This document shows, piece after piece, positions 1-64,000 of a stretch of DNA of 64,000 bases. The stretch spans positions 621,475-685,474 of the forward strand of contig KV748250.1 in the NCBI GenBank assembly GCA_001692895.1. Reading direction: 5' to 3'. The position numbers and the translations under genes were made by a program. Origin of the DNA: Cenococcum geophilum 1.58 (taxonomy: Eukaryota; Ascomycota; Dothideomycetes; Gloniales; Gloniaceae). How positions within the stretch are numbered: position 1 is the stretch's first letter; every line of letters begins with the position of its first letter. Below the pieces are notes generated by a model. That model did not search any database, was not told the DNA's origin, and saw only the letters and a program-made list of their open reading frames with translations.

Positions 1-1200
1 ACGGGCTATGTCTAGATTGGTGCCTATAAAGCGTATAAAAGTTAGGAACTATAAGCATTAAGAGTTAGAAAAGTAGATCTCTACGGTTTCCATATATAAG
101 ACTTACTTTTCACAGCTATTAAAATGCTAGCACCGCTTAGAATGATAATCTTCTTCCTTACTATAAACACCTTCTTAAAATCCTTAAGTAAGATCTCTTT
201 AAGGGATTTCGGTTTAGAATAAGGCTTACTGTCTTTAGTAAAATGCGGTTACCTTTTAGGGTGAATTTATTTAGGCATTTTGGTTTAGATAAATTAACTA
301 TATAAAGAAAGAAGTGAGGACAAAAGATATATAGAGTAGGTAGTAGGGGTGCTAGTAATTATACTTCGTTTTACACTGATAGAGATACTAAAAAGGGGTA
401 AGTTGGTGTAAGGTAGATATAAAGTATATTCTAGGAATAGAGCTTCGCCATGCTCCTATTACACACCCTATAGTCCAATTAATACCACTATAATATGTGA
501 CGGGCCGTCTAAGTAAAACTATTTAGGGGCACTATATAAACTAGTAAGGCAGAGCATAAATAGCCTTGCTATAATCGCCTTAGTTGCCTAGATAACTGTA
601 AGTAGTAAGCGCTAATTAAGGGTCACCTACTAAGTAGAGCCTTAGGTGGGCGTAGTAGTTTTGTTTAAGTAAGTAGGTTAGTATTTCGTACTAGGGCCTT
701 AGTTATACGAGCGAATGATTTTAATAGCAGAACTTAAGAATATCGAAAGTAAGTAGGCTGAGTAGGCTTGCGGCGGTTTAAGCTATCTGATGCGGTATAG
801 CATCCCTAGCCTTACTTATTCCAGTTATTTCACTTTATTTTAAAATTAAGGGCCTATTAACTATAAATCTAGCATATAAGCTAAATATTTGAGACTTGGC
901 GTTACCAAGGGTTCTTAGACTAAGGTAGTGTAGTACTTTAGTGACCTATTAGCTCTATTAGAGCATCTACCTTTCTAAGATTAGAATTTATGCAGTTATA
1001 GTAAATAAAGATAAGGTAGAGCTATGGTATTACCTTTTGGAGTATTGTCTTGGGTCTTATATAAAGGTTAGCTTTCTAAATATAAATAGGCATCCCCTAG
1101 GCCCTTTAGTTGAAGAAACTATCCTATACTAAGACATTAAAAAGACAGTATACCTATTCTCAATAGCTCTTATTTATGGCTTTATTAATGTTACTCTCTT
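1..1200. other. RIP-degraded DNA, no gene recognised
   Basis: AT-rich sequence dominated by TA dinucleotides and TAG/TAA words in all frames. I could not follow any reading frame for more than a short distance, and no repeat, LTR end or domain motif stood out. It probably holds decayed coding or transposon DNA that is too changed to read by eye. Confidence 0.5.
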
Positions 1201-3102
1201 AAGGGATCCTGTTTTCGGCTTAACCCTAGTAAAAATCTCTAAGAATTCTATAGTTAACAACTAGGCAAGAAGTACAGCATTTCTAAATAACTTAGAAGGA
1301 CTAGTCCCAAGCCAGATAATGGTGGCATTAGAGTAAAGTATAATTGTAGGCACCTAGTTTATAGCGATTAATAGCATAACTAGAACTAAAGGGGACTTAA
1401 TTAATAAATCTGGCTAGGTGCTTAACTTTAAAGGACAATATACTAGAATTAATGAGAACGCGACTTTAATTAATAATAAAGCTATAGATGACGCCGAATT
1501 CCTTACCGAAGTTGAGGGTGCATTTCTAGATAAAGGTATATTCTAGTATCTCCTTTATAGAAAATCGGAATCTTAACCTACTAACTACTCTTTTTTTTAG
1601 AGAGAAGTAGCACTTAAGAAGAATCTAAACTTTTAGGAGCAAGGCATAAAGATATATCGTCTACTATAGTATTAGATTAACCTACGGACGATAACTATAG
1701 AAGGATTACTTATAAACATAAATCTACTTCCCCTTATAGGTATAAATCTACTTCGCCTTATAAGTAGAGGTCGGCGATATAGCGCAAGTAAAAAGCTGTC
1801 CCGCCTTGCAATAATACTTCTATTATACCTTAAAGATCTACTAGAAAAAGTAAGCGTATAGTAACAGACCTCTTTAGGCGAATGTAGTATGGATATAAGC
1901 CTAACTTAGGTACCTTAACGGATAAGATAGACTTAAGATGGATTAAAATGTAGATAGAGTGGCTGGCATTAACAAAGGTAGTAAAAGGTGAAGAAAATTA
2001 TACTTTATAAACGAAGATATGAAAGTTTAAAGAGATTCTAGAATTAGAGTTAAAGTAAGCGTGCTTGGCTAAGATAGAACCTTTAGAGGCATGGGAATAT
2101 ATATATTAAATCTAATAGGTATAAAGGCGTATGCTCTTAGGTTATAAAGGAAGGGATAGGATTAAGAGTTATAGGGATGTCCTTAATGATTTATATAGCT
2201 ATTTAGATACATTCTACTTCTAGAGCTTATAACGGCAATAATAAGTAAGGTTATTCTATATAAAGAACTAAAATAGATTTATTATGCTTTTAAGGCTATT
2301 AGAGTTGGGGTTAAATAATATTTATTTACAGTTAATATAGTATTACATATAAGTAAACCCGTGTTAATTAATATTGGCCTAAGTACATTACGATTAATTT
2401 AATAGATATATTTACTAAAACTAATTATACAGATTCGCCCTTTAATTACAACTTATCCTAATAAGATATTATTTACGTCGCGAGACTAAACGTACTAGGA
2501 GTACCTTATAGAAATAGATAAAGGAAGCTAGTGCTATTTTAGTAAGTAATACTTACTATAATACTTTCCTAATCTACCTAAAACGTATTATAATTGCCGC
2601 TGCCACCTACAATGCTTACGAGAGAGTATAATATAGCGCGTTAACCAACGTACTGCCTTAACTGGATAAGTATAGCCCTTATAAGAGGGATAAGGGGTAA
2701 TACTATTAAAGAGCAGCCGTGCTATTTGGCGCGCTTTAGGGAATCTTAAAGCTGGCGGTTTAGTCTCTAGAATAGTTATAAAGTCTTATAATTATAGAGA
2801 AAGGGAGAAAGGTAGGATCTGTAAAGTTTAAGGTTGCCTTATATAACGCGTTTTGTGAATTAAATAATCTATATAGCCCTATTAGCATAGCTCTAAGAGT
2901 TTTTAGTATTAAAACGTACTAGAAATCCAGTTTGTCTCCCGTATTTACCTACGCAATAGGATTTATTAGGCATAGAAGAGAATTTTTAAAGGGAAGGAGA
3001 ATGCCTAAAGATAGGGTAGGAAGGAGAAGGAGTGTAATTCTAATTATATTTACGCTATACTATGCTCTTAGTTTAGAGGGATTCTCTAGTTTAAATATAT
3101 AA
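1200..3102 (+). pseudogene. Decayed protein-coding gene of unknown function
   Basis: One plus-strand frame can be followed from about 1200 to the TAA at 3100-3102. It is best preserved from about 1620 onward, where the stops are nearly all TAA/TAG and therefore look like former glutamine or tryptophan codons. The stretch at 1420-1560 is more heavily stopped. The implied product is lysine-, tyrosine- and leucine-rich, with a short in-frame repeat (YKSTSPY twice, near 1714-1760) and a hydrophobic, basic C-terminus near 2900-3100. I recognise no domain. The start is uncertain because no ATG can be chosen. It could be a host gene or part of an unrecognised transposon; the long single frame is what I can see, and function is not inferred. 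Confidence 0.4.
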
Positions 3103-4530
3103 GTATATTCCTTATATTTCTAAATTAGGATTTGGTTTTATAGATCCCGGATTATAAAACTTATACGTATATAATAGCTTGGTTTCTAAAACCGTAAAAC
3201 TAGAACCGGATTTCCAAATCCCAGTTTTAAATTGCCATTTAGGCTTTAATAAAATAACTCTTTTTGGCGATAATAGTGTAGTATATATATAATCGACTAA
3301 GCGTATATAATACTATTAGCCTTAAAGTTATTACTATTATATCTTATCCTTAACTACTTTATTAAAATTACTTAGAGAAAGATTGCGTTATATTTACGGT
3401 GCCAAATAGACGCATTATTAGGAAGATTATAAAATCTACTACTTAAGACAAAAATCTTCAAGTTATAGCCGCCGGGAAAGCACTATAGAAAAAAGCAAAA
3501 GAACTAGTTTCTCTTTTCTCTTAGTATAAGGTAGACTCCTCACTAATAGAGGGAAGGAATGAGATTCGAGTAAGCCTCTTATTGACCGCTAAATAGCACT
3601 AAAAAAACCGGTTCTTTTAGTAGTGCTAATTAGGACAATATATGGCCTTAAATCCCGGTTAATACCTCTACCCGCCTCCCCTACCACCGCATCCTCCGCT
3701 ACCTTTAATAACTATTATATAAGAACCAAAACCTTTGCTAGTTTCTCTAAGCCTACTATATAGGCTATAAAAACTAATAAATCCGTCCTAATCTACTGAG
3801 GATAATTATAGGAGGCAGGTGCTATCCCTATACGACGAAGTATAGCCTCTTAACTCTCCTCTGCTAAAACTATAACTAAGGCAAATCTTATTTAAATCCG
3901 ATAATGGAAACATTTCTAAGGAAGGAGAATCTTAGCCTATCTCTAGTTTAATATTTCTATTAAATTAAACTTAAAACTTTATAAGGAGAGCTTAGGGGAA
4001 ATGGGCGGAATGGGCGGAATAGGTGGAATGGAATAATTATATAAAATTTAAGCCTTTAACCGGATTTTAATATCTAAATATAAGGTATACTAACCGTTTA
4101 TATAGTACTTAAAAGCGGTTCTCTTAAAATATCTCTATAAGGCTCTTAAAGTAACATAGTACTGGGCTCCCCATTTATATAAAAGATATGAAATAGCTAG
4201 GTGCTATTTAATAAGCGGACTTAAAGGAATAGGGTCGTAATGGGCCTAGAAGGTATTATAAAACATCTCCCAGTTTCTATTATAGTAAGGTCTTTTAATT
4301 TTAGGCGTAATTAAAAAGGGGTATATCTAAAGGTTAAGATCTTGGAAATGAGAACCAGGATGCAAACCGGGATTTTAGAAATAAGAAAAAGGAACCAGGA
4401 TTCTAGAAACGGAAAAGTGGTTTTCTATAAGCGAGCGCATTAATCTTTCTAAATCTTATAGCATTCTTTTTTAAGACTTTAAAAAATAGATAGTTTATTT
4501 AGTACTCTATATATTTAGATTATCTATAAA
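3103..4530. other. RIP-degraded spacer, no gene recognised
   Basis: No frame is convincing here. A short run of GGGCGGAAT-like triplets sits at about 4000-4035. Scattered words such as AACCGGATTT, GGAACCAGGATT and TCCCGGATT near 3130-3230 and 4330-4430 resemble similar words at 14130-14170, 19330-19400 and 25010-25480. They may be remnants of a short dispersed repeat. Confidence 0.35.
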
Positions 4531-5545
4531 CTATCTCTATATTTATTATTCTCTACCTAAAGTTACCAAATAACTGCAAAAGTCTATAAATTACAAGACC
4601 AACGCTATAAGAACACCTCCTATACAGTGGCTTAATCTAAGTAACAGATCTCTAGCGCTATTAGAAATTTTAGGCGAGATTAAGGATAAGCTTTAAGAAC
4701 TACCAGTTAATGCAACTTTACCTATACTTAAGAGAACCGCGGGGTTGGTAACTATAGGAGATAACGGAACCTTAAAGCTCTTAAAAGGGAAAGGATAGGC
4801 ATTAATAGTAGGAAGTATAACTAGGGCTGCTTTAATGGTAGAGTTTTAAGCATTTTCTATAAACTAGTCTGCCTCGTCTCTAGGGTTTACGCTAAAAACC
4901 ATACTGGTATAGTAATGAGACTTGCGGAACGTTTATGCGCAGTAGAACTATTAAGGTTTCTCAGTGTTTACCTCAAAATCTACAATAAACTTACCGCTTA
5001 TATTTATGGGATTAAATTGATTAAATCCTATATTGAAGGAGCCGTTCTTCTAGTAAGGGTTTTTGAGTTAACTTTGTATTAACGTGTAATTAAGACTAAG
5101 GAAATTAAATTGAAGTACTATTCTAACCAATATACTAATAGAGTTAGGATTGAAGGCAAGCTGTCTAGCAGCTCTAACTAAAATCTATACTACTTAATAT
5201 AGTGTAGTTAGTATATAGGTTGGGAATAGGCTATCTAACTAGTAAGTATATTAGAGTAATATTAAATCATTCCATACCGCAGTGCGATAAAAGTAAATAG
5301 TGCTTGCGGAAGTAGTAGCGGCTAAAGAGGACATAATAGCCTAAAGAAAGAATATGGTTTTGGGTAAGGACGTAAGATAATAGGAGGTGCGACTATTTAA
5401 GCATATGTAAAAGGTAAGAAGGGTAACAGAAAAAGGCATTCTAGATTTAGATTTTATAGTAAATTTAATAAACACGAAAATAGATTTTATAGGCGAGAAA
5501 ACGGATTTTATAAATGGGAAAACGGATTTTATAAACGAGAAATCA
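4530..5545 (+). pseudogene. Decayed gene of unknown function with a short in-frame repeat
   Basis: A single plus-strand frame runs about 300 codons (roughly 4560-5470) with no visible frameshift. Its many stops are TAA/TAG at glutamine-like positions, plus a few TGA at probable arginine codons (CGA). Readable pieces include TAGLVTIGDNGTLKLLKGKG near 4738-4797 and QVYQSNIKSFHTAV near 5240-5275. The 3' end carries three 21-bp units (about 5474-5540, core AAAACGGATTTTATAAA) that keep the frame. I recognise no family. The start is not defined; the frame opens before 4560. The regularity of the frame argues for a real ancestral gene. Confidence 0.45.
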
Positions 5546-5888
5546 AAAACTAGAATTTATGTCTATATACCCCCCGGGGGGGCAAATATTTATTAGCTTA
5601 AGAGTGAAGGTATTTATTTACTAAAGTACGTCATTCCATAAGAATTATTTAAGAACCTCTACCCGGTAACTTAGCTTATAATTTATTCTTTAAGCAACCC
5701 ATTAAGTAGGCACTTAACTTACTAAGTTAACTTTTATTTCCTTAATTACACTTTAAAGTCTATTCCAATTTCCGTTTCCTTAGTTCTACTTTAAATTTTA
5801 CTTTAACCTCCATTTCCAGTTCCGCATTTTGCCTACGAGAACAGCACTTTTTGTATCACCCTACGATAGTATCTTATAATTGGTTAAG
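5546..5888. other. Spacer before the acidic/Lys-Ala gene
   Basis: Mostly AT-rich, with a palindromic CCCCCCGGGGGGG run at about 5570-5583. No gene is seen. The TC-rich stretch at 5745-5830 and the ATG at 5889 suggest this was the promoter and leader of the gene that follows. Confidence 0.3.
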
Positions 5889-8480
5889 ATGGCTACTTTT
5901 ACTAACCAATTAGTGGCTAAGTATAAGGAATATCTAAAAACTGTTAATAACCCAAGTGTTCTCAATCTGGAAGAGGAAGCAGGCTCTATAGTATAGAAAG
6001 TAATAGAGACTAAGAAGGCCAGGCTACAGGGTGCTAATCTAGAGTATTACCCCTAGAGCACTTAGTATAACGAATATTTCGCTACGGCTATAAGTTAGCT
6101 AGATAGTTAGGTAAAATCGGAGGAGACTAGACGGGAGGGATCTGGGAGGGAGGAAGAGGAGGAGGAGAGAAAGGAGGAGAAGGAGGAGGAGGGGGAGGAG
6201 GAGGAGGAGGAGGAAGAGGAGGAATCTAAGGAAGCTGGGGAGGAAGCTAAGGAGGAACCTAAGGTAGAACCTAAGGTAGAAAAATAGGCTAAGGCTAAGG
6301 GTAAGGTTAAGGGTAAGGCGAAGGCTAAGGCTAAGGCTAAGGCTAAGATTAAGGCTAAGGCTAAGGCTAAGGCTAAGGCTAAGGCTACTAAGGCTAAGGC
6401 TAAAGCTAAGGCTAAGGGTAAGGCTAAGGTTAAAAAGGAGCCTAGTAAGGGTGCTAAAGGGATAAATAGCATTCCCTATAAAAGTATAGAGAATAGTAAA
6501 GAGAACGAGCCTATCGACCTTATAGGTAAAGATGACTTAAAGGAGGACCCTAAGTATGGTCGATTATTATATTATAGGCCTAGTCCAAAGAAGGTAAAGA
6601 GTATGCCTATAATAACTATTAGGTAAATCAGCGGAAGGGGTATTAAGTACATTAACAAATACGGACTAAAAAGTCATCTAAAGTATTAAATTAAGTCATC
6701 TACGGCAGATTTTTAGTATAAAGAGAATCTGCTAGAGAACTAAAAAGTTAGTAACCCTTTTAATTAATATAGAGACTAATGACTAAATAATGGCAAATAT
6801 AAATATACAAGGCGTTATATTAATAATATTTTTGGAGTTACTTAGTTTATAAAGGGCGTAGTTAATATAGATACTAAGGCCGTCGAAAACAGACTTTGCA
6901 CCTGTACGTGGTGACGGCTACGAACCTAGGTCTTCGAAGTTCAGACTTAGAGCTAACGCAGAGACGTCGTATAGCGTGCGATAGGACCTAGTGGTCGTGG
7001 TTGTGAGCGTTATAGGCGGTGGTGAAAATTTTTCAGATGGTAAGATCTCGAAAACCACTACTATGGCCCTCTATAATTCAGCTACGCTATTCTCCTATTA
7101 AGGCACCTATACAATCCAACGTGGATATACGGCATTTAATAGTATCCCCCGACCCCTAATAGAAAGCATTAACAACCTCTTATATTGACGAACGAGCGAT
7201 CGCGAACGAATAAGCAGACGAATAAGCAAATATACGGCCCCTCCTAACCCCCAGGGCGATCGCCCGCGGAGCATACGGTCACTCGCCGTTTTTTCTACCA
7301 AATACTACCTAGCAGCCTGGATTGCGACCCACGGTTTTCCCTGTCTTCTTTCAACGGAGTAGTAACCCTTAGAAAGGGCCTAGCTAGGGCCTAGGCATAA
7401 AAGATACCCAAATACAACATAATATCCCGCTCGCTTATTAGTATTACGGTAGTTAGAACGGATGAATCCCCCTTACGCCTTCGATAGGCCCTAGGGGGGG
7501 GAAGGTATAGCGTATATAGCAATAGTTAGACAAGAAATAGTATATAGGGGATGGCTAAGATATAGGAAACAGCAGTACGGCAATTAATTGGCAAGGCCTA
7601 GCTGGGACGTAGTGAACCCTAGCTAGGGTAAGCTAGAGAAGGAAGCAGTGGTTCCTAAAGAGTTTAAATATCCAAGGAGGATAGGACGTAGCCGTAGACC
7701 CGTAGGGCCGCCGCTACGGACGGACATGGCAAATTAGGGTTTTTTATCCTACTGAGGTGGCTTATAGGGTTTTTCCTCCCCCCTAGCAGCAAGGGTTTTT
7801 TCCCATCAATATTACTTTTCCCTTGTATACAGAGTAGTCTGCGTAGGGCTAAATAGCATCCATATCAGACGTTAATTAAAGAATTATTATTATTATTATT
7901 ATTAATATAGATACTGAGTTAAATCTACTTAATCTAGATATAAAAGGAGATAAGAGGTACGGTCCTTACTACGTCTTAATTGATTAGGATATTGATAGCA
8001 AGTTAGAGAAAAAGTAGGAGACTAGAGTAACTCTATAATTAAGATAGGGAGCGTAGATTACTAACTAGGCGCTTTATAATTCTGCTACTATTGCAAAAGC
8101 TAGATTTTCTAAGTTTGTACTAAATAAAGAGCTAAAAAGAAGCAGATCTCCTTCTATTAAGCTTACTACGGGAATAGCCCGTATATTCCGTAATTAGTTA
8201 CTTAGGGGATTACCAGCTCTAATAGCCCGTTTATTACCCGCTTGCGTAGGCCGGTTATCACCCGCTTATATAGGCTGGCAATTACCTACTATAAGCTAGG
8301 CCATTGACGAGGATTCTACGCGTAAGGAGTTTAAAGAAGATTACTTTTTAATAATAGGAGTTAGCTACTTCCGTAAACTTACTCTATAGGAAAGAGGGGA
8401 ATGCCTAGTAGTATAAAACCTAAGTAAGGTAAGCTTAGGTTTTTAGGGTTTAGGTTAAGTAACTAAGTAAATTACGCTAC
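5889..8480 (+). pseudogene. Decayed gene with acidic and Lys/Ala-rich centre, split by an insertion
   Basis: The frame opens at ATG 5889 (MATFTNQLVAKYKEYLKT...) and stays in register through a glutamate-rich tract (6120-6235) into a long Lys-Ala/Lys-Gly tract (6290-6440). It then runs through a lysine- and proline-containing segment to about 6870. From about 6290 to 6622 it is open. After the insertion at 6876-7901 the same gene appears to resume (about 7905-8400) with a charged stretch containing RSRSPSIK. Stops outside the low-complexity part are TAA/TAG at likely glutamine codons. The E-rich plus K/A-rich composition recalls chromatin or nucleolar proteins, but this is only composition. 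The long antisense open frame at 6107-6472 (Leu/Ala-rich) is a shadow of the GCTAAG repeat. Confidence 0.5.
6876..7901 (+). mobile_element. LINE/SINE-like insertion, probably 5'-truncated, with 14-bp target duplication
   Basis: The sequence TTAATATAGATACT is present at 6862-6875 and again at 7902-7915, flanking about 1.03 kb whose composition (CA- and CG-rich) differs sharply from the RIP-degraded gene around it. The right end is a (TTA)n tract at about 7880-7901. A simple-repeat 3' tail plus a long target duplication of irregular length is the mark of target-primed reverse transcription (LINE or SINE). I see no reverse transcriptase motif, so it is either a 5'-truncated LINE end or a non-autonomous element. 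The minus-strand open frame at 7107-7301 has no recognisable domain. The element entered a gene and has largely escaped RIP, so it is younger than its surroundings or present in few copies. Confidence 0.65.
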
Positions 8481-8993
8481 GCAGTTATCCATACTTTGTT
8501 ATTACACATTTATTTAGTTATTGCTAATTCTCGTCTTTACGTTAAGTTTGTTAATTTTCGTGTAACCTACATATTGTATTAGTTAAGTAATTAATATCCC
8601 TTATTTTGCGGCTTTTATATAATCTAAGGTTGTGTTTATACCTTCGTTAAAAACCTTCTTGGTATCCCGAAAATGAGGAATTAAAGAGGTCTAAATATCT
8701 TCTTTTAGTTATTTTTATATAAGTCTGTCTTTTAATAACCTGAAAGCCTATTATAATACCTACCTAGGACCCTTGTGGCTAATTGCTTACGGCTTTAGAA
8801 CAAATAGGTAGTATAATAAGTATTTACTAATAAGCGCACCTTAAAATGCGGCTATACCCATTTTATACCTTAAGGAGTGATTTTGTAGTGTAGATGGTGT
8901 CTATATAAAGCTAATAGCTTAGAGGCACGCTACTTAATCCTTTACGTTACTTTTTTAATTTAGCGCTTTAAAGACGAATTATGCTTAGAATTT
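8481..8993. other. RIP-degraded spacer
   Basis: AT-rich DNA with no frame I can follow and no recognisable motif, lying between the split gene and a 17-bp minisatellite. Confidence 0.35.
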
Positions 8994-9140
8994 AAGAATG
9001 CCTAGAGACTAAGAATGCTTGGAAAATGAGAATGCTTAGAAAATGAGAATGCTTAGAAAATGAGAATGCTTAGAAAATGAGAATGCTTAGAAAATGAGAA
9101 TGCTTAGAAATGAGAACGCTTGGAAATTGAGAATGCTAGA
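8994..9140. repeat. 17-bp minisatellite
   Basis: About eight tandem copies of a 17-bp unit with the core TGAGAATGCTTAGAAAA. The central copies are identical and the edge copies are divergent or one base shorter. No coding role is visible. Confidence 0.85.
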
Positions 9141-9364
9141 CTATAGGTAAGGTATTTTACATTTTATAGCACGAGTAAAATTATCTAAACTTTGGGGGAA
9201 TATGAAGAAGACGTATAACCTAACGCTTCTGTTTCCCCTTAAACCCTAGAATTTTCCGTTACTAATGCTATATCTCTACTATAATATTCACGGTTTGTCT
9301 TATTGGATTGTTAAAATAACCTCTTTTAGAGGACGCGAATTTGTTTGTCCTTTAGGGCTAACGC

Positions 9365-9990
9365 GTTAAGAATAAAAGTTAATAAGTGGTTAGACTGGCT
9401 ATTATTAGTTTATAAAGGTGGAAAGTATAGAGATGTAAAGTACTTAAACTATAAGCCGCTAAATCTTAGCCCTTAGGTAATCGTTGTCTGCAAGTATATA
9501 AGTATAATCTTAAGTATACTACTAGAGTATAGCGGTAATATTGTTATACGCAGTACGCTATACAGCGTTATCTATAGATAGTTAAGTTAACTACTATATA
9601 AAGTTTACGCGTAGCTAAACCTTAGTATAAAGCGCGTCCCGTGTTTGGTTATACGACTAGATTTTGGCTTAAAGGTTATACTGCTTAGAAGGAGGAAATA
9701 TCTAGATAGTTGCTAGATTTAATAAGTTTTGCTTTAACTAGGATGGCTATACCTATTAGCTTTTATAGTTGTTAGGCACTAGGGGTTTAGAGGATTCTTT
9801 TATAGTTAAGATGTTCAAAGGTGCTTTATTTGTAACTTTAATTAGGGCAGTTTTCGGACTCGACCCTTGACGCCAATAGGGAGGCTTAGAAACGTACTTA
9901 TTGGATAACTGGCTTAGGCGAACTAGTTAAAGATAGGGATACTTGGGTATACTTTTAGTAGGCATTAAAGGTGCAGAGTTAAAAATTCGT
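9365..9990 (+). pseudogene. Decayed coding stretch of unknown function
   Basis: A plus-strand frame of about 210 codons carries stops of the TAA/TAG type only. It starts near RLRIKVNKWLDWLLLVYKGG and continues through a cysteine-containing, arginine-rich part (about 9640-9850) without an obvious frameshift. No domain is recognised, and both ends are undefined. Confidence 0.35.
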
Positions 9991-10269
9991 TAAAAGGCTA
10001 ATAATAGTAGGGAAGCTTGCTATAAATTAAGGATTCTATCTTAAAGGTACTTCTTTGTGCCTATTTAAAAGATATCGAGCTTAGCCTTAAGTGTAAATGT
10101 TAAAAGTTAAAGTTTAGAAGATGGAACTATATTTTAATCTTAATAACTAAACTCTAATTCGCGAAAACCGAATTTAATTTCCTGATAACGGTTTCCCAGA
10201 TTTTAGATTCGCACTAGCAGATTCCTATCTTATAAGGACATTTAAAAAGCGCTTGCTTCTTACTATAGC

Positions 10270-12540
10270 AGATGCTTCCCCTTATAAGCAATTATGCCAC
10301 TATATATAGATTTTAGCGGATATGCGATTAAAAATGCGTTCACCAGGCATCCTTAACCGTAGAGGATACTGGACCTTAAGAAAAGTGCCCTAATAGCTCT
10401 AATAAAATCCGCCCTTATGTAGAGAGTAAAAAGTCATACTAATGTGATCTACTAATCCATTATATCTCTTAACGTACCGATTCTAAAAGCCTTTTTAAAT
10501 CGAACGAACACTGCCGCTTCCCCGGAAGTCTTAATTGCGATATTAAATAACACTTCTGGTGTCGAACAGCTGCAAGAGCTTATTACCCTAGGCACGCTTA
10601 TATAGGGTAAAACTCAATAGGTAGTATATAGTCGCAAGCATATTTCTGGTATAATTATATCTAGGAAGCTTAAAAACGGAGTGGAATAGTAGAGAAGGAG
10701 ATTCTTAGGCAAGTAGCGTATAATAACATTGTTAAGATTAAGCAAGCATTCTTAGAAGGCGAATATCTAAGAATTAGTATTAAATACTGTTGATTTATAC
10801 TTAAAGAAATAATACATATTCGTGTTAGGCTGGAAGAAGCGCAGTTATAGTTTATTACGCGTTTAGTATGTTTTTTAAGCTCTTTAACTTATAGTTAAGT
10901 ACTAAGAGTTAGGTCTTTGACGCACTTAATTACCTTAGGAAGCTAAGAATTTTATATTACCGAGTTAGCCTTATATTAATTCGTGTATCCGGCCGAGATA
11001 TGCGAGTGCTGCTCTATAAGTTTTCTGCAAAGAGCTCTATTTGTTATACTAACTTTAACATAGCGAATTTTAAAGAGGCTGTTAAATATGCTCCTAATGT
11101 TATCCTAAACACCAACTTAGAAGATTTGGGGTTTGTATTACTAGCTTATATAAAGAGGCGCGCCCGACCGCAGCTTAGAGATATAAACTATATTTAAGAG
11201 CAAAGGGCCCTTAATAAGGTATTTGGGTTACAGAATCCTAAAAATTAGAGTGGCTGTAAGCAATTAATAGATTTTTTGGATAATCTGTTTAGTTTAAACA
11301 AGATAGCATCTGCGAAATTCTCCAAGCCAGTAAGGGTATTTTCTTATTTTCTTACCTTAATTACTAATTATTATAGCATTATTTTATTACATCTACTAAA
11401 GGAGATGGGTGGTGTTTAGAGCATTATCTTAAGCTAGTGTTATTTAAGTGTTTTGTATTATAGAGTAAGGGCGGTAATAAAACGGGAGATATAGTGTAAT
11501 TTCAGAAATAGTCTTTGCCTCTTTAAGTATCTATTTAAAAATCCGTTTTCTGTTTTTTGATTCCAATATCTGTGTCACGGCACTGACCTAACGCGTTGTT
11601 ATGGCTCGTGTACGCGTATGCATGAGCACAGACCTGACCCCTAAGCGACGTGTATATATACTGCCTCACCTCCTACATAGATCCTAACACGACATCGTTT
11701 ATCAATCATATACAGTCACCTCGTACATCGTACCTTGATAGTCCGCACGTACTGTGACAATCCGTTTAACAAGCTGCGTGAAAAGTAAACAACTAATCCT
11801 TTTAGTTTAAAAAGCTAAATTGTCTTAGCTTGTAATATAGTGCTTATTTTTTTTAATATAAAACTAAAGGTCTTCTAGTGGATTGTCCTTAGCAGATGTA
11901 GTATAAAATGGCCGTGCCTATTACTTTAATATGTAATATATTACGTATGCTAGTAAGCCTTAATATCTTCTATCTACTTATTGATTTAAACTTCTAATTA
12001 TTTTAAGAAATATATCATCTAATGCCTTAGACCTATGCTATTATAACCCTAGCAAGACTCGCGAGATTAATTATATATTAAACGACTCTACCCTATAGTC
12101 TCCTTCCTTAACAGAGCTAGCAAATTTCTATACATCCATTTCACTATTTTAAAACCACTTTAATTAGCCAAGCAGCGGTTAAGTTAAGGCTTTAGAAGCT
12201 ACAGTATTGCAGCTAAAAGAGTAATGCATTTCCTTAATTATTTAATAGTGTTAAGGCTAAAAAAAGATAGGCAATTAAAGCAGGTTTAAGGTAAGGTAGA
12301 AGCACTCCGTAAAGATATAGAAAATCTAGCAGAGTGGGTTAATAGGGTCTTATAATGGGGAAAGTTAATAACTAAAGCACTTAAACCTTTAGTTAAGCAG
12401 AAGCCTACTATACAGAGGGGAAAGCTAGAAAGTAATAGCCTTATAAAGGCCTAGATCTAGGAGACCGAGTTTAATAAAATAGAAATGTAAATCAGTTTAT
12501 AGATAGTGTTTAGTATAATTTACTATTACTAGTATCTACT
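10270..12540 (+). pseudogene. Large decayed gene of unknown function, interrupted by a solo LTR
   Basis: A plus-strand frame can be followed from about 10310 to the edge of the solo LTR at 11572. It resumes at 11760 and runs on to about 12300. It then shifts to another frame with a helical stretch (near ALRKDIENLAEWVN, 12300-12350) that may be a separate exon. Stops sit at Gln/Arg/Trp-type positions. A cysteine-rich patch (CxxCxxC, 11090-11110) lies in the middle. A competing frame is open at 11000-11197, but it does not fit the frame on either side and is probably a shadow. I do not recognise the family. Confidence 0.4.
11573..11759. mobile_element. Solo LTR of an LTR retrotransposon
   Basis: A 187-bp segment begins TGTCAC and ends GTGACA, the short inverted ends typical of LTRs. 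It is flanked by near-identical 5-bp duplications (ATCTG / ATCCG, differing by one C/T). It is rich in CA and CG, unlike the DNA around it. No internal retroelement sequence adjoins it, so it looks like an LTR-LTR recombination remnant. The family (Copia or Gypsy) cannot be told from the LTR alone. It looks young, and it sits inside an older decayed gene. Confidence 0.75.
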
Positions 12541-13013
12541 CTCTACTTGTTACCCTATATCTTACTATAGTTATAACTAAGTAACTACACAGTTCTTAGC
12601 AATCTTATAAGTAATAAAGATTACTATTTAACTAGGTTGCAAAAATAACAAAATACAAATTAGATAACTAGAGATTATTGCTAAATATAACTACATACTA
12701 AGGTTATAGCTATTAAATATGCTAGGCTATGCTGCTAACTATATAATTGCTATAGCCAAATATAAAGCCGGGCTAAGTATATAGTAAGAACTGGTATAGA
12801 AGGGAAGTAGATCTCTAAGAGGTCGAGGTATATAGGAAATAATTACATTAATTAGCAGAAAGAAGAGTTAGCTAATCTATAGAGTTTTATATCTACTGCA
12901 TTATTAAGAACTATTAACTAGCTAATTAATCTATATACTAGAGTTGGACTACCTCTAAGTTAATCTTTACCTATCCCTTAATATTGAATTAAAGGACTGC
13001 TTATACTACTACA
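12541..13013. other. RIP-degraded spacer
   Basis: AT-rich and dense in TAG and CTA words, with no frame or repeat I can support. It separates the 3' end of a plus-strand gene from the 3' end of the minus-strand F-box/ankyrin gene. Confidence 0.35.
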
Positions 13014-13763
13014 CTAGTCTATAGATTTTGGACCATCACTTTCGCACTCTAGAAGCAGTTAGACTATTATAGCATCCCTATATACTTTAGCTATGGATAA
13101 TAGCGTTCTGCCGAAGGAGTCCTTTAAGTTAATATTAACACCCCTATACTTAACTAGAAGTTATACTACTATATTATACTTATAATTAACAGCCTATAAT
13201 AGTAGTGTCCGACCTAAGTGGTCTCTTATATTAATATAAATATTTTTATATTCTAGAAGTAGTTGAACCATATCTTTATACCCCTTTTCTACGGCTAATA
13301 ATAGTGGTGTCCAGCTGTTTCCCTACTTATAGTTTATATTAACGCTTTCTAAGAGTAGCTGCACTACTGCCGTCTGCCTAAACCTTATAGCGCATAACAG
13401 CTTATGCAAAGAGTCCTCTGGGTTAAAACTGCTAAGTCCACTTCTAATTAATAGCCGTACTACTAATTTGTGTCCGTTTCTCACTGCCCATAACAAATCC
13501 GCACGCCTGTAGTATCAATATTAAGTCACCACTCTAATTTTGGCGGCTTTAAGAGATTTTTAAGCTATTACATCTTATCCTTATTTCGCAGCCCATATTA
13601 ATACCGTGCTATCCTTCCGTTCGGCGTTATAGCGATAAAGGTAGGGATTTATATTACTATAGAGGCGGTTGTTTATCTAGGCGAAAGCGTTAATATCTCC
13701 CTCTACTTATAGGTTCTCGGCTATTAATAATAATATTTTATTCGGTAGATTAAGTAGCGACAT
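13014..13763 (-). pseudogene. F-box/ankyrin-repeat protein, RIP-degraded
   Basis: The minus-strand frame begins at ATG (13761-13763) with MSLLNLPNKILLLIAENL, a typical F-box start (Leu-Pro, then a hydrophobic helix). This is followed by NPYLYRYNAERKDS and then four or five ankyrin repeats. Marker phrases are LLWAVRNGHKLVVRLLI, NSWTPLLLAVEKGYKDMV and DHLGRTLLL. All fall in one frame of about 250 codons with roughly a dozen stops, every one TAA, TAG or TGA where Gln, Arg or Trp is expected. No frameshift is seen. F-box/ankyrin proteins are presumed substrate adaptors of SCF ubiquitin ligases and are greatly expanded in some ascomycetes. The 5' end faces the patatin gene about 470 bp away, so the two once shared a divergent promoter region. 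Confidence 0.85.
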
Positions 13764-14235
13764 TCTCTATAACTATTTATTAGGATAGTAGGTAGTTATA
13801 CTTAAGCGGCGAAAATACTTACTACTAAAGTGGAAATCTATATGGGAGCTTTAAAGTAGTAGTAATTGTTAATAGGTAAAGAGCTCTAGAGATATAAAGC
13901 GCGAAGTGGGAATCCTATAAGCTCGCATAGATAATGCAAGAATGGCGCGTATAAATCCCTTCCTCGTGCCTACTCCTCATATAGGGCATTAAAACGCCAT
14001 ATTCTTGCTTAGAAAGAGGATGCCCACAACTGCCACTTTCTAGGGAAATTAAACTTATGATTTGGTTTCCTAAGCACGGTTAAAATGTTAAACCGCGCGT
14101 TTTATTTTTCTAATCCGGCCCACGCTAAGCTAGATTCCAGATTCCAGATTCCGAAATCTAGATTTTAGATTTTGTGATTGGGGATATTTAGATCCGGCGT
14201 TTATATAATTTATAACCGAGCGCTAAGATTATAAT
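13764..14235. promoter_or_regulatory. Former divergent promoter region
   Basis: The gap between the divergent F-box/ankyrin (-) and patatin-like (+) genes. It contains a CAGATTC-type tandem at about 14131-14175. No specific regulatory site can be named. Confidence 0.35.
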
Positions 14236-16521
14236 ATGCCCACTTCGGAAATATAAACAGCCGTTAGTCCCTATAGTAGAACTTAAGCTAATACCAGTTA
14301 CATTTCTTTCCGCCTAAGTATAAACGACCTACCCTGGATAAGGATTACCTATATAAGGAGTAAGAGCGTACTAAGAGTTTATTGTTATGCTTTTAGGTCT
14401 CTTTTGTTAAAGCCTAATATAACTCCTTCCTTTATTACGCTAATTAGTAGACGAACTAAATCTAAGCTCCTCAGGTAAATCCTTGGCAAGAAAAACGATC
14501 TATCTTTAATAAACTCCTATTATTAGGTCTACCTTTAAAGTAATTTAAAGACACGAAGAGATAACAGCCTATTAATATATATTAACTCCAAAATCCATAA
14601 TTACAGTTTATTAGATTCCGTACCTAGCCTATAAAATAGGTACGAAACGGTAAGATAGATTAAATGGTTGCAATTAGGCCATCGCTTAGCAAAAGAAATT
14701 ATAAATTATCTTTTTGCCTACGTCCTTACTCCTCTTTTAAACGTTATTTATTACTTTACTTCCGACCTAGGCGGGCTTTATAGTGTGTTAAAGTATTTAG
14801 CATACTAAGCTACTAAGCCTTTACCGTATAACCTCCCTTAATCTACTCTTCCTCGTATACTTATAGTTCTTAACACTTTATCTACTATATTTAATCCGTC
14901 TATTGCGGAAGCTAAGCTCCAGACTAATATAAGAATAGTTATAAAAAGTGTTAAGGAATACGAACAAGAAGATAATATTAAAAAAGACTTAAGCGCTTAT
15001 TTCCATAGTATTTAAGTTCTTGGGTTAAATTAGAAATAGAATTGCAGCGTTCGCTCCTCTATATTATAAAAACGCCTTCTTTTAGCCTCCGTAGAGGCTA
15101 TATAGGCCCGCCAATATAACAGATTTCTCTTTAACATACGCTATGTTAAAGCGCTTTCTACAATTATAATAGACAAATTTTGCTTAGATAAGTTATCTTT
15201 CTATTTTATTTAGTTATCTTGTCCTTAAGGATTTACCGTGTAAGAATTCTAAAAGTATCTATAAGAATTAATCCGTAAAATACTAAGCCAGGTATAGCTA
15301 TAGCATTTTATAGTACCTTTAATTGCTTTCACTTTACTGCTAGTAAGTTATACGCCGGGATCTTATTATAAGAGTTATATAATATACTAATCAACTATTT
15401 AGCTAATCGGCGTAGATTTTCTCCCGTCGCTTATTTTTAATACGCTTTTCGCAAATACTTGCAGAAATGCGATTTATAATTATACTATCCATAAAGATGT
15501 GCAACAAAAATTTATTTTAGCTATTTAGGAGGAAATGGAAGCCTTATTTGTAAAAATGGTATCGCAGCCCGCTATAGAGAGTGCCTTACTTATACATTAT
15601 TAACGACTTAAGTCCTTTTAGCTACAATTCGCGCTGTTTAAGAGCTATAAATCTTGCTTTTGCTATCTAATAAGGATGCCTAAGAAGGTCTTTAACTGCG
15701 GCCATATAATTTATAATGTGTGCATTAAGACCTTTAGCTAAAAACCAAAGTTAGAGAAGTACGCATTTTATATTTCTTCTTACTTACTTTATAGGGTACC
15801 CTAAAAAACATTTAGCTTCCAATTCATTCCACCTACGGCTAGCACTCGTGTTCTTTATATAGATAGAGGTAGTATTTATAGCGTTATACCTCTTACTTTC
15901 CTTAATTACATTAAGCAACAAGTTTAGCATTTTGGTTGCCTGCTTTAGGATTATTTTGACTATATCTATAGAACCTTAGTTGGTGCGTATTAGTTGCTAG
16001 TTAAATAATTTGTTTTCTAATATACTTTTAAGGTGGCCTAATTAGCATTGATATATACTTTATGCTATATGATCTCTAAGAGTCTCTCCGTTAATTTGAG
16101 GAGCTTGCTAGAAAGACTTTTCTATAAGATTAAAAGGGACGCCTTTCCTTAACGAGAAGATTTTAGAGACTTATTAGCGCTCTTATTAGAGACTATTAGT
16201 ATAATTTATCTGCTATCAAGAGCGCGTTCTAATAGAGTCTAGGCATTTCTCCTAAAATATTTAATCTACTAAAGAACGATATAAAGGTTGCGGTGACGAC
16301 AATGACTATGTAACTAACTATACCTTATCTAATATTAAACTATAATAGAGGACAAAGACCTTAGGAGTGCGGTATATAGGTTAGAGATATTTATTTATCT
16401 AATTTTACTAATATTAACTTAAGGGTACTAACTTGTTTAGGCTTAGCGACCAGAGCATAACGTATTAATTAGTGAAGTATAAGTCTCTAGAGCCTACCTT
16501 CCTAACTTAAGTTTCCTACTA

Positions 16522-18094
16522 CGTCAGGAAAACGGGAAGTGGTGCAGGAAATTTGGTTTCGCTAAAAGTGTTTTTAGGGCCCGGGGCTAGCTTTCCGCCA
16601 TATTAGCTAACCCCCCCTAGCCCAGGGCCAGCTTTTAGCCATATTAGCTAACCCCCCCTAGCCTAAGGCTAGCTTTTAGCTATATTAGCTAACCCCCCCT
16701 AGCCTAGGGCTAGCTTTTAGCTATATTAGCTAACCCCCCCTAGCCTAGGGCTAGCTTTTAGCCATATTAGCTAAGCCCTAGAGCTATACGCTAGCACTAT
16801 GCTAGCTTATAGCTATAAAATAAATATTATTACTATTATTATATTTATTGCTATTAGGGTATTAAAATCCTAAAGGCCTCCGGGCAGGCTCCTAGCAGGC
16901 TTCCTAGTAGGCTCCTAGCAGGACTTTGATTTTCCTTATCATCTAAATCGTCCGAAGTACCATCGGGTCCCCGCTATATTCCCGACAGCCTCTACACGTG
17001 CCTTTGCATACCCCTTGTACACCTAAATGCCACCTTTACCCTTCCTTCCTTCCTTACATCCTCCCTACTTAGGGAGGCACCAGAACGGTAGCCAGAGGAC
17101 TGTGACCAGAACTAGACGACCATCGCCAGAACCAGACGACCGTCGCCAGAACTAGACGACCGTCGCCAGAACCAGACGACCGTCGCTAGAACTAGACGAC
17201 CGTCGCTAGAACCAGACGACCGTCGCCAGAACTAGACGACCGTCGCCAGAACCAGACGACCGTCGCCAGAGCCAGACGATAATCGTTTAAATAACCAGCC
17301 AGCAAACACCACGATCAATTTAATCGATCGATCGAATCGAACTAGAGCCTCGATATCATCCTATTACCAAATCAAATCGAATCAAGGCCTCTTAGGGAGG
17401 CACCCCAGACAACCACTGTTTAAACGTACAGCCAGCGAACGCCTAGAGAGAACGATTCGAATTAATATAATCAATCGCAATCAAATCAAGCAGAGCCTTC
17501 GATCGGGCCGACCTCTCCCCCGAATTACAGATACAGACAGGTAGGCATAGACAAGTAGGTACGACTAGTAGGCACAGACAGGTAGGCACAAACAAGTAGG
17601 ACGGTCAGACGGTAGGACAGGTAGGACAGGTAGGACAGGTAGGATAGGTAGGACAGGTAGAACAGGTAGGACAGGCAGGACAGGCAGGACAGGCACTAGG
17701 CCTAGTTAAGAAATCAGTACATGGCCGGCGGATCATCGGGAACGCCGCCAATTGACGATTTGGAGACTCTGCGAGAGATATCCCTTATAGCTACTATTAA
17801 TTTTAAATTTTTAAATTTTGAATTTTGAATTTTGAATTTTGAATTTTGAATTTTATTATAATTATACATATTGCAGCTATAGGAAATATTATATAAAATG
17901 TATAAAATGTATAAAATATATAAAACGTATAAAACGTATAAAATGTGTTAATGTTGCTAATATGGCCCCGGGCTAGCCCCGGGCTAGCGTAAATAAGTGT
18001 ATATAAGCAGATCAGCGGATCCAGCTAAAATGACCCCGGGCCAGCCCCGGGCTAGCCCCTAGCTAGCCCCTACCACCCTCCCGTTTTCCTGACG
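16522..18094. mobile_element. TIR element A, non-autonomous, inserted in the patatin gene
   Basis: The ends are inverted copies of CGTCAGGAAAACGGGA (16 bp exact, then imperfect) flanked by TA on both sides (16520-16521 and 18095-18096). The 1.57-kb interior has no gene. From the left it holds a 41-bp tandem array (16580-16790), then a core shared with element B (from 16962). The core contains a pyrimidine tract, nine 20-bp units CCAGAACYAGACGACCGTCG (17106-17285) and an ACAGGTAGG-type array (17530-17700). After the core come GAATTTT and TATAAAATG minisatellites (17800-17945) and GGGCTAGCCCC palindromes at the right end. The sequence is much less RIP-affected than the gene it splits. The TA duplication suggests a Tc1/mariner- or pogo-type transposase acting in trans, but the superfamily is not settled. 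Confidence 0.7.
16580..16790. repeat. 41-bp tandem array
   Basis: Nearly five copies of a 41-bp unit with cores AGCTTTTAGCYATATTAGCT and AACCCCCCCTAGCC. Each unit pairs a C7 run with the palindrome-like GGCTAGC/AGGGCTAGC. It lies in the left arm of TIR element A. Confidence 0.85.
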
Positions 18095-19075
18095 TAACTG
18101 CGCTAAGAAAGTGCTTCCTATATATTTGCGGCTCCATAGTATTTTAAGCCTAAAGTACTTAACAACCTAGGTACTTACTAAGATGGTGGCCTTAGGTACA
18201 ATAATCCTTATTTTATCGCTTTTTAGGAATACTAATTTCTCTAGCCAGATAAGGGCTAACTGGATTTTATACTCTCTCTAGGGACTAGTACTTCTTCTAC
18301 TTACAAATATAAGGTAGGAGTATAATCCCTAGTTATAGATTAATGTATTTCGCGCCTAGTCTAGGCATTTATAGCTAATTTAGATAAAGAAAGAGAATGG
18401 AAAAAGTTCTATAATAGCGTGCCGATGGAAGCGCGTAGCCGATACCATTATCTTAATGTATTTTTTAACGGTCTAGAGCTAAATATTAATGATTTATCTT
18501 TACTTAAGGATCTTAAACAATTAGTATATAATTCCATTATGTCTAGTATATAAGCAACCCTAGTAAAGGATTTAATCTATATTTCTATTTTTTACCTTAA
18601 GCTTAATAACGTACCTTATTTCGTTAATAGTAACTTCTAGTATTAAGGGACTATATTTTGCCGTTTAACTCTTAATTATTAAGGTAGAGAGAACCTTTAT
18701 TATATCCTTATTAGGACCTCTTCCTTCTTCTTTATCTTTAGGCGGCCGGTAGCTTATATAGAGTCTATACCAAAGGGCGTCCTATTATTTAGACGGTGTA
18801 TACACTTTACTATAGAAAATATAGATAAGGAGGTATATATATTAATTAGAGGGATTATAAGCAAGCTAAGGGTAATTAGTAGGCTTCCAAAAACACTTTA
18901 GTAGTTAGTAATAATTTAAGGTCTAGATGCCCTATTTAGCTGCATTAATTATTAAGTACTAGAGAGGCCTCTTCCAAGCGTTCCGTTAAAACGCAAATAG
19001 TAGGAATAGCTAAAACAGTATTAAATAGACTAATACTTACGATAACCAGATTTGCATTTACGGAAGTAATTTAAC

Positions 19076-19670
19076 CGTAAAGTAAAAAATATATATATTA
19101 TTATATTGCTTAATATAGAATTCCATTTAAACTTCTGGTAACCCTAACTATTTTTACCTCTTATTCCTTTAATAAATTTGCCCGAATACTTAAGTTTTAG
19201 GTTCCTAAAAATAAGTTTATAGAAAATATAGCTAGGGCAATTGTTATAGTTTAATTAAAGGATCTATTATATCCCTTAAAACTAAAGGTTAATTTTTCTA
19301 AAGAATAAATTTATATTAGCGTAAATCGAAATCCAGATTCCAAAGTCGTTTTTCCGGAAAACGAATTCGGAATCTAGTTTAGCGTATACCGGATCGGAAA
19401 AATTGAAATCCAAACTCTATAGAACTACACCTTAAATATAGGAGAATTAATATACTATTAGAGGCAGTGCTTAGGATTCCGTATAAATGCTCTAGCGTTA
19501 ACCTTCTTATATAACTATAGCCCTCTCAAACTTTCTTCGTTTTCTACCTCTAAGATTTTTTACTACATCTACCTTTACTTACACCCCTCCTTATAGGGTT
19601 AATTAAGTTAAGTTAACCCTCTTACTAGGTCAATAGCCTGGTAATAATCGCTTCTATAGCTATAGTAGCC
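19076..19670. other. RIP-degraded spacer
   Basis: No gene recognised. A GAATCCAGATTCC-like stretch (about 19325-19400) contains short imperfect palindromes around TTCCGGAA. Confidence 0.35.
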
Positions 19671-19673
19671 CTT

Positions 19674-20450
19674 TATCTAGTTAACCTTCCTCTAAAACTC
19701 CTCTTTATAGTTATAGATTATCTTAATCTAGCGAGTCTAAGCTTACTTAGTTAGTTGGTAAATTATCTATATATAGCTCTAATAAGCAAGCTTTATTTTA
19801 TCGCTCTTATATACACCTATAAGCTCTCTAGCTGTCTAATAACTAGACTTAGTAACGTTATACTCTACTATGGAGAAAGAAAAAGGGGGTTAGTTTTGGA
19901 ATGGGCCGCTATTTACGACTATATATTTACTTTTAAATCCTTACTAAAAAAACAAAAGGTCAATATCTACTTAAGAGATCCTTACGGAAATATATTATTA
20001 CACCTCCTAGTAGGGTAAGAAAAAACCATTTTAATGAAGCTACTGCTTAAGGCAGGAGTAGATATCTCGGAGCGCAACATTTCTAGCTTTACGCCATTAC
20101 ATTTTGCTACCGGATGGGGATTTACGAACGCTATTCAACTTCTTATTAATAAGGGCGCGGATATCTCCGCTAATTAGATTAGGGATCTAGGGAGGGACTT
20201 TTAGAATATAAGCCTATTTAATTGAGGCGCTAATATACTACTATACTATGCGGCCAACAACGGATATATGGATGTGCTTTGGCTGCTTATTAAGGCAGAT
20301 GCTAATGTTAACGCACTAAGCTAGTATAGGCGTATAGCGGCGAGTAGTATAAGCGTTGTCTTAGGTATAGCTAATATTCTTAAATTCCTTATAGAGCTTA
20401 GGGCTCGTACTCCTCCTATAGTAAGGGTTTTAGCTTATATACGCCGTTTA
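19674..20450 (+). pseudogene. Second F-box/ankyrin-repeat protein, RIP-degraded
   Basis: One plus-strand frame carries an F-box-like start (NLPLKLLFIVIDYLNLASLS at about 19683-19742; LYFIALIYTYKL follows) and then ankyrin repeats. These include RDPYGNILLHLLVG, NISSFTPLHFATGWGFTNA, LLINKGADIS and YYAANNGYMDVLWLLIKA. Stops are TAA/TAG/TGA at Gln/Arg-type positions and there is no visible frameshift over about 250 codons. The original start ATG is not visible; ATA 19674 is the likely mutated start. The interval 19755-20018 is open. It differs in sequence from the copy at 13014-13763, so these are two family members rather than a recent duplicate. The expected role is that of an SCF-type adaptor. 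Confidence 0.8.
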
Positions 20451-20939
20451 AGGAAGAATTAAATTAATTAAGTAGTATTACCGTAACTCGAAATAAATCT
20501 TTAGTCTATAATATTTGAAGGCTATTTTTATATGTGGCGTAAATATATATTAGGCGGAACTTAAAAGGCTATCTAGAATAGTTTTGCTAATATATAGTTT
20601 TTATACAAGTAATTAACTAAAAGGCAGCGTCAGCTAATAGTTAGGATGTGGAAGAAAATCTCGGTATAGTCCTTAGCGTAGTAGCCGTTTTACCAAAATA
20701 GGAGGGTAAATCGGTTAGTTAGGCAATATAAAGTTATATTTATTTTAGTTCTTTTAAGAATAAGGTATATCTAATAAGAGTTACCCTACGCTCTTTTTAT
20801 GGAATTTACTATAAGTAGGAACCCTAACTATTTATTAGTAGAATATACTTAAAGAAACACGTGGGTAAGTCTATAAAGGTATCTCTTAATAGTTCTATTA
20901 AAGTATCCTATATAGACACAAAAATATCTAATAGTGCGA

Positions 20940-21830
20940 TTCCGTAACTAAAAACACTTTAACTAAAGTATAAGAGTAATAAAATGCTTATAGACCGTTA
21001 CTAATATTACTTAAAGCTAACTATTATTGCATTAATAAAGTATAAAAGGTTTACGCGCATTACCTACTTACCATTAACGTCCCTAAAAGACTTAACCTTA
21101 ACCCTTGTGCTTAGGAAGATAGGAGCGCTTATCTTCATCCTTAAATATAAGGTCTAGGCAGTTCTCCTCATTTAGGGGCGTTAGAGGACCATCTTTTAGA
21201 TTATCGTCGTAAGTAGGCGGGTGTCCCCTATTTGACAGCCGATAGTTACAAGTGTTGTAGCCCCTATAGAGCTAGTAACGGAAGTTATAGGCTAGCTCTT
21301 GCGCTTAACTAAGAAGGTTGCGTCTTAGACGGTCCTGTGGAAGATAGATTGTCTCCGGAGGAGTGCTTTATCTTATATAATAGAAAGGTCCTAGAGAATA
21401 TCCGCGGATATAGACGATAATACATATATTCTCTTAGTCTTTTAAGCTGTAAAATAATAAATATATAAATAAGAAGAGTGATAGTAATAGCTTTAATAAG
21501 GAGTTTAAAGAGTATAGCAAATTGTTTAGTAAAAGAAATTACTTAGATATTATCCCATCCTGTTTTATATATTATTGCGGGTATCTGGCTTAATAGGGGC
21601 CTTTCTTTTACTTACTCCCCTAACTAGCGCTATTAAAGTTAAGGTTATATCTCTAAAATTGGTTTTCTGTTTCCTAATTTATAATTCTGCGATTTGTAAA
21701 TCTAGATCCTATTTCCTAAATTACGGTTTTAGGATTCGCGAAACTAGAAGAGGGATTAGGAAAACAGTTTCTCCGTTCTGCTCGCCAAAAGGCTACCTAA
21801 CTTTTAAATTAATATAAGAGCCCTTTGCGG
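20940..21830 (+). pseudogene. Decayed gene of unknown function
   Basis: A plus-strand frame runs about 270 codons, with readable parts YLPLTSLKDLTLTLVLRKIG (about 21060-21120), ISADIDDNTYILLVF (about 21402-21446) and a very glutamine-rich helix (21450-21530, where nearly every second codon is TAA/TAG). It ends in a hydrophobic tail. The open part at 21575-21817 is the 3' end of this same frame. Composition and length (coiled segment after a helical domain) recall the N-terminal modules of fungal ankyrin or STAND proteins, but I cannot assign a family. The DNA at 20450-20940 shows nothing I can support. Confidence 0.45.
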
Positions 21831-22146
21831 GGTAGACTAGCTAGTGCGGAGATGCTAATATGCAATAACGTCTCTGTAGGGGAGGGGATGTTATTCACAC
21901 CTTATAAAGGCCAATTACAATTATAATTATAATTACACTATGGTTAAAACGAGACACATTATTATAATAAGGCGGTTAGGTTGTCTACTTTCCTAGGTTT
22001 ATTTAGCCTAGGTAACTCGCCCTACCCTATTTTATATACGTTTTACTAAATATTACTACCTACGCCTTAGCCGCTAGCTATAAGCCCCTGCCTAAATCTT
22101 AGTAAAACTTTACTTATATAGTAGAAGAGCATAAGACAATAAAATG
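21831..22146. other. Spacer between convergent 3' ends
   Basis: AT-rich, with a TATAATTATAATTACA-type stretch near 21920. No gene is seen. Convergent 3' ends of the unknown plus-strand gene and the FunK1 gene lie on either side. Confidence 0.35.
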
Positions 22147-24328
22147 TTATTTTATCTACTCTACTAGTACCTTTAGATCCTTCTATGCTTGCTAGAGAAT
22201 CTCTTTTATCTAGGAATAAAGCCCCCTATCTTCCTTCTCCTACCTCCTATTTATTAGGAAAACTACCTTTCGCAGCTTATTAACCTATAGGACTAGTGGC
22301 TAGTAGTAAGGTATAAATACCTTAGCTATACAATTAAGAAAATGCCCTTCCCTATTTACTAGCCCTAATTTTAACTTAGCTAACTTAGTGGTATTCTTAT
22401 AGTTCTAACGCTTAAACTTAGTTAGACCGATATCTTTACCTAGCCCATTATAGTATACGTATATTTAGAAAAGCACCTAGAAAAACAACTCTAGATTATG
22501 CCTAAAGGAGTGTTTCTTGCCTAGAAGCACTCCTATAGCTATAAATGCTCTTATACTAGTCTTGCCCCGTGCTCCCAAAGGTCCTTCTTACTTCTCTTTA
22601 ATCGCGAGATTAAAGTTAATTAAGAATGCCGGCTAAGAAGGATTGTTATCTTTTTTGTTTATTATAAGGTTGCCTATTAAAATATTATATTAGATAATGC
22701 CAGCCTACGTATATAAAGACTCGTATCCTTTAATGCTACCCTTTAGTATAGTAAGCATTATAGCCTAAGAGCTTGCCTTATAAAGAGGTTTCCTATAGTC
22801 ACTAGTAATAACACGTCAATATACGCAATTCTATATAATAGAGCGCTTAGTTAGAGAGGTCAAATATGGGCGCTTACTAGGCGGTAATAGGGCGCTGTAG
22901 CTGAAAGACCTTTTTCTACTAGAACTGCGGCCTTTCCTCGTACTAATTTGCGCTACGGCCGATTTTAGAGGCATCATTAAGCCTTCTAGCTTATAGTTTG
23001 TCGCTCTTATAATATTTAGCCCCTTGCGGATATTAAAGATGTTATTATCTTATCCACCTATGTAAATAGTCTTATGGTAATAGTACCTGGCTATATTAAC
23101 TACTCCTTTCTCCATTGCCTTAAGTAGCAGTTTACCCTCTTCCTTACGCTCTGGGTACTGCTACGAGTCTTTAATAACAAGGGGTATCTTAGGTATCCCT
23201 TTACGGTGTGCTTTCTAGTAAGTAGTCGCTTAACTAGCAATACAGCGTACACGCTTTATAAGTTTGTTAAGGATAAGACGCTTAGTCTAACCGTTGCGCA
23301 CGACCTTAATATATTGTTTGCTGTCCGATATTAGAATAATAGGGTCGAACCTGAGCTGCTCCTTATTTATCTAAAGAAATCCTAATATTGCTAAGGTAAA
23401 TTATAGTCCGTCTTTATTAATATTAAACGATAATAATATAATGCCTCCTACCTAGTTATACTCCTATAACCGTATAATAGATCCGTAAAGGGTAAAGCCT
23501 AGAACGAAGCGATAAGTGTCCTAAGTGGCGAAGACTTCTCTTATATATTTCCCTAAATTAAACTATACCTGCGAGGGTATATTGGTGTTTAGATTACTCT
23601 TTAGCTCTTTTAGTATAAGTATATGCGACTAATAGTATTAAGAGCTTTCGCCGGCTATTAGATTATCTATAAAACCGATATTTAGCTTTTACTTCGCCGC
23701 AGACCCTTATAAGGGCTACTTAGTATATATAACGAGCTTTTGTCATATCTTTAGGGCGGACCCATACTCCTCTATAAAGCCTAAAAATAATCTAATTAGG
23801 TTATTAAACCACTTTAGGACATTATCTTACTCTGCGCTTTTAGGCCAGTTATGCTAGCCGCTTAGCGTATAGTAGATTATCCCCTTCCCTACATTTCTTA
23901 AAAACGGCAGCGCTTACCGCCCTAAGGCCTTCTACTCCCTTAAAGAATACTTTATATAAGTCAGGAATCCCAACATAAAGAGGGCCTAGCTCCTCCTTTA
24001 GAACATTATCTATGTATTTCCTATATTTAGACAAGTTAGCAAAGCTGCTTATATTGTGTTAATATGGGGTTTAAATGTGGAATAGTAGCGGTTAGGGGGG
24101 AGGTATAGACTCTATTGCGGTGGCGATAGTATTACTCTATACGTCCTTATCTAATTCGCGATTAAGAACTATTTTTAGAAGAGAAGTAAACTGTTTAATA
24201 TTAAAGTTGTCGGAATTAACTAAGGAGCTAAGTTGGAGAAGGTCACTATAAAGAGTGCCATGGCTAGCGCTAGATAGCAGTAATTAAGTAGCGGGAAGGT
24301 TTTATAATGCCAGGATAAGGTTAACCAT
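22147..24328 (-). pseudogene. Fungal-type protein kinase (FunK1 family), RIP-degraded
   Basis: A minus-strand frame runs from ATG (24326-24328, MVNLILAL) to TAA at 22147-22149, about 727 codons, matching the usual FunK1 length. Family phrases appear in order: SDLLQLSSLVNSDNFN, YIDNVLKEELGPLYVGIP, VSAAVFKKCREGDN, FALGFTLYGSVIRLYEY, IPKIPLVIKDSQQYPERKEE, VVNIARYYYHKT, RSSSRKRSFS, VITSDYRKPLYKASS, YNILIGNLIINKK, PAFLINFNLAIKE, GVLLGKKHSFRHNLESFFY and VFIPYYQPLV (the last with a stop at Q). The catalytic loop normally reads DISxGNLM and the metal-binding motif DLDLA; here they read NILIGNLI and NFNLA, so the catalytic aspartates are gone. The many stops are at Gln/Trp/Arg codons and I see almost no frameshift. 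FunK1 kinases are abundant in basidiomycetes and some ascomycetes; their substrates are unknown. Confidence 0.9.
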
Positions 24329-25625
24329 AAGATTTTTAAGCCCTATATGTGTTAGAGGGGACTTATTAGATAAATTAATAAATACCTTTATCGCCTATCT
24401 AATGTAATAAGTCTAAAGAGCTAGGGATGCCTAGATCCTAATAAGTTAAGTTAAATAAATTACGAAAGTTATTTAGTCCTTCCCTAATAGGCTTTGTTTT
24501 AATTATCTCTAATCTAAAGAGATTTATTATTATAAGTGAACGCGCTAAGAGCTACGTTAGGAGGGCCGCGTAGTAGGCGGGTAGGTAGGCGAAGAGAAAA
24601 GATTAAAGAGGCTAGTATATAAGGGCGGTATAATGGTAGATAAGTGTAGGGAGGCCAAGAACACATTAAGCGCGTCTTGTAATGAGGAAATAACTAAGAA
24701 AAAAAGTGTAAGGAAGGAAGTAAGGTAGGAGCAAATATAGAAGATTAAAGATTAGGTGTGGAAAAGTTAAGCCAACCTAATATAGCTCGGACTAAGGCTT
24801 TATAGGGCTTAGTTAAATACTAAGCTATAATAACCGGTTTTAGTTTATTTTGTAACGCGTAAGGCTCTAATATAGTGGGGCTCCTAAAAGCGGGTTAACT
24901 AGGGTTATATAAGCGCCCACGTACGATTATATAGCTGGTCCTAAAATAAGCTAAACCTAATATGCCAGATACAGACAGTTAACCTCTTTTTATAGCAGTT
25001 AATCGACCCGTTTCCTGAAATTAGGATTTAGTTTCTTAAAACTAGATCTAGTTTTCGGGATTGCGCCCTTTTTATAATAGTTAATTGGCTGTCTCCTAGG
25101 GCTAGGGTCGGGGCTTAGCTTTAGGGTCAGGTTGCGATTTAAGCTAGGGTAAAAATAGCCCTATACTTACCCCTCCTAAGACTATTAAGCCGCTTAGCTT
25201 AACACTATCCCTTATACCGTCGTCAGCTATATATATATGGCCCGTGCGCGATCTTAAGAACATTAAAACCTTAACTACTAAAGTGTTGCGGTAGAATTAC
25301 TAACCGCCCGTAAATAAGTAGGTCTACCTTTTTGGCCGTATTTAGTATATTTGGCTTAGTAGGCGTTCCTAATAGTTAATAGGCCCGTTTCCCGAAAATA
25401 GAATTAGGATACGGTCTTTAGAATTAGAATATAGTCTTTAAAATTGGACCCAGTTCTTAAAACAAGATTTAGTTCTTAGAGTCGCAACTTAGGCTAACAT
25501 TAAGGGATATATCCTGTATTTATTCTCAACATTCCTACCTTATTAATATAAAATTTAGAGTTAACCTACACCCTAGTTATCCTATAAAAACACCAAAGAG
25601 CTACTAAGCCATTAATTATTTATTA
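24329..25625. other. RIP-degraded region, no gene recognised
   Basis: No convincing frame on either strand. Repeated motifs of the form TAGTTAATYGRCCCGTTTCC followed by several AGTTCTTAAAA/GGATTTAGTT words occur near 25000-25060 and 25375-25480, suggesting two remnants of one short dispersed repeat. Confidence 0.35.
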
Positions 25626-26290
25626 TAGTCATGTGTCTAAAGTAAAGATCACTATTGAGGTTAAAGCGAGCCATAAATAAGAACTTTTAAAAGCAAAAGG
25701 GGACCTTTTTAGAAAAGGCCGATAGATTAAAGCAATACTTTAACGTAGATTGCTATATCCTTATACAGCGCAATAGTCGATTTTATATTTATACGTCTAT
25801 AGATTAACCTTTATAGCCTCCAAACCCATAAGACCTAGTAGGCCCTCTTCTCTCTATTATTATACGGAATATACTAACTGTTTTAAAGGAAAGGTTCTAT
25901 TCTATTCCAGTTAAGAAGACTCTAATACATTTTAACTAGGTTAAAGAGAATAGGTTAACAAAGGTTAATTCTAAGACATCCGTAAAGTAACGACCTTAAG
26001 GACTAAGCAAGTTATAGGGTAGCTAACTTATCACTACTAAGCATATAAAGGTGGAGGACTTATTAAGCTTACTTGCTATAAGTAAGTCTCTAACTTTAAT
26101 CCAATATATAAGAACTTATTTATTTACGTGCGGATAATAATAAGAGATTCTTAATATAGAAGCAACTATATAGAAATACAATACCAAGCTAAGGAAATCC
26201 TAATTAACGCCTTAATCCTCAATAAATGCTAAAAGAGATAAACGTGATTGCAAAAATCTTTATAAGAAATTTCTTATTCCTTAAAGCAGA
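25626..26290 (+). pseudogene. MADS-like DNA-binding protein, decayed (copy 1)
   Basis: A plus-strand reading starts SKVKITIEVKASHK and continues with LLKAKGDLFRK, then ADRLKQYFNVDCYILIQRNS after one frame change. The basic start, the K-x-T/D-L-F-x-K-A motif and the following hydrophobic beta segment fit a divergent MADS-type domain. The remainder (KVEDLLSL, SLTLIQYIRTYLF, EILNIEATI, SINAKRDKRD) is a lysine-rich C-terminal region ending near 26270. That C-terminal part is repeated in diverged form at about 36790-37060. Assignment to MADS is by motif resemblance only. An alternative is an unrelated small basic nuclear protein. Confidence 0.4.
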
Positions 26291-26295
26291 AAGTA

Positions 26296-26640
26296 TAGTT
26301 AAGGTTAAAGTGAGCTATAAATAATAATTTTCAAAAGCATTTAGTAACCTTAAATAAAGCTAATAGATTATGGCGGCATTACCGGGCGGATATATATATT
26401 ATAGCGCGGCGTAATAGTTAATATTATCTAGTTATCTAGTAGAGGATAGAATTTGTCCTTAAAATAGAAGTTAGTTTGCGGAATAATAGAAGAAAACGAG
26501 GGTTTTTAGGTCTGGAGGCTATAAAGGCTAATCTATAAATATATAGAGTAACTAGACTTAAATATGTAATAAGGAAACGTGGTTCTACTTACTTTAGACG
26601 CTAAACTTAGTTAGATCTACTAACTTATTGCTAATTAAGC
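26296..26640 (+). pseudogene. MADS-like fragment, tandem copy 2
   Basis: Directly after copy 1, another plus-strand stretch starts VKVKVSYK and, after a frame change, reads KANRLWRHYRADIYIIARRN, the same pattern as copy 1 (basic start, KANRL/KADRL helix, then a hydrophobic strand ending RRNS/QRNS). This suggests a tandem pair of related genes or a duplicated domain. The 3' limit is unclear. Confidence 0.35.
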
Positions 26641-26739
26641 ATTTAAATGCAGTAAATACTTGCTATAAAGGGCAGGGCTAGTTTTAGCTTAAATCTAATA
26701 AATTTTCTTTAATAAGCAAACGATATAAATAACTAAAGA

Positions 26740-27460
26740 GCGTACTATTTAAGCCAATAAATTTCCTCCTTAATTCTGTAGACTTCTCTATCCTAAAGCT
26801 AAGCGTACCCTTTTCCTCTTTGCCGTGATCTTGTTTCTAGCCTTTGCAACCCATTTATCTCCGTAATCTAAAGTTTTATTACTACCTCCCTTAAAAGTAT
26901 AAATTTCGTTTTAAAACCGCCTAATAGTATCTCTTATTTCTCCCCAGTTACTTCTTAGGCTGTCGATCTAATTGTTAACCTTCCCTAGATAACTTATAAT
27001 ATAGCGGTTGCTTTTTTTAAGGCTGCTAACTTTCCCGTTAATTTGGCTAAGCCTATAGCTAAGTTAATTAACTAAGCTACCTAGTCTCTCTATTGCCCCT
27101 AATAGAGTAAGCTAAGGGTTAATAAGCTTTATTGGAAAGAGTTACTAGGCGGACTATATTAAGACAACCTCTTTATCTTATTAGTGCGGGGCGAGTATTT
27201 CCTTACAGTTCCTTCCGTATTGGCCTTGTTATTCTTTAAATTACTTTTGCGTTCTAGTACTAACTAGATATCCTACTTATATAAGCTAGTAAATGGACAA
27301 AACTACGGGGAAGTAACTATCGTATACCTACCCTACTGTATTAACGGCCTTATTAGAGCCCTTGGGATTAGAAGTAAGCGGTATATCCTAGCTTTATTAG
27401 CGGTATCCTATAAAGGATTTAATGTTTAAAGCGCACCTTAATCTAATATAATGTGGTATT
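26740..27460 (-). pseudogene. Decayed coiled-coil protein of unknown function
   Basis: On the minus strand one frame reads from about 27130 down to 26790 with few stops. It shows heptad-like spacing: GAIERLGSLVN, LSYRLSQINGKVSSLKKSN, YLGKVNN, IDSLRSNWGEIRDTIRRF, then a basic end DKWVAKARNKITAKRKR. This is a long coiled coil followed by a basic tail. A further minus-strand stretch upstream (27150-27460) is compatible with the same gene in another frame. No family is recognised. The coiled coil is the supported observation. Confidence 0.45.
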
Positions 27461-28044
27461 CTCTATTATGGCTTCTAAGTCGCTTATTATTAAAGAGATA
27501 AGGCAGCTAATAGTTTAAGTGTCTTTATAAAAAAGTAAGGAGGGATTTCCTTAAAGGATATTATACTTAATATAGGTCTGGTTAAAGGATATAGAGGCCT
27601 TTTATATCCTGCTCCTCTCTGCCGCTTAGCTAATAGGAAAGCTAATAGTGGGCTCCGCTTTAACTATGCCTTAAAAGTTAAGCCGATTTACTAACTTAGG
27701 GATACTAGTATAGTATTATAAATGTACTATAATACAGCCACAATAGGAGCATGATCCTTCCCTGTCTATATTTAACTTTACTATGCCTCTATAGGAGGGT
27801 TATATTAAACGATAAGGGCTAGCATTAACCCCTTTCTTCTAATTATTCTAAGACGGCGATATAGAGGCAGCCAGTTAAGCGTTATTTTGTATAGCAATGC
27901 CTATCTAGTTGCGTAGCTTTACTTAAGCCCTATTATACACCTTAACGCAACTTCCTATCGCCTTAATAGCTGATAAGCCTAGCTTAAGGTTACGATAAGG
28001 TAAATAGGCAACTTAGCTTTTAGATAGCCCTAATAGTGTAGTAT

Positions 28045-28415
28045 TTAGAGGCGTTTGTATAAAGTTATAAACTAGAACCGGAAGCCAACAATAACCTCCT
28101 AATAACGCCTTACCTAGCAGGAATAGCATTATATAATCTACTTCTAACGCCTACCCTTTACGGAGCAGGATACTGCTTAAGTAGTAGACTTATCTTAACC
28201 AGTTAATCTTATATATTTACTCCCCATCTATAGCAAAGGAGCTGTTAGTGCGTTATAGGGTGGTTTAATTAGTATTCTAGCTAAGCCCTTTATAAGCGCT
28301 CCGCCTTATACAGGCGGTATAATAACTCCTATTAATCTACCTTACGTTAAGGGAGGACTTATATTTAAGACGCCAAGTAGCCAGTACTTAAAGGTATATA
28401 GACTTATACCCTTAT
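28045..28415 (+). repeat. 370-bp dispersed repeat, copy 1
   Basis: This segment matches 38457-38815 in the same orientation along its whole length. Both contain GTATAAAGTTATAAACTAGA near the left end and TATAAGCGCTCCGCCTTATA near the right. The differences are mostly C/T and G/A, as expected if both copies were hit by RIP. It is not obviously coding in this copy. It may be the 3' end of a duplicated gene (see 37746-38540) or a transposon fragment. Confidence 0.8.
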
Positions 28416-29154
28416 CTATACGTTCTACTACGTCCTCATTTCTATAAGTAGTCGGTTTACTTTTCACTTATTATTTGTCTATTAGAATACTCTATCTTCT
28501 CCTTTTTTTACTAGCTATTCTGTCTAGTCATTAACGCTAATCCTCTATAATAACTATTCTAGAATTTGCTTTAGATCCTCGCTTATAAAATTAACTAAAA
28601 AAAAAGCTAAATACACTATTGTAGATTTAAGGCGTTGGTGTTGGCCTAAGTACTATTAGACTTCTTAATCTTTGCTATGCGTAGGTACCCTCTAAACTAT
28701 AAAATTGCCCTTCTCTATTATGCTCTTTCTAGGAATAATTAAAAACCATACTTATAATGGCATATTTAGATCTAGCAACACTCTTAAAAGCCTATTAGGT
28801 AGCCTAGATAAGGTTTAACAATAAATAACCCAATAAAGAGGCCAGTATAGGCCTGCGAAGATCCTTACATCTTAGGCCAATAACTAAGGAGGAAAGGCTA
28901 AAAGTAGCTTTAAAGCGTAAAATACCTGCTAAGGATTAGGTTCGTGCCGTCTTATTTAGCTTATAGATAAACATACTTCTTCTTACCGTTCCTATCAGCT
29001 TTATAGTTAATTATCTTTACGTTAACGGTATTACCATATTTATCGTTAACTTTATTGCTATTATTCCGCTTACTGTAATGCTTAGTTACACTACTAAAGA
29101 GATTACGCTCCGCGCCAGTAATACATTAGGTAGTCTTTTAAACGCCACTTTTAG

Positions 29155-29206
29155 GTACATTTCTCCGCTTTTTATTTATCCTAATATTATCTAACATTTA
29201 GCGCAG
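29155..29206 (+). other. Intron 1 of the CAX pseudogene
   Basis: It is a 52-bp interval that starts GTACAT, has a CTAAC branch-like motif about 15 bases before its end, and ends GCGCAG. Removing it joins ATF to xNAVKL in the correct CAX frame, which is why I call it an intron. Confidence 0.7.
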
Positions 29207-30196
29207 AAACGCTGTTAAATTAATTATCTCTATTTTAGCCCTAACTAAGGGCCAGATTACTATTATTAAAACTTCCTTAATCGGTAGTATGCTTTCGAAC
29301 TTACTCCTTATCCTTAATATATGCTTTTTTTTCGGAGGTATTAACTAGATAGAACAACATTTTAATATAACAGTAGCAGATACTACGGCCGGTCTTCTAG
29401 CTCTATACGTTAGCGGTCTAATTATTCTAACCACCTTCCACTCTACGCTGTTAAGTAAGTTTAATAACAGCTTTAGACCTATAATAGATACTAACCCACG
29501 TAGCCATAAGCCCTAATAGCTCTATACTTAATTGGGAGCTTTCCTACGGAATAGCTATTATCTTCCTAATTATATACGTTTGCTACCTTATATTTTAATT
29601 AAAGTTATATACCGAAATATATAATACTCCAAGCTAAAGGGCTCCTAAGCGTAAATCCTCCTAAGTTAAGCAGGGTATATCTCTCTATAGTATTGCATAG
29701 ATTAGCGCTAGAGCGGCGGCTATATCTAGAGGTGGAGTAAACTAAGAATAGCTTGTATAGGATTTAAACGTAGAAGAGGAAGACAATAAGATTAAGGAGC
29801 CTAAATTGACGATCTGGGGTGTAATTATAACCCTTGGATTCTCTACCGCGTTAGTCGCCTTCTATTCTAAGTTTATAGTTAACAGTATTAGTAATATTAC
29901 GGCAAGCGGCACTGTCTCTACTACTTTTATCGGTCTTATCCTACTTCTAATCATTAGGAACGCTACTAAGTATATAATAGCGGTTACAGTAGCTTATAAG
30001 GATAAAATAAGTCTAGTAATTAATGTTGCTATTAGATTTAGCATACAAATCGCTCTTCTAGTTCTCCCCTTTATTATTATACTTAGTTAGATTATTAGCT
30101 AGGATTATATAATACTTTATTTTAATACCTTTCTAATTACTATTTTATTTGTTACTGTGCTCCTAGTAAATTATCTTATCCAAAATAGTAAATCTA

Positions 30197-30247
30197 GTAA
30201 GTTTTCCTTTCTATATAGGTAATCCACTCTAACTAATACTAAAATAG
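30197..30247 (+). other. Intron 2 of the CAX pseudogene
   Basis: It is a 51-bp interval that starts GTAAGT, contains CTAACTAAT near the 3' end, and ends AAATAG. Removal joins SKS to xWLKGV in frame, as expected before the last CAX membrane segment. Confidence 0.75.
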
Positions 30248-30325
30248 ACTGGCTTAAAGGCGTTCTTATTATAGTAATCTATACTATTATTGCAGTTACT
30301 AGCTAGTTTTATCTAGGGTAAGTTT

Positions 30326-30885
30326 TAGATCCTCTCTGTTCTGCTTAGTTTAAGCCTCTAATTACTATCTTACTCCTCTATTAGTGTTAACTAGTTTCTA
30401 TTACCTAGAGCTAAATAGGATTTTTATAAACTATATATATAGCTTTCTAGCAAACCCTAGGCTGATCTTCTCGTATCTATTAAGCCGTCTAGGTTACCTA
30501 GAATGTTACTTTCTTTTGTTTTCTCTTAAAAAAAAACCTTTATATTTATGTATATATACAGATTGTGTCTTATTATACTATTCTCTACTACTTAAATCCT
30601 CTTATATACTTATTATACCTATAATAGTGCGAGAATAATTACTACTATTAACGAATTAATACGTCTAATATGTCTCTAGCATAATAGATATGCAGAATAG
30701 GTAACTATATATAGTTATAATAGCGCTAATACCAGTGAACTAAATATATCTTAGTATATAGATATTTGTTACATAAGCGCACGGTGTCTAAGCTATAATG
30801 CGATATTGTTATCTCTTTAGCTACTTCTATTAAAGTCTTGCATAATAGCTCTTTTGCTACTGTAGTGCCTATTGCTTTACTCGGA
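30326..30885. other. Spacer, no gene recognised
   Basis: The open frame at 30384-30638 is Leu/Tyr/Ile-rich, as random AT-rich RIP-degraded DNA would give, and shows no motif. I therefore do not annotate it as a gene. Confidence 0.35.
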
Positions 30886-31450
30886 GACAGCACCTAAAAA
30901 TCCCCTAAATGCCTTTGTTCCGTATGCTGCTTAGCTCGCTTCTTAGCCTAGTAAGCCTTTTACCTTAACTTCTTCCATTTTCACCTCTGATTGTGTGTTT
31001 ACTAGGAGCACCTAGCCTATGTATAAGCACTCCATAGCTTAGGCTGTATTGGGTTTTAGCTCCATATTTATAGCGGTGCGATTACTTTCTTCTTAGTTAA
31101 AATTAGAAACACTATCTATTGTATTTAAACCCTCTGCTTCCTTAAACGCCTTGTTATACTCTAGGTCACTTACCTTTAACTTAGACGCAGAGTTTAACGG
31201 GCTTTGGCCTGCGTTTGTGGCGATATCTAGGTAAAAAACTAGGTAAGCAGACTATACAAATCTCGCCGGCCCGCTTATACATACTAGCTAGCCTCTTATT
31301 AGTGTATATATTACAAAATTAATTTTGGCAGCACCTTATCTCTACTTGGCGTCTATTAAGTAGTTATAACTATTTAACTCCTTGCTTGTTGGGTACGAGA
31401 TTTATTTACTAGTTAGTTTAAAAAGTTCTGCTTGGGTATAAGAGAAGACA
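30886..31450 (-). pseudogene. Decayed gene of unknown function
   Basis: A minus-strand frame of about 185 codons reads from about 31440 down to 30888. It has few stops (all TAA/TAG) and good coding character: DIATNAGQSPLNSASKLKVS, DLEYNKAFKEAEGLNTIDS, VSNFN, SEVKMEEVKVKGLLG and GTKAFRGFLGAVSE. It is acidic, with no recognised domain. Its 5' end lies near the left inverted repeat of the 31.7-36.7 kb segment, but outside it. One ambiguous base (n) lies at 31491, just upstream. Confidence 0.45.
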
Positions 31451-31730
31451 ATAAAGGTATAGATGTGATTAATGACCCGTTAGAGAATATNAGCATGGAG
31501 AGATAATTGCTTAATTAATTAAGGTTAGAAAGTTTTATATAAGGCCTAGAAGATATATACTCCTGCTTGCGTAAAGGTGGCATTTTGCGGGTAATTATCG
31601 GGAAATGGCGGTTTGGAGAACGCTATATGTGGCTTTACGCCACTTAAACTCTATTTAATACCTTAGCTACACTCTCGCCATCTCTACGTATGTATGTATA
31701 TATGTATATTCTATTCGCCATCTTAACAAG

Positions 31731-31779
31731 TGTGGCCGGTGCGGGTCGGCCACCCTCCCTGTTTATAGTGGCGACATCT
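31731..31779 (+). repeat. Left 49-bp inverted repeat
   Basis: GC-rich block with GGTCGGCCACCCTCCCTG; its inverted partner is at 36701-36749. It interrupts a strongly AT-rich context. Confidence 0.8.
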
Positions 31780-32289
31780 TATTATAAGCCGCTTTAATTA
31801 CTGTTATATATAATTATACGCATGCTTATATAACTCAAACGTTCCGCATTTATAACCCGTTGCTTTAGATATAAGAAAAACGCACCATCTGGGGCTTTTG
31901 CTAGTCCTATTTACTATATAATCCGTTAGAGCTTTAAGTGATAATGTTTTAATGGTCTGGACAACTTAGAGCGGTATATCTATCTTAATCTAATATGTAA
32001 TCTAGTCTAGAACGTTTCTTAAATAGATGTTTTAGAGGTTTTATTTCTACTACTCTTTCCGTATAACACATTAATGTATCCTAAGTTAAAGGTAAAAGTA
32101 TTGGCTTTAGCCTGACCCCTTACAGACCGATAAGAGCTGTATTATAGTAGCTGCCTATTCTAACGTGGCACCACTATGTAAGCATAGCCACAACCTTTAA
32201 AACCTTATCCCGACTCCTGTTAGCCTTCTCTATTTATCCTCTTTTATAACCCTTATGCTATTGCAGTATATATCTTCTCGCCGATTATT

Positions 32290-33900
32290 ATGTTATTTGG
32301 TTTCGCAGTTAGCGACTTTATCGCCGCCGGCACGCTTATTAAAGACATTATTACGATTCTCTGCACCTTAGCGCGATCTAAATATTAAGAGCTGCTGCTT
32401 AAGCTACACGGCCTCTAGTAAGCTTTGTATTAAATCGAGCACCTAAAAGCTCTACTAGAACGGTAGATATATATTATAAGTATTAAGGTCGCTGCGCTTA
32501 TATATATATATATTCTAGACGAATTCGCGGGCAAGTTTAAGAAGTTTAAGAGTCTAGCTGGCCAGCCTAGGAACTCTAAGGTGAAGATATGGACTCAGAA
32601 ACTGTGGTGGGGATTTACTATAGCTAATGAAGTGCGTAATTTGCGGGCGTATATTATAGCGTATGTCGGAAGCCTAAATATAAGACTACTTATAGAGGAG
32701 TTGTTAGATTTCCCCTCCCCCTTAAATCACATAATTAAGCTAACTAAACTTTATATAGATCTTCTATATATATAATAGGCGAAAGGTTTAAAAGGACCCA
32801 AACGAGCCTTATTAAGGTTTGTGAGAGTACTAAAGTAACTAGTAAGATTATGCAGAGTATACAGTTAACTTTAGAAAAGATTGCTATAGTAATAATAAGG
32901 TAAGCATCCTCTTTTATAGCATTTTGTAGTATACTAATAAGTAATAAGCGATGTAATTCTATAGCTAAAAACGCTAGTTAAGCAAGTGGCTAGGATATAG
33001 TAATTAAATGCTAAAGTTATTAGTCTCTTAGTTAAAATGCAAGAGTCCTTTACTCTAGCTTTGCAGTATACTTAGTTCTAAGCCCTAATGAAATTTAAAG
33101 ATGCTCTAGGGAGAGTTTTCCCTATTCCCTCGGAATTTAATTAGCTTATATAGCTAACCCTTTACATTTATTACATTATACTAAACGAGTAGCAGAAAGT
33201 TAAAGCTATAATAGTAGCGCATTTCTTGACAAGACCTAGTTATACTAAAGTTGCCGCTAGGGAGTACGAGTTATTTAATCCCTTAGATAGTTTGGAGGTT
33301 ATCTTAAAGTCTAACTTTAATAACCTAAGACTGGGCATGAGCTTAACTATAGTATTTATCCTTAGCTGATATTCCTATATATTTGGCGGAAATAAATGAT
33401 GTCTAAGACTAGGCTGTTAAAGCTCTGCCTTTACTTTATCGAACGGCGAGAAGTAATGGTAATCTATTACTAACATCGCCTCTAAAATTATACTCGCTAA
33501 TTTATAGCACTAAATGTAATATATGCTTTAAAGACGCACGTACTCGGCTTTTATTACCCTACCGCGATAATACCCTTAATTGGTTATTTAAGGACTATAA
33601 CAGCTTAATAAGAACCCTTTTACCGCGGAAAAAAAAAGGAATAGACATATAGAATAATAATAGCATTAGCGTCCATTTCTATAAAGTCGCTAGGAAGGAA
33701 AGACTATGCTTTAAAAATATCCGGCTAAGTTACCTTCCGCTTCCCTAAACGCCTCCCATTAAAAACATAAGATATACTCTAAAGTAGAAGCGTCGAGATC
33801 CACTAAAATCAGTAAAGGAAACATAACTTAAAGGAGGCTATAAGAGTCTAAATACTATTGCTAAGGAAAATCATCCTAAAGCTTATATTAAGAATGCTAT
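32290..33900 (+). pseudogene. STAND-type N-terminal domain plus ubiquitin-like domain protein, decayed
   Basis: From ATG 32290 the frame reads MLFGFAVSDFIAAGTLIKDI, then a helical region (KFKKFKSLAGQPRN, KLWWGFTIANEVRNLRAYI, VGSLNIRLLI; open at 32581-32775). This is the pattern of the alpha-helical N-terminal domain found on fungal STAND and related proteins (FGFSVGDF... start, KxxWxxFxxxEVxxLRxxI motif). Further on, LKMQESFTLAL-like text leads to FKDALGRVFPIPSEFN (about 33086-33133) and YELFNPLDSLEV, typical of the ubiquitin-like domain that follows such N-termini. A cysteine pair with SSAFTLSNGEK lies near 33400-33460. The frame changes between the two domains, where an intron (GTAAGC at about 32900) is likely. 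No NACHT or NB-ARC P-loop is visible. The end and its relation to the TPR gene downstream are uncertain. Confidence 0.65.
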
Positions 33901-36052
33901 TAACTCTTAGCGAGCTAATTACGGTATTAAGCAAAAGGTAGGTCTAATGCCCGGCTTTTTTATATATCCTAACACAAAAGTAAATCTAAATAGCGTAAAC
34001 CACCCCGGCGTAACTTATAAATCTAACTTTTCCTAATAGGCCCTATCCGTTTTCTCCGAATTTGGTATAAGTAATGATAATAGTAGATCGATTATATCGG
34101 CCGTAACTATAACAGCAGTAAAACTTCGGCTACTAAGTTATAAACCTTAACTTTATAAAGGTACTTTAAGTTCTTAAAGGCTACTAGAGGCAGAAAAGAA
34201 GGCGCTTAGGGTAGATAATCTAGATACGCTAACTAGCATGGCCAACCTAGCGTTAACGTATAGGAATTAAGGGTAGTAGAAGGAGGCCGAAGAGCTGTTT
34301 ATATAAATAATAGAGACAAGTTTAAGGGTACTTAGGGCGGAATATCTAGATATGCTGACCAGTATGGCCAACCTAGCGTCGACGTATAGGAATTAAGGGC
34401 GGTAGAAGGAGGCCGAAGAGCTAGGGGTATAAGTGGTAGAGATAGGTTTAAGGGTGCTTAGGGCGGAGTATCCTTCTACGCTAAGTAGTATGGCTAACCT
34501 AGCGTTAACGTTTTAAAATTAAGGGTAGTAGAAGGAGGCCGAAGAGCTAGGGGTGTAAGCAATAGAGATAAGTTTAAGGGTACTTAGGGCGGAGTATTTA
34601 GATACGCTGACTAGTATAGCCTACCTAGCGTTAATGTACAGGAATTAAGAGTAGTAGAAGGAGGCTGAAGAGCTAGGGGTATAAATAATAGAGACGAGTT
34701 TAAGGGTACTTAGGGCGGAGTATTTAGATACGCTAACTAGTATAGCCTACCTAGCGTCAATATATAGGAATTAAGAGCGGTGGAAGGAGGCTAAAGAGTT
34801 AGGGGTATAAGTAATAGAGATAAGTTTAAGGGTGCTTAGGGCGGAGCATTCTGATATACTAACTAGTATGGCTAAACTGGCGTTAACGTATAGGAATTAA
34901 GGGCGGTAAAAGGAGGCTAAAGAGCTAGGGGTATAAGTAATGGAGATGAGTTTAAGGGTACTTGGGGCGGAGTATCCTAATACGCTAACTAGTATAGCCA
35001 AACTGGCGTTAATGTATAGGAATTAAGGGCGGTGGAAGGAGGCTAAAAAGCTAGGGGTATAAGTAATGGAGATAAGTTTAAGGGTGCTTAGGGCGGAGTA
35101 TCCTAATACGCTGACTAGTACGGCTAACCTGGTATTAACGTATAGGAATTAAGGGCGGTAAAAGGAGGCCGAAGAGCTAGGGGTATAAGTGATAGAGATA
35201 AGTTTAAGGGTACTTAGGGCGGAGCATCCTAATACGCTAACTAGTATAGCTAAACTGGCGTTAACGTATAGGAATTAAGGGCGGTAGAAGGAGGCTAAAG
35301 AGCTAGGGGTATAAGTAATAGAGACGAGTTTAAGGGTGCTTAGGGCGGAGCATTCTAATACGCTAACTAGCATGGCTAACCTGGCGTTAACGTATAGGAA
35401 TTAAGGGTGGTAGAAGGAGGCTAAAGAGCTAGGGGTGTAAGTGATGGAGATAAGTTTAAGGGTACTTGGGGCGGAGTATCCTAATACGCTAACTAGTATA
35501 GCTAAACTGGCGTTAACGTATAGGAATTAAGGGCGGTAAAAGAAGGCTGAAGAGCTATTTATATAAGTAATAGAGACGAGTTTAAGGGTACTTAGGGCGG
35601 AATATCTAAATACGCTAACCAATATAGCTAACCTGGCGTTAATGTATAGGAATTAAGGGCGGTAGAAAGAGGCTAAAGAGCTAGGGGTGTAAGTGGTGGA
35701 GATAAGTTTAAGGGTGCTTGGGGCGGAGTATCCTTCTACGCTAAGTAGTATAGCTAAACTAGCGTCGACATACAGGAATTAAGGGCGGTAAAGGGAGGCT
35801 AAAGAGCTAGGGGTGTAAGTAGTAGAGATAAGTTTAAGGGTGCTTAGGGCGGAGCATTTAGATACGCTAACTAACATATATAACCTCGCATTTGTGTTAA
35901 AGTCCTAAAGCCGTACTAAAGAGGCCATTTTACTAATAGAAAAATGCTTTTAAATACGGAAACAGATCCTTGGCCCTCAGCATCCTCTTATAAAGAAATT
36001 ATTTAAAGCCCTAAATAAGTGGTAGATAGAGAATATAGTAATAGAACTTTAA
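33901..36052 (+). pseudogene. Kinesin-light-chain-type TPR protein, 14 repeats, RIP-degraded
   Basis: A plus-strand frame carries thirteen consecutive 42-residue (126-bp) units from about 34200 to 35880. Each unit has the pattern DTLTSMANLALTYRN.GR.KEAEELGV, followed by ETSLRVLRAEYP. The array ends with the divergent cap NLAFVLKS, EAILLIEKCF, ILGPQHP and ALNKW (35880-36050), the usual end of TPR arms in fungal NLR-like proteins. Positions of Gln and Trp in the consensus (RNQGRWKEA) are nearly all TAA/TAG here, so each unit has two or three stops, yet no indel is seen in 1.7 kb. TPR arms serve as ligand-sensing or protein-binding surfaces. The gene lies inside the inverted-repeat-bounded segment and may be the 3' part of the gene at 32290. 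No nucleotide-binding domain is visible. Confidence 0.88.
34212..35885 (+). repeat. 126-bp tandem coding repeat (TPR units)
   Basis: Thirteen near-identical 126-bp units, with GGAATTAAGGG recurring every 126 bases from 34262 to 35774. The differences between units are mostly C/T and G/A. Confidence 0.9.
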
Positions 36053-36242
36053 AACGACTTTATATTATAGGTTATATACTTAGGCGTAACTAAGAAAAGA
36101 TTATTAATAAAATAGGGTTAGTAAAGACCTAAAAAACCTGTTATTCTTTGCGTGTTGTCTAGAGCGATAAGTTTAGACTATAACACTAAAGTGCAAATAT
36201 AGAACAATTAATCTGTATAAGTATACTTATAAGTAATATCTA

Positions 36243-36680
36243 ATATTATAAAGGTCGGTAATATAGCTAATTACACCTTCCTAATTAGGCAGTTAGATTA
36301 CTATCTACTAGAAAACTCCCTATAGAGCCTTAAAAGTACTAGAATATTTTATATAATATATCTAGGTATTAAGTAGATACTAAGGATATTAGAAATTAAG
36401 GTTATAGAAGCTTTTACTAAAGCGTAAAGGAATATACTTTACGGTTGCACGGTTTTTAGGCGCCTTAGCCGCCTAACTGTCTAACCGTAAAGAAACCCTG
36501 TTAACTTCTAAAGTAGTAGCTTCTAGGCCTTAATTTACTTATTTTTTATACCTAAATAACAGTTAGATAGATTCTATAAAATATTTTAGTATTTTTAAGG
36601 CTCTATAGGGAGTTTTCTAGTAGATGGTAATCTAACTGCCTAATTGGGAAGGTGTAATTGGCTATATTACCGACCTCCGT
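36243..36680. mobile_element. Foldback element (MITE-like) with ~120-bp inverted arms
   Basis: The arm at 36243-36365 (GGTCGGTAATATAGCTAATT...CTCCCTATAGAGCC) is repeated inverted at about 36540-36680 with only a few transitions. Between them lie about 175 bases without a gene. The structure would form a long hairpin. I could not define a target duplication. It sits between the TPR gene and the right 49-bp inverted repeat at 36701. Confidence 0.75.
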
Positions 36681-36700
36681 AATTAAAGTAATTTAATACT

Positions 36701-36749
36701 AGATGTCGCCACTATAAATAGGGAGGGTGGCCGACCCGCACCGGCTATA
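36701..36749 (-). repeat. Right 49-bp inverted repeat
   Basis: Inverted partner of 31731-31779; see the segment entry. Differences from the left copy are G/A and C/T changes. Confidence 0.8.
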
Positions 36750-36789
36750 CCTTTATTAAGGTAGCATTTTCTAAATATTAGCGCGGTTA

Positions 36790-37060
36790 AAGCTACGATC
36801 TACTTTATATATAAAGGTGGCAAGCTTATTAAGTTTGCTTTAAGCGAGTCTCTAACTTTAATCTAATATATAAAAAGTTTTTTATTTCTGCGTAAGTAAT
36901 AAAGAGATATTCTTAATATAGAACTAACTAGATAGTAATAAAATATTACCTAGCTATAACGCATAAAAGAACGAGCTAAGGAAATCCTAATTAATACCTT
37001 AATTCCTAATAAATGCTAAAAGAATATGATTGCGAAAATCTTTCCTCTTAAGAAATTTCT
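36790..37060 (+). pseudogene. Paralogue of the MADS-like gene C-terminal region
   Basis: This stretch matches 26050-26290 in order and orientation: TCTCTAACTTTAAT, ATTCTTAATATAGAA, GCTAAGGAAATCCTAATTAA, AATAAATGCTAAAAGA and AAGAAATTTCTTA all recur. The plus-strand reading gives SLTLIQYIKSFLFLRK and ILNIELT, like copy 1. The upstream MADS-like part is missing; the right end of the inverted-repeat segment lies only about 40 bp away, so the insertion may have removed or separated it. The minus-strand open frame at 37060-37311 (lysine-rich) is adjacent and of unknown meaning. Confidence 0.5.
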
Positions 37061-37311
37061 TATGCCTTATGCTTCTTGGGAGCTCTATTTATAGTATAAT
37101 TCTTCTTTCTCTTATATAACCTTTCCCTTAATAGCTCTTCTAATAGGTCCTCTAATGCCTCTTTTAGTTGATCTCCTTGCTTATATAGTTTGCCCCTCTT
37201 AGCTATCTCTATTATAACATCTTTAAGCGGTTTATATATTTTAGCATGACGACGAAGGTGACGAGGATTCTTAATATAGTATAATAAAAGTTTCTTTTGC
37301 GGTATAGCCAC

Positions 37312-37745
37312 CGCTGAAACCTAGGTAGGATACTAGTATATTACTATAATAGGACCGTATAAAGATATAACTCCTCTATAACTAGGGTTTTGGAGACATA
37401 TTATATCCTTTATTATATAATAAGTAAGTAACTAGGATATAAGATACTTTACTTATCCATTTAAGATCTTGGCATCGGAAATTGTTAACACTTTAGATAA
37501 ATATATAGGGACTAAACCATTCTCTGCTTAATTATTAGTGTTGCTAAATAATATAGGTGTCTTGAAAATATACCTCTAAGTACTAGCGAAATGTATTTAG
37601 AACCTACAACTGTATTTATCTGCTGGGATAAGCCTTTAACATAGTTCTCTTTCGGTTAGGGCAAGTCTATCTTAGCCTCGCCATGGTCCTCTATTGGCTT
37701 AGGTAAATCTATTTTAGTTTCGCCATAGCCTTCTAAACCCCTAAG
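37312..37745. other. Spacer, no gene recognised
   Basis: A small direct repeat (TCTTAGCCTCGCCATGG / TTTTAGTTTCGCCATAG, at about 37671 and 37713) suggests a short tandem in a former coding region. Nothing else can be supported. Confidence 0.3.
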
Positions 37746-38540
37746 GTGATTAAGGTACATTTTTTATACACTCGTCTAAACCGTATCCTCTTGTATATCG
37801 TCCTTTTCGTAAGAACTAGCCTTATTAGGTGTTTGGGTAAGTATAAAAGGTATCTGCTCCTATATAGGGTTGGAAAGCTACGATTATTTCTCCTCCCCGC
37901 TACCAGATACCGTGTCTTTATCGTTAATACAATTCTAGGATAATTTAAGGTTTCTAATAGGTTAATAATTAGGTATATTACTCTCGGGGTAGTAGTATAT
38001 AGTGATGTTTCTATAAGCACTGGTTAAGGACCTATAGGTTATATTAGCAACGTATCTAAGCTTAGTTAAGGTAATATATATAATATCTGGTATTCCTATA
38101 AAGATCGTAAGGGGTGTATAATTAAGAGGTTAGGTTTAAAGGTAAGTCGATTTAATGGTATACAAGAACTAGGAGTACGACGTTTATATTCTATTTCTCT
38201 CCTAGGGCGGAATTAGGATAGAAGGCAAAAGGGAAAGGCGGAGCACACTAGCCGCCCTTTTCTACCCTATGTGGTATCTATGGTATAATATTTAGTGGCT
38301 GTGATTACTCTTAGCTTATATATTGTCTGCGCCCAAGACTATAGGCGCCTAGAGCGATCTATAAGTAAGGCATTATTAGGAGTAGCCATTAGCTAAGCTG
38401 TTGCTAAATTTAAATAGCTGACGATCCCTAATAGACGCCATATGCCTTAGCAGGGTTTAGAAGCGTTTGTATAAAGTTATAAACTAGAACCGGAAGTTAA
38501 TAATAACCCCTAATAACGCCTCTCTTAGCAGGAATAGCAT
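37746..38540 (+). pseudogene. Decayed gene of unknown function
   Basis: A plus-strand frame of about 265 codons, open at 37746-37943 and then interrupted only by TAA/TAG at glutamine-like positions. Readable parts include RYITLGVVVYSDVSIS, YSYKDRKGCIIKRLGLKVSR, QELGVRRLYSISL and CAQDYRRLERSISKALLGVA. The last 80 bases of the frame fall in the 370-bp repeat shared with 28045-28415. The minus strand is also open at 37733-38020, but only the plus-strand frame continues as coding downstream, so I take the plus strand. No family is recognised. Confidence 0.45.
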
Positions 38541-38815
38541 TATATAATCTACTTTTAACGCCCACCCTTCCCGGGGCAAGACAGTGCCTAAGCAGTAGTC
38601 TTATCCTAGCTAGTTAATCTTATATATTAACCCCCCATCTATAGCAAAGGAGCTATTAGTGCCTACGGGGTGGTTTAATTGCTATTCTGGCTAAGCCCTT
38701 TATAAGCGCTCCGCCTTATATAGGCGGTAATTAACTCCTGTTAATCTACCTTGCGTTAGGGGAGATCTTTTACTTAAGGCGCTAAGTAGCCAGTACTTAG
38801 AGGTCTATAGATATA
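38457..38815 (+). repeat. 370-bp dispersed repeat, copy 2
   Basis: Same orientation and order as 28045-28415, with mostly transition differences. It overlaps the 3' end of the decayed gene at 37746-38540 and ends shortly before the acidic coding stretch at 38860. Confidence 0.8.
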
Positions 38816-38859
38816 TTTTATATCCTAATAGCATTAACCATAACTTCTTAAGTAGTATC

Positions 38860-39300
38860 CCGCAACCCTTAAGTACCTATAAGTGCACTATCCCTGAATT
38901 GCTAGCTACTAAGTAGGCATTTATAGATAGAGAAACCGACTTTAGAGATAATAACAGCAACGTAGAGGCGTGGACTAGTTGCGAAAGTGACTTTAGCAAT
39001 GAGGATTAAGAATAGGACGTAGAGACATTGTATAGCGGAGAAAATAGTTTTAGTACTGAAGATTAAGAAATAGGGGTAGATAGCAATAAAGAGATATTAA
39101 GCGACGAGGCTATATAGGCGACGATTAAATACGGTGGCCTTGACTTTATAGTCTTAAATCTATAAATATAGGATATAAATATAAAGAAGAGTTCTAATAA
39201 AGGCTGGTAAAAGGGTTAAAATTTTGGCTACTTTTCGTTTAGCCTATCGCGAAACGAAATAATATTTTACCATTTCCACCAGAGTCTCTGCCCTCTTAAC
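38860..39300 (+). pseudogene. Decayed acidic coding stretch
   Basis: A plus-strand frame of about 140 codons reads TYKCTIPELLATK, DFRDNNSNVEAWTSCESDF, SNED, YSGENSFSTED and YGGLDFIVLNL, with stops at glutamine-like codons only. It is strongly acidic and Ser/Asn-rich, a typical disordered region. It may be the C-terminal part of the gene at 37746-38540 beyond an insertion. Function unknown. Confidence 0.4.
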
Positions 39301-39830
39301 TTATAGCGAGCTATAAAACATTTGCGACGATCTAGGCCTTTCCTTAGATGAATTTATTTACTACCTTAAAAGTAATAATAGAAGGTAAATCTATGCCAAC
39401 GACCTAGGATTTTTTGAATTTCTTACGGACCTGGAATCCATACCACCTTAGTAACTATTAGTCGTGTTTAAGACTATAGAACTTATAGATTTATACCTTA
39501 AGAATATAAATATGTTATTCTATAGCGTTTTCTCTTTATTTAAGTCATTTCTCTATTTATTATACACAGCGGTTGTTTATCTATTCCGGTATAGTAGGGA
39601 GGAGTAATTAGGTTACGTGAGGGGGCTTAGACTTATAGCTACGCTTATAGGGCTATTTACGTAGGAACTTCTCTAAGTATATATAAGGGGGCTTTAAGTC
39701 GTTATAAAGTTTATAGGAGTCTTTATATAGGAACTTCTTTAATATTTCTAGATCTGGGACTTATATATTTCTTTTTTTTCTAGTTTTGGTATTTTCCTAA
39801 CATTTGCTTCTTACTAATTGCATACTAGGC
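39301..39830. other. RIP-degraded spacer
   Basis: No gene is followed here. AGTATATATAAGG/AGGAACTTCTYTAA words recur at about 39660-39740, a weak short repeat. Confidence 0.3.
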
Positions 39831-39859
39831 GTAAATAGGTACTAGGCTAAACCACATAG

Positions 39860-40200
39860 CCTCTAACCTAGCTTATACAATCACCTAGCTTATACGGCTA
39901 GGGCTATAATATTAATTACGCACTAGTATAAATAAGCATTCTTTGCTCTAGTTTAAGCCAGGAGGGTTATATAAACTAGGTAATTGTATAGGTTTAAGGG
40001 TTATACGAGCTCTGGGATCTTGCGAGCTAGAGGTTATATAAGCTAGGTAATTGTATAAGCTAGGAGATTATAGGAGCTTAAAGGCTATAGGAGCTAAGTA
40101 ATTATACGAGCTAGGTGATTTTACGAGCTAGGTAATGCAAGCTAGGAGATCTTACGAGCTAGGAGATTATGTAACTAAGGTAATTATATAACTAAGGTAG
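39860..40200. repeat. AGCTAGG minisatellite with an inverted left arm
   Basis: From about 39990 to 40200 the sequence is a degenerate array of 15-20-bp units built on GAGCTAGGTAATTATAC. The left side (39860-39905, ACCTAGCTTATACAATCACC) is the inverted form of units near 40030-40060, so the region could form a hairpin. Confidence 0.7.
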
Positions 40201-40270
40201 TTCTAAAAGTAAGGCGGTTTATCTAAGTTCCGGAAAATAATTAGATAAGTAATTAGATAGTGTAAGCAGT

Positions 40271-41134
40271 CTTACCTTAGCAAGCTTAGACGCGATTTCG
40301 TTAGTATAGAGTTAATCGGCTCATAAGTAAATAACTAATTACGTTTCGTGGTACACTACCGAAATCACGTCTAAGGGAGTATCACAAGATATAATGAGTT
40401 TATCATTAATATCCGCGTCGCGGAGGTTGCGGATATTAAAATAACTCAACTATAACGGCTTAAAATACTACTAAAAGTTAATCAATTAGAGAGATAACCT
40501 AATATTTTATAAATATCGGGTCTAAATTAGCCTACGACTGCCCGAAGTTAAGATTATTTTCGCCGAAAAAAAAACCCCGTTATTAGGGATATTGGGGTTA
40601 TAGGCTTAGATAGCTTTAATAATTTCGTTAAAGGTTGTATATAGCTCCCGTACGAGTTTAAATAACGCGAGACTTAATACAAGACTTAGCGTAAAACTTA
40701 GCTATAACGTTATAACGGGCGCATATATAAAGCCTAAAAGTTAATCAATTATAGAGCTAGTTCCTACGATTATTTTAAGCCTATCCCTTAACCCGCTAGT
40801 AGACAACGCTCAGGCCAAGTTTTCTTTACGTCGCGTGTAGATTCTATTACGGAGAGCTAAGAGAGAGTCTCCTATTGGCTAGATCCTTATTAATAACGTT
40901 AAGCCTATTTTAGCGGGTTAAGGGATATATAGCCTTAGACCTTACATAGGTGGCTCTAACAATTTCATTAAAAAAGGTAACTGCTCTATATATAAAATAA
41001 GTTATATCGCTTAATAAATCTTGCAAAAGTTATAGAATCAACTTTTTAACTAAAAAGGTTAGTGATATCCGTAAGCGGATATACGTATATCTGCTAATTA
41101 ATTCTATATATATGGTCTGAGCTTGCTAAGGTAA
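40271..41134. mobile_element. hAT-like MITE with 8-bp target duplication
   Basis: The ends are inverted copies of TTACCTTAGCAAGCTYAGA, matching over 18 of 19 bases. They are flanked on both sides by TAAGCAGT (40263-40270 and 41135-41142), an exact 8-bp duplication. The 864-bp interior has no coding frame. It contains a direct repeat AAAAGTTAATCAATTA (about 40475 and 40737) and an inner inverted pair around CCCTTAACCCGCTA / TAGCGGGTTAAGGG (40781-40798 and 40911-40930). An 8-bp duplication with short TIRs points to the hAT superfamily; without a transposase it is non-autonomous. Confidence 0.75.
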
Positions 41135-41299
41135 TAAGCAGTAAGCTTTAAAGTACAAAGGCCGCTGGTTTTAAAAACCGGCCAATTTTTTAAGCGAGTA
41201 TTTTACGTACTCTAGGCCCGTGATAACAAATAAATAGCAACCGCGCTTTAAATTTAACTATTGTAAAATTCTATAGAATAACTAATTTGCTTCTTCTCT

Positions 41300-42000
41300 A
41301 TCGTATAATGTTTTAATTAAGAATTTTAGGTATTGGGTTGAAATTATATACGAATTCTAAAAGGTAGAGATTTTGGCGTTCTATACGTTTTAGCAAATAG
41401 ACGGTTTTTAAAACCGTCGGCCTTTATACAGTCGCTAGCGAAACTGGCTTCCCCCTTAAGTAATAGGTTTCTCTTTTCGCTTACAAGGATATTATTAGCG
41501 CTAATATCCCCGTAAATAACGCCCTTATTATAGCAAGACATTAATGCAAGTATCCGTTAAGGCGGTTAGCTATATATAAAGCATCGGATTAAGGACGTAG
41601 AGAGCTTACCTACTTACTTCTCTAAGCGCCTATTAGAAAAGGTAGCCTATTTATACATCCTATTATATAAGTCTTCTATTTTATAAAAGTGTGCAGCTTC
41701 GCAGGACCTTTTATCCTTATATAGATAGTTGCCTTAAACTTAACGGAGAATCTCTACTTTACTAGGTTTGCCATTGCGTCTAAAGTAATAGTCTTTACTA
41801 ACCTACAATTGTCTACTCCGCTAATGTCTATAAAGTAATAATAGGAAAGCCCCTAAATTCCCCCTAATCTCTAGTCGCTTCTAGATAAAATCGCTTTAGT
41901 TACTTATATCTCTACTACTACTTTACACTTAATTTCGCTACCTAGCCATATATAACTATACTAAAACTAGCTACATTCCCACTAAATATAAGGCACTAGT
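41300..42000 (-). pseudogene. Small protein kinase, decayed (minus strand)
   Basis: On the minus strand the open part at 41344-41541 reads MSCYNKGVIYGDISANNILV followed by SEKRNLLL. This is the catalytic loop of a protein kinase (usual form GVIHGDISANN), with the catalytic Asp (GDIS) and metal-binding Asn kept. The DFG region that should follow is not legible (GEASFASDCIK). Upstream text in the same orientation (EILR, NYLYKDKRSCEAAHFYKIED) is compatible with the N-lobe, but the frame is unsettled between 41550 and 42000. The gene is divergent from the kinase at 42546 and similar in type: small, single-domain, with the HGD- or HRD-type loop seen in fungal lineage-expanded kinases. Confidence 0.6.
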
Positions 42001-42545
42001 AAAGCACAAAATTACAAAAAGGTATGTCAATTTGTTAAACTGTGAGAAATTTAGGTAGACGGGCTTAACGTACGTTAGAGATAATCTAAAGCCGGCTTAA
42101 GGTTTAAATGGGGAAATTATTTAACTAGCGACTTATCACAAGAATACATCCTATAAAAGATACCTCTCTTAAGGTAAAGAATCCTAAAATTTAAGCTAGA
42201 AGTTACGTGTCTAACAAAGAATACGTAAGTAGGATCTGTGGGTTTATGCGGACGGACTTTATTTTAGGCTAATAAACACGTGTCTAGGAGAGCTTAATTA
42301 CGGTATTTATACTAACGGAGGGATACGGCGTAGATAGAAATTAAGGCAAGAGGGTATTAAAATAAATATAGTTACTAAGTAGTAGCTATTTTAAGAGTGC
42401 GGTCTTATAAGAGGGCTTAGTAACCAGCTAAGACTTGGCCTATCTCTTAGCACTCTGCCTCTATTCTCTAATACTATATTTTATCCGCCCTTAACAATTC
42501 TTATTGCCATACCCCACTAACACGATCTCCTACTGTCTTTTTGGA

Positions 42546-44150
42546 ATGTATAACAGTATTAAGTGGCTAGAAGGGTTCCGGATGCACGATCTCATTTTAT
42601 ATAGTATATCTGGTTTAGTGGTCCTTAATTAATCAACTAATACTATTATTAAATCCCTATATAGTAAGGAGGACTAGGCGTTTATTAGCCTTAAGATATT
42701 AATATACAAGCGACTATTGGCACACGCCAGCTACTTAGGATTCCTATAATATTATAGCCCTTACTAGTCCTCCCTAAGCCTACGAGGCATTTAGCTTTAA
42801 TTCGCTTAAAAATTCACTATAAAGAACTTTATTTTAAGCCATTTATCTAACGTTACCTAAGAGCTACGCCTTTAGTAATCGAAGCAGATTTCTAATACGC
42901 TTTCGCATTTATATGCACTTTAGATTATCTATAGAGATTTAACCTATTTAAATATCTTCCTAACGGACAGCCTTAATGTTAAGATAGATGATTTCGCTGG
43001 GTCTTCTATAGATGGATCTCCTCTTAACTTTATAATAAAAGCCAGCCATAGATATCTGGGCCCGTTACTGTCTATTAAGGCGGATATCTTTACTCTCGGC
43101 TTAGACCTCTATTAGATAGTAATAAGGAGTTCTCCTACTATAATATTAAAATGGGAGATGCGGGTAATAAGGACGAGATATTACAGAAAATAGAGGAAGA
43201 GATTACCGCTTAGTACGTTCGTGGAGAATTTCCTAAGGCTTAATCCCTTAGTAAGATTAGGAAGATTATTACGCGATATTAGCACGGTGTATACGATTAT
43301 ACAGATAAAATAGTAACGCAGAATAGGCAGTAAGTAAAATTGCTTGCTATATCTACACTTCTAACTTAATAGTAACTAGGACAGCGTCCTATCTAAAACC
43401 CTAGACCTACTAACAGATTAACCCTTAGATAATTACCTACGGTAGTAGATATACGGGGACTATAATAGTAGGTAAGTCTAGGAATTGCTGCACTTATATT
43501 AATTAAAATAAGGGGAGTAATAGGACGATTAAGGTGGGGGGAAGTACTGCAGTTGCTTAGACATAATTTTAGTTATTAAGGCTTGCATAGAAGGCACGTT
43601 AGAGTTAAGAAAAGAATTATATATGCAAATTAAGTAGAGCTAGAGGCTAAATTTAGATAGATCTCTTCCCACCCTATAAGCAAATATATTGCATATAATA
43701 GTATAAAGAATGTAAATAATAGCTATGTCTCTAAAAAAAGGATAAAATTTAGTTCCTATTAGACTCTTAGGCGTTACTTTAGGCTTCGGCGCTAATTAGT
43801 ATAGGTTGTAAATAGGGCGGATTTAAAGAGGCTCTATAAGGTCTTAAAACGTCTCTATTAAGTTTTACTACTACTTCTATACCTAAATATAGCCGCTATG
43901 CGTTGCGGGTCTAACCGCTTACTGCGATTTAAGGCAAGTTTATTCTTCTTCTTAAATCTTGCTTATATAGGCTACTTATTATATAAACTCCGATTAACAT
44001 AATAACTAATATCTAGTTAAAGGAAAAGCCCTTTACTAGCCTTAATAGCTTACTAGTAAGCTTTTAAAGGATAAATTAGGAAACAGTTCTATATATACTA
44101 AGAGCATAGTTTTTACAGACTTTATATTTAATCCGTTTACCCTACTTAAT
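42546..44150 (+). pseudogene. Small protein kinase, RIP-degraded (plus strand)
   Basis: From ATG 42546 (MYNSIKWLEGFRMHDL) the frame reads through the N-lobe to the catalytic loop IIYRDLTYLNIFLTDSLNVK and the activation loop DDFAGSSIDGSP (about 42910-43030), then SIKADIFTLGLDLY. A one-base loss near 43128 shifts the frame. It continues as YYNIKMGDAGNKDEILQKIE, VRGEFPKAQSLSKIRKII and VYDYTDKIVTQ, the end of the kinase C-lobe (to about 43330). The HRD Asp, the Asn and a DFA variant of DFG are still in place. The same frame runs on, with glutamine-type stops, for another 270 codons or more of basic, partly hydrophobic sequence I do not recognise, so the true end is uncertain. The gene pair at 41300-42000 and 42546 is divergent across about 550 bp. 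Confidence 0.8.
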
Positions 44151-44169
44151 GTTAAAGAAATACTTCCAC

Positions 44170-46140
44170 CGGAAGTATTTTACAGTGTTAGTTTAGATTA
44201 ATTTTAGTGTTATATAATATGTTAACTGCCTAGCATCTTAGGGCTAAATTATCTTAACTAAGCTTAGTCTCTACGCCGAAGGACTTATACGGTGGGACTA
44301 TCTTAATATAGATGGTAAGGCAGGCGCCGGTACGTACCTCTTTATTTTTCTCTCCCGTTCCTCTACCTCTACCTTACCTATTAGTAGGCAAGGATTAATT
44401 CTTAAAAGAATATCAGAGTCTATGGAAGACGCTAGAGTTTAGGTACTAGACATTATTACATCTATTACCGTATCTATCGTTATATCTATTATCACTTTTG
44501 CTAAGCTACCGCCGGCGCCGGCGTCGCCCTTATCCCTCTTTTACTTCTTCCCGCTAAACGTTTTCTAAGTTTTATCGTCTAAGGGCAAGCTAGGCGAATG
44601 GCACGGACCAGACGGACTAAATGGAAAATCGGGCGCTTAGACCTTACTATGCACTAATACTATATAACTAGGCTAAGCGGAGAGTCCGTTAATCTAAGTA
44701 TCCTCCTTTCCCTAGCGGCGGCATTTAGGATATAGGAAGAGCTGCTCAAATATACCTTCTTTCCGGATATAGATTAATCTAAAATGCCTTATAAGACCTT
44801 ACCTAGGAAGAAAGAAGCTAAAATAGATAAGATACCTAAATAGGTCCTTAGCTAGGGTTAAATAGGAGGGGAAATAAGGCGCGTAAATCTTATTATAAAC
44901 CATTTTAACGTGGTTACTCTATATAGACTTACCCCCGCTAATCTAAGAATTTTCTATCCCTAGGTGGCGGCATTTAGGGCACTAAAAGGGCTGCTTAAAT
45001 ATCCCGTTCTTAATATAAATCTTTTTATAGTACTTTATAAGTTTGCTATAGCGGTAATAGACGCTATAGCTAAGAAGGTACCTAGGCTATTTTTTATAAC
45101 CCCTTATTCCCTTTATTCTAGTTAAGAATAAAAGCGTACCCTACTTACCCTCTACATTACCCGCTTCATTCTTTTTATCCTCTTTATCCTCTTCGCATAT
45201 TACCTAACCTATATTATCTACCTCGCGCTCTAAAGTTTCTGTATTTAAAGACGGGTTTATTTCTAGCTAGCGAGTTAAGTATCTAATAAGTAGGTTTATA
45301 AACCGTTCCAAACACTATTTAAAGGGCTAGTGTTTATTAACGTCCTAGGTGCGACTTTGTAGAAACTAAGCAACCATAGCTGCTATATTATAAGAGCGCT
45401 TCCTTAGAGCGACTTTGCCTAGAGCGCCTTTACCTATAGCGCCCTCGCTAGGAGCGGATCCAGCGGTTTATACGGCGGGCGTACCTATAGTTAGTAAACC
45501 TAGGGCTCTTAATCCATTAACGCAACTAAAGTATTCCGCCCTCTTCTCCTATACCTTTAGAGACAATAAAATCTTAATAATATAGCGGAGCTGCCCATTA
45601 AGCGCCGTCGCTGCCTTGCAATCTTTTACTCACTTTACCACTTTTAGGCTTCCACGGAGATTATATATATCCTTACGCTATTTAAACTCCCATAAGCCCT
45701 CCTTACTTAGGCTAATAGGAGCATTTGTGTCCCTTTATAGGGACATATTACGGAGGCGCTAAAAGAGGGTATTATTCCGTCTAGCTATAGATCTAAAGGC
45801 TAACCCTATAAGATTCTCGCGGATACATTTAGTCTAATAGCTACCTTAGAATACTTAGGTTATATTAAATAAAATATAGTTATATAGCGTATTAGAGAGA
45901 ACGCCTAGCGGTTTAAAGAAGTTAGCAGCTATCCCTACTATTCGCGGAGTTAAAAAGGAAAGTAGTAGGGAAACGCGCTACTTAATATATGCATATATAT
46001 ATATATATATTTGCCTTAAATTCTCTTACTATTAAGTCTAGCTCCTACGCTAACCCGTAGCGCGTAAATATATAAGTCCTCCTAGAAACCAGCCACGAGG
46101 TATATTTGGTGCTATAGATAGTTAAAACTTAAGTAAGTAA
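44170..46140 (+). other. RIP-degraded region with coding-like pieces
   Basis: Several plus-strand stretches look coding (for example WDYLNIDGKAGAGTYLFIF near 44290 and a Pro/Ala-rich piece near 44510), but the frame changes often and no domain is recognised. Two blocks near 44680-44760 and 44935-45010 repeat the order TCCTTTCCCTAGCGGCGGCATTTAGG, hinting at a duplicated segment. A TATATA tract lies at about 45985-46010. Confidence 0.3.
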
Positions 46141-46149
46141 GTAGAAAAA

Positions 46150-47850
46150 TAGGCCAGTTTAGTATCTCTTTTTTTTACTTTAGCAGGAGAAAGTTTACTC
46201 CTTTAAGGGCGGGTTAACGGAGTAGTATATTAATAGACTTAAAGCTAGGCTTAAAGGCATTATCTATAATCGCGCGCGTGGCGATAAGGCTAGTAAGGCA
46301 TATATTTAAATATAGGACGAGGGTAATAGAAAAGGATATCCTATTAAAATAGAGGAGGTAAGTAAGGGAAAGTAACTAGGGTAAGGTAAGGAGTTCCTAA
46401 AGACGTAGAGTAAGGATAGGGTTAAGCTTACGTATCGGCTCTAGAGCTACGGCTGGCCCGCTTTTTCTTATTCTTCTTAACTATAATTATAGCGACGAGC
46501 CTTGTCCTTGTTTAGTTGTTTAGGTCCTATATAACCGCTAAACTAACTTACTAGTACGGGAGGCGCATTATAGAGGCTGGTCTAAAGCTGCTAATACCCG
46601 CTATTAGGAGGACGGCGTAAAACGCGAGCTAGGTATTAGGCTCGTAATTAATATCCCTAGCATACTCCCACAGTATATTAAGGACGACAATAATATCTTT
46701 AGCTATCGCTTTAACCTTCTTAAAGGTCTAATTAACCGTAAGACCGAGCTTATCTATAAGGCCATCATAGATCCACTAAAAGGGGGGGGGGTTAGAATAG
46801 ACATTTTAACCTTTTTACGCACCTATATAGAGGATCTATAGAGGGGAATAAAAGGAAAGGGAAGGGAAATGGGGATAGAGAGGAGGGGTATAGGGTTCGT
46901 TAGTGCAACCGACCTTAAATATCTTAAAGATCGGCCCTTACGCACGCTGCTTAGTATAGTTAATAAACTTTAGTCTTTAGAGAGCCTTATTCTTAGGATC
47001 TTACCGCCTTTTCTTTAGCAGAACTATAGAGTTAGCTTAAGTAATAAGCCCCCTCTAGAACTGCGTAATAGAAGAAGCTGTATTTACCATCTACTTATAT
47101 TTATACTCTTACGGTCTAAGGACTAGATATCTTCGCTCTAAGTTTTTAATATACGCCTAGAGGAATACTTAGTAATAATCCTTAGCCGTTTTAGACGCGA
47201 GGTATAGGTTAAGCTAAATACTATCCGGGTCTACTTATAGGACATCCCTAATAAATCTATATAGAAAGGCGCGCGGGTTAATAAGGAGAAGGCGGCTAGA
47301 AACAAAAGAAGAGGTAGAGGAAGGAAAAGTAGTAGGAGATGTTAGACGGATAGGTAAGGGCGTACTTACTTATAATCTCTAGACTACTATAGTATAATCG
47401 CAATAGTAGCCCATTATATCCGCAATTACTAGACGGTTATCTAGCGGCTAAGAGGCGTATAATTTTAAGGCTAATAAGGCCCTCTACCTCCGTGACTTTA
47501 GGTTATTAAAAAAGCAGCGCTTAGCTTTAGAGGGCCCTATATCTACCTCCTTTAGCGGACACGGATTAATAAGGGATATAGGGATAAATATAGGGACGGA
47601 TGTAGAAACCGTTATAGAACGGCTGTTACCGTATTATGCGGTGCCTATCGCTACCAAAGGGAAGCTATTTTTAGGGTATAGAAGAACGGAAGTAGTAAGG
47701 GATAGACGCGGATGGAGGGATTGGAAGGATAGTAGGTGGGCTAACTAGTTAAAAATCGCGATAGCAAACAAGCAAAAGGAGCGGTTAGAATTTAAGGTTA
47801 GGGATAGAGAAGGAGATAAGACTGCTAAAGACTATAGGTAAAATGGCGGG
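46150..47850 (+). pseudogene. Decayed gene(s) of unknown function, less mutated toward the 3' end
   Basis: Plus-strand frames can be followed through most of this interval, with changes of frame near 46560 and 47340. Readable parts are SFKGGLTEQYINRLKARLKG (about 46200), RGDKASKAYIQIQDEG, LPQYIKDDNNIFSYRFNLL (about 46665), DLKYLKDRPLRTLLSIVNKL (about 46911), EEYLVIILSRFRREV (about 47160), KEKAARNKRRGRGRKSSRR (about 47285), and GHGLIRDIGINIGTDVETVI to RDREGDKTAKDYR (47556-47838). The last 300 bases have almost no stops. The RNKRRGRGRK-type basic region suggests nucleic-acid binding, but I recognise no family. It may be an unrecognised transposon protein. Confidence 0.4.
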
Positions 47851-47869
47851 CGAAGGATATATATATCTC

Positions 47870-48260
47870 TATTTATCTTAGGGGGGGCCCAAAATAGGAC
47901 CCCTAGCGGTTAAACTGGGCGTTAAGGGCAGTGTAGTACAGGAAAGACAGGCCTGTATTTTTGCAGCGGGCTGAGAATATAGAGGAGGCAGAAGGAAGAA
48001 GGCGGCACGGCACGGGCGCATGATTAGGAGCGCTTGCGCGGAGGTTAAGAGGGGGGAGGAGGAAAGGGAGGGAGGAGCGAGCGAGAAAGAGAGAGGCGGC
48101 GAGGTTAAAAAACTGGATGGCGTTTTCGATGGAGGCGCGGAACTTTAAAAAGAAAATAAATTACTAAATAAAACGGTTAGTTTTCCGCAAGGGCCACGGA
48201 AAAACGTGGATTCCGAGTGGTGGCTTGGCGGAATGTTTACGGCTCCACAGACGGATTTGC
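47870..48260. other. G-rich lead-in to the satellite array
   Basis: Composition changes abruptly at about 47880 from AT-rich RIP-degraded DNA to purine-rich, CA- and CG-containing DNA (GGGAGGAGGAAAGGGAGGG near 48050). No gene is seen. It is probably part of the same insertion as the array that follows. Confidence 0.4.
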
Positions 48261-49990
48261 TTGAAGCCCAATACGGAGCTGCAATGCTCTACTAACACGC
48301 AGCACTAATATACTAGGAAGTCTCACAATCGTCTCTATAAACGTCTCTACAAACACCTCTACGACTGCTCTATAATTGCCCGTACAATCATCCGTACAAA
48401 CGGCTCTACAAACAGCTCTACAAACGTCTACATGATCGCCCGTACGAACGCGCATATAATCAATTGATCGATCGACCAAACGCCCATATAATCGATCAAT
48501 TAAACGCCCGTACGAACGTCTCTACAATTGCTTATACAATCAATCAGCCAACCGATCAATCAATCAACCAAACGCCCGTACGATCGTCTCTACGTACGGC
48601 TCTACAATCGATCAGTCAAATGCCTATACAATCAATTAGACGCCCGTACGAACGCCTGTACAAACAATCAATTAAACTTCCATACGATCAATCGATCAAA
48701 CGCCCATATAATCAATCAGACGCCCGTATAAACGTCTCTACGAGCGTCTACAAACGTCTCTACAAACGTCTCTACGAACGTCTCTACGGACGTCTACAAT
48801 TGCCCATACAATCGTTCGTACAAACGTGTGTACGAACGCCTACACGGACGCCTGCATGAACGCCTATATAATACTCTACCAAAGCTCTATAAAAGCTCCG
48901 CACGAACCTCCGTATGAAGCTCTACTAAAGCCTCTACTAAAGCCTCTGTAAGAGCTCTGTCCATGCAGTAAATAGAGCACGTAGTGTGCAGGGGGGGGTC
49001 CAAGGGGGTCTCCCCCTTGAACTTAAAGTTCTACTTAGAGCTCTACTTGAAGCTTAATATAGAGCTCTAAAGCTCTACTAATACGCAGTACTAATATACT
49101 AGGAAGGTTCTATAATTGGCCGTACGATCGTTTCTAAGAACGGCTCTACGAACGGCTCTATAAACGTCTGCACGATCGCCTATACAAACGCCTATATAAT
49201 CGATTAATTAACGTCTATATAATTAATCAGTTAAACGTCTATATAATTACCTATACAATCGTCTCTATAAACGTCTCTATAATTGATCGCCCGTATAAAC
49301 GTCTGCATACCTATATATAGCTCTATAGAAGCTCTATATAAAGCTTTACACGAAGCTCTACACGAAGCTCTGTAAAAGCTCTACCAAACGCTCTACCAAA
49401 GCCTCTGTAAGAGCTCTGCCCACGCAGTAAATGGAGCACGCAGTGCGTAGGGGAGGGGGGGGGGGGTTCCAAGGGGGTCTCCCTCTTGAGGTCAAAGCTC
49501 TACTTAAAGCTCTACTCGAAGCCTGATACGGAGCTCTAAAGCTCTACTAACACGCAGCACTGATAATACTAGGAAGGCTCTATAATCGTCTACACTAACG
49601 GCTCTACAAACGACCCTACGGACGTCTGCACGATCGCCCGTACGAACGCCTATACGAACGCCCATACGAGTGTCCATATAAACGCCTATACGATTAATCG
49701 ATTAATCGATCAATTAAACACCCATACAATCAATCAATCGAACGCCTATACGAACGATTAATTAAACGTCTATATAATTGCCCATACAATCGTCTCTATA
49801 AACGTCTCTGTAATTAATCGCCAGTATAAACGTCTGCACGTGGCTCTGCATAAGGCTCTACGCAAATCTCTGCACGAGGCTCTACTAAAGCTCTATATAA
49901 GCTACCTATCACATATCGGGGGGGCTTAGCCTTACTACTACTTCTAAATTAGGTAAAAGCTCTATATAGGGGGGGTCCAGGGGGTCCCTT
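48260..49990. repeat. Complex satellite array, little affected by RIP
   Basis: At least three diverged higher-order units start with CTCTACTAAYACGCAGYACT (about 48281, 49075 and 49545). Each unit is itself built of short words such as CGTACGAACGTCTCTACAA, AATCGATCAATTAAACG and GAAGCTCTA. The block GAGCACGYAGTGYGYAGG followed by a G7 or longer run, TCCAAGGGGGTCTCCC, appears at about 48975 and 49434, with a variant at 49965. Both strands are open over long stretches (48237-48479 minus; 48464-48859 and 48528-48731 plus), but the peptides are just translated repeats and I do not call genes. Confidence 0.75.
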
Positions 49991-50440
49991 CTGGAAAACC
50001 TTATATCTATATATATATATATATTAATTAAACTCTATATAATAAGGCTCTAAATTAAAGTTTTGGGTTAATCAATCGGCTTATTAGCTATAAAATCGGG
50101 TCAAAATTTTCGTTGGCGGGCCCAAACGATCTGTATGTTAAACCTCTTTATCTGAGGCCCTAGGTCCAAGGTCAATCGAGGGCAACTACAAGATCATTAA
50201 CCAATCAACCCATTTTATTAATGAACAGCTCAATACGAGTTTCGTAACAAGTTCTCTCCTTATAGTAAATCTCAGAATACAATTAGAGTTAATCTATTAG
50301 GCACCTTACTCCACAGTTTTAATTATTATCGATTGTTAAATCTATACCTATATACCTAGCCTAATAACGAGCCCACCGTAGTATTTCCTACAAGGTTCCG
50401 TTATATATTTACTACCATAGTTATAGTAGAAGACAATAGA
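49990..50440. other. Right flank of the satellite, possible LTR remnant
   Basis: It begins with a TATATA tract (about 50005-50025). The segment from about 50130 has TGTATGTTAAACC and CCTTACTCCACA at about 50325, which could be the ends of an LTR of about 200 bp belonging to the gag fossil that follows. This is weak, because the partner LTR is not in view. Confidence 0.25.
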
Positions 50441-50449
50441 TTAATACGA

Positions 50450-51984
50450 TGCTACCAAAAGCACTAGTTACGACGCCTTCGACGGCAGCAACTACCTTAG
50501 GTACTAGTGGTGATACTAGTATAAGGAGTACTAGCACGCAGTATATCACGACGGATTAGTTACAGGAAATAGTCGATCAATTAATAACTAACAACTCGAT
50601 ACTTAAAGATAGACTTAATGGCATAGGAATAGGGAAAGTTAAGTTACCTTCGATTGAGAGATTCGCAGGTAAGAGATTAAAACTTAAGGGATTCCTAACC
50701 TAAATGCACTTTAAGGTTATGCAAGAGGGACCGAAACTAGCGACAATAATAGATTAAATAGCTTATACAGGATTAGTCCTAACTAGACAAGTGCTTAGGT
50801 GGTTTAAACTATAGCTTACTAAGATATAGGCTAGCGGAATAATAACTACTAATTAGGACGTAAGATATATATTCTTAAGTTAGGAAGGGTTCACAGAACG
50901 CCTAACGTAGATATTTAGAGACCTAGAAGCCACGGTAACAGTAGAAAGAAAGCTCTAAAATCCAATCCAGTAAATATTAGCAATCGAGTATATAATATAG
51001 TTTTAAACCTTAGTAACTTAGGTTAAATAGAATAATAGGGCGCTTATAGCATAGCATAAGTTAGGACTTAAGGCTAAAGTCTAGGATATAATTATTCTTA
51101 TAGAATATATAGAGACTATGCAAGACTTAATTAATTAAGCGATAAAGATTAATAAGAGGATCTTTTAAAGGGAATAAGCCAAGAAAGGGCATAATAGAGT
51201 TCTATAGTTATATAGGACGTAGGGCGCGCTAAGATAAAAATAGAAATAACAGTAACTATATAATAACGGGCTAGAGCTAATGGATTTAAGCGGTATTAAA
51301 AAATCCTATAAGAGGAAAAGTTTATAGAAACCTAGAGGATAAGGATTAAGTAATTAAAGGTCTAAGGAGTATAGGCCGAACTAGGGATCTTAGCACAAGA
51401 AGAAGTTTAGACGGACTCTATAATAAGAAAATTGGTATAAAGAAGGAGCTTATATAAATTATAGAAAGCTAGGTTATTTTACTAGAGACTATAGAGGCGG
51501 TTAAAGTAACTATGCGGTAAAGGGAACTAGACTAGTAGACAATATATATCTATATAGGGATAATAATATACTGCAAGGAATAAAGAGTTGTTTAATTAAA
51601 AGTTTTGCGTTTTATTATAATAACGTATATTAAATTTATAAGGACGCTAAATATAGCGTAAACTATTAGCTATAAGAGTCTAAGTTAAGAGGATTTTAGG
51701 GTATATAAGAGTTAGATAAAGAACTAGATTAACTCTATAAATTAGATAAGGACGAAGACAGTATAGTAAGCTAGTAGTTAGCAGAGAAAGTACTCGCATA
51801 CTAATTCCACTAAGCGGCAGAATCTAAGGATTAAGACGATTAAACTATTAGCAGCAATAATAAGGTAATAAGGGTAGCTTACTAGGAGTATATATAAACC
51901 TTAAGGACGCAATAACTAAGGTAGAGGTTAAATTAGAAACCAACACTAACTTAATAATAGGGATAGAAACTCTATTAGATATGG
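50450..51984 (+). mobile_element. Ty3/Gypsy-type gag fossil
   Basis: A plus-strand region that reads as a retrotransposon Gag (capsid-like helical domain, then a basic part and a zinc-knuckle-like CCHC remnant near 51440-51480). It is heavily RIP-degraded, with dozens of breaks. Its downstream part is cut off by the complete Gypsy element that starts at 51985. The family differs from the Gag of the element at 59.8 kb. Age: older than the element inserted beside it. Confidence 0.6.
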
Positions 51985-52207
51985 TGTGACGGCTCGCACA
52001 AATGCCTCTAAACTAAAGCTTGTGGATTGCTATCTAATGAAGATACTAAGCTAAGGAGAAGAAAAGAAGGGGTCGCTAGGACTATAGTAAATATATATAA
52101 AGGGGCAGCCGCCAAGGCGCTAGCGGTAAGCGAGCCAATCGTAGGTTGGCAGAATATGGCAGCAGCATGGCAGAATTTAGCAGGTGACGCGCTCTAGCAC
52201 CGTTATA
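51985..52207 (-). repeat. 3' LTR of the Gypsy element
   Basis: A 223-bp LTR, followed at 52208-52222 by a pyrimidine run (the polypurine tract on the element strand). It still holds many CA dinucleotides, unlike the interior. Confidence 0.85.
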
Positions 52208-55200
52208 TTACCCCCCCCTCCTAAAAAAGCCTGCCCTTAGGCGTTGTCCAAGCTCCCTATTATTGTCTAAATTGTTGTAATTATCTAACCCTTCTTCCTA
52301 GCATTTAATCTAGTTATCTAATTTACGTAGTGGTCTAGGGAGGTTAGGGTAGGCTAGGTGGAAATCCCGTAGCTTATAGGGGGAGTACTTAAAATTAGAT
52401 GCGGGGTACTACTCTAGGTCGTTAATATAGCCTACCTAGCTTATACGGTATTTTAAGACATTAAGGACTTTTTTTACTGCTAGGATTTCTTTAACTTTCT
52501 ATTCTTTGTCCTTAGTAATCTAGATTAGTGGTGGGGGGTCATTATACTATCTAGGTAGTAGATTATTCGTAGCCTTTTGTAGCCGGTCCGGAGAGAAGAC
52601 GGGGTAGATCCTTATTAACTCTGGTAGCTTAACCTTAAAAGAGTGTCCTACCTTTTGAAGAGTTTCGTATGGGCTAGCCATTTAGTGGTCTAACTTATAG
52701 CTCGGCCTCTAGGTTTTCCAATTCTTCGTTAATACCTATACCTTATCTCCTACTTAGAAGTCTTCCTTGCAACGATGTCGGTTTATATTAGACTCCTTTT
52801 TTTCTTACGCCTTTCTTATAATTATTTAAGTAGTCTCCTAGGCTCCATGCATTCTCTTAGTAAATGCCCAGGCCTCTTTATAGCTAAGGCGTTTACGGGC
52901 CGTAGCGGGTTTAGTAGGCCTATCCCAATTAAAGGACGTTTATAGTGTATACCCGTAGAGCAGTTTGAATGGGGATATCCCTATACTGTCGTAGGGGAGT
53001 ATAAGCTGCGCGTAGTCTATTATAGGTAGTAATTCTAACTAGTTATCCTAATAGTAGTCTATAAAGGGCCGTAGTCGCTAGTTAAGGTACTGGTTTATAA
53101 TCTTAGTTTGGCTGTTAGTCTAAGGGTAGAATACAGTAGAGAGCTTAATCTTAATCCTAAGGATATAGTAGAGTTTATTCTAGAAATCCGATATAAACTA
53201 GGGGCTACAGTTAGAGATAATTAATTTTAGGGCGCCGTAGAATTAATAGATGTTATTAACGTAGAGGCGGGCCATATCCTTTATAGTCGTAGTCTTAAAA
53301 TAAGGGAGGGAGACGGATTACTTATATAGTCGGTCGACCACTATAAAGGCTGTATTGTGGCCGTAGGCGTCCTTTGGAAATAACTTAAAGTCTATAGTAA
53401 TATATTGCCAAGGGCGTTCTAGAACTGGCAGCGGTTATAGCTACCTAGGAGTTTAATCCCTAGGGGCATTTACGCGTCTATAGGCGTAGTAGTTTCTAAT
53501 AAATTAATCTATATTAGATAGAAGTCCTTACTAGTAGTAATAGGGCGCTAGTAGTTGGTGGGTCTTATTGTGACCAGGGTATACGTAGAGACTTAATAGT
53601 AGGCTTCGCGGATTAACTCTATCCGTAGGTTATTAATATCTAGAACTATAAGCCGTTCTTAGTATAGAAGTCCTTCTTCTATTTCTAAATTAGGGTCCTC
53701 CTTTATAGCTTAGTCGCGGAGGGCTTTTAGGGAGTTAGCCATACGGTTTGTAATTAGGATGCGATTAACTAGCCCTATTAGTTTATCCAAGACTACTCCC
53801 TCTAAGGGTGCTAGCTTATTCCGTTTGGAGTCTAGTTCTTTAAGAATTTATAGGTTAAGCTATTTGGGATAGAGGAGGGCGCGCGTCCGGTATTAGGTCT
53901 TTAGCTTATTCTAGGGTCCTACGTCTTATTCTCTTTAGGTTAGTATATTAGCTTTAGTATTTTACTTACTAGAACGATATATAATTGTAAAGAAGAATTT
54001 AGAGAGTATTTTGGCCTAGCGGGCTTATTATTTAGTAAGCTGCTTTATAGTTATAAAGTACTCTAGGGCTTTATAATCCGTATATATCTTAATCCGGGAG
54101 TTCGTGCCTTTAAGCTCTACGCGCTATTAGGATAATAATCGGATAATAGCTAGTATTTCTTTATTGTATACCTTATAGTTATACTTAGCTAGGTCTATTA
54201 TTTTTAAGAAGAAGGCAATAGGGTACTATTTACCGTCTAGATATAACTATAATAGGATTCCCGCTATAACTCCGTTAGAAGCGTCCGTCTCTAGTATTAA
54301 TTTAAGGTCCGGGTTATAGTAATAAAGGATTAGAGAAGAGATAAGCCGATCTTTTAACTCTCTAAAGGCTTCTATATAGTCGTTATTAAGATAAAAGGCG
54401 TATCTTTCTAGGTAAGTCGTATAAGAGGCATTGCTATAACTCCGTAGTTACGGATAAATTGGTGGTAGAAATTATAAAAACCTAGGAAGGACTAGATCCC
54501 CTTTACAGTATAAGGGGGCTACTAGTTATAGATTGCGTTAACCTTCTTAGGGTTAACTTTAATCCTATCTGTACTTACTATAAACCCAAGGTACTTTATA
54601 CATTTTACCTCGAATTTACATTTCTTAATATTAACTTGTAAGCCCATGTTCCGTAATCTCTCTAGGACCTTCTTAATATAAACTTAGTACTTAAGTTTAT
54701 TGTTTAAGTATATAAGGATATTATCTAGGTATACCGTATAGAATTTATTAAGGTAATTAAAAAGAACGTTATTTATATACCTTTGGTACGTAGCTAGTCC
54801 GTTTATTAGTCTAAAAGGAAGAACTTTATATTTATAGGACCTATAACGGGTATAGAATATTATTAAATCTTTAGATGCAGGGTCTATCCTAATTTAGTAG
54901 AAAGCTTAGCGGATATTAAGTTTAGTAAAGATCTTTGCCTAGCTTAGATATATAAGGGTTTTATTAATTAAAGGAATAGGATACCAATTCTTTTAAGTAA
55001 TAGTATTTAGCTTCTAATAGTTAATATAAAAACAAAGGCCTCTACTAGGCTTTTTTATAAATAGGATAGTGGAAGTAAAAGGGGCTTAACTTGGCTTAAT
55101 AAACCCTTTATTAAGGTTATTAATTAAGTACTACTTTATTACTTTTAGCTTATCTATTAATTATTAGTAGAGGGGGCTATAGCCTAGCGAGTTATTGGCT

Positions 55201-55849
55201 TCCAATTAAATCTTATAATTGTATATCTAGTAAGGGGGTAACTTATCTAAAGCCGCCCTTAAGAATACGTCCTTATACTTAGCATAGATAGTAGGAAGGA
55301 GATATTTAACCAGTTCCTTATTAGTTTCCTTAATTAGCTTTTCTTCCCTCTTATTAATAATCCGGTTAATTTTATATAGGCTTATTATAAAGACCTTATT
55401 GTCCTTCCGGTATATATTAAAGTAGAACGCTATAGCGCTAATTACGGTAATATCTACTATAGGGGGTTTATATAACACTAGGGGCGTATATAACCTTAGG
55501 GCCCTCTAGGGTATTAGCGTCGTTACTCCTTTTAACTCCTATCGTATCTTTTAAAGGTTATCCTTTATATCTTATTGGTACGTTCTTTTCTATACCGGTC
55601 GGATCTACGCGATTTAGACGTCGTCTATATTACTATCTGTCCCGCTTCTATATATAGAGTCCTCCTTAAACGTAGCGCTTTATAAGAGTATCTTTATTAG
55701 TATGGAGTTCTTTCTAGCTTCGCGGCGGGCGTCTTCTTAGGCGAAGGCTAGGTTCTAGGCCTAGATATCCTGCTAGTATATAGAGTCAGACTTCGCGGCT
55801 AGTGTCTTACGGTTAGTTTAGATTTCTCTAATAAAGGAGGGTAATTTTG

Positions 55850-57600
55850 GCCTAACCTCCGGCTAGACAAACTATCTTTATTATATATTTAGCCAAATAT
55901 TAAAGTAGGATATCTATTTTCGGCTAAGGATTATATTATAGGACCCTAGATCTAAGATATAGAAGGGGATACCGTATTAACGTCGTCTATTAAGGGAGAT
56001 ATATAACTTTAGGACGTAGGTAACCGGCTTACCGGCTTATCTATTATAGCCTTTTACCTAGACAGGCTTCTCTAGTAGGGTGGTTTTTATATTTAGAAAC
56101 TTGGCAATGTTAATTATATAGTTAATATTTATAAAGGTAAAGCTATTTACTCTAGTGTCAATAAGGGTAGTTAAGTTAACTCTATATCTATTTTAAGATA
56201 CTATATATAGAACTGTAAAGTGTTTTCCACCTATTAACTAACTTAGATTAATCTCTTTAAGATCGATAGGATACCCTAGGGGGGAGACTTTCCCTAGGGT
56301 TCTTCTTTTCCTAACTCGTTGGACGTTTCTCCTTCCTCTATCTCCTTAATATCCTTTAGTTCTAGGTAAGATAAGGTAAAGTAACCCTCCTTATCGCAGT
56401 TATAGTAAGTAGCTGTAGTAGGGTCTATTGGGGTATTGCGACGAGTACTAGTTGAGGTTATGGTACGTAGCTAGTCGGGCGAGGCTCGCTGGTGCGTAGT
56501 TATAACCGCTTTTAGTATAGTAGCGGTTATGGCTTATCTTCCTACTCTAGCTCCCGTAGGGGTGGCGGGTGAGCTTTAATTGCTATAGGGTTACTTCTAC
56601 TAATTCGGGCGGGCGTTAATCCGCTTTAGCTCTAAGTCTAATAATAGGTAACAAGCTGTAAGTCTTTCGTGGGTTAGTAGGTCGTCTAAAGTTATAGTAA
56701 TTTTCTCTTATAGCCTAATCGTTAGTTTATCGTAAAGGTCTAATTAGTAGTTTTTAAGGGGGACCTAGCCTTCTCCTATAAGGTGTAAGAATTAAGTTTA
56801 GAATTTAGTAAAGGGTTGGTTTAGCTTTATTATTAGGCGGTTATAGTTATACTAAGCGTCCTGTACTTTATTTGGGTTAATATAGATAGCCGCTAGGTAC
56901 TATAGTATCTTATTAATAGATATAAATTGGATAGAAGAGTTATCTTTAAACTTGGCTTAAAGGTGACGTTGGGCGTCCCCCATAGTTCGGCCAAAGAGGT
57001 AGAGCATTTTAGCCTCTTTAGAGGGGAAATAGTCGTGGTTAATTTAGAGTTTTCCTCGTACTTAGATCCTCTAGTTCTTAAAGGTAGGGTCTATCCTATT
57101 AGATAGTAGTTAAGGGTTAGGAAGCTTAACGGATTTTAATTACTTTATTATTATATCTATACTCCCTAGTGTATTATATTTAGTTAAGCGAATAGGTTAA
57201 CTAAGGCTTTGTAAAGGGGAGGCTAGGCTACTTTATAAGGCAGTAAGACTTTCTAGGATCTCCTTTAGAGTCTCTTATATACTTTAGGCTTAAAGACAAT
57301 TAACCTTCTAATTAGCCGCAAGGGCGCGAATCGATTCGCGTATATCTGTAACGTTATTATTGTCTTTAATTTCTAATCCCAATTAGATCTTATATTCCTC
57401 TCGGGTAGAAGTAGGTCTTTTAGATAAGCTCGCTTTAAGTGCCATTATTAGCTTCCTAGGGTTCGTCGGTCTTATACGCTTTGGTTTTAATTCCGGGGGT
57501 ATAGGTTTAGTCCTACCTAGCTTATAAAGTAGGATATTATTAAGGCCTTCCTAGGCAGTATAAAGTTGTTCTAGTGTCTAAGTATAGCGCGTTAACGCGT
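55850..57600 (-). mobile_element. Gag-protease part of the Gypsy element
   Basis: The minus-strand translation shows a Gag helical region, a CCHC-type knuckle near 56390 and a retropepsin-like segment near 56150. It is broken in many places. A 25-bp direct repeat (GATATTATTAAGGCCTTCC) at about 57532 and 57631 lies in the leader before Gag. Confidence 0.6.
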
Positions 57601-58090
57601 CGTTGCAGACGAAGTTTCTTTTAAGATGTAGGGATATTATTAAGGCCTTCCCAGGCAGTGTATGGAGAGCTTAGTATAATGTGACCATCAGGAATTTTTT
57701 TTTTAGGCGCGTTATTGCGGCCGAATTTTAGGGTCTGCAAAACCAGCGTAAGTTGCGATTTTAGCGATTTGCGGCAACTTGCGGCGATTTACTATAAACG
57801 CACAGGCTACCTTAGCCAAATGTACCATAGCTTCTGCAGCCTACAGCTTCCGTAGCTTTTCGCAGCTTCCGCAGCTTTTCGCAGCTTCCGCAGCTTTTTA
57901 CAGCTTCTGTAACAAAATAGCTATAAAAAAAAATTTATATATAACACATAATGCTATCGGGTCCCCACTATATTCCCGATAGCCTCTACACGTGCCTCTG
58001 CTAAGTATACCCCTAGGTAGCCACCTTATTTTTTACCCTTCCTTCCTTACATCCTCCCTACCTGGGAGGCACCAGAACGGCAGCCAGTAG

Positions 58091-58490
58091 ACGACCGTCG
58101 CTAGAACTAGACGACCGTCGCCAGAACCAGACGACCGTCGCCAGACCCAGACGACCGTCGCCATCGCCAGACGACCGTCGCCATCGCTAGACGACCGTCG
58201 CCAGAGCTACCGTCGCCAGAGCTACCGTCGCCAGAGCTACCGTCGCCAGAGCTAGACGACCGTCGCCAGAACCAGATGACCGTCGCCAGAACCAGACGAC
58301 CAGACGACCGTCGCCGTCGCCAGACGACCGTCGCCGTCGCCAGACGACCGTCGCCAGAGCTAGACGACTGTCGCCAGAGCTAGATGACCGTCGCCGTCGC
58401 CAGATGACCGTCGCCAGAACCACACGACCGTCGCTAGAGCCACACGACCTCGCCAGAGCCATACGACCGCTGCTAGAGACAGACGACAAC
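58091..58490. repeat. GACGACCGTCGCCAGA minisatellite
   Basis: Variable 14-20-bp units around CCAGACGACCGTCGCCA, homologous to the nine-unit array at 17106-17285 but longer and more diverse. It lies in the shared core of elements A and B. Confidence 0.85.
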
Positions 58491-58564
58491 CGTTTAAACG
58501 ACCAGCCAGCGAATACTATAAACGATTCAATCGATAGATCGAATCAAGGTAATATAGACAGGTA

Positions 58565-58567
58565 GGC

Positions 58568-58622
<55 letters not shown>

Positions 58623-58655
58623 AACAGGTAGGCAGGTAGGCAGGTAGGTAGGCCC
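58565..58655. repeat. (GATA)n/(GACA)n and GGTAGGCA tracts
   Basis: About ten GATA units pass into GACA and then GGTAGGCA units. The position corresponds to the ACAGGTAGG array of element A (17530-17700). Confidence 0.85.
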
Positions 58656-59321
58656 CGGCGGATCGTTAGGAATACCGTTAATTAACGATTTAGAGCCTCT
58701 ATAAGAGGCTTTCCCTTTACCTAAGTAGACAGCTCTATATTTTATATAGTTATAATATAAATATATTTAAAAGTATATTATAGTAATCTGTGAAAATATA
58801 TAATTATTTAGTTATAAATTTAGAAAATATTTATTAAGGTGTTTTTTTATTGCGAAACGTGCGAAACGTGCGAAACGTGCGAAATGCATAGGCTCTGCGC
58901 GAGGTGCCGTAAAACGCACAGGCTCTGCGCGAGGTGCCGTGAGGTGCCGTAAAACGCATAGGCTCTTCGCAGGCTCTGCGTAGGTTGCCGTAAAACGTAC
59001 AAACCGCTAACGACCATATACACCTGCCGCGATTGTACAGTTTGCGGCAACTTGCCGCAAACTGCAACAACACGCCTAAAAAAAAATTTCCTGATGACGG
59101 CTTGCACAAATGCCTCTAAACCGAAGCTTGTGGATTGCTATCTAATGAAGATACTAAGCTAAGGAGAAGAAAAGAAGGGGGTCGCTAGGACTATAGTAAA
59201 CATATATAAAGGGGCAGCCGCTAAGGCGCTAGCGGTAAGCGAGCTAATCGTAGGTTGGCAGAATATGGCAGTAGCATGGCAGAATTTGGCAGGTGACGCG
59301 CTCTAGCACCGTCATATATGG

Positions 59322-62300
59322 CGTCTATTACTTTATAAGATGGAAGAAGAGGAATATATTACGGCGCTAGTAGAATATAGCAGAAGACTAGCAGAATATG
59401 GCAGAATACGGCAGATGCGGTTATATGGCTAGAGGATCTTATAAAACCTCAAGCGGCGCTACTATTTTTCTCCTTTCCTTTCTCTAGCTTTAGATCCTTA
59501 TTTAGAGATAATCCAATTATATAGGCTTACTTATATCTTCCTTACTATGCTCCCGCCTTAATTAACTAAGTTACTATTATTATCTAAAGCTTATCTACTC
59601 TCTCTTCCTAAGAAGGAACTTAAATATATCTATAATCTATAAATAGGACAAGGACATAGAAACGGACTTAAAAAAATATTACTAGAACTATATAAATAGA
59701 ACAGGACCCTAAGAATAGGATAGAACTAAAAGGATATATATAATACAACTTAAAGAACATGCACGGACTAGAACTCCTAAAGAAACTACCAGAAATTACC
59801 TAATACCCCTACCACTATACTAAGAAACACAGCAGCTGGTAAAGCCGCTATAGGACCTATAAATACCTCTAATAGTAAAATAGTCGCCATCTTAACCCCT
59901 AAGAAAGAGCTTACAGTAGCTAATACTAAAATTAAATAACTCTAAGAGCTGCTTAAGGCTAAAGACACCCTTATACCTAGTAAAGAGTTATTAGATACCT
60001 AGAGACTTACTATAGTCCTTAAGGCCCTAGCCTAATATATAGTATTAGTATTATCGCGGTCTATAAAGGTTATAGACCCCCTATTACTTATAGATGGAAC
60101 TAACCCTATATTTAATAATTAGAAGCTTTAACTATAAAATAAGCTTAAAGTTAATATAGACCACTTCCCTACTACTTAAGCTAAGATAGCCTACGTCTTC
60201 GGCTATACCGGCGGGGATATATAGACGCACTTACGTCCGCAATACGCTTAGGACTTAGCAGGCCCCTTTCTCTCTAGAGAAGAGATAATTAATTACCTAT
60301 CTTCTATCTATAAGGACCCCTTTAAGATATAAAACGCCCGCCTTAATTATAGAGCCCTTAATATAAAAATAATAGAGACCTTTTTAGCCTTCTAGACCCG
60401 CTTTCTATACCTAGCCGGTTAAGCCTAAATTCCTTATAAAGACCTAATACTAGACCTCTTTAATAAGCTTACCCTAGATCTATAGCACGCCGTACTACTA
60501 GTTTTTACTACTATATAGACGCTAAGGGTGCTTATAGGCTGCTGCCTAGCTGTTAACTAAGGCCTCTATTAAATAAAGGTATGAGCTAAGTAGTATAAAG
60601 CTAGAAACTCTTTAAACTAGACTATAAGTACTATAAGAACGGCCTATAGCGCCCTAGCACGATCCATAACTCCTATAGTACTAGCTATATAGCCCGCCGT
60701 CAATTCAGCAGCTAGCCACACAGCTAGTCCTACTGCGGGTCCAGCGTATACTTAGCCTATATATAACGACCCCTATAAATAGGCCCTTAATAATTAAGGA
60801 GCCTACTTTTTATATAGCTAGAAGGACTACTTTACCAAGGACTACCTAATAAAGGTAAAAATAAATAAGGTTCTATTAATTTAGGAGAATAGCGCGGAGT
60901 TAGAAAAAGAGGAACCCTAGAGGAAGACTCCTCTCTAGGGTTAAAAGGGATTAATATATCATATATTAATCTGGGTTGGCTAGTTAGTAGAAGAAGCTAT
61001 ACTATCCCTTATACTTTATTTCGTAATAAATATTAAGTTTTAACCTCTACTTTAGCTAACTCTAAAGCAAATACCTTTACCTTAATAGACATCCAGTATA
61101 CTATAAAGCTAGCAACTTTTTAAATATACCCCTTAAAGAACTACCTAAACTAATTCCTATTTATGGGTATAATAGAAGAATAGGGCTACTTATTATAACT
61201 ATCTTACGGATCTACCTCTATATTAACAGATAAAGGTAGTATAATATCTCCATTCTTATTACGGACCTAGGAAGCTATAATATAATCTTAGGAAGAAAAT
61301 AGTTAGCCTATTTAGGCTTACAGCTTAATATATAGAGTAGACGCCTTATCTAGCCCAAATCCCTACCCCTAACCCCTTCCTTTATAAAGGAAATCAGTAT
61401 TATAATAGAGAACCTTATACGGCCCTAGATTAATACTATTTACTAGGCTAATGCTATATATAGGGACTAGGCCTTTAAGAAAGATATATGGCTTAATCTA
61501 TAACAAATCCATATACTATATCGCCCTTAGACTACCTATATTACGCCACCACTACTAGAGACCTAGGAAGTTAGTAATGGCCTAGCTAAGCCCCCTATAG
61601 AGAACTTAGGCCCTATATATCTGTAAAGGAAGGCTAGGAATACTAGATACTATACTAAACTAATAGACTAAAGGGATAACTTATGGAAGATGGAATAGGA
61701 GCTAAGAAAAACTATAAACCTTATACCGTAAAATACAGCCTAACAAAAGTCCGTAAAGAAGCCTACGGACCTTCCCCTAGTTAATATCTGCTATATTAGT
61801 GCCGTAGGATTCTACTAGAACTTAGTCTAACCTAATACCATTACCTTTACCACTAGCTTGTATAAAATTAACTAAATAATTAAGGAAAGGGAAAGCGAGC
61901 TTAGCGGATAGGAAAGTAAGCTTATAAATAAGGAGCTAGTAGAACAGAAGCTGCCCTATTAACACTAGAGATTTAAGAATATATTCTCTAAGGCAGCGTC
62001 TAATATACTCCTACCTTACTAACTATATAACTATAAGATTAAGATTAAGCCAGATAAGGAAGACACCCTTAGTTATAGCCCCCTTTATTAGCAGTCTACT
62101 ACCAAATTATAGGCTATAAAGTAGTACCTTATTAATAACCTAAATAAGGGTTTTATTAAGCCTAGTTAAGTCCCTTTTAACTTACCTATTCTCTTTACTA
62201 AAAAGCTAAATAGAGGACTTTGTTTCTACATTAACTACTATAAACTTAATAATATAACCTACAAGGACCGCTATCTACTACCCTTATTTAATAAGACTTT

Positions 62301-64000
62301 AGCCTAAATAAGTAGAGCTAAGATCTTTACTAAGCTTAATATCTATTAGGCTTTTTACTGGATTAGGATAAACCCTAAATTAGAAAATCTTACTATATTT
62401 TGGATTATTACAGAATATATAAATATAAAGTACTTCCTTTCGGACTAACTAATAAACTGGCTACGTACTAGTAATATATAAATAATATACTCTTTAACTA
62501 CCTTAACGACTTCTATACGGCCTACCAAGATAATATTATAATCTAATCTAAGAATAAGTTAGAATACGAGGAGCATATCTATAAGGTCCTATAACAGCTC
62601 TATAAGGCCGGCCTCTAGGCCAATATTAGGAAATTAGAATTTAGTGTTAAGCGTATAAAGTACCTAGGGTTTATTATTAGTATAGACAGAATTAAGGCGG
62701 ACCTAGAAAAGATAGCTGTAATTAACTAATAGGCACTCCTAAGGACTGTAAAGGGGGTATAGTTATTCCTAAGGTTCTATAACTTTTACTAACGCTTTAT
62801 TAAGAACTATAGCAGGGTTACCTAACCTCTTATCTATCTTACTAGAAAGGACTAGCCCTTCCACTTTAATACTATATATAAGTAGGCCTTTAATAAGTTT
62901 AAAAAGCGGCTAGTCTCTACTTCTCTACTTATCCATTTTTACCTAAAATAGCCCTTAATACTAGAAACTAACGCATTAGATAGTATAATAGCTGGCGTTT
63001 ACTCCTAGAAGCAGCTAGATAGAAAATAACACCCTATTACTTACTATTTAAAAACTATAGTAAATATATAAATTACCCAATCTACAATAAGGAGATAATA
63101 GCTATTATCTCTAGTTTTTAGTACTAGTAAATATAGTTAGAAGGAGCCCCTAAGCCTATTTAAGTAGTTTTGGACTATAAGGCTTTAAAATATTTTATAA
63201 TAACAAAGGCCCTTATAGTCTAGCAGGCACACTAGGCGGAGGTTCTATCCTAGTTTAACTTCCTAATTATATATAGGCTAGGTACTACTAACTACGCGGA
63301 TACTCTTATAAGGCGGGAATAGGACCTAGATAACCAGGCAGCTACAAAGATCTTATTATAGACTTAAACGCTACTATAACTAGAATGCCTTAATCCCTAA
63401 AAACGGGCAGAACTAAATACGGACCCTTTAGATGCTAAGATATATCCTATTAACTCCATAGAACTTAATCTTATTAATAAACTACTATAGGTAAACCGTA
63501 TAGCCCCTTGTCTATAATAGTACCGTAAAAAGATAAAGGGTACTACTAGCCTATAGTCCCTTAAAAACGGACTACTAAAGCACTAGGAACGGCTAGGAGT
63601 GGTAGAGGAATAGAATTTACGGACTTGGCTTATCGCCAAAGCATATACTTAGGTCTCTACGGCCTACCCTAGAAAAAATAGGACCTACAGGATCATTAAC
63701 GACCGCTACTACTAGCCTAGGATAGTTATAGATATTAACCGCTATATACAGAACTGGAACGACTGCCGTAGGTCTATAATTCCACGAGATAAGACCCTAG
63801 GGCTATTAAAGCCACTCCCGATACTAGAACGCCCCTAGTAGCATATCTCTATAGATTTCTATAAGCTACCTACGGACCGTAACGGATATAATACGGTTAT
63901 AATCCTAGTTGACCGCTTTAGTAAGCGCCCGTTCTTAATCCCCTATTATAAGAATATTAATGCTAAAGAGGCGGCCTAACTATATATCCACTATATCTAC
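59322..64000 (+). mobile_element. Second Ty3/Gypsy element, broken, runs off the window
   Basis: Plus-strand parts in order: an LTR-like leader with a TATAAAA box (about 59322-59560), Gag (about 59850-60950), protease region (about 61050-61500), reverse transcriptase (about 62030-62700), RNase H (about 62900-63300) and the start of integrase (about 63480-64000, with the zinc-binding and catalytic-core regions). The 3' end lies beyond the window. It is RIP-degraded throughout, with very many breaks, and differs in family from the element at 51985-59316. Its left boundary is obscured by that insertion. It is the older of the two, since the minus-strand element has inserted at or next to its 5' end. 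Confidence 0.75.

What the first reader, a model, noticed from the sequence alone, without database searches (positions are those of the whole stretch)
31731..36749. Inverted-repeat-bounded 5-kb segment carrying STAND-type and TPR genes
A 49-bp GC-rich repeat appears in inverted orientation at both ends of a segment that contains just two immune-receptor-like gene remnants. If it is one element, a DNA transposon has been carrying NLR-type parts, a route for spreading non-self recognition genes. The N-terminal helical domain, the ubiquitin-like domain and the TPR arm are present but no nucleotide-binding core is visible.
Basis: partly seen in the sequence, partly recalled or inferred. Interest (0 to 1): 0.72.

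Follow-up and report, generated by a model that had tools for sequence, protein, structure and literature searches.

The report
Repeat-bounded cassettes carrying fungal immune genes
In a large, repeat-rich fungal genome, one family of short inverted end-repeats brackets many different non-self-recognition (NLR and HET) genes as compact cassettes scattered through the genome; this points to a transposon-like way of spreading immune genes, although how the cassettes move is not shown.

Summary
The inverted repeats are real (about 31726-31801 and 36679-36756; 47 of 50 core bases identical) and belong to a family of at least 227 copies in this 177-Mb, RIP-mutated, fungal-like genome. The segment is one degraded member, probably one gene rather than two: helical N-terminus, ubiquitin-like domain, linker, 13 TPRs, no nucleotide-binding core. 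Genome-wide the repeats face immune genes: within 5 kb of 168 listed repeats, 27 of 300 listed HET or NACHT hits lie on the inner side and 2 on the outer (1.4 expected per side); P450s give 0 of 82, piggyBac-type transposases 1 of 114. Of 14 pairs fetched blind to cargo, 9 hold NACHT, NB-ARC, HET or HeLo, 4 only WD40 or ankyrin repeats, 1 neither. Related cargo recurs at unlinked loci, and in 14 of 18 end comparisons homology stops within 7 bases of the repeat terminus. Arms of a pair resemble each other more than shuffled arms (p 5e-5). Against a simple transposon: no target-site duplication in 18 pairs, no transposase of its own, two-thirds of listed repeats without a listed partner, and outer flanks from recurring modules. 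Best reading: non-autonomous TIR-bounded cassettes that dispersed NLR/HET genes.

The parts
31726..31801 (+). left terminal inverted repeat (terminus ACAAG; GC-rich core 31735-31759; terminus 2 nt shorter than the usual ACAAGGGTRTG)
36679..36756 (-). right terminal inverted repeat
   Evidence: same position relative to cargo in paralogue L047
32290..32775 (+). helical N-terminal region (MLFGFAVSDFIAAG..; intact relative in L047 is a weak PF17111 match)
33088..33360 (+). ubiquitin-like domain ULD_2 (PF22893), RIP-degraded
33380..34190 (+). linker in one frame with the TPR array; no nucleotide-binding domain
34190..35925 (+). 13 TPR units of 42 aa (126 bp), in-frame stops at RIP-type sites
36245..36683 (.). 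nested inverted-repeat element (144-nt arms, MITE-like) next to the right TIR; absent from L047
31657..31725 (.). left outer flank module F3 (TCGCCATCTCT-ACGTATG..-TCGCCATCTTA), also next to repeats in L009/L047 and L012
36757..36810 (.). right outer flank module F2b, also next to repeats in L022, L026, L029, L052, L057 and L070-L074

Best explanation
The segment is a degraded member of a family of TIR-bounded, non-autonomous mobile cassettes whose cargo is mainly fungal non-self-recognition genes (NLR, HET, HeLo-type effectors). SHOWN: a high-copy inverted-repeat family; its inner side faces HET and NACHT genes; related cassettes lie at unlinked loci with homology stopping at the repeat terminus; arms belong together pair by pair; the window copy is RIP-mutated. 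INFERRED: that the repeats are transposon ends recognised by a transposase supplied in trans, that a cassette including its gene moves or is copied as a unit, and that RIP then inactivates duplicated copies. NOT SHOWN: enzyme, target duplication, empty site, present activity.
For: Copy number 206 and 227 (two patterns, up to 3 mismatches) vs 0 for reversed patterns. Within 5 kb of 168 listed repeats: HET 10 inner/1 outer of 150; NPHP3_N (NACHT) 17 inner/1 outer of 150; 0.71 expected per side for each; p450 0/0 of 82; PF13843 1/0 of 114. Inner vs outer 27:2, binomial p 1.6e-6. Of 14 pairs fetched blind to cargo, 9 hold NACHT/NB-ARC/HET/HeLo. Compact one-gene cassettes: L067 HET, 695-codon ORF; L069 HET+ANK, 895-codon ORF; L068 PNP-NACHT-ANK in three ORFs. 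Boundary test: 14 of 18 end comparisons break within -4 to +7 nt of the terminus. L064 and L051 are full-length relatives (HET); L063 and L058/L059 share both ends and cargo with different flanks on both sides. Arms of a pair match better than shuffled arms (p 5e-5; own partner ranks first in 11 of 18).
Against: No TSD in 18 pairs. No own transposase: the only one seen, piggyBac-type in L056, is not linked to the repeats genome-wide. 112 of 168 listed repeats lack a listed inward partner within 20 kb. Outer flanks recur as modules, so the outer limit may lie further out. 4 of 18 end comparisons continue into the flanks (segmental duplication). One of 14 blind pairs (L062) shows no immune domain and four show only WD40 or ankyrin repeats. 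ULD_2, this cargo's own domain, is not generally near repeats: of 14 hits only L047's, by eye. The window's arms rank each other only 4th of 18.
Confidence: 0.65

Rival explanations
1. Recombination cassettes: the 200-plus GC-rich repeats are homology blocks, and NLR/HET segments are exchanged or copied between loci by ectopic recombination or gene conversion at them, without transposition.
For: No TSD; outer flanks come from a small palette in varied left/right combinations; L064 has a second diverged repeat outside its left end.
Against: Arms of one pair resemble each other more than shuffled arms, which free exchange would erase; related cassettes keep both ends (L063 vs L058/L059, L064 vs L051).
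Confidence: 0.15
2. The repeats are internal to larger mobile elements whose true ends lie outside the flank modules.
For: Flank module F2b was followed by a repeat in 5 of 5 short stretches; inverted outer repeats beyond the terminus in L067 (226 nt), L064 (151 nt) and L053 (77 nt).
Against: In 14 of 18 comparisons homology ends at the terminus although both outer flanks were available. One module, F6, behaves as a separate LTR-like repeat: same-strand copies 5.7 kb apart at four places, and 30 of 40 listed copies not within 300 bp of a listed repeat.
Confidence: 0.1
3. A short element that merely prefers to insert beside NLR/HET genes, so that brackets arise by chance.
For: Most listed repeats are unpaired in the capped lists.
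Against: Insertion preference does not explain inner-side bias (27:2), inward pairing (28 vs 6) or shared cargo with both ends.
Confidence: 0.05

Closest known systems
Starship elements (fungal giant cargo transposons)
   Same: Fungal mobile DNA with NACHT/HET cargo: passages read in PMC9594970 (a Starship with heterokaryon-incompatibility and NACHT genes) and PMC12134995 (one NLR among Gaeumannomyces Starship cargos).
   Different: Starships are large (up to ~700 kb, abstract of PMC12134995), with a DUF3435 captain and target-site duplications (passage in PMC9594970). Here 2.9-14.7 kb in 18 pairs, inverted repeats of about 40-230 nt at both ends, no captain in the ORFs scanned, no TSD.
Pack-MULE / Pack-TIR gene-carrying non-autonomous elements (recalled; no such paper was read)
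   Same: TIR-bounded, no own transposase, carry host genes or fragments, dispersed.
   Different: Cargo is concentrated in one functional class, some of it with long open frames, in a fungus; no TSD seen.
Plant NLR expansion by retroduplication (PMC5664825, start of abstract seen)
   Same: Transposable elements expand an immune-receptor repertoire.
   Different: Retroduplication in plants, not inverted-repeat cassettes.
Fungal NLR repertoires and clusters (PMC12258605, abstract and passages)
   Same: Same gene class in ascomycetes; [quoted passage not shown]
   Different: The passages seen mention no repeat-bounded cassettes.

Membership tests
TIR DNA transposon (class II) | terminal inverted repeats with a defined terminus | tested here: met
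TIR DNA transposon (class II) | target-site duplication of fixed length | tested here: not met
   18 pairs; k = 3, 4, 5, 8, 10 at offsets 0-2, exact and purine/pyrimidine; exact k = 4-9 at offsets 0-15. The GAATTC/AATT hits in L048 and L053 are palindromic flank sequence; TATA in L065/L066 is 13 nt out
TIR DNA transposon (class II) | transposase in an autonomous member | tested here: inconclusive
   None seen in the scanned ORFs/frames of the examined pairs except a piggyBac-type domain in L056, unlinked to the repeats genome-wide; not every frame of every pair was scanned
TIR DNA transposon (class II) | dispersed copies with unrelated flanks | tested here: met
   14 of 18 comparisons, 16 ends in 5 cargo groups
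MITE | short, non-coding | tested here: not met
   2.9-14.7 kb with genes
Starship | DUF3435 tyrosine-recombinase captain | tested here: inconclusive
   no such domain among the Pfam hits of the scanned ORFs/frames; no dedicated search was made
NLR (window gene) | NACHT or NB-ARC nucleotide-binding domain | tested here: not met
   no hit in the three + frames of window and L047; linker runs into TPRs in one frame
NLR (other cassettes) | NACHT or NB-ARC plus repeat domain | tested here: met
   L048, L053, L058, L068

The most novel reading that the evidence does not exclude
A dedicated gene-cassette system for non-self recognition: one family of end-repeats has repeatedly acquired and dispersed different NLR, HET and effector genes as ready-made units, letting a RIP-active fungus reshuffle its immune repertoire by mobile cassettes rather than tandem duplication; the repeat ends also act as landing sites for other repeats.
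Probability: 0.2. Interest if true: 0.9.

Novelty: new variant of a known kind. Interest (0 to 1): 0.72.

Why it matters
How fungal NLR/HET repertoires grow where RIP mutates duplicated DNA is open; PMC12258605 (passages read) argues for means other than tandem duplication. A repeat that marks the edges of such genes gives a direct handle: find the ends, list the cargo, and compare isolates for presence, absence and empty sites.

Tried and rejected
Considered and set aside: (1) chance or a local repeat: excluded by copy number and reversed-pattern controls. (2) A known structured RNA: no Rfam hit at gathering score in window, L067, L068, L050, L058. (3) The piggyBac-type transposase in L056 as the family's own enzyme: 1 of 114 loci within 5 kb on the inner side. 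(4) TSDs of 3-10 nt: none. (5) Flank modules as proof of site-specific insertion: not resolved; F6 looks LTR-like, F2a is a MITE-like palindrome. (6) An NB core lost from the window gene: the paralogue lacks it too. (7) A PDB relative of the N-terminal region: none at E up to 0.1.

Selection and dropped rows: the tools list only the best hits, so HET is 150 of 439 first-look candidates and NPHP3_N 150 listed of 154 matches (318 candidates). From p450 (103 matches) I used 82 places, dropping rows that are further pieces of the same gene; from PF13843 (117 matches) 114, likewise. Repeat sites: 168 of at least 227. Fourteen pairs were fetched by spacing alone; C8, C113 and C56 were added later, C8 knowing that it held a HET hit. 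Depth differs: L051, L064 and L056 were scanned in six read-through frames (L057 not); of the others I sent only chosen ORFs, and for L052 and L065/L066 cargo rests, tblastn or end homology. The 14 boundary breaks are not independent (16 ends, 5 cargo groups). The chance expectation is uniform over 177.19 Mb; no matched random-region control could be fetched. Nine paper searches listed no paper that by title, abstract start or passages describes inverted-repeat NLR/HET cassettes; I read no paper whole.
Full report
Setting. The window is C75:621475-685474 of a 177.19-Mb, 162-contig assembly. Its TpA/ApT ratio is 1.37-2.22 in all 2-kb blocks, as expected of RIP. Size and domain content resemble Cenococcum geophilum (178 Mb; families with HET, NACHT and WD40 domains: passages of PMC5023957), but the name is my inference.

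Observation. The repeats are confirmed. Two 25-base patterns with up to 3 mismatches give 206 and 227 sites genome-wide, and 0 for the reversed controls. Aligned ends share ACAAGGGTRTGGCCGGWGCGGGTCGGCCRCCCTCCC; the window's left end is 2 nt shorter there.

The window's cargo. Against a better preserved relative on C12 (locus L047, 80% over the N-terminal part), changes from L047 to the window are mostly C>T and G>A, with C>T at 75 of 118 CpA but 5 of 104 CpT sites, the mark of RIP. Window stops face Q, W or R in 7 of 7 linker cases, and in the N-terminal part Q 4, R 1, K 1, stop 1. Linker and TPR array share one frame. Cargo and right repeat are co-linear in the two loci: L047 lacks the nested element and carries a 3.5-kb insertion of its own. 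I found no left repeat in the fetched L047, and homology stops on the left at window 32072. Outside the right repeat the two loci differ. L047's right flank instead resembles the window's left flank, and a HET-like start lies outside L047's right repeat (by eye).

Association. Within 5 kb of 168 listed repeats, HET hits lie 10 inner and 1 outer (n = 150), NPHP3_N/NACHT 17 inner and 1 outer (n = 150), with 0.71 expected per side each; p450 0 and 0 (n = 82, 0.39 expected); PF13843 transposase 1 and 0 (n = 114, 0.54 expected). At 10 kb: HET 10 and 5, NPHP3_N 21 and 2, p450 0 and 0. At 20 kb p450 shows 3 inner and 2 outer (1.55 expected). Most HET and NACHT genes listed are not near a listed repeat, so this is one route at most.

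Pairs. Neighbouring listed repeats within 20 kb: 28 inward, 6 outward, 5 same-strand. Of 14 pairs fetched by spacing alone, 9 contain NACHT/NB-ARC/HET/HeLo: C19, C9, C43, C31, C39 (1.42 Mb), C7, C24, C37, C12 (1.98 Mb); 4 only WD40 or ankyrin repeats: C6, C11, C1, C39 (0.19 Mb, weak); C26 shows SBF and an unassigned ORF. These pairs sum to about 118 kb. Even counting all 757 first-look HET and NPHP3_N candidates, about 0.5 would fall there by chance (my arithmetic). Notable contents: L053 has a HeLo-SesB gene and, on the other strand, a NACHT-ANK receptor; L058 has SesA, NB-ARC-TPR, HET and DUF7104. Three more pairs are compact: L067, one HET frame of 695 codons in 2.9 kb; L069, a HET+ANK frame of 895 codons in 3.5 kb; L068, PNP-NACHT-ANK in 4.5 kb.

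Dispersal. Of 18 comparisons of ends with at least 300 bp of shared inside, 14 stop within -4 to +7 nt of ACAAG, and 4 (L021/L043/L044, L004/L005) run on to the end of the fetched flank as larger duplications. L064 and L051 are the same HET cassette from end to end, with a roughly 70-bp repeat array much longer in L051; their left flanks (L064 orientation) differ and their right flanks share module F4. L063 matches L058/L059 at both ends with internal loss, flanks differing on both sides. Arms of the same pair score higher than swapped arms (mean 113 vs 62; permutation p 5e-5, the floor of the test; own partner first in 11 of 18, window 4th, C56 15th).

What is missing. No target-site duplication. 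Outer flanks recur as modules: F1 to F5. F2b was followed by a repeat in 5 of 5 stretches fetched of 8 wanted. F6 lies 42-95 bp outside a listed repeat, always facing it, in 10 of 40 listed copies, and shows same-strand spacing of 5.7 kb at four places, as an LTR element would. Other repeats may have landed at the ends and hidden the original junctions, or the unit may be larger than the repeats suggest; I cannot tell which.

Verdict. Transposition itself is inferred. The kind (TIR-bounded gene carrier) is known; a family whose cargo is mainly non-self-recognition genes in small cassettes was not in the papers listed by my nine searches.

Noticed in passing
L067:914-1139 and C8, C9, C25, C85, C6, C2, C21, C1, C16: LTR-like module F6 lies 42-95 bp outside a listed repeat and always faces it in 10 of 40 listed copies; the repeat ends may attract a retrotransposon in one orientation.
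   Followed up: partly
L055:784-923 and L070-L074: Flank module F2b was followed by a repeat in 5 of 5 short stretches, with CTCG, GAAA or CTTA between CGCCAC and ACAAG (one base fewer in L071).
   Followed up: partly
window 31673-31726, L050 right flank, L064 left flank: Direct repeats of about 10-11 nt (CGCCAT.., CGCCACGAAA, AGGCGACTTTA) flank an ACGTATGTATATATG-like unit just outside the terminus; possibly traces of earlier insertions.
   Followed up: no
window 36245-36683: MITE-like element with 144-nt arms next to the right repeat; L047 gives the site without it.
   Followed up: partly
L051 and L064: A roughly 70-bp tandem array inside a HET cassette is much longer in L051 than in its relative L064.
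   Followed up: no
L062:1082-2506 and 6896-7561: A repeat pair with no immune domain found: SBF-type transporter plus a 475-codon ORF without a Pfam hit.
   Followed up: no
window 48001-50000 and 58001-60000: Patches of higher GC (0.45, 0.44) in the AT-rich, RIP-marked window.
   Followed up: no
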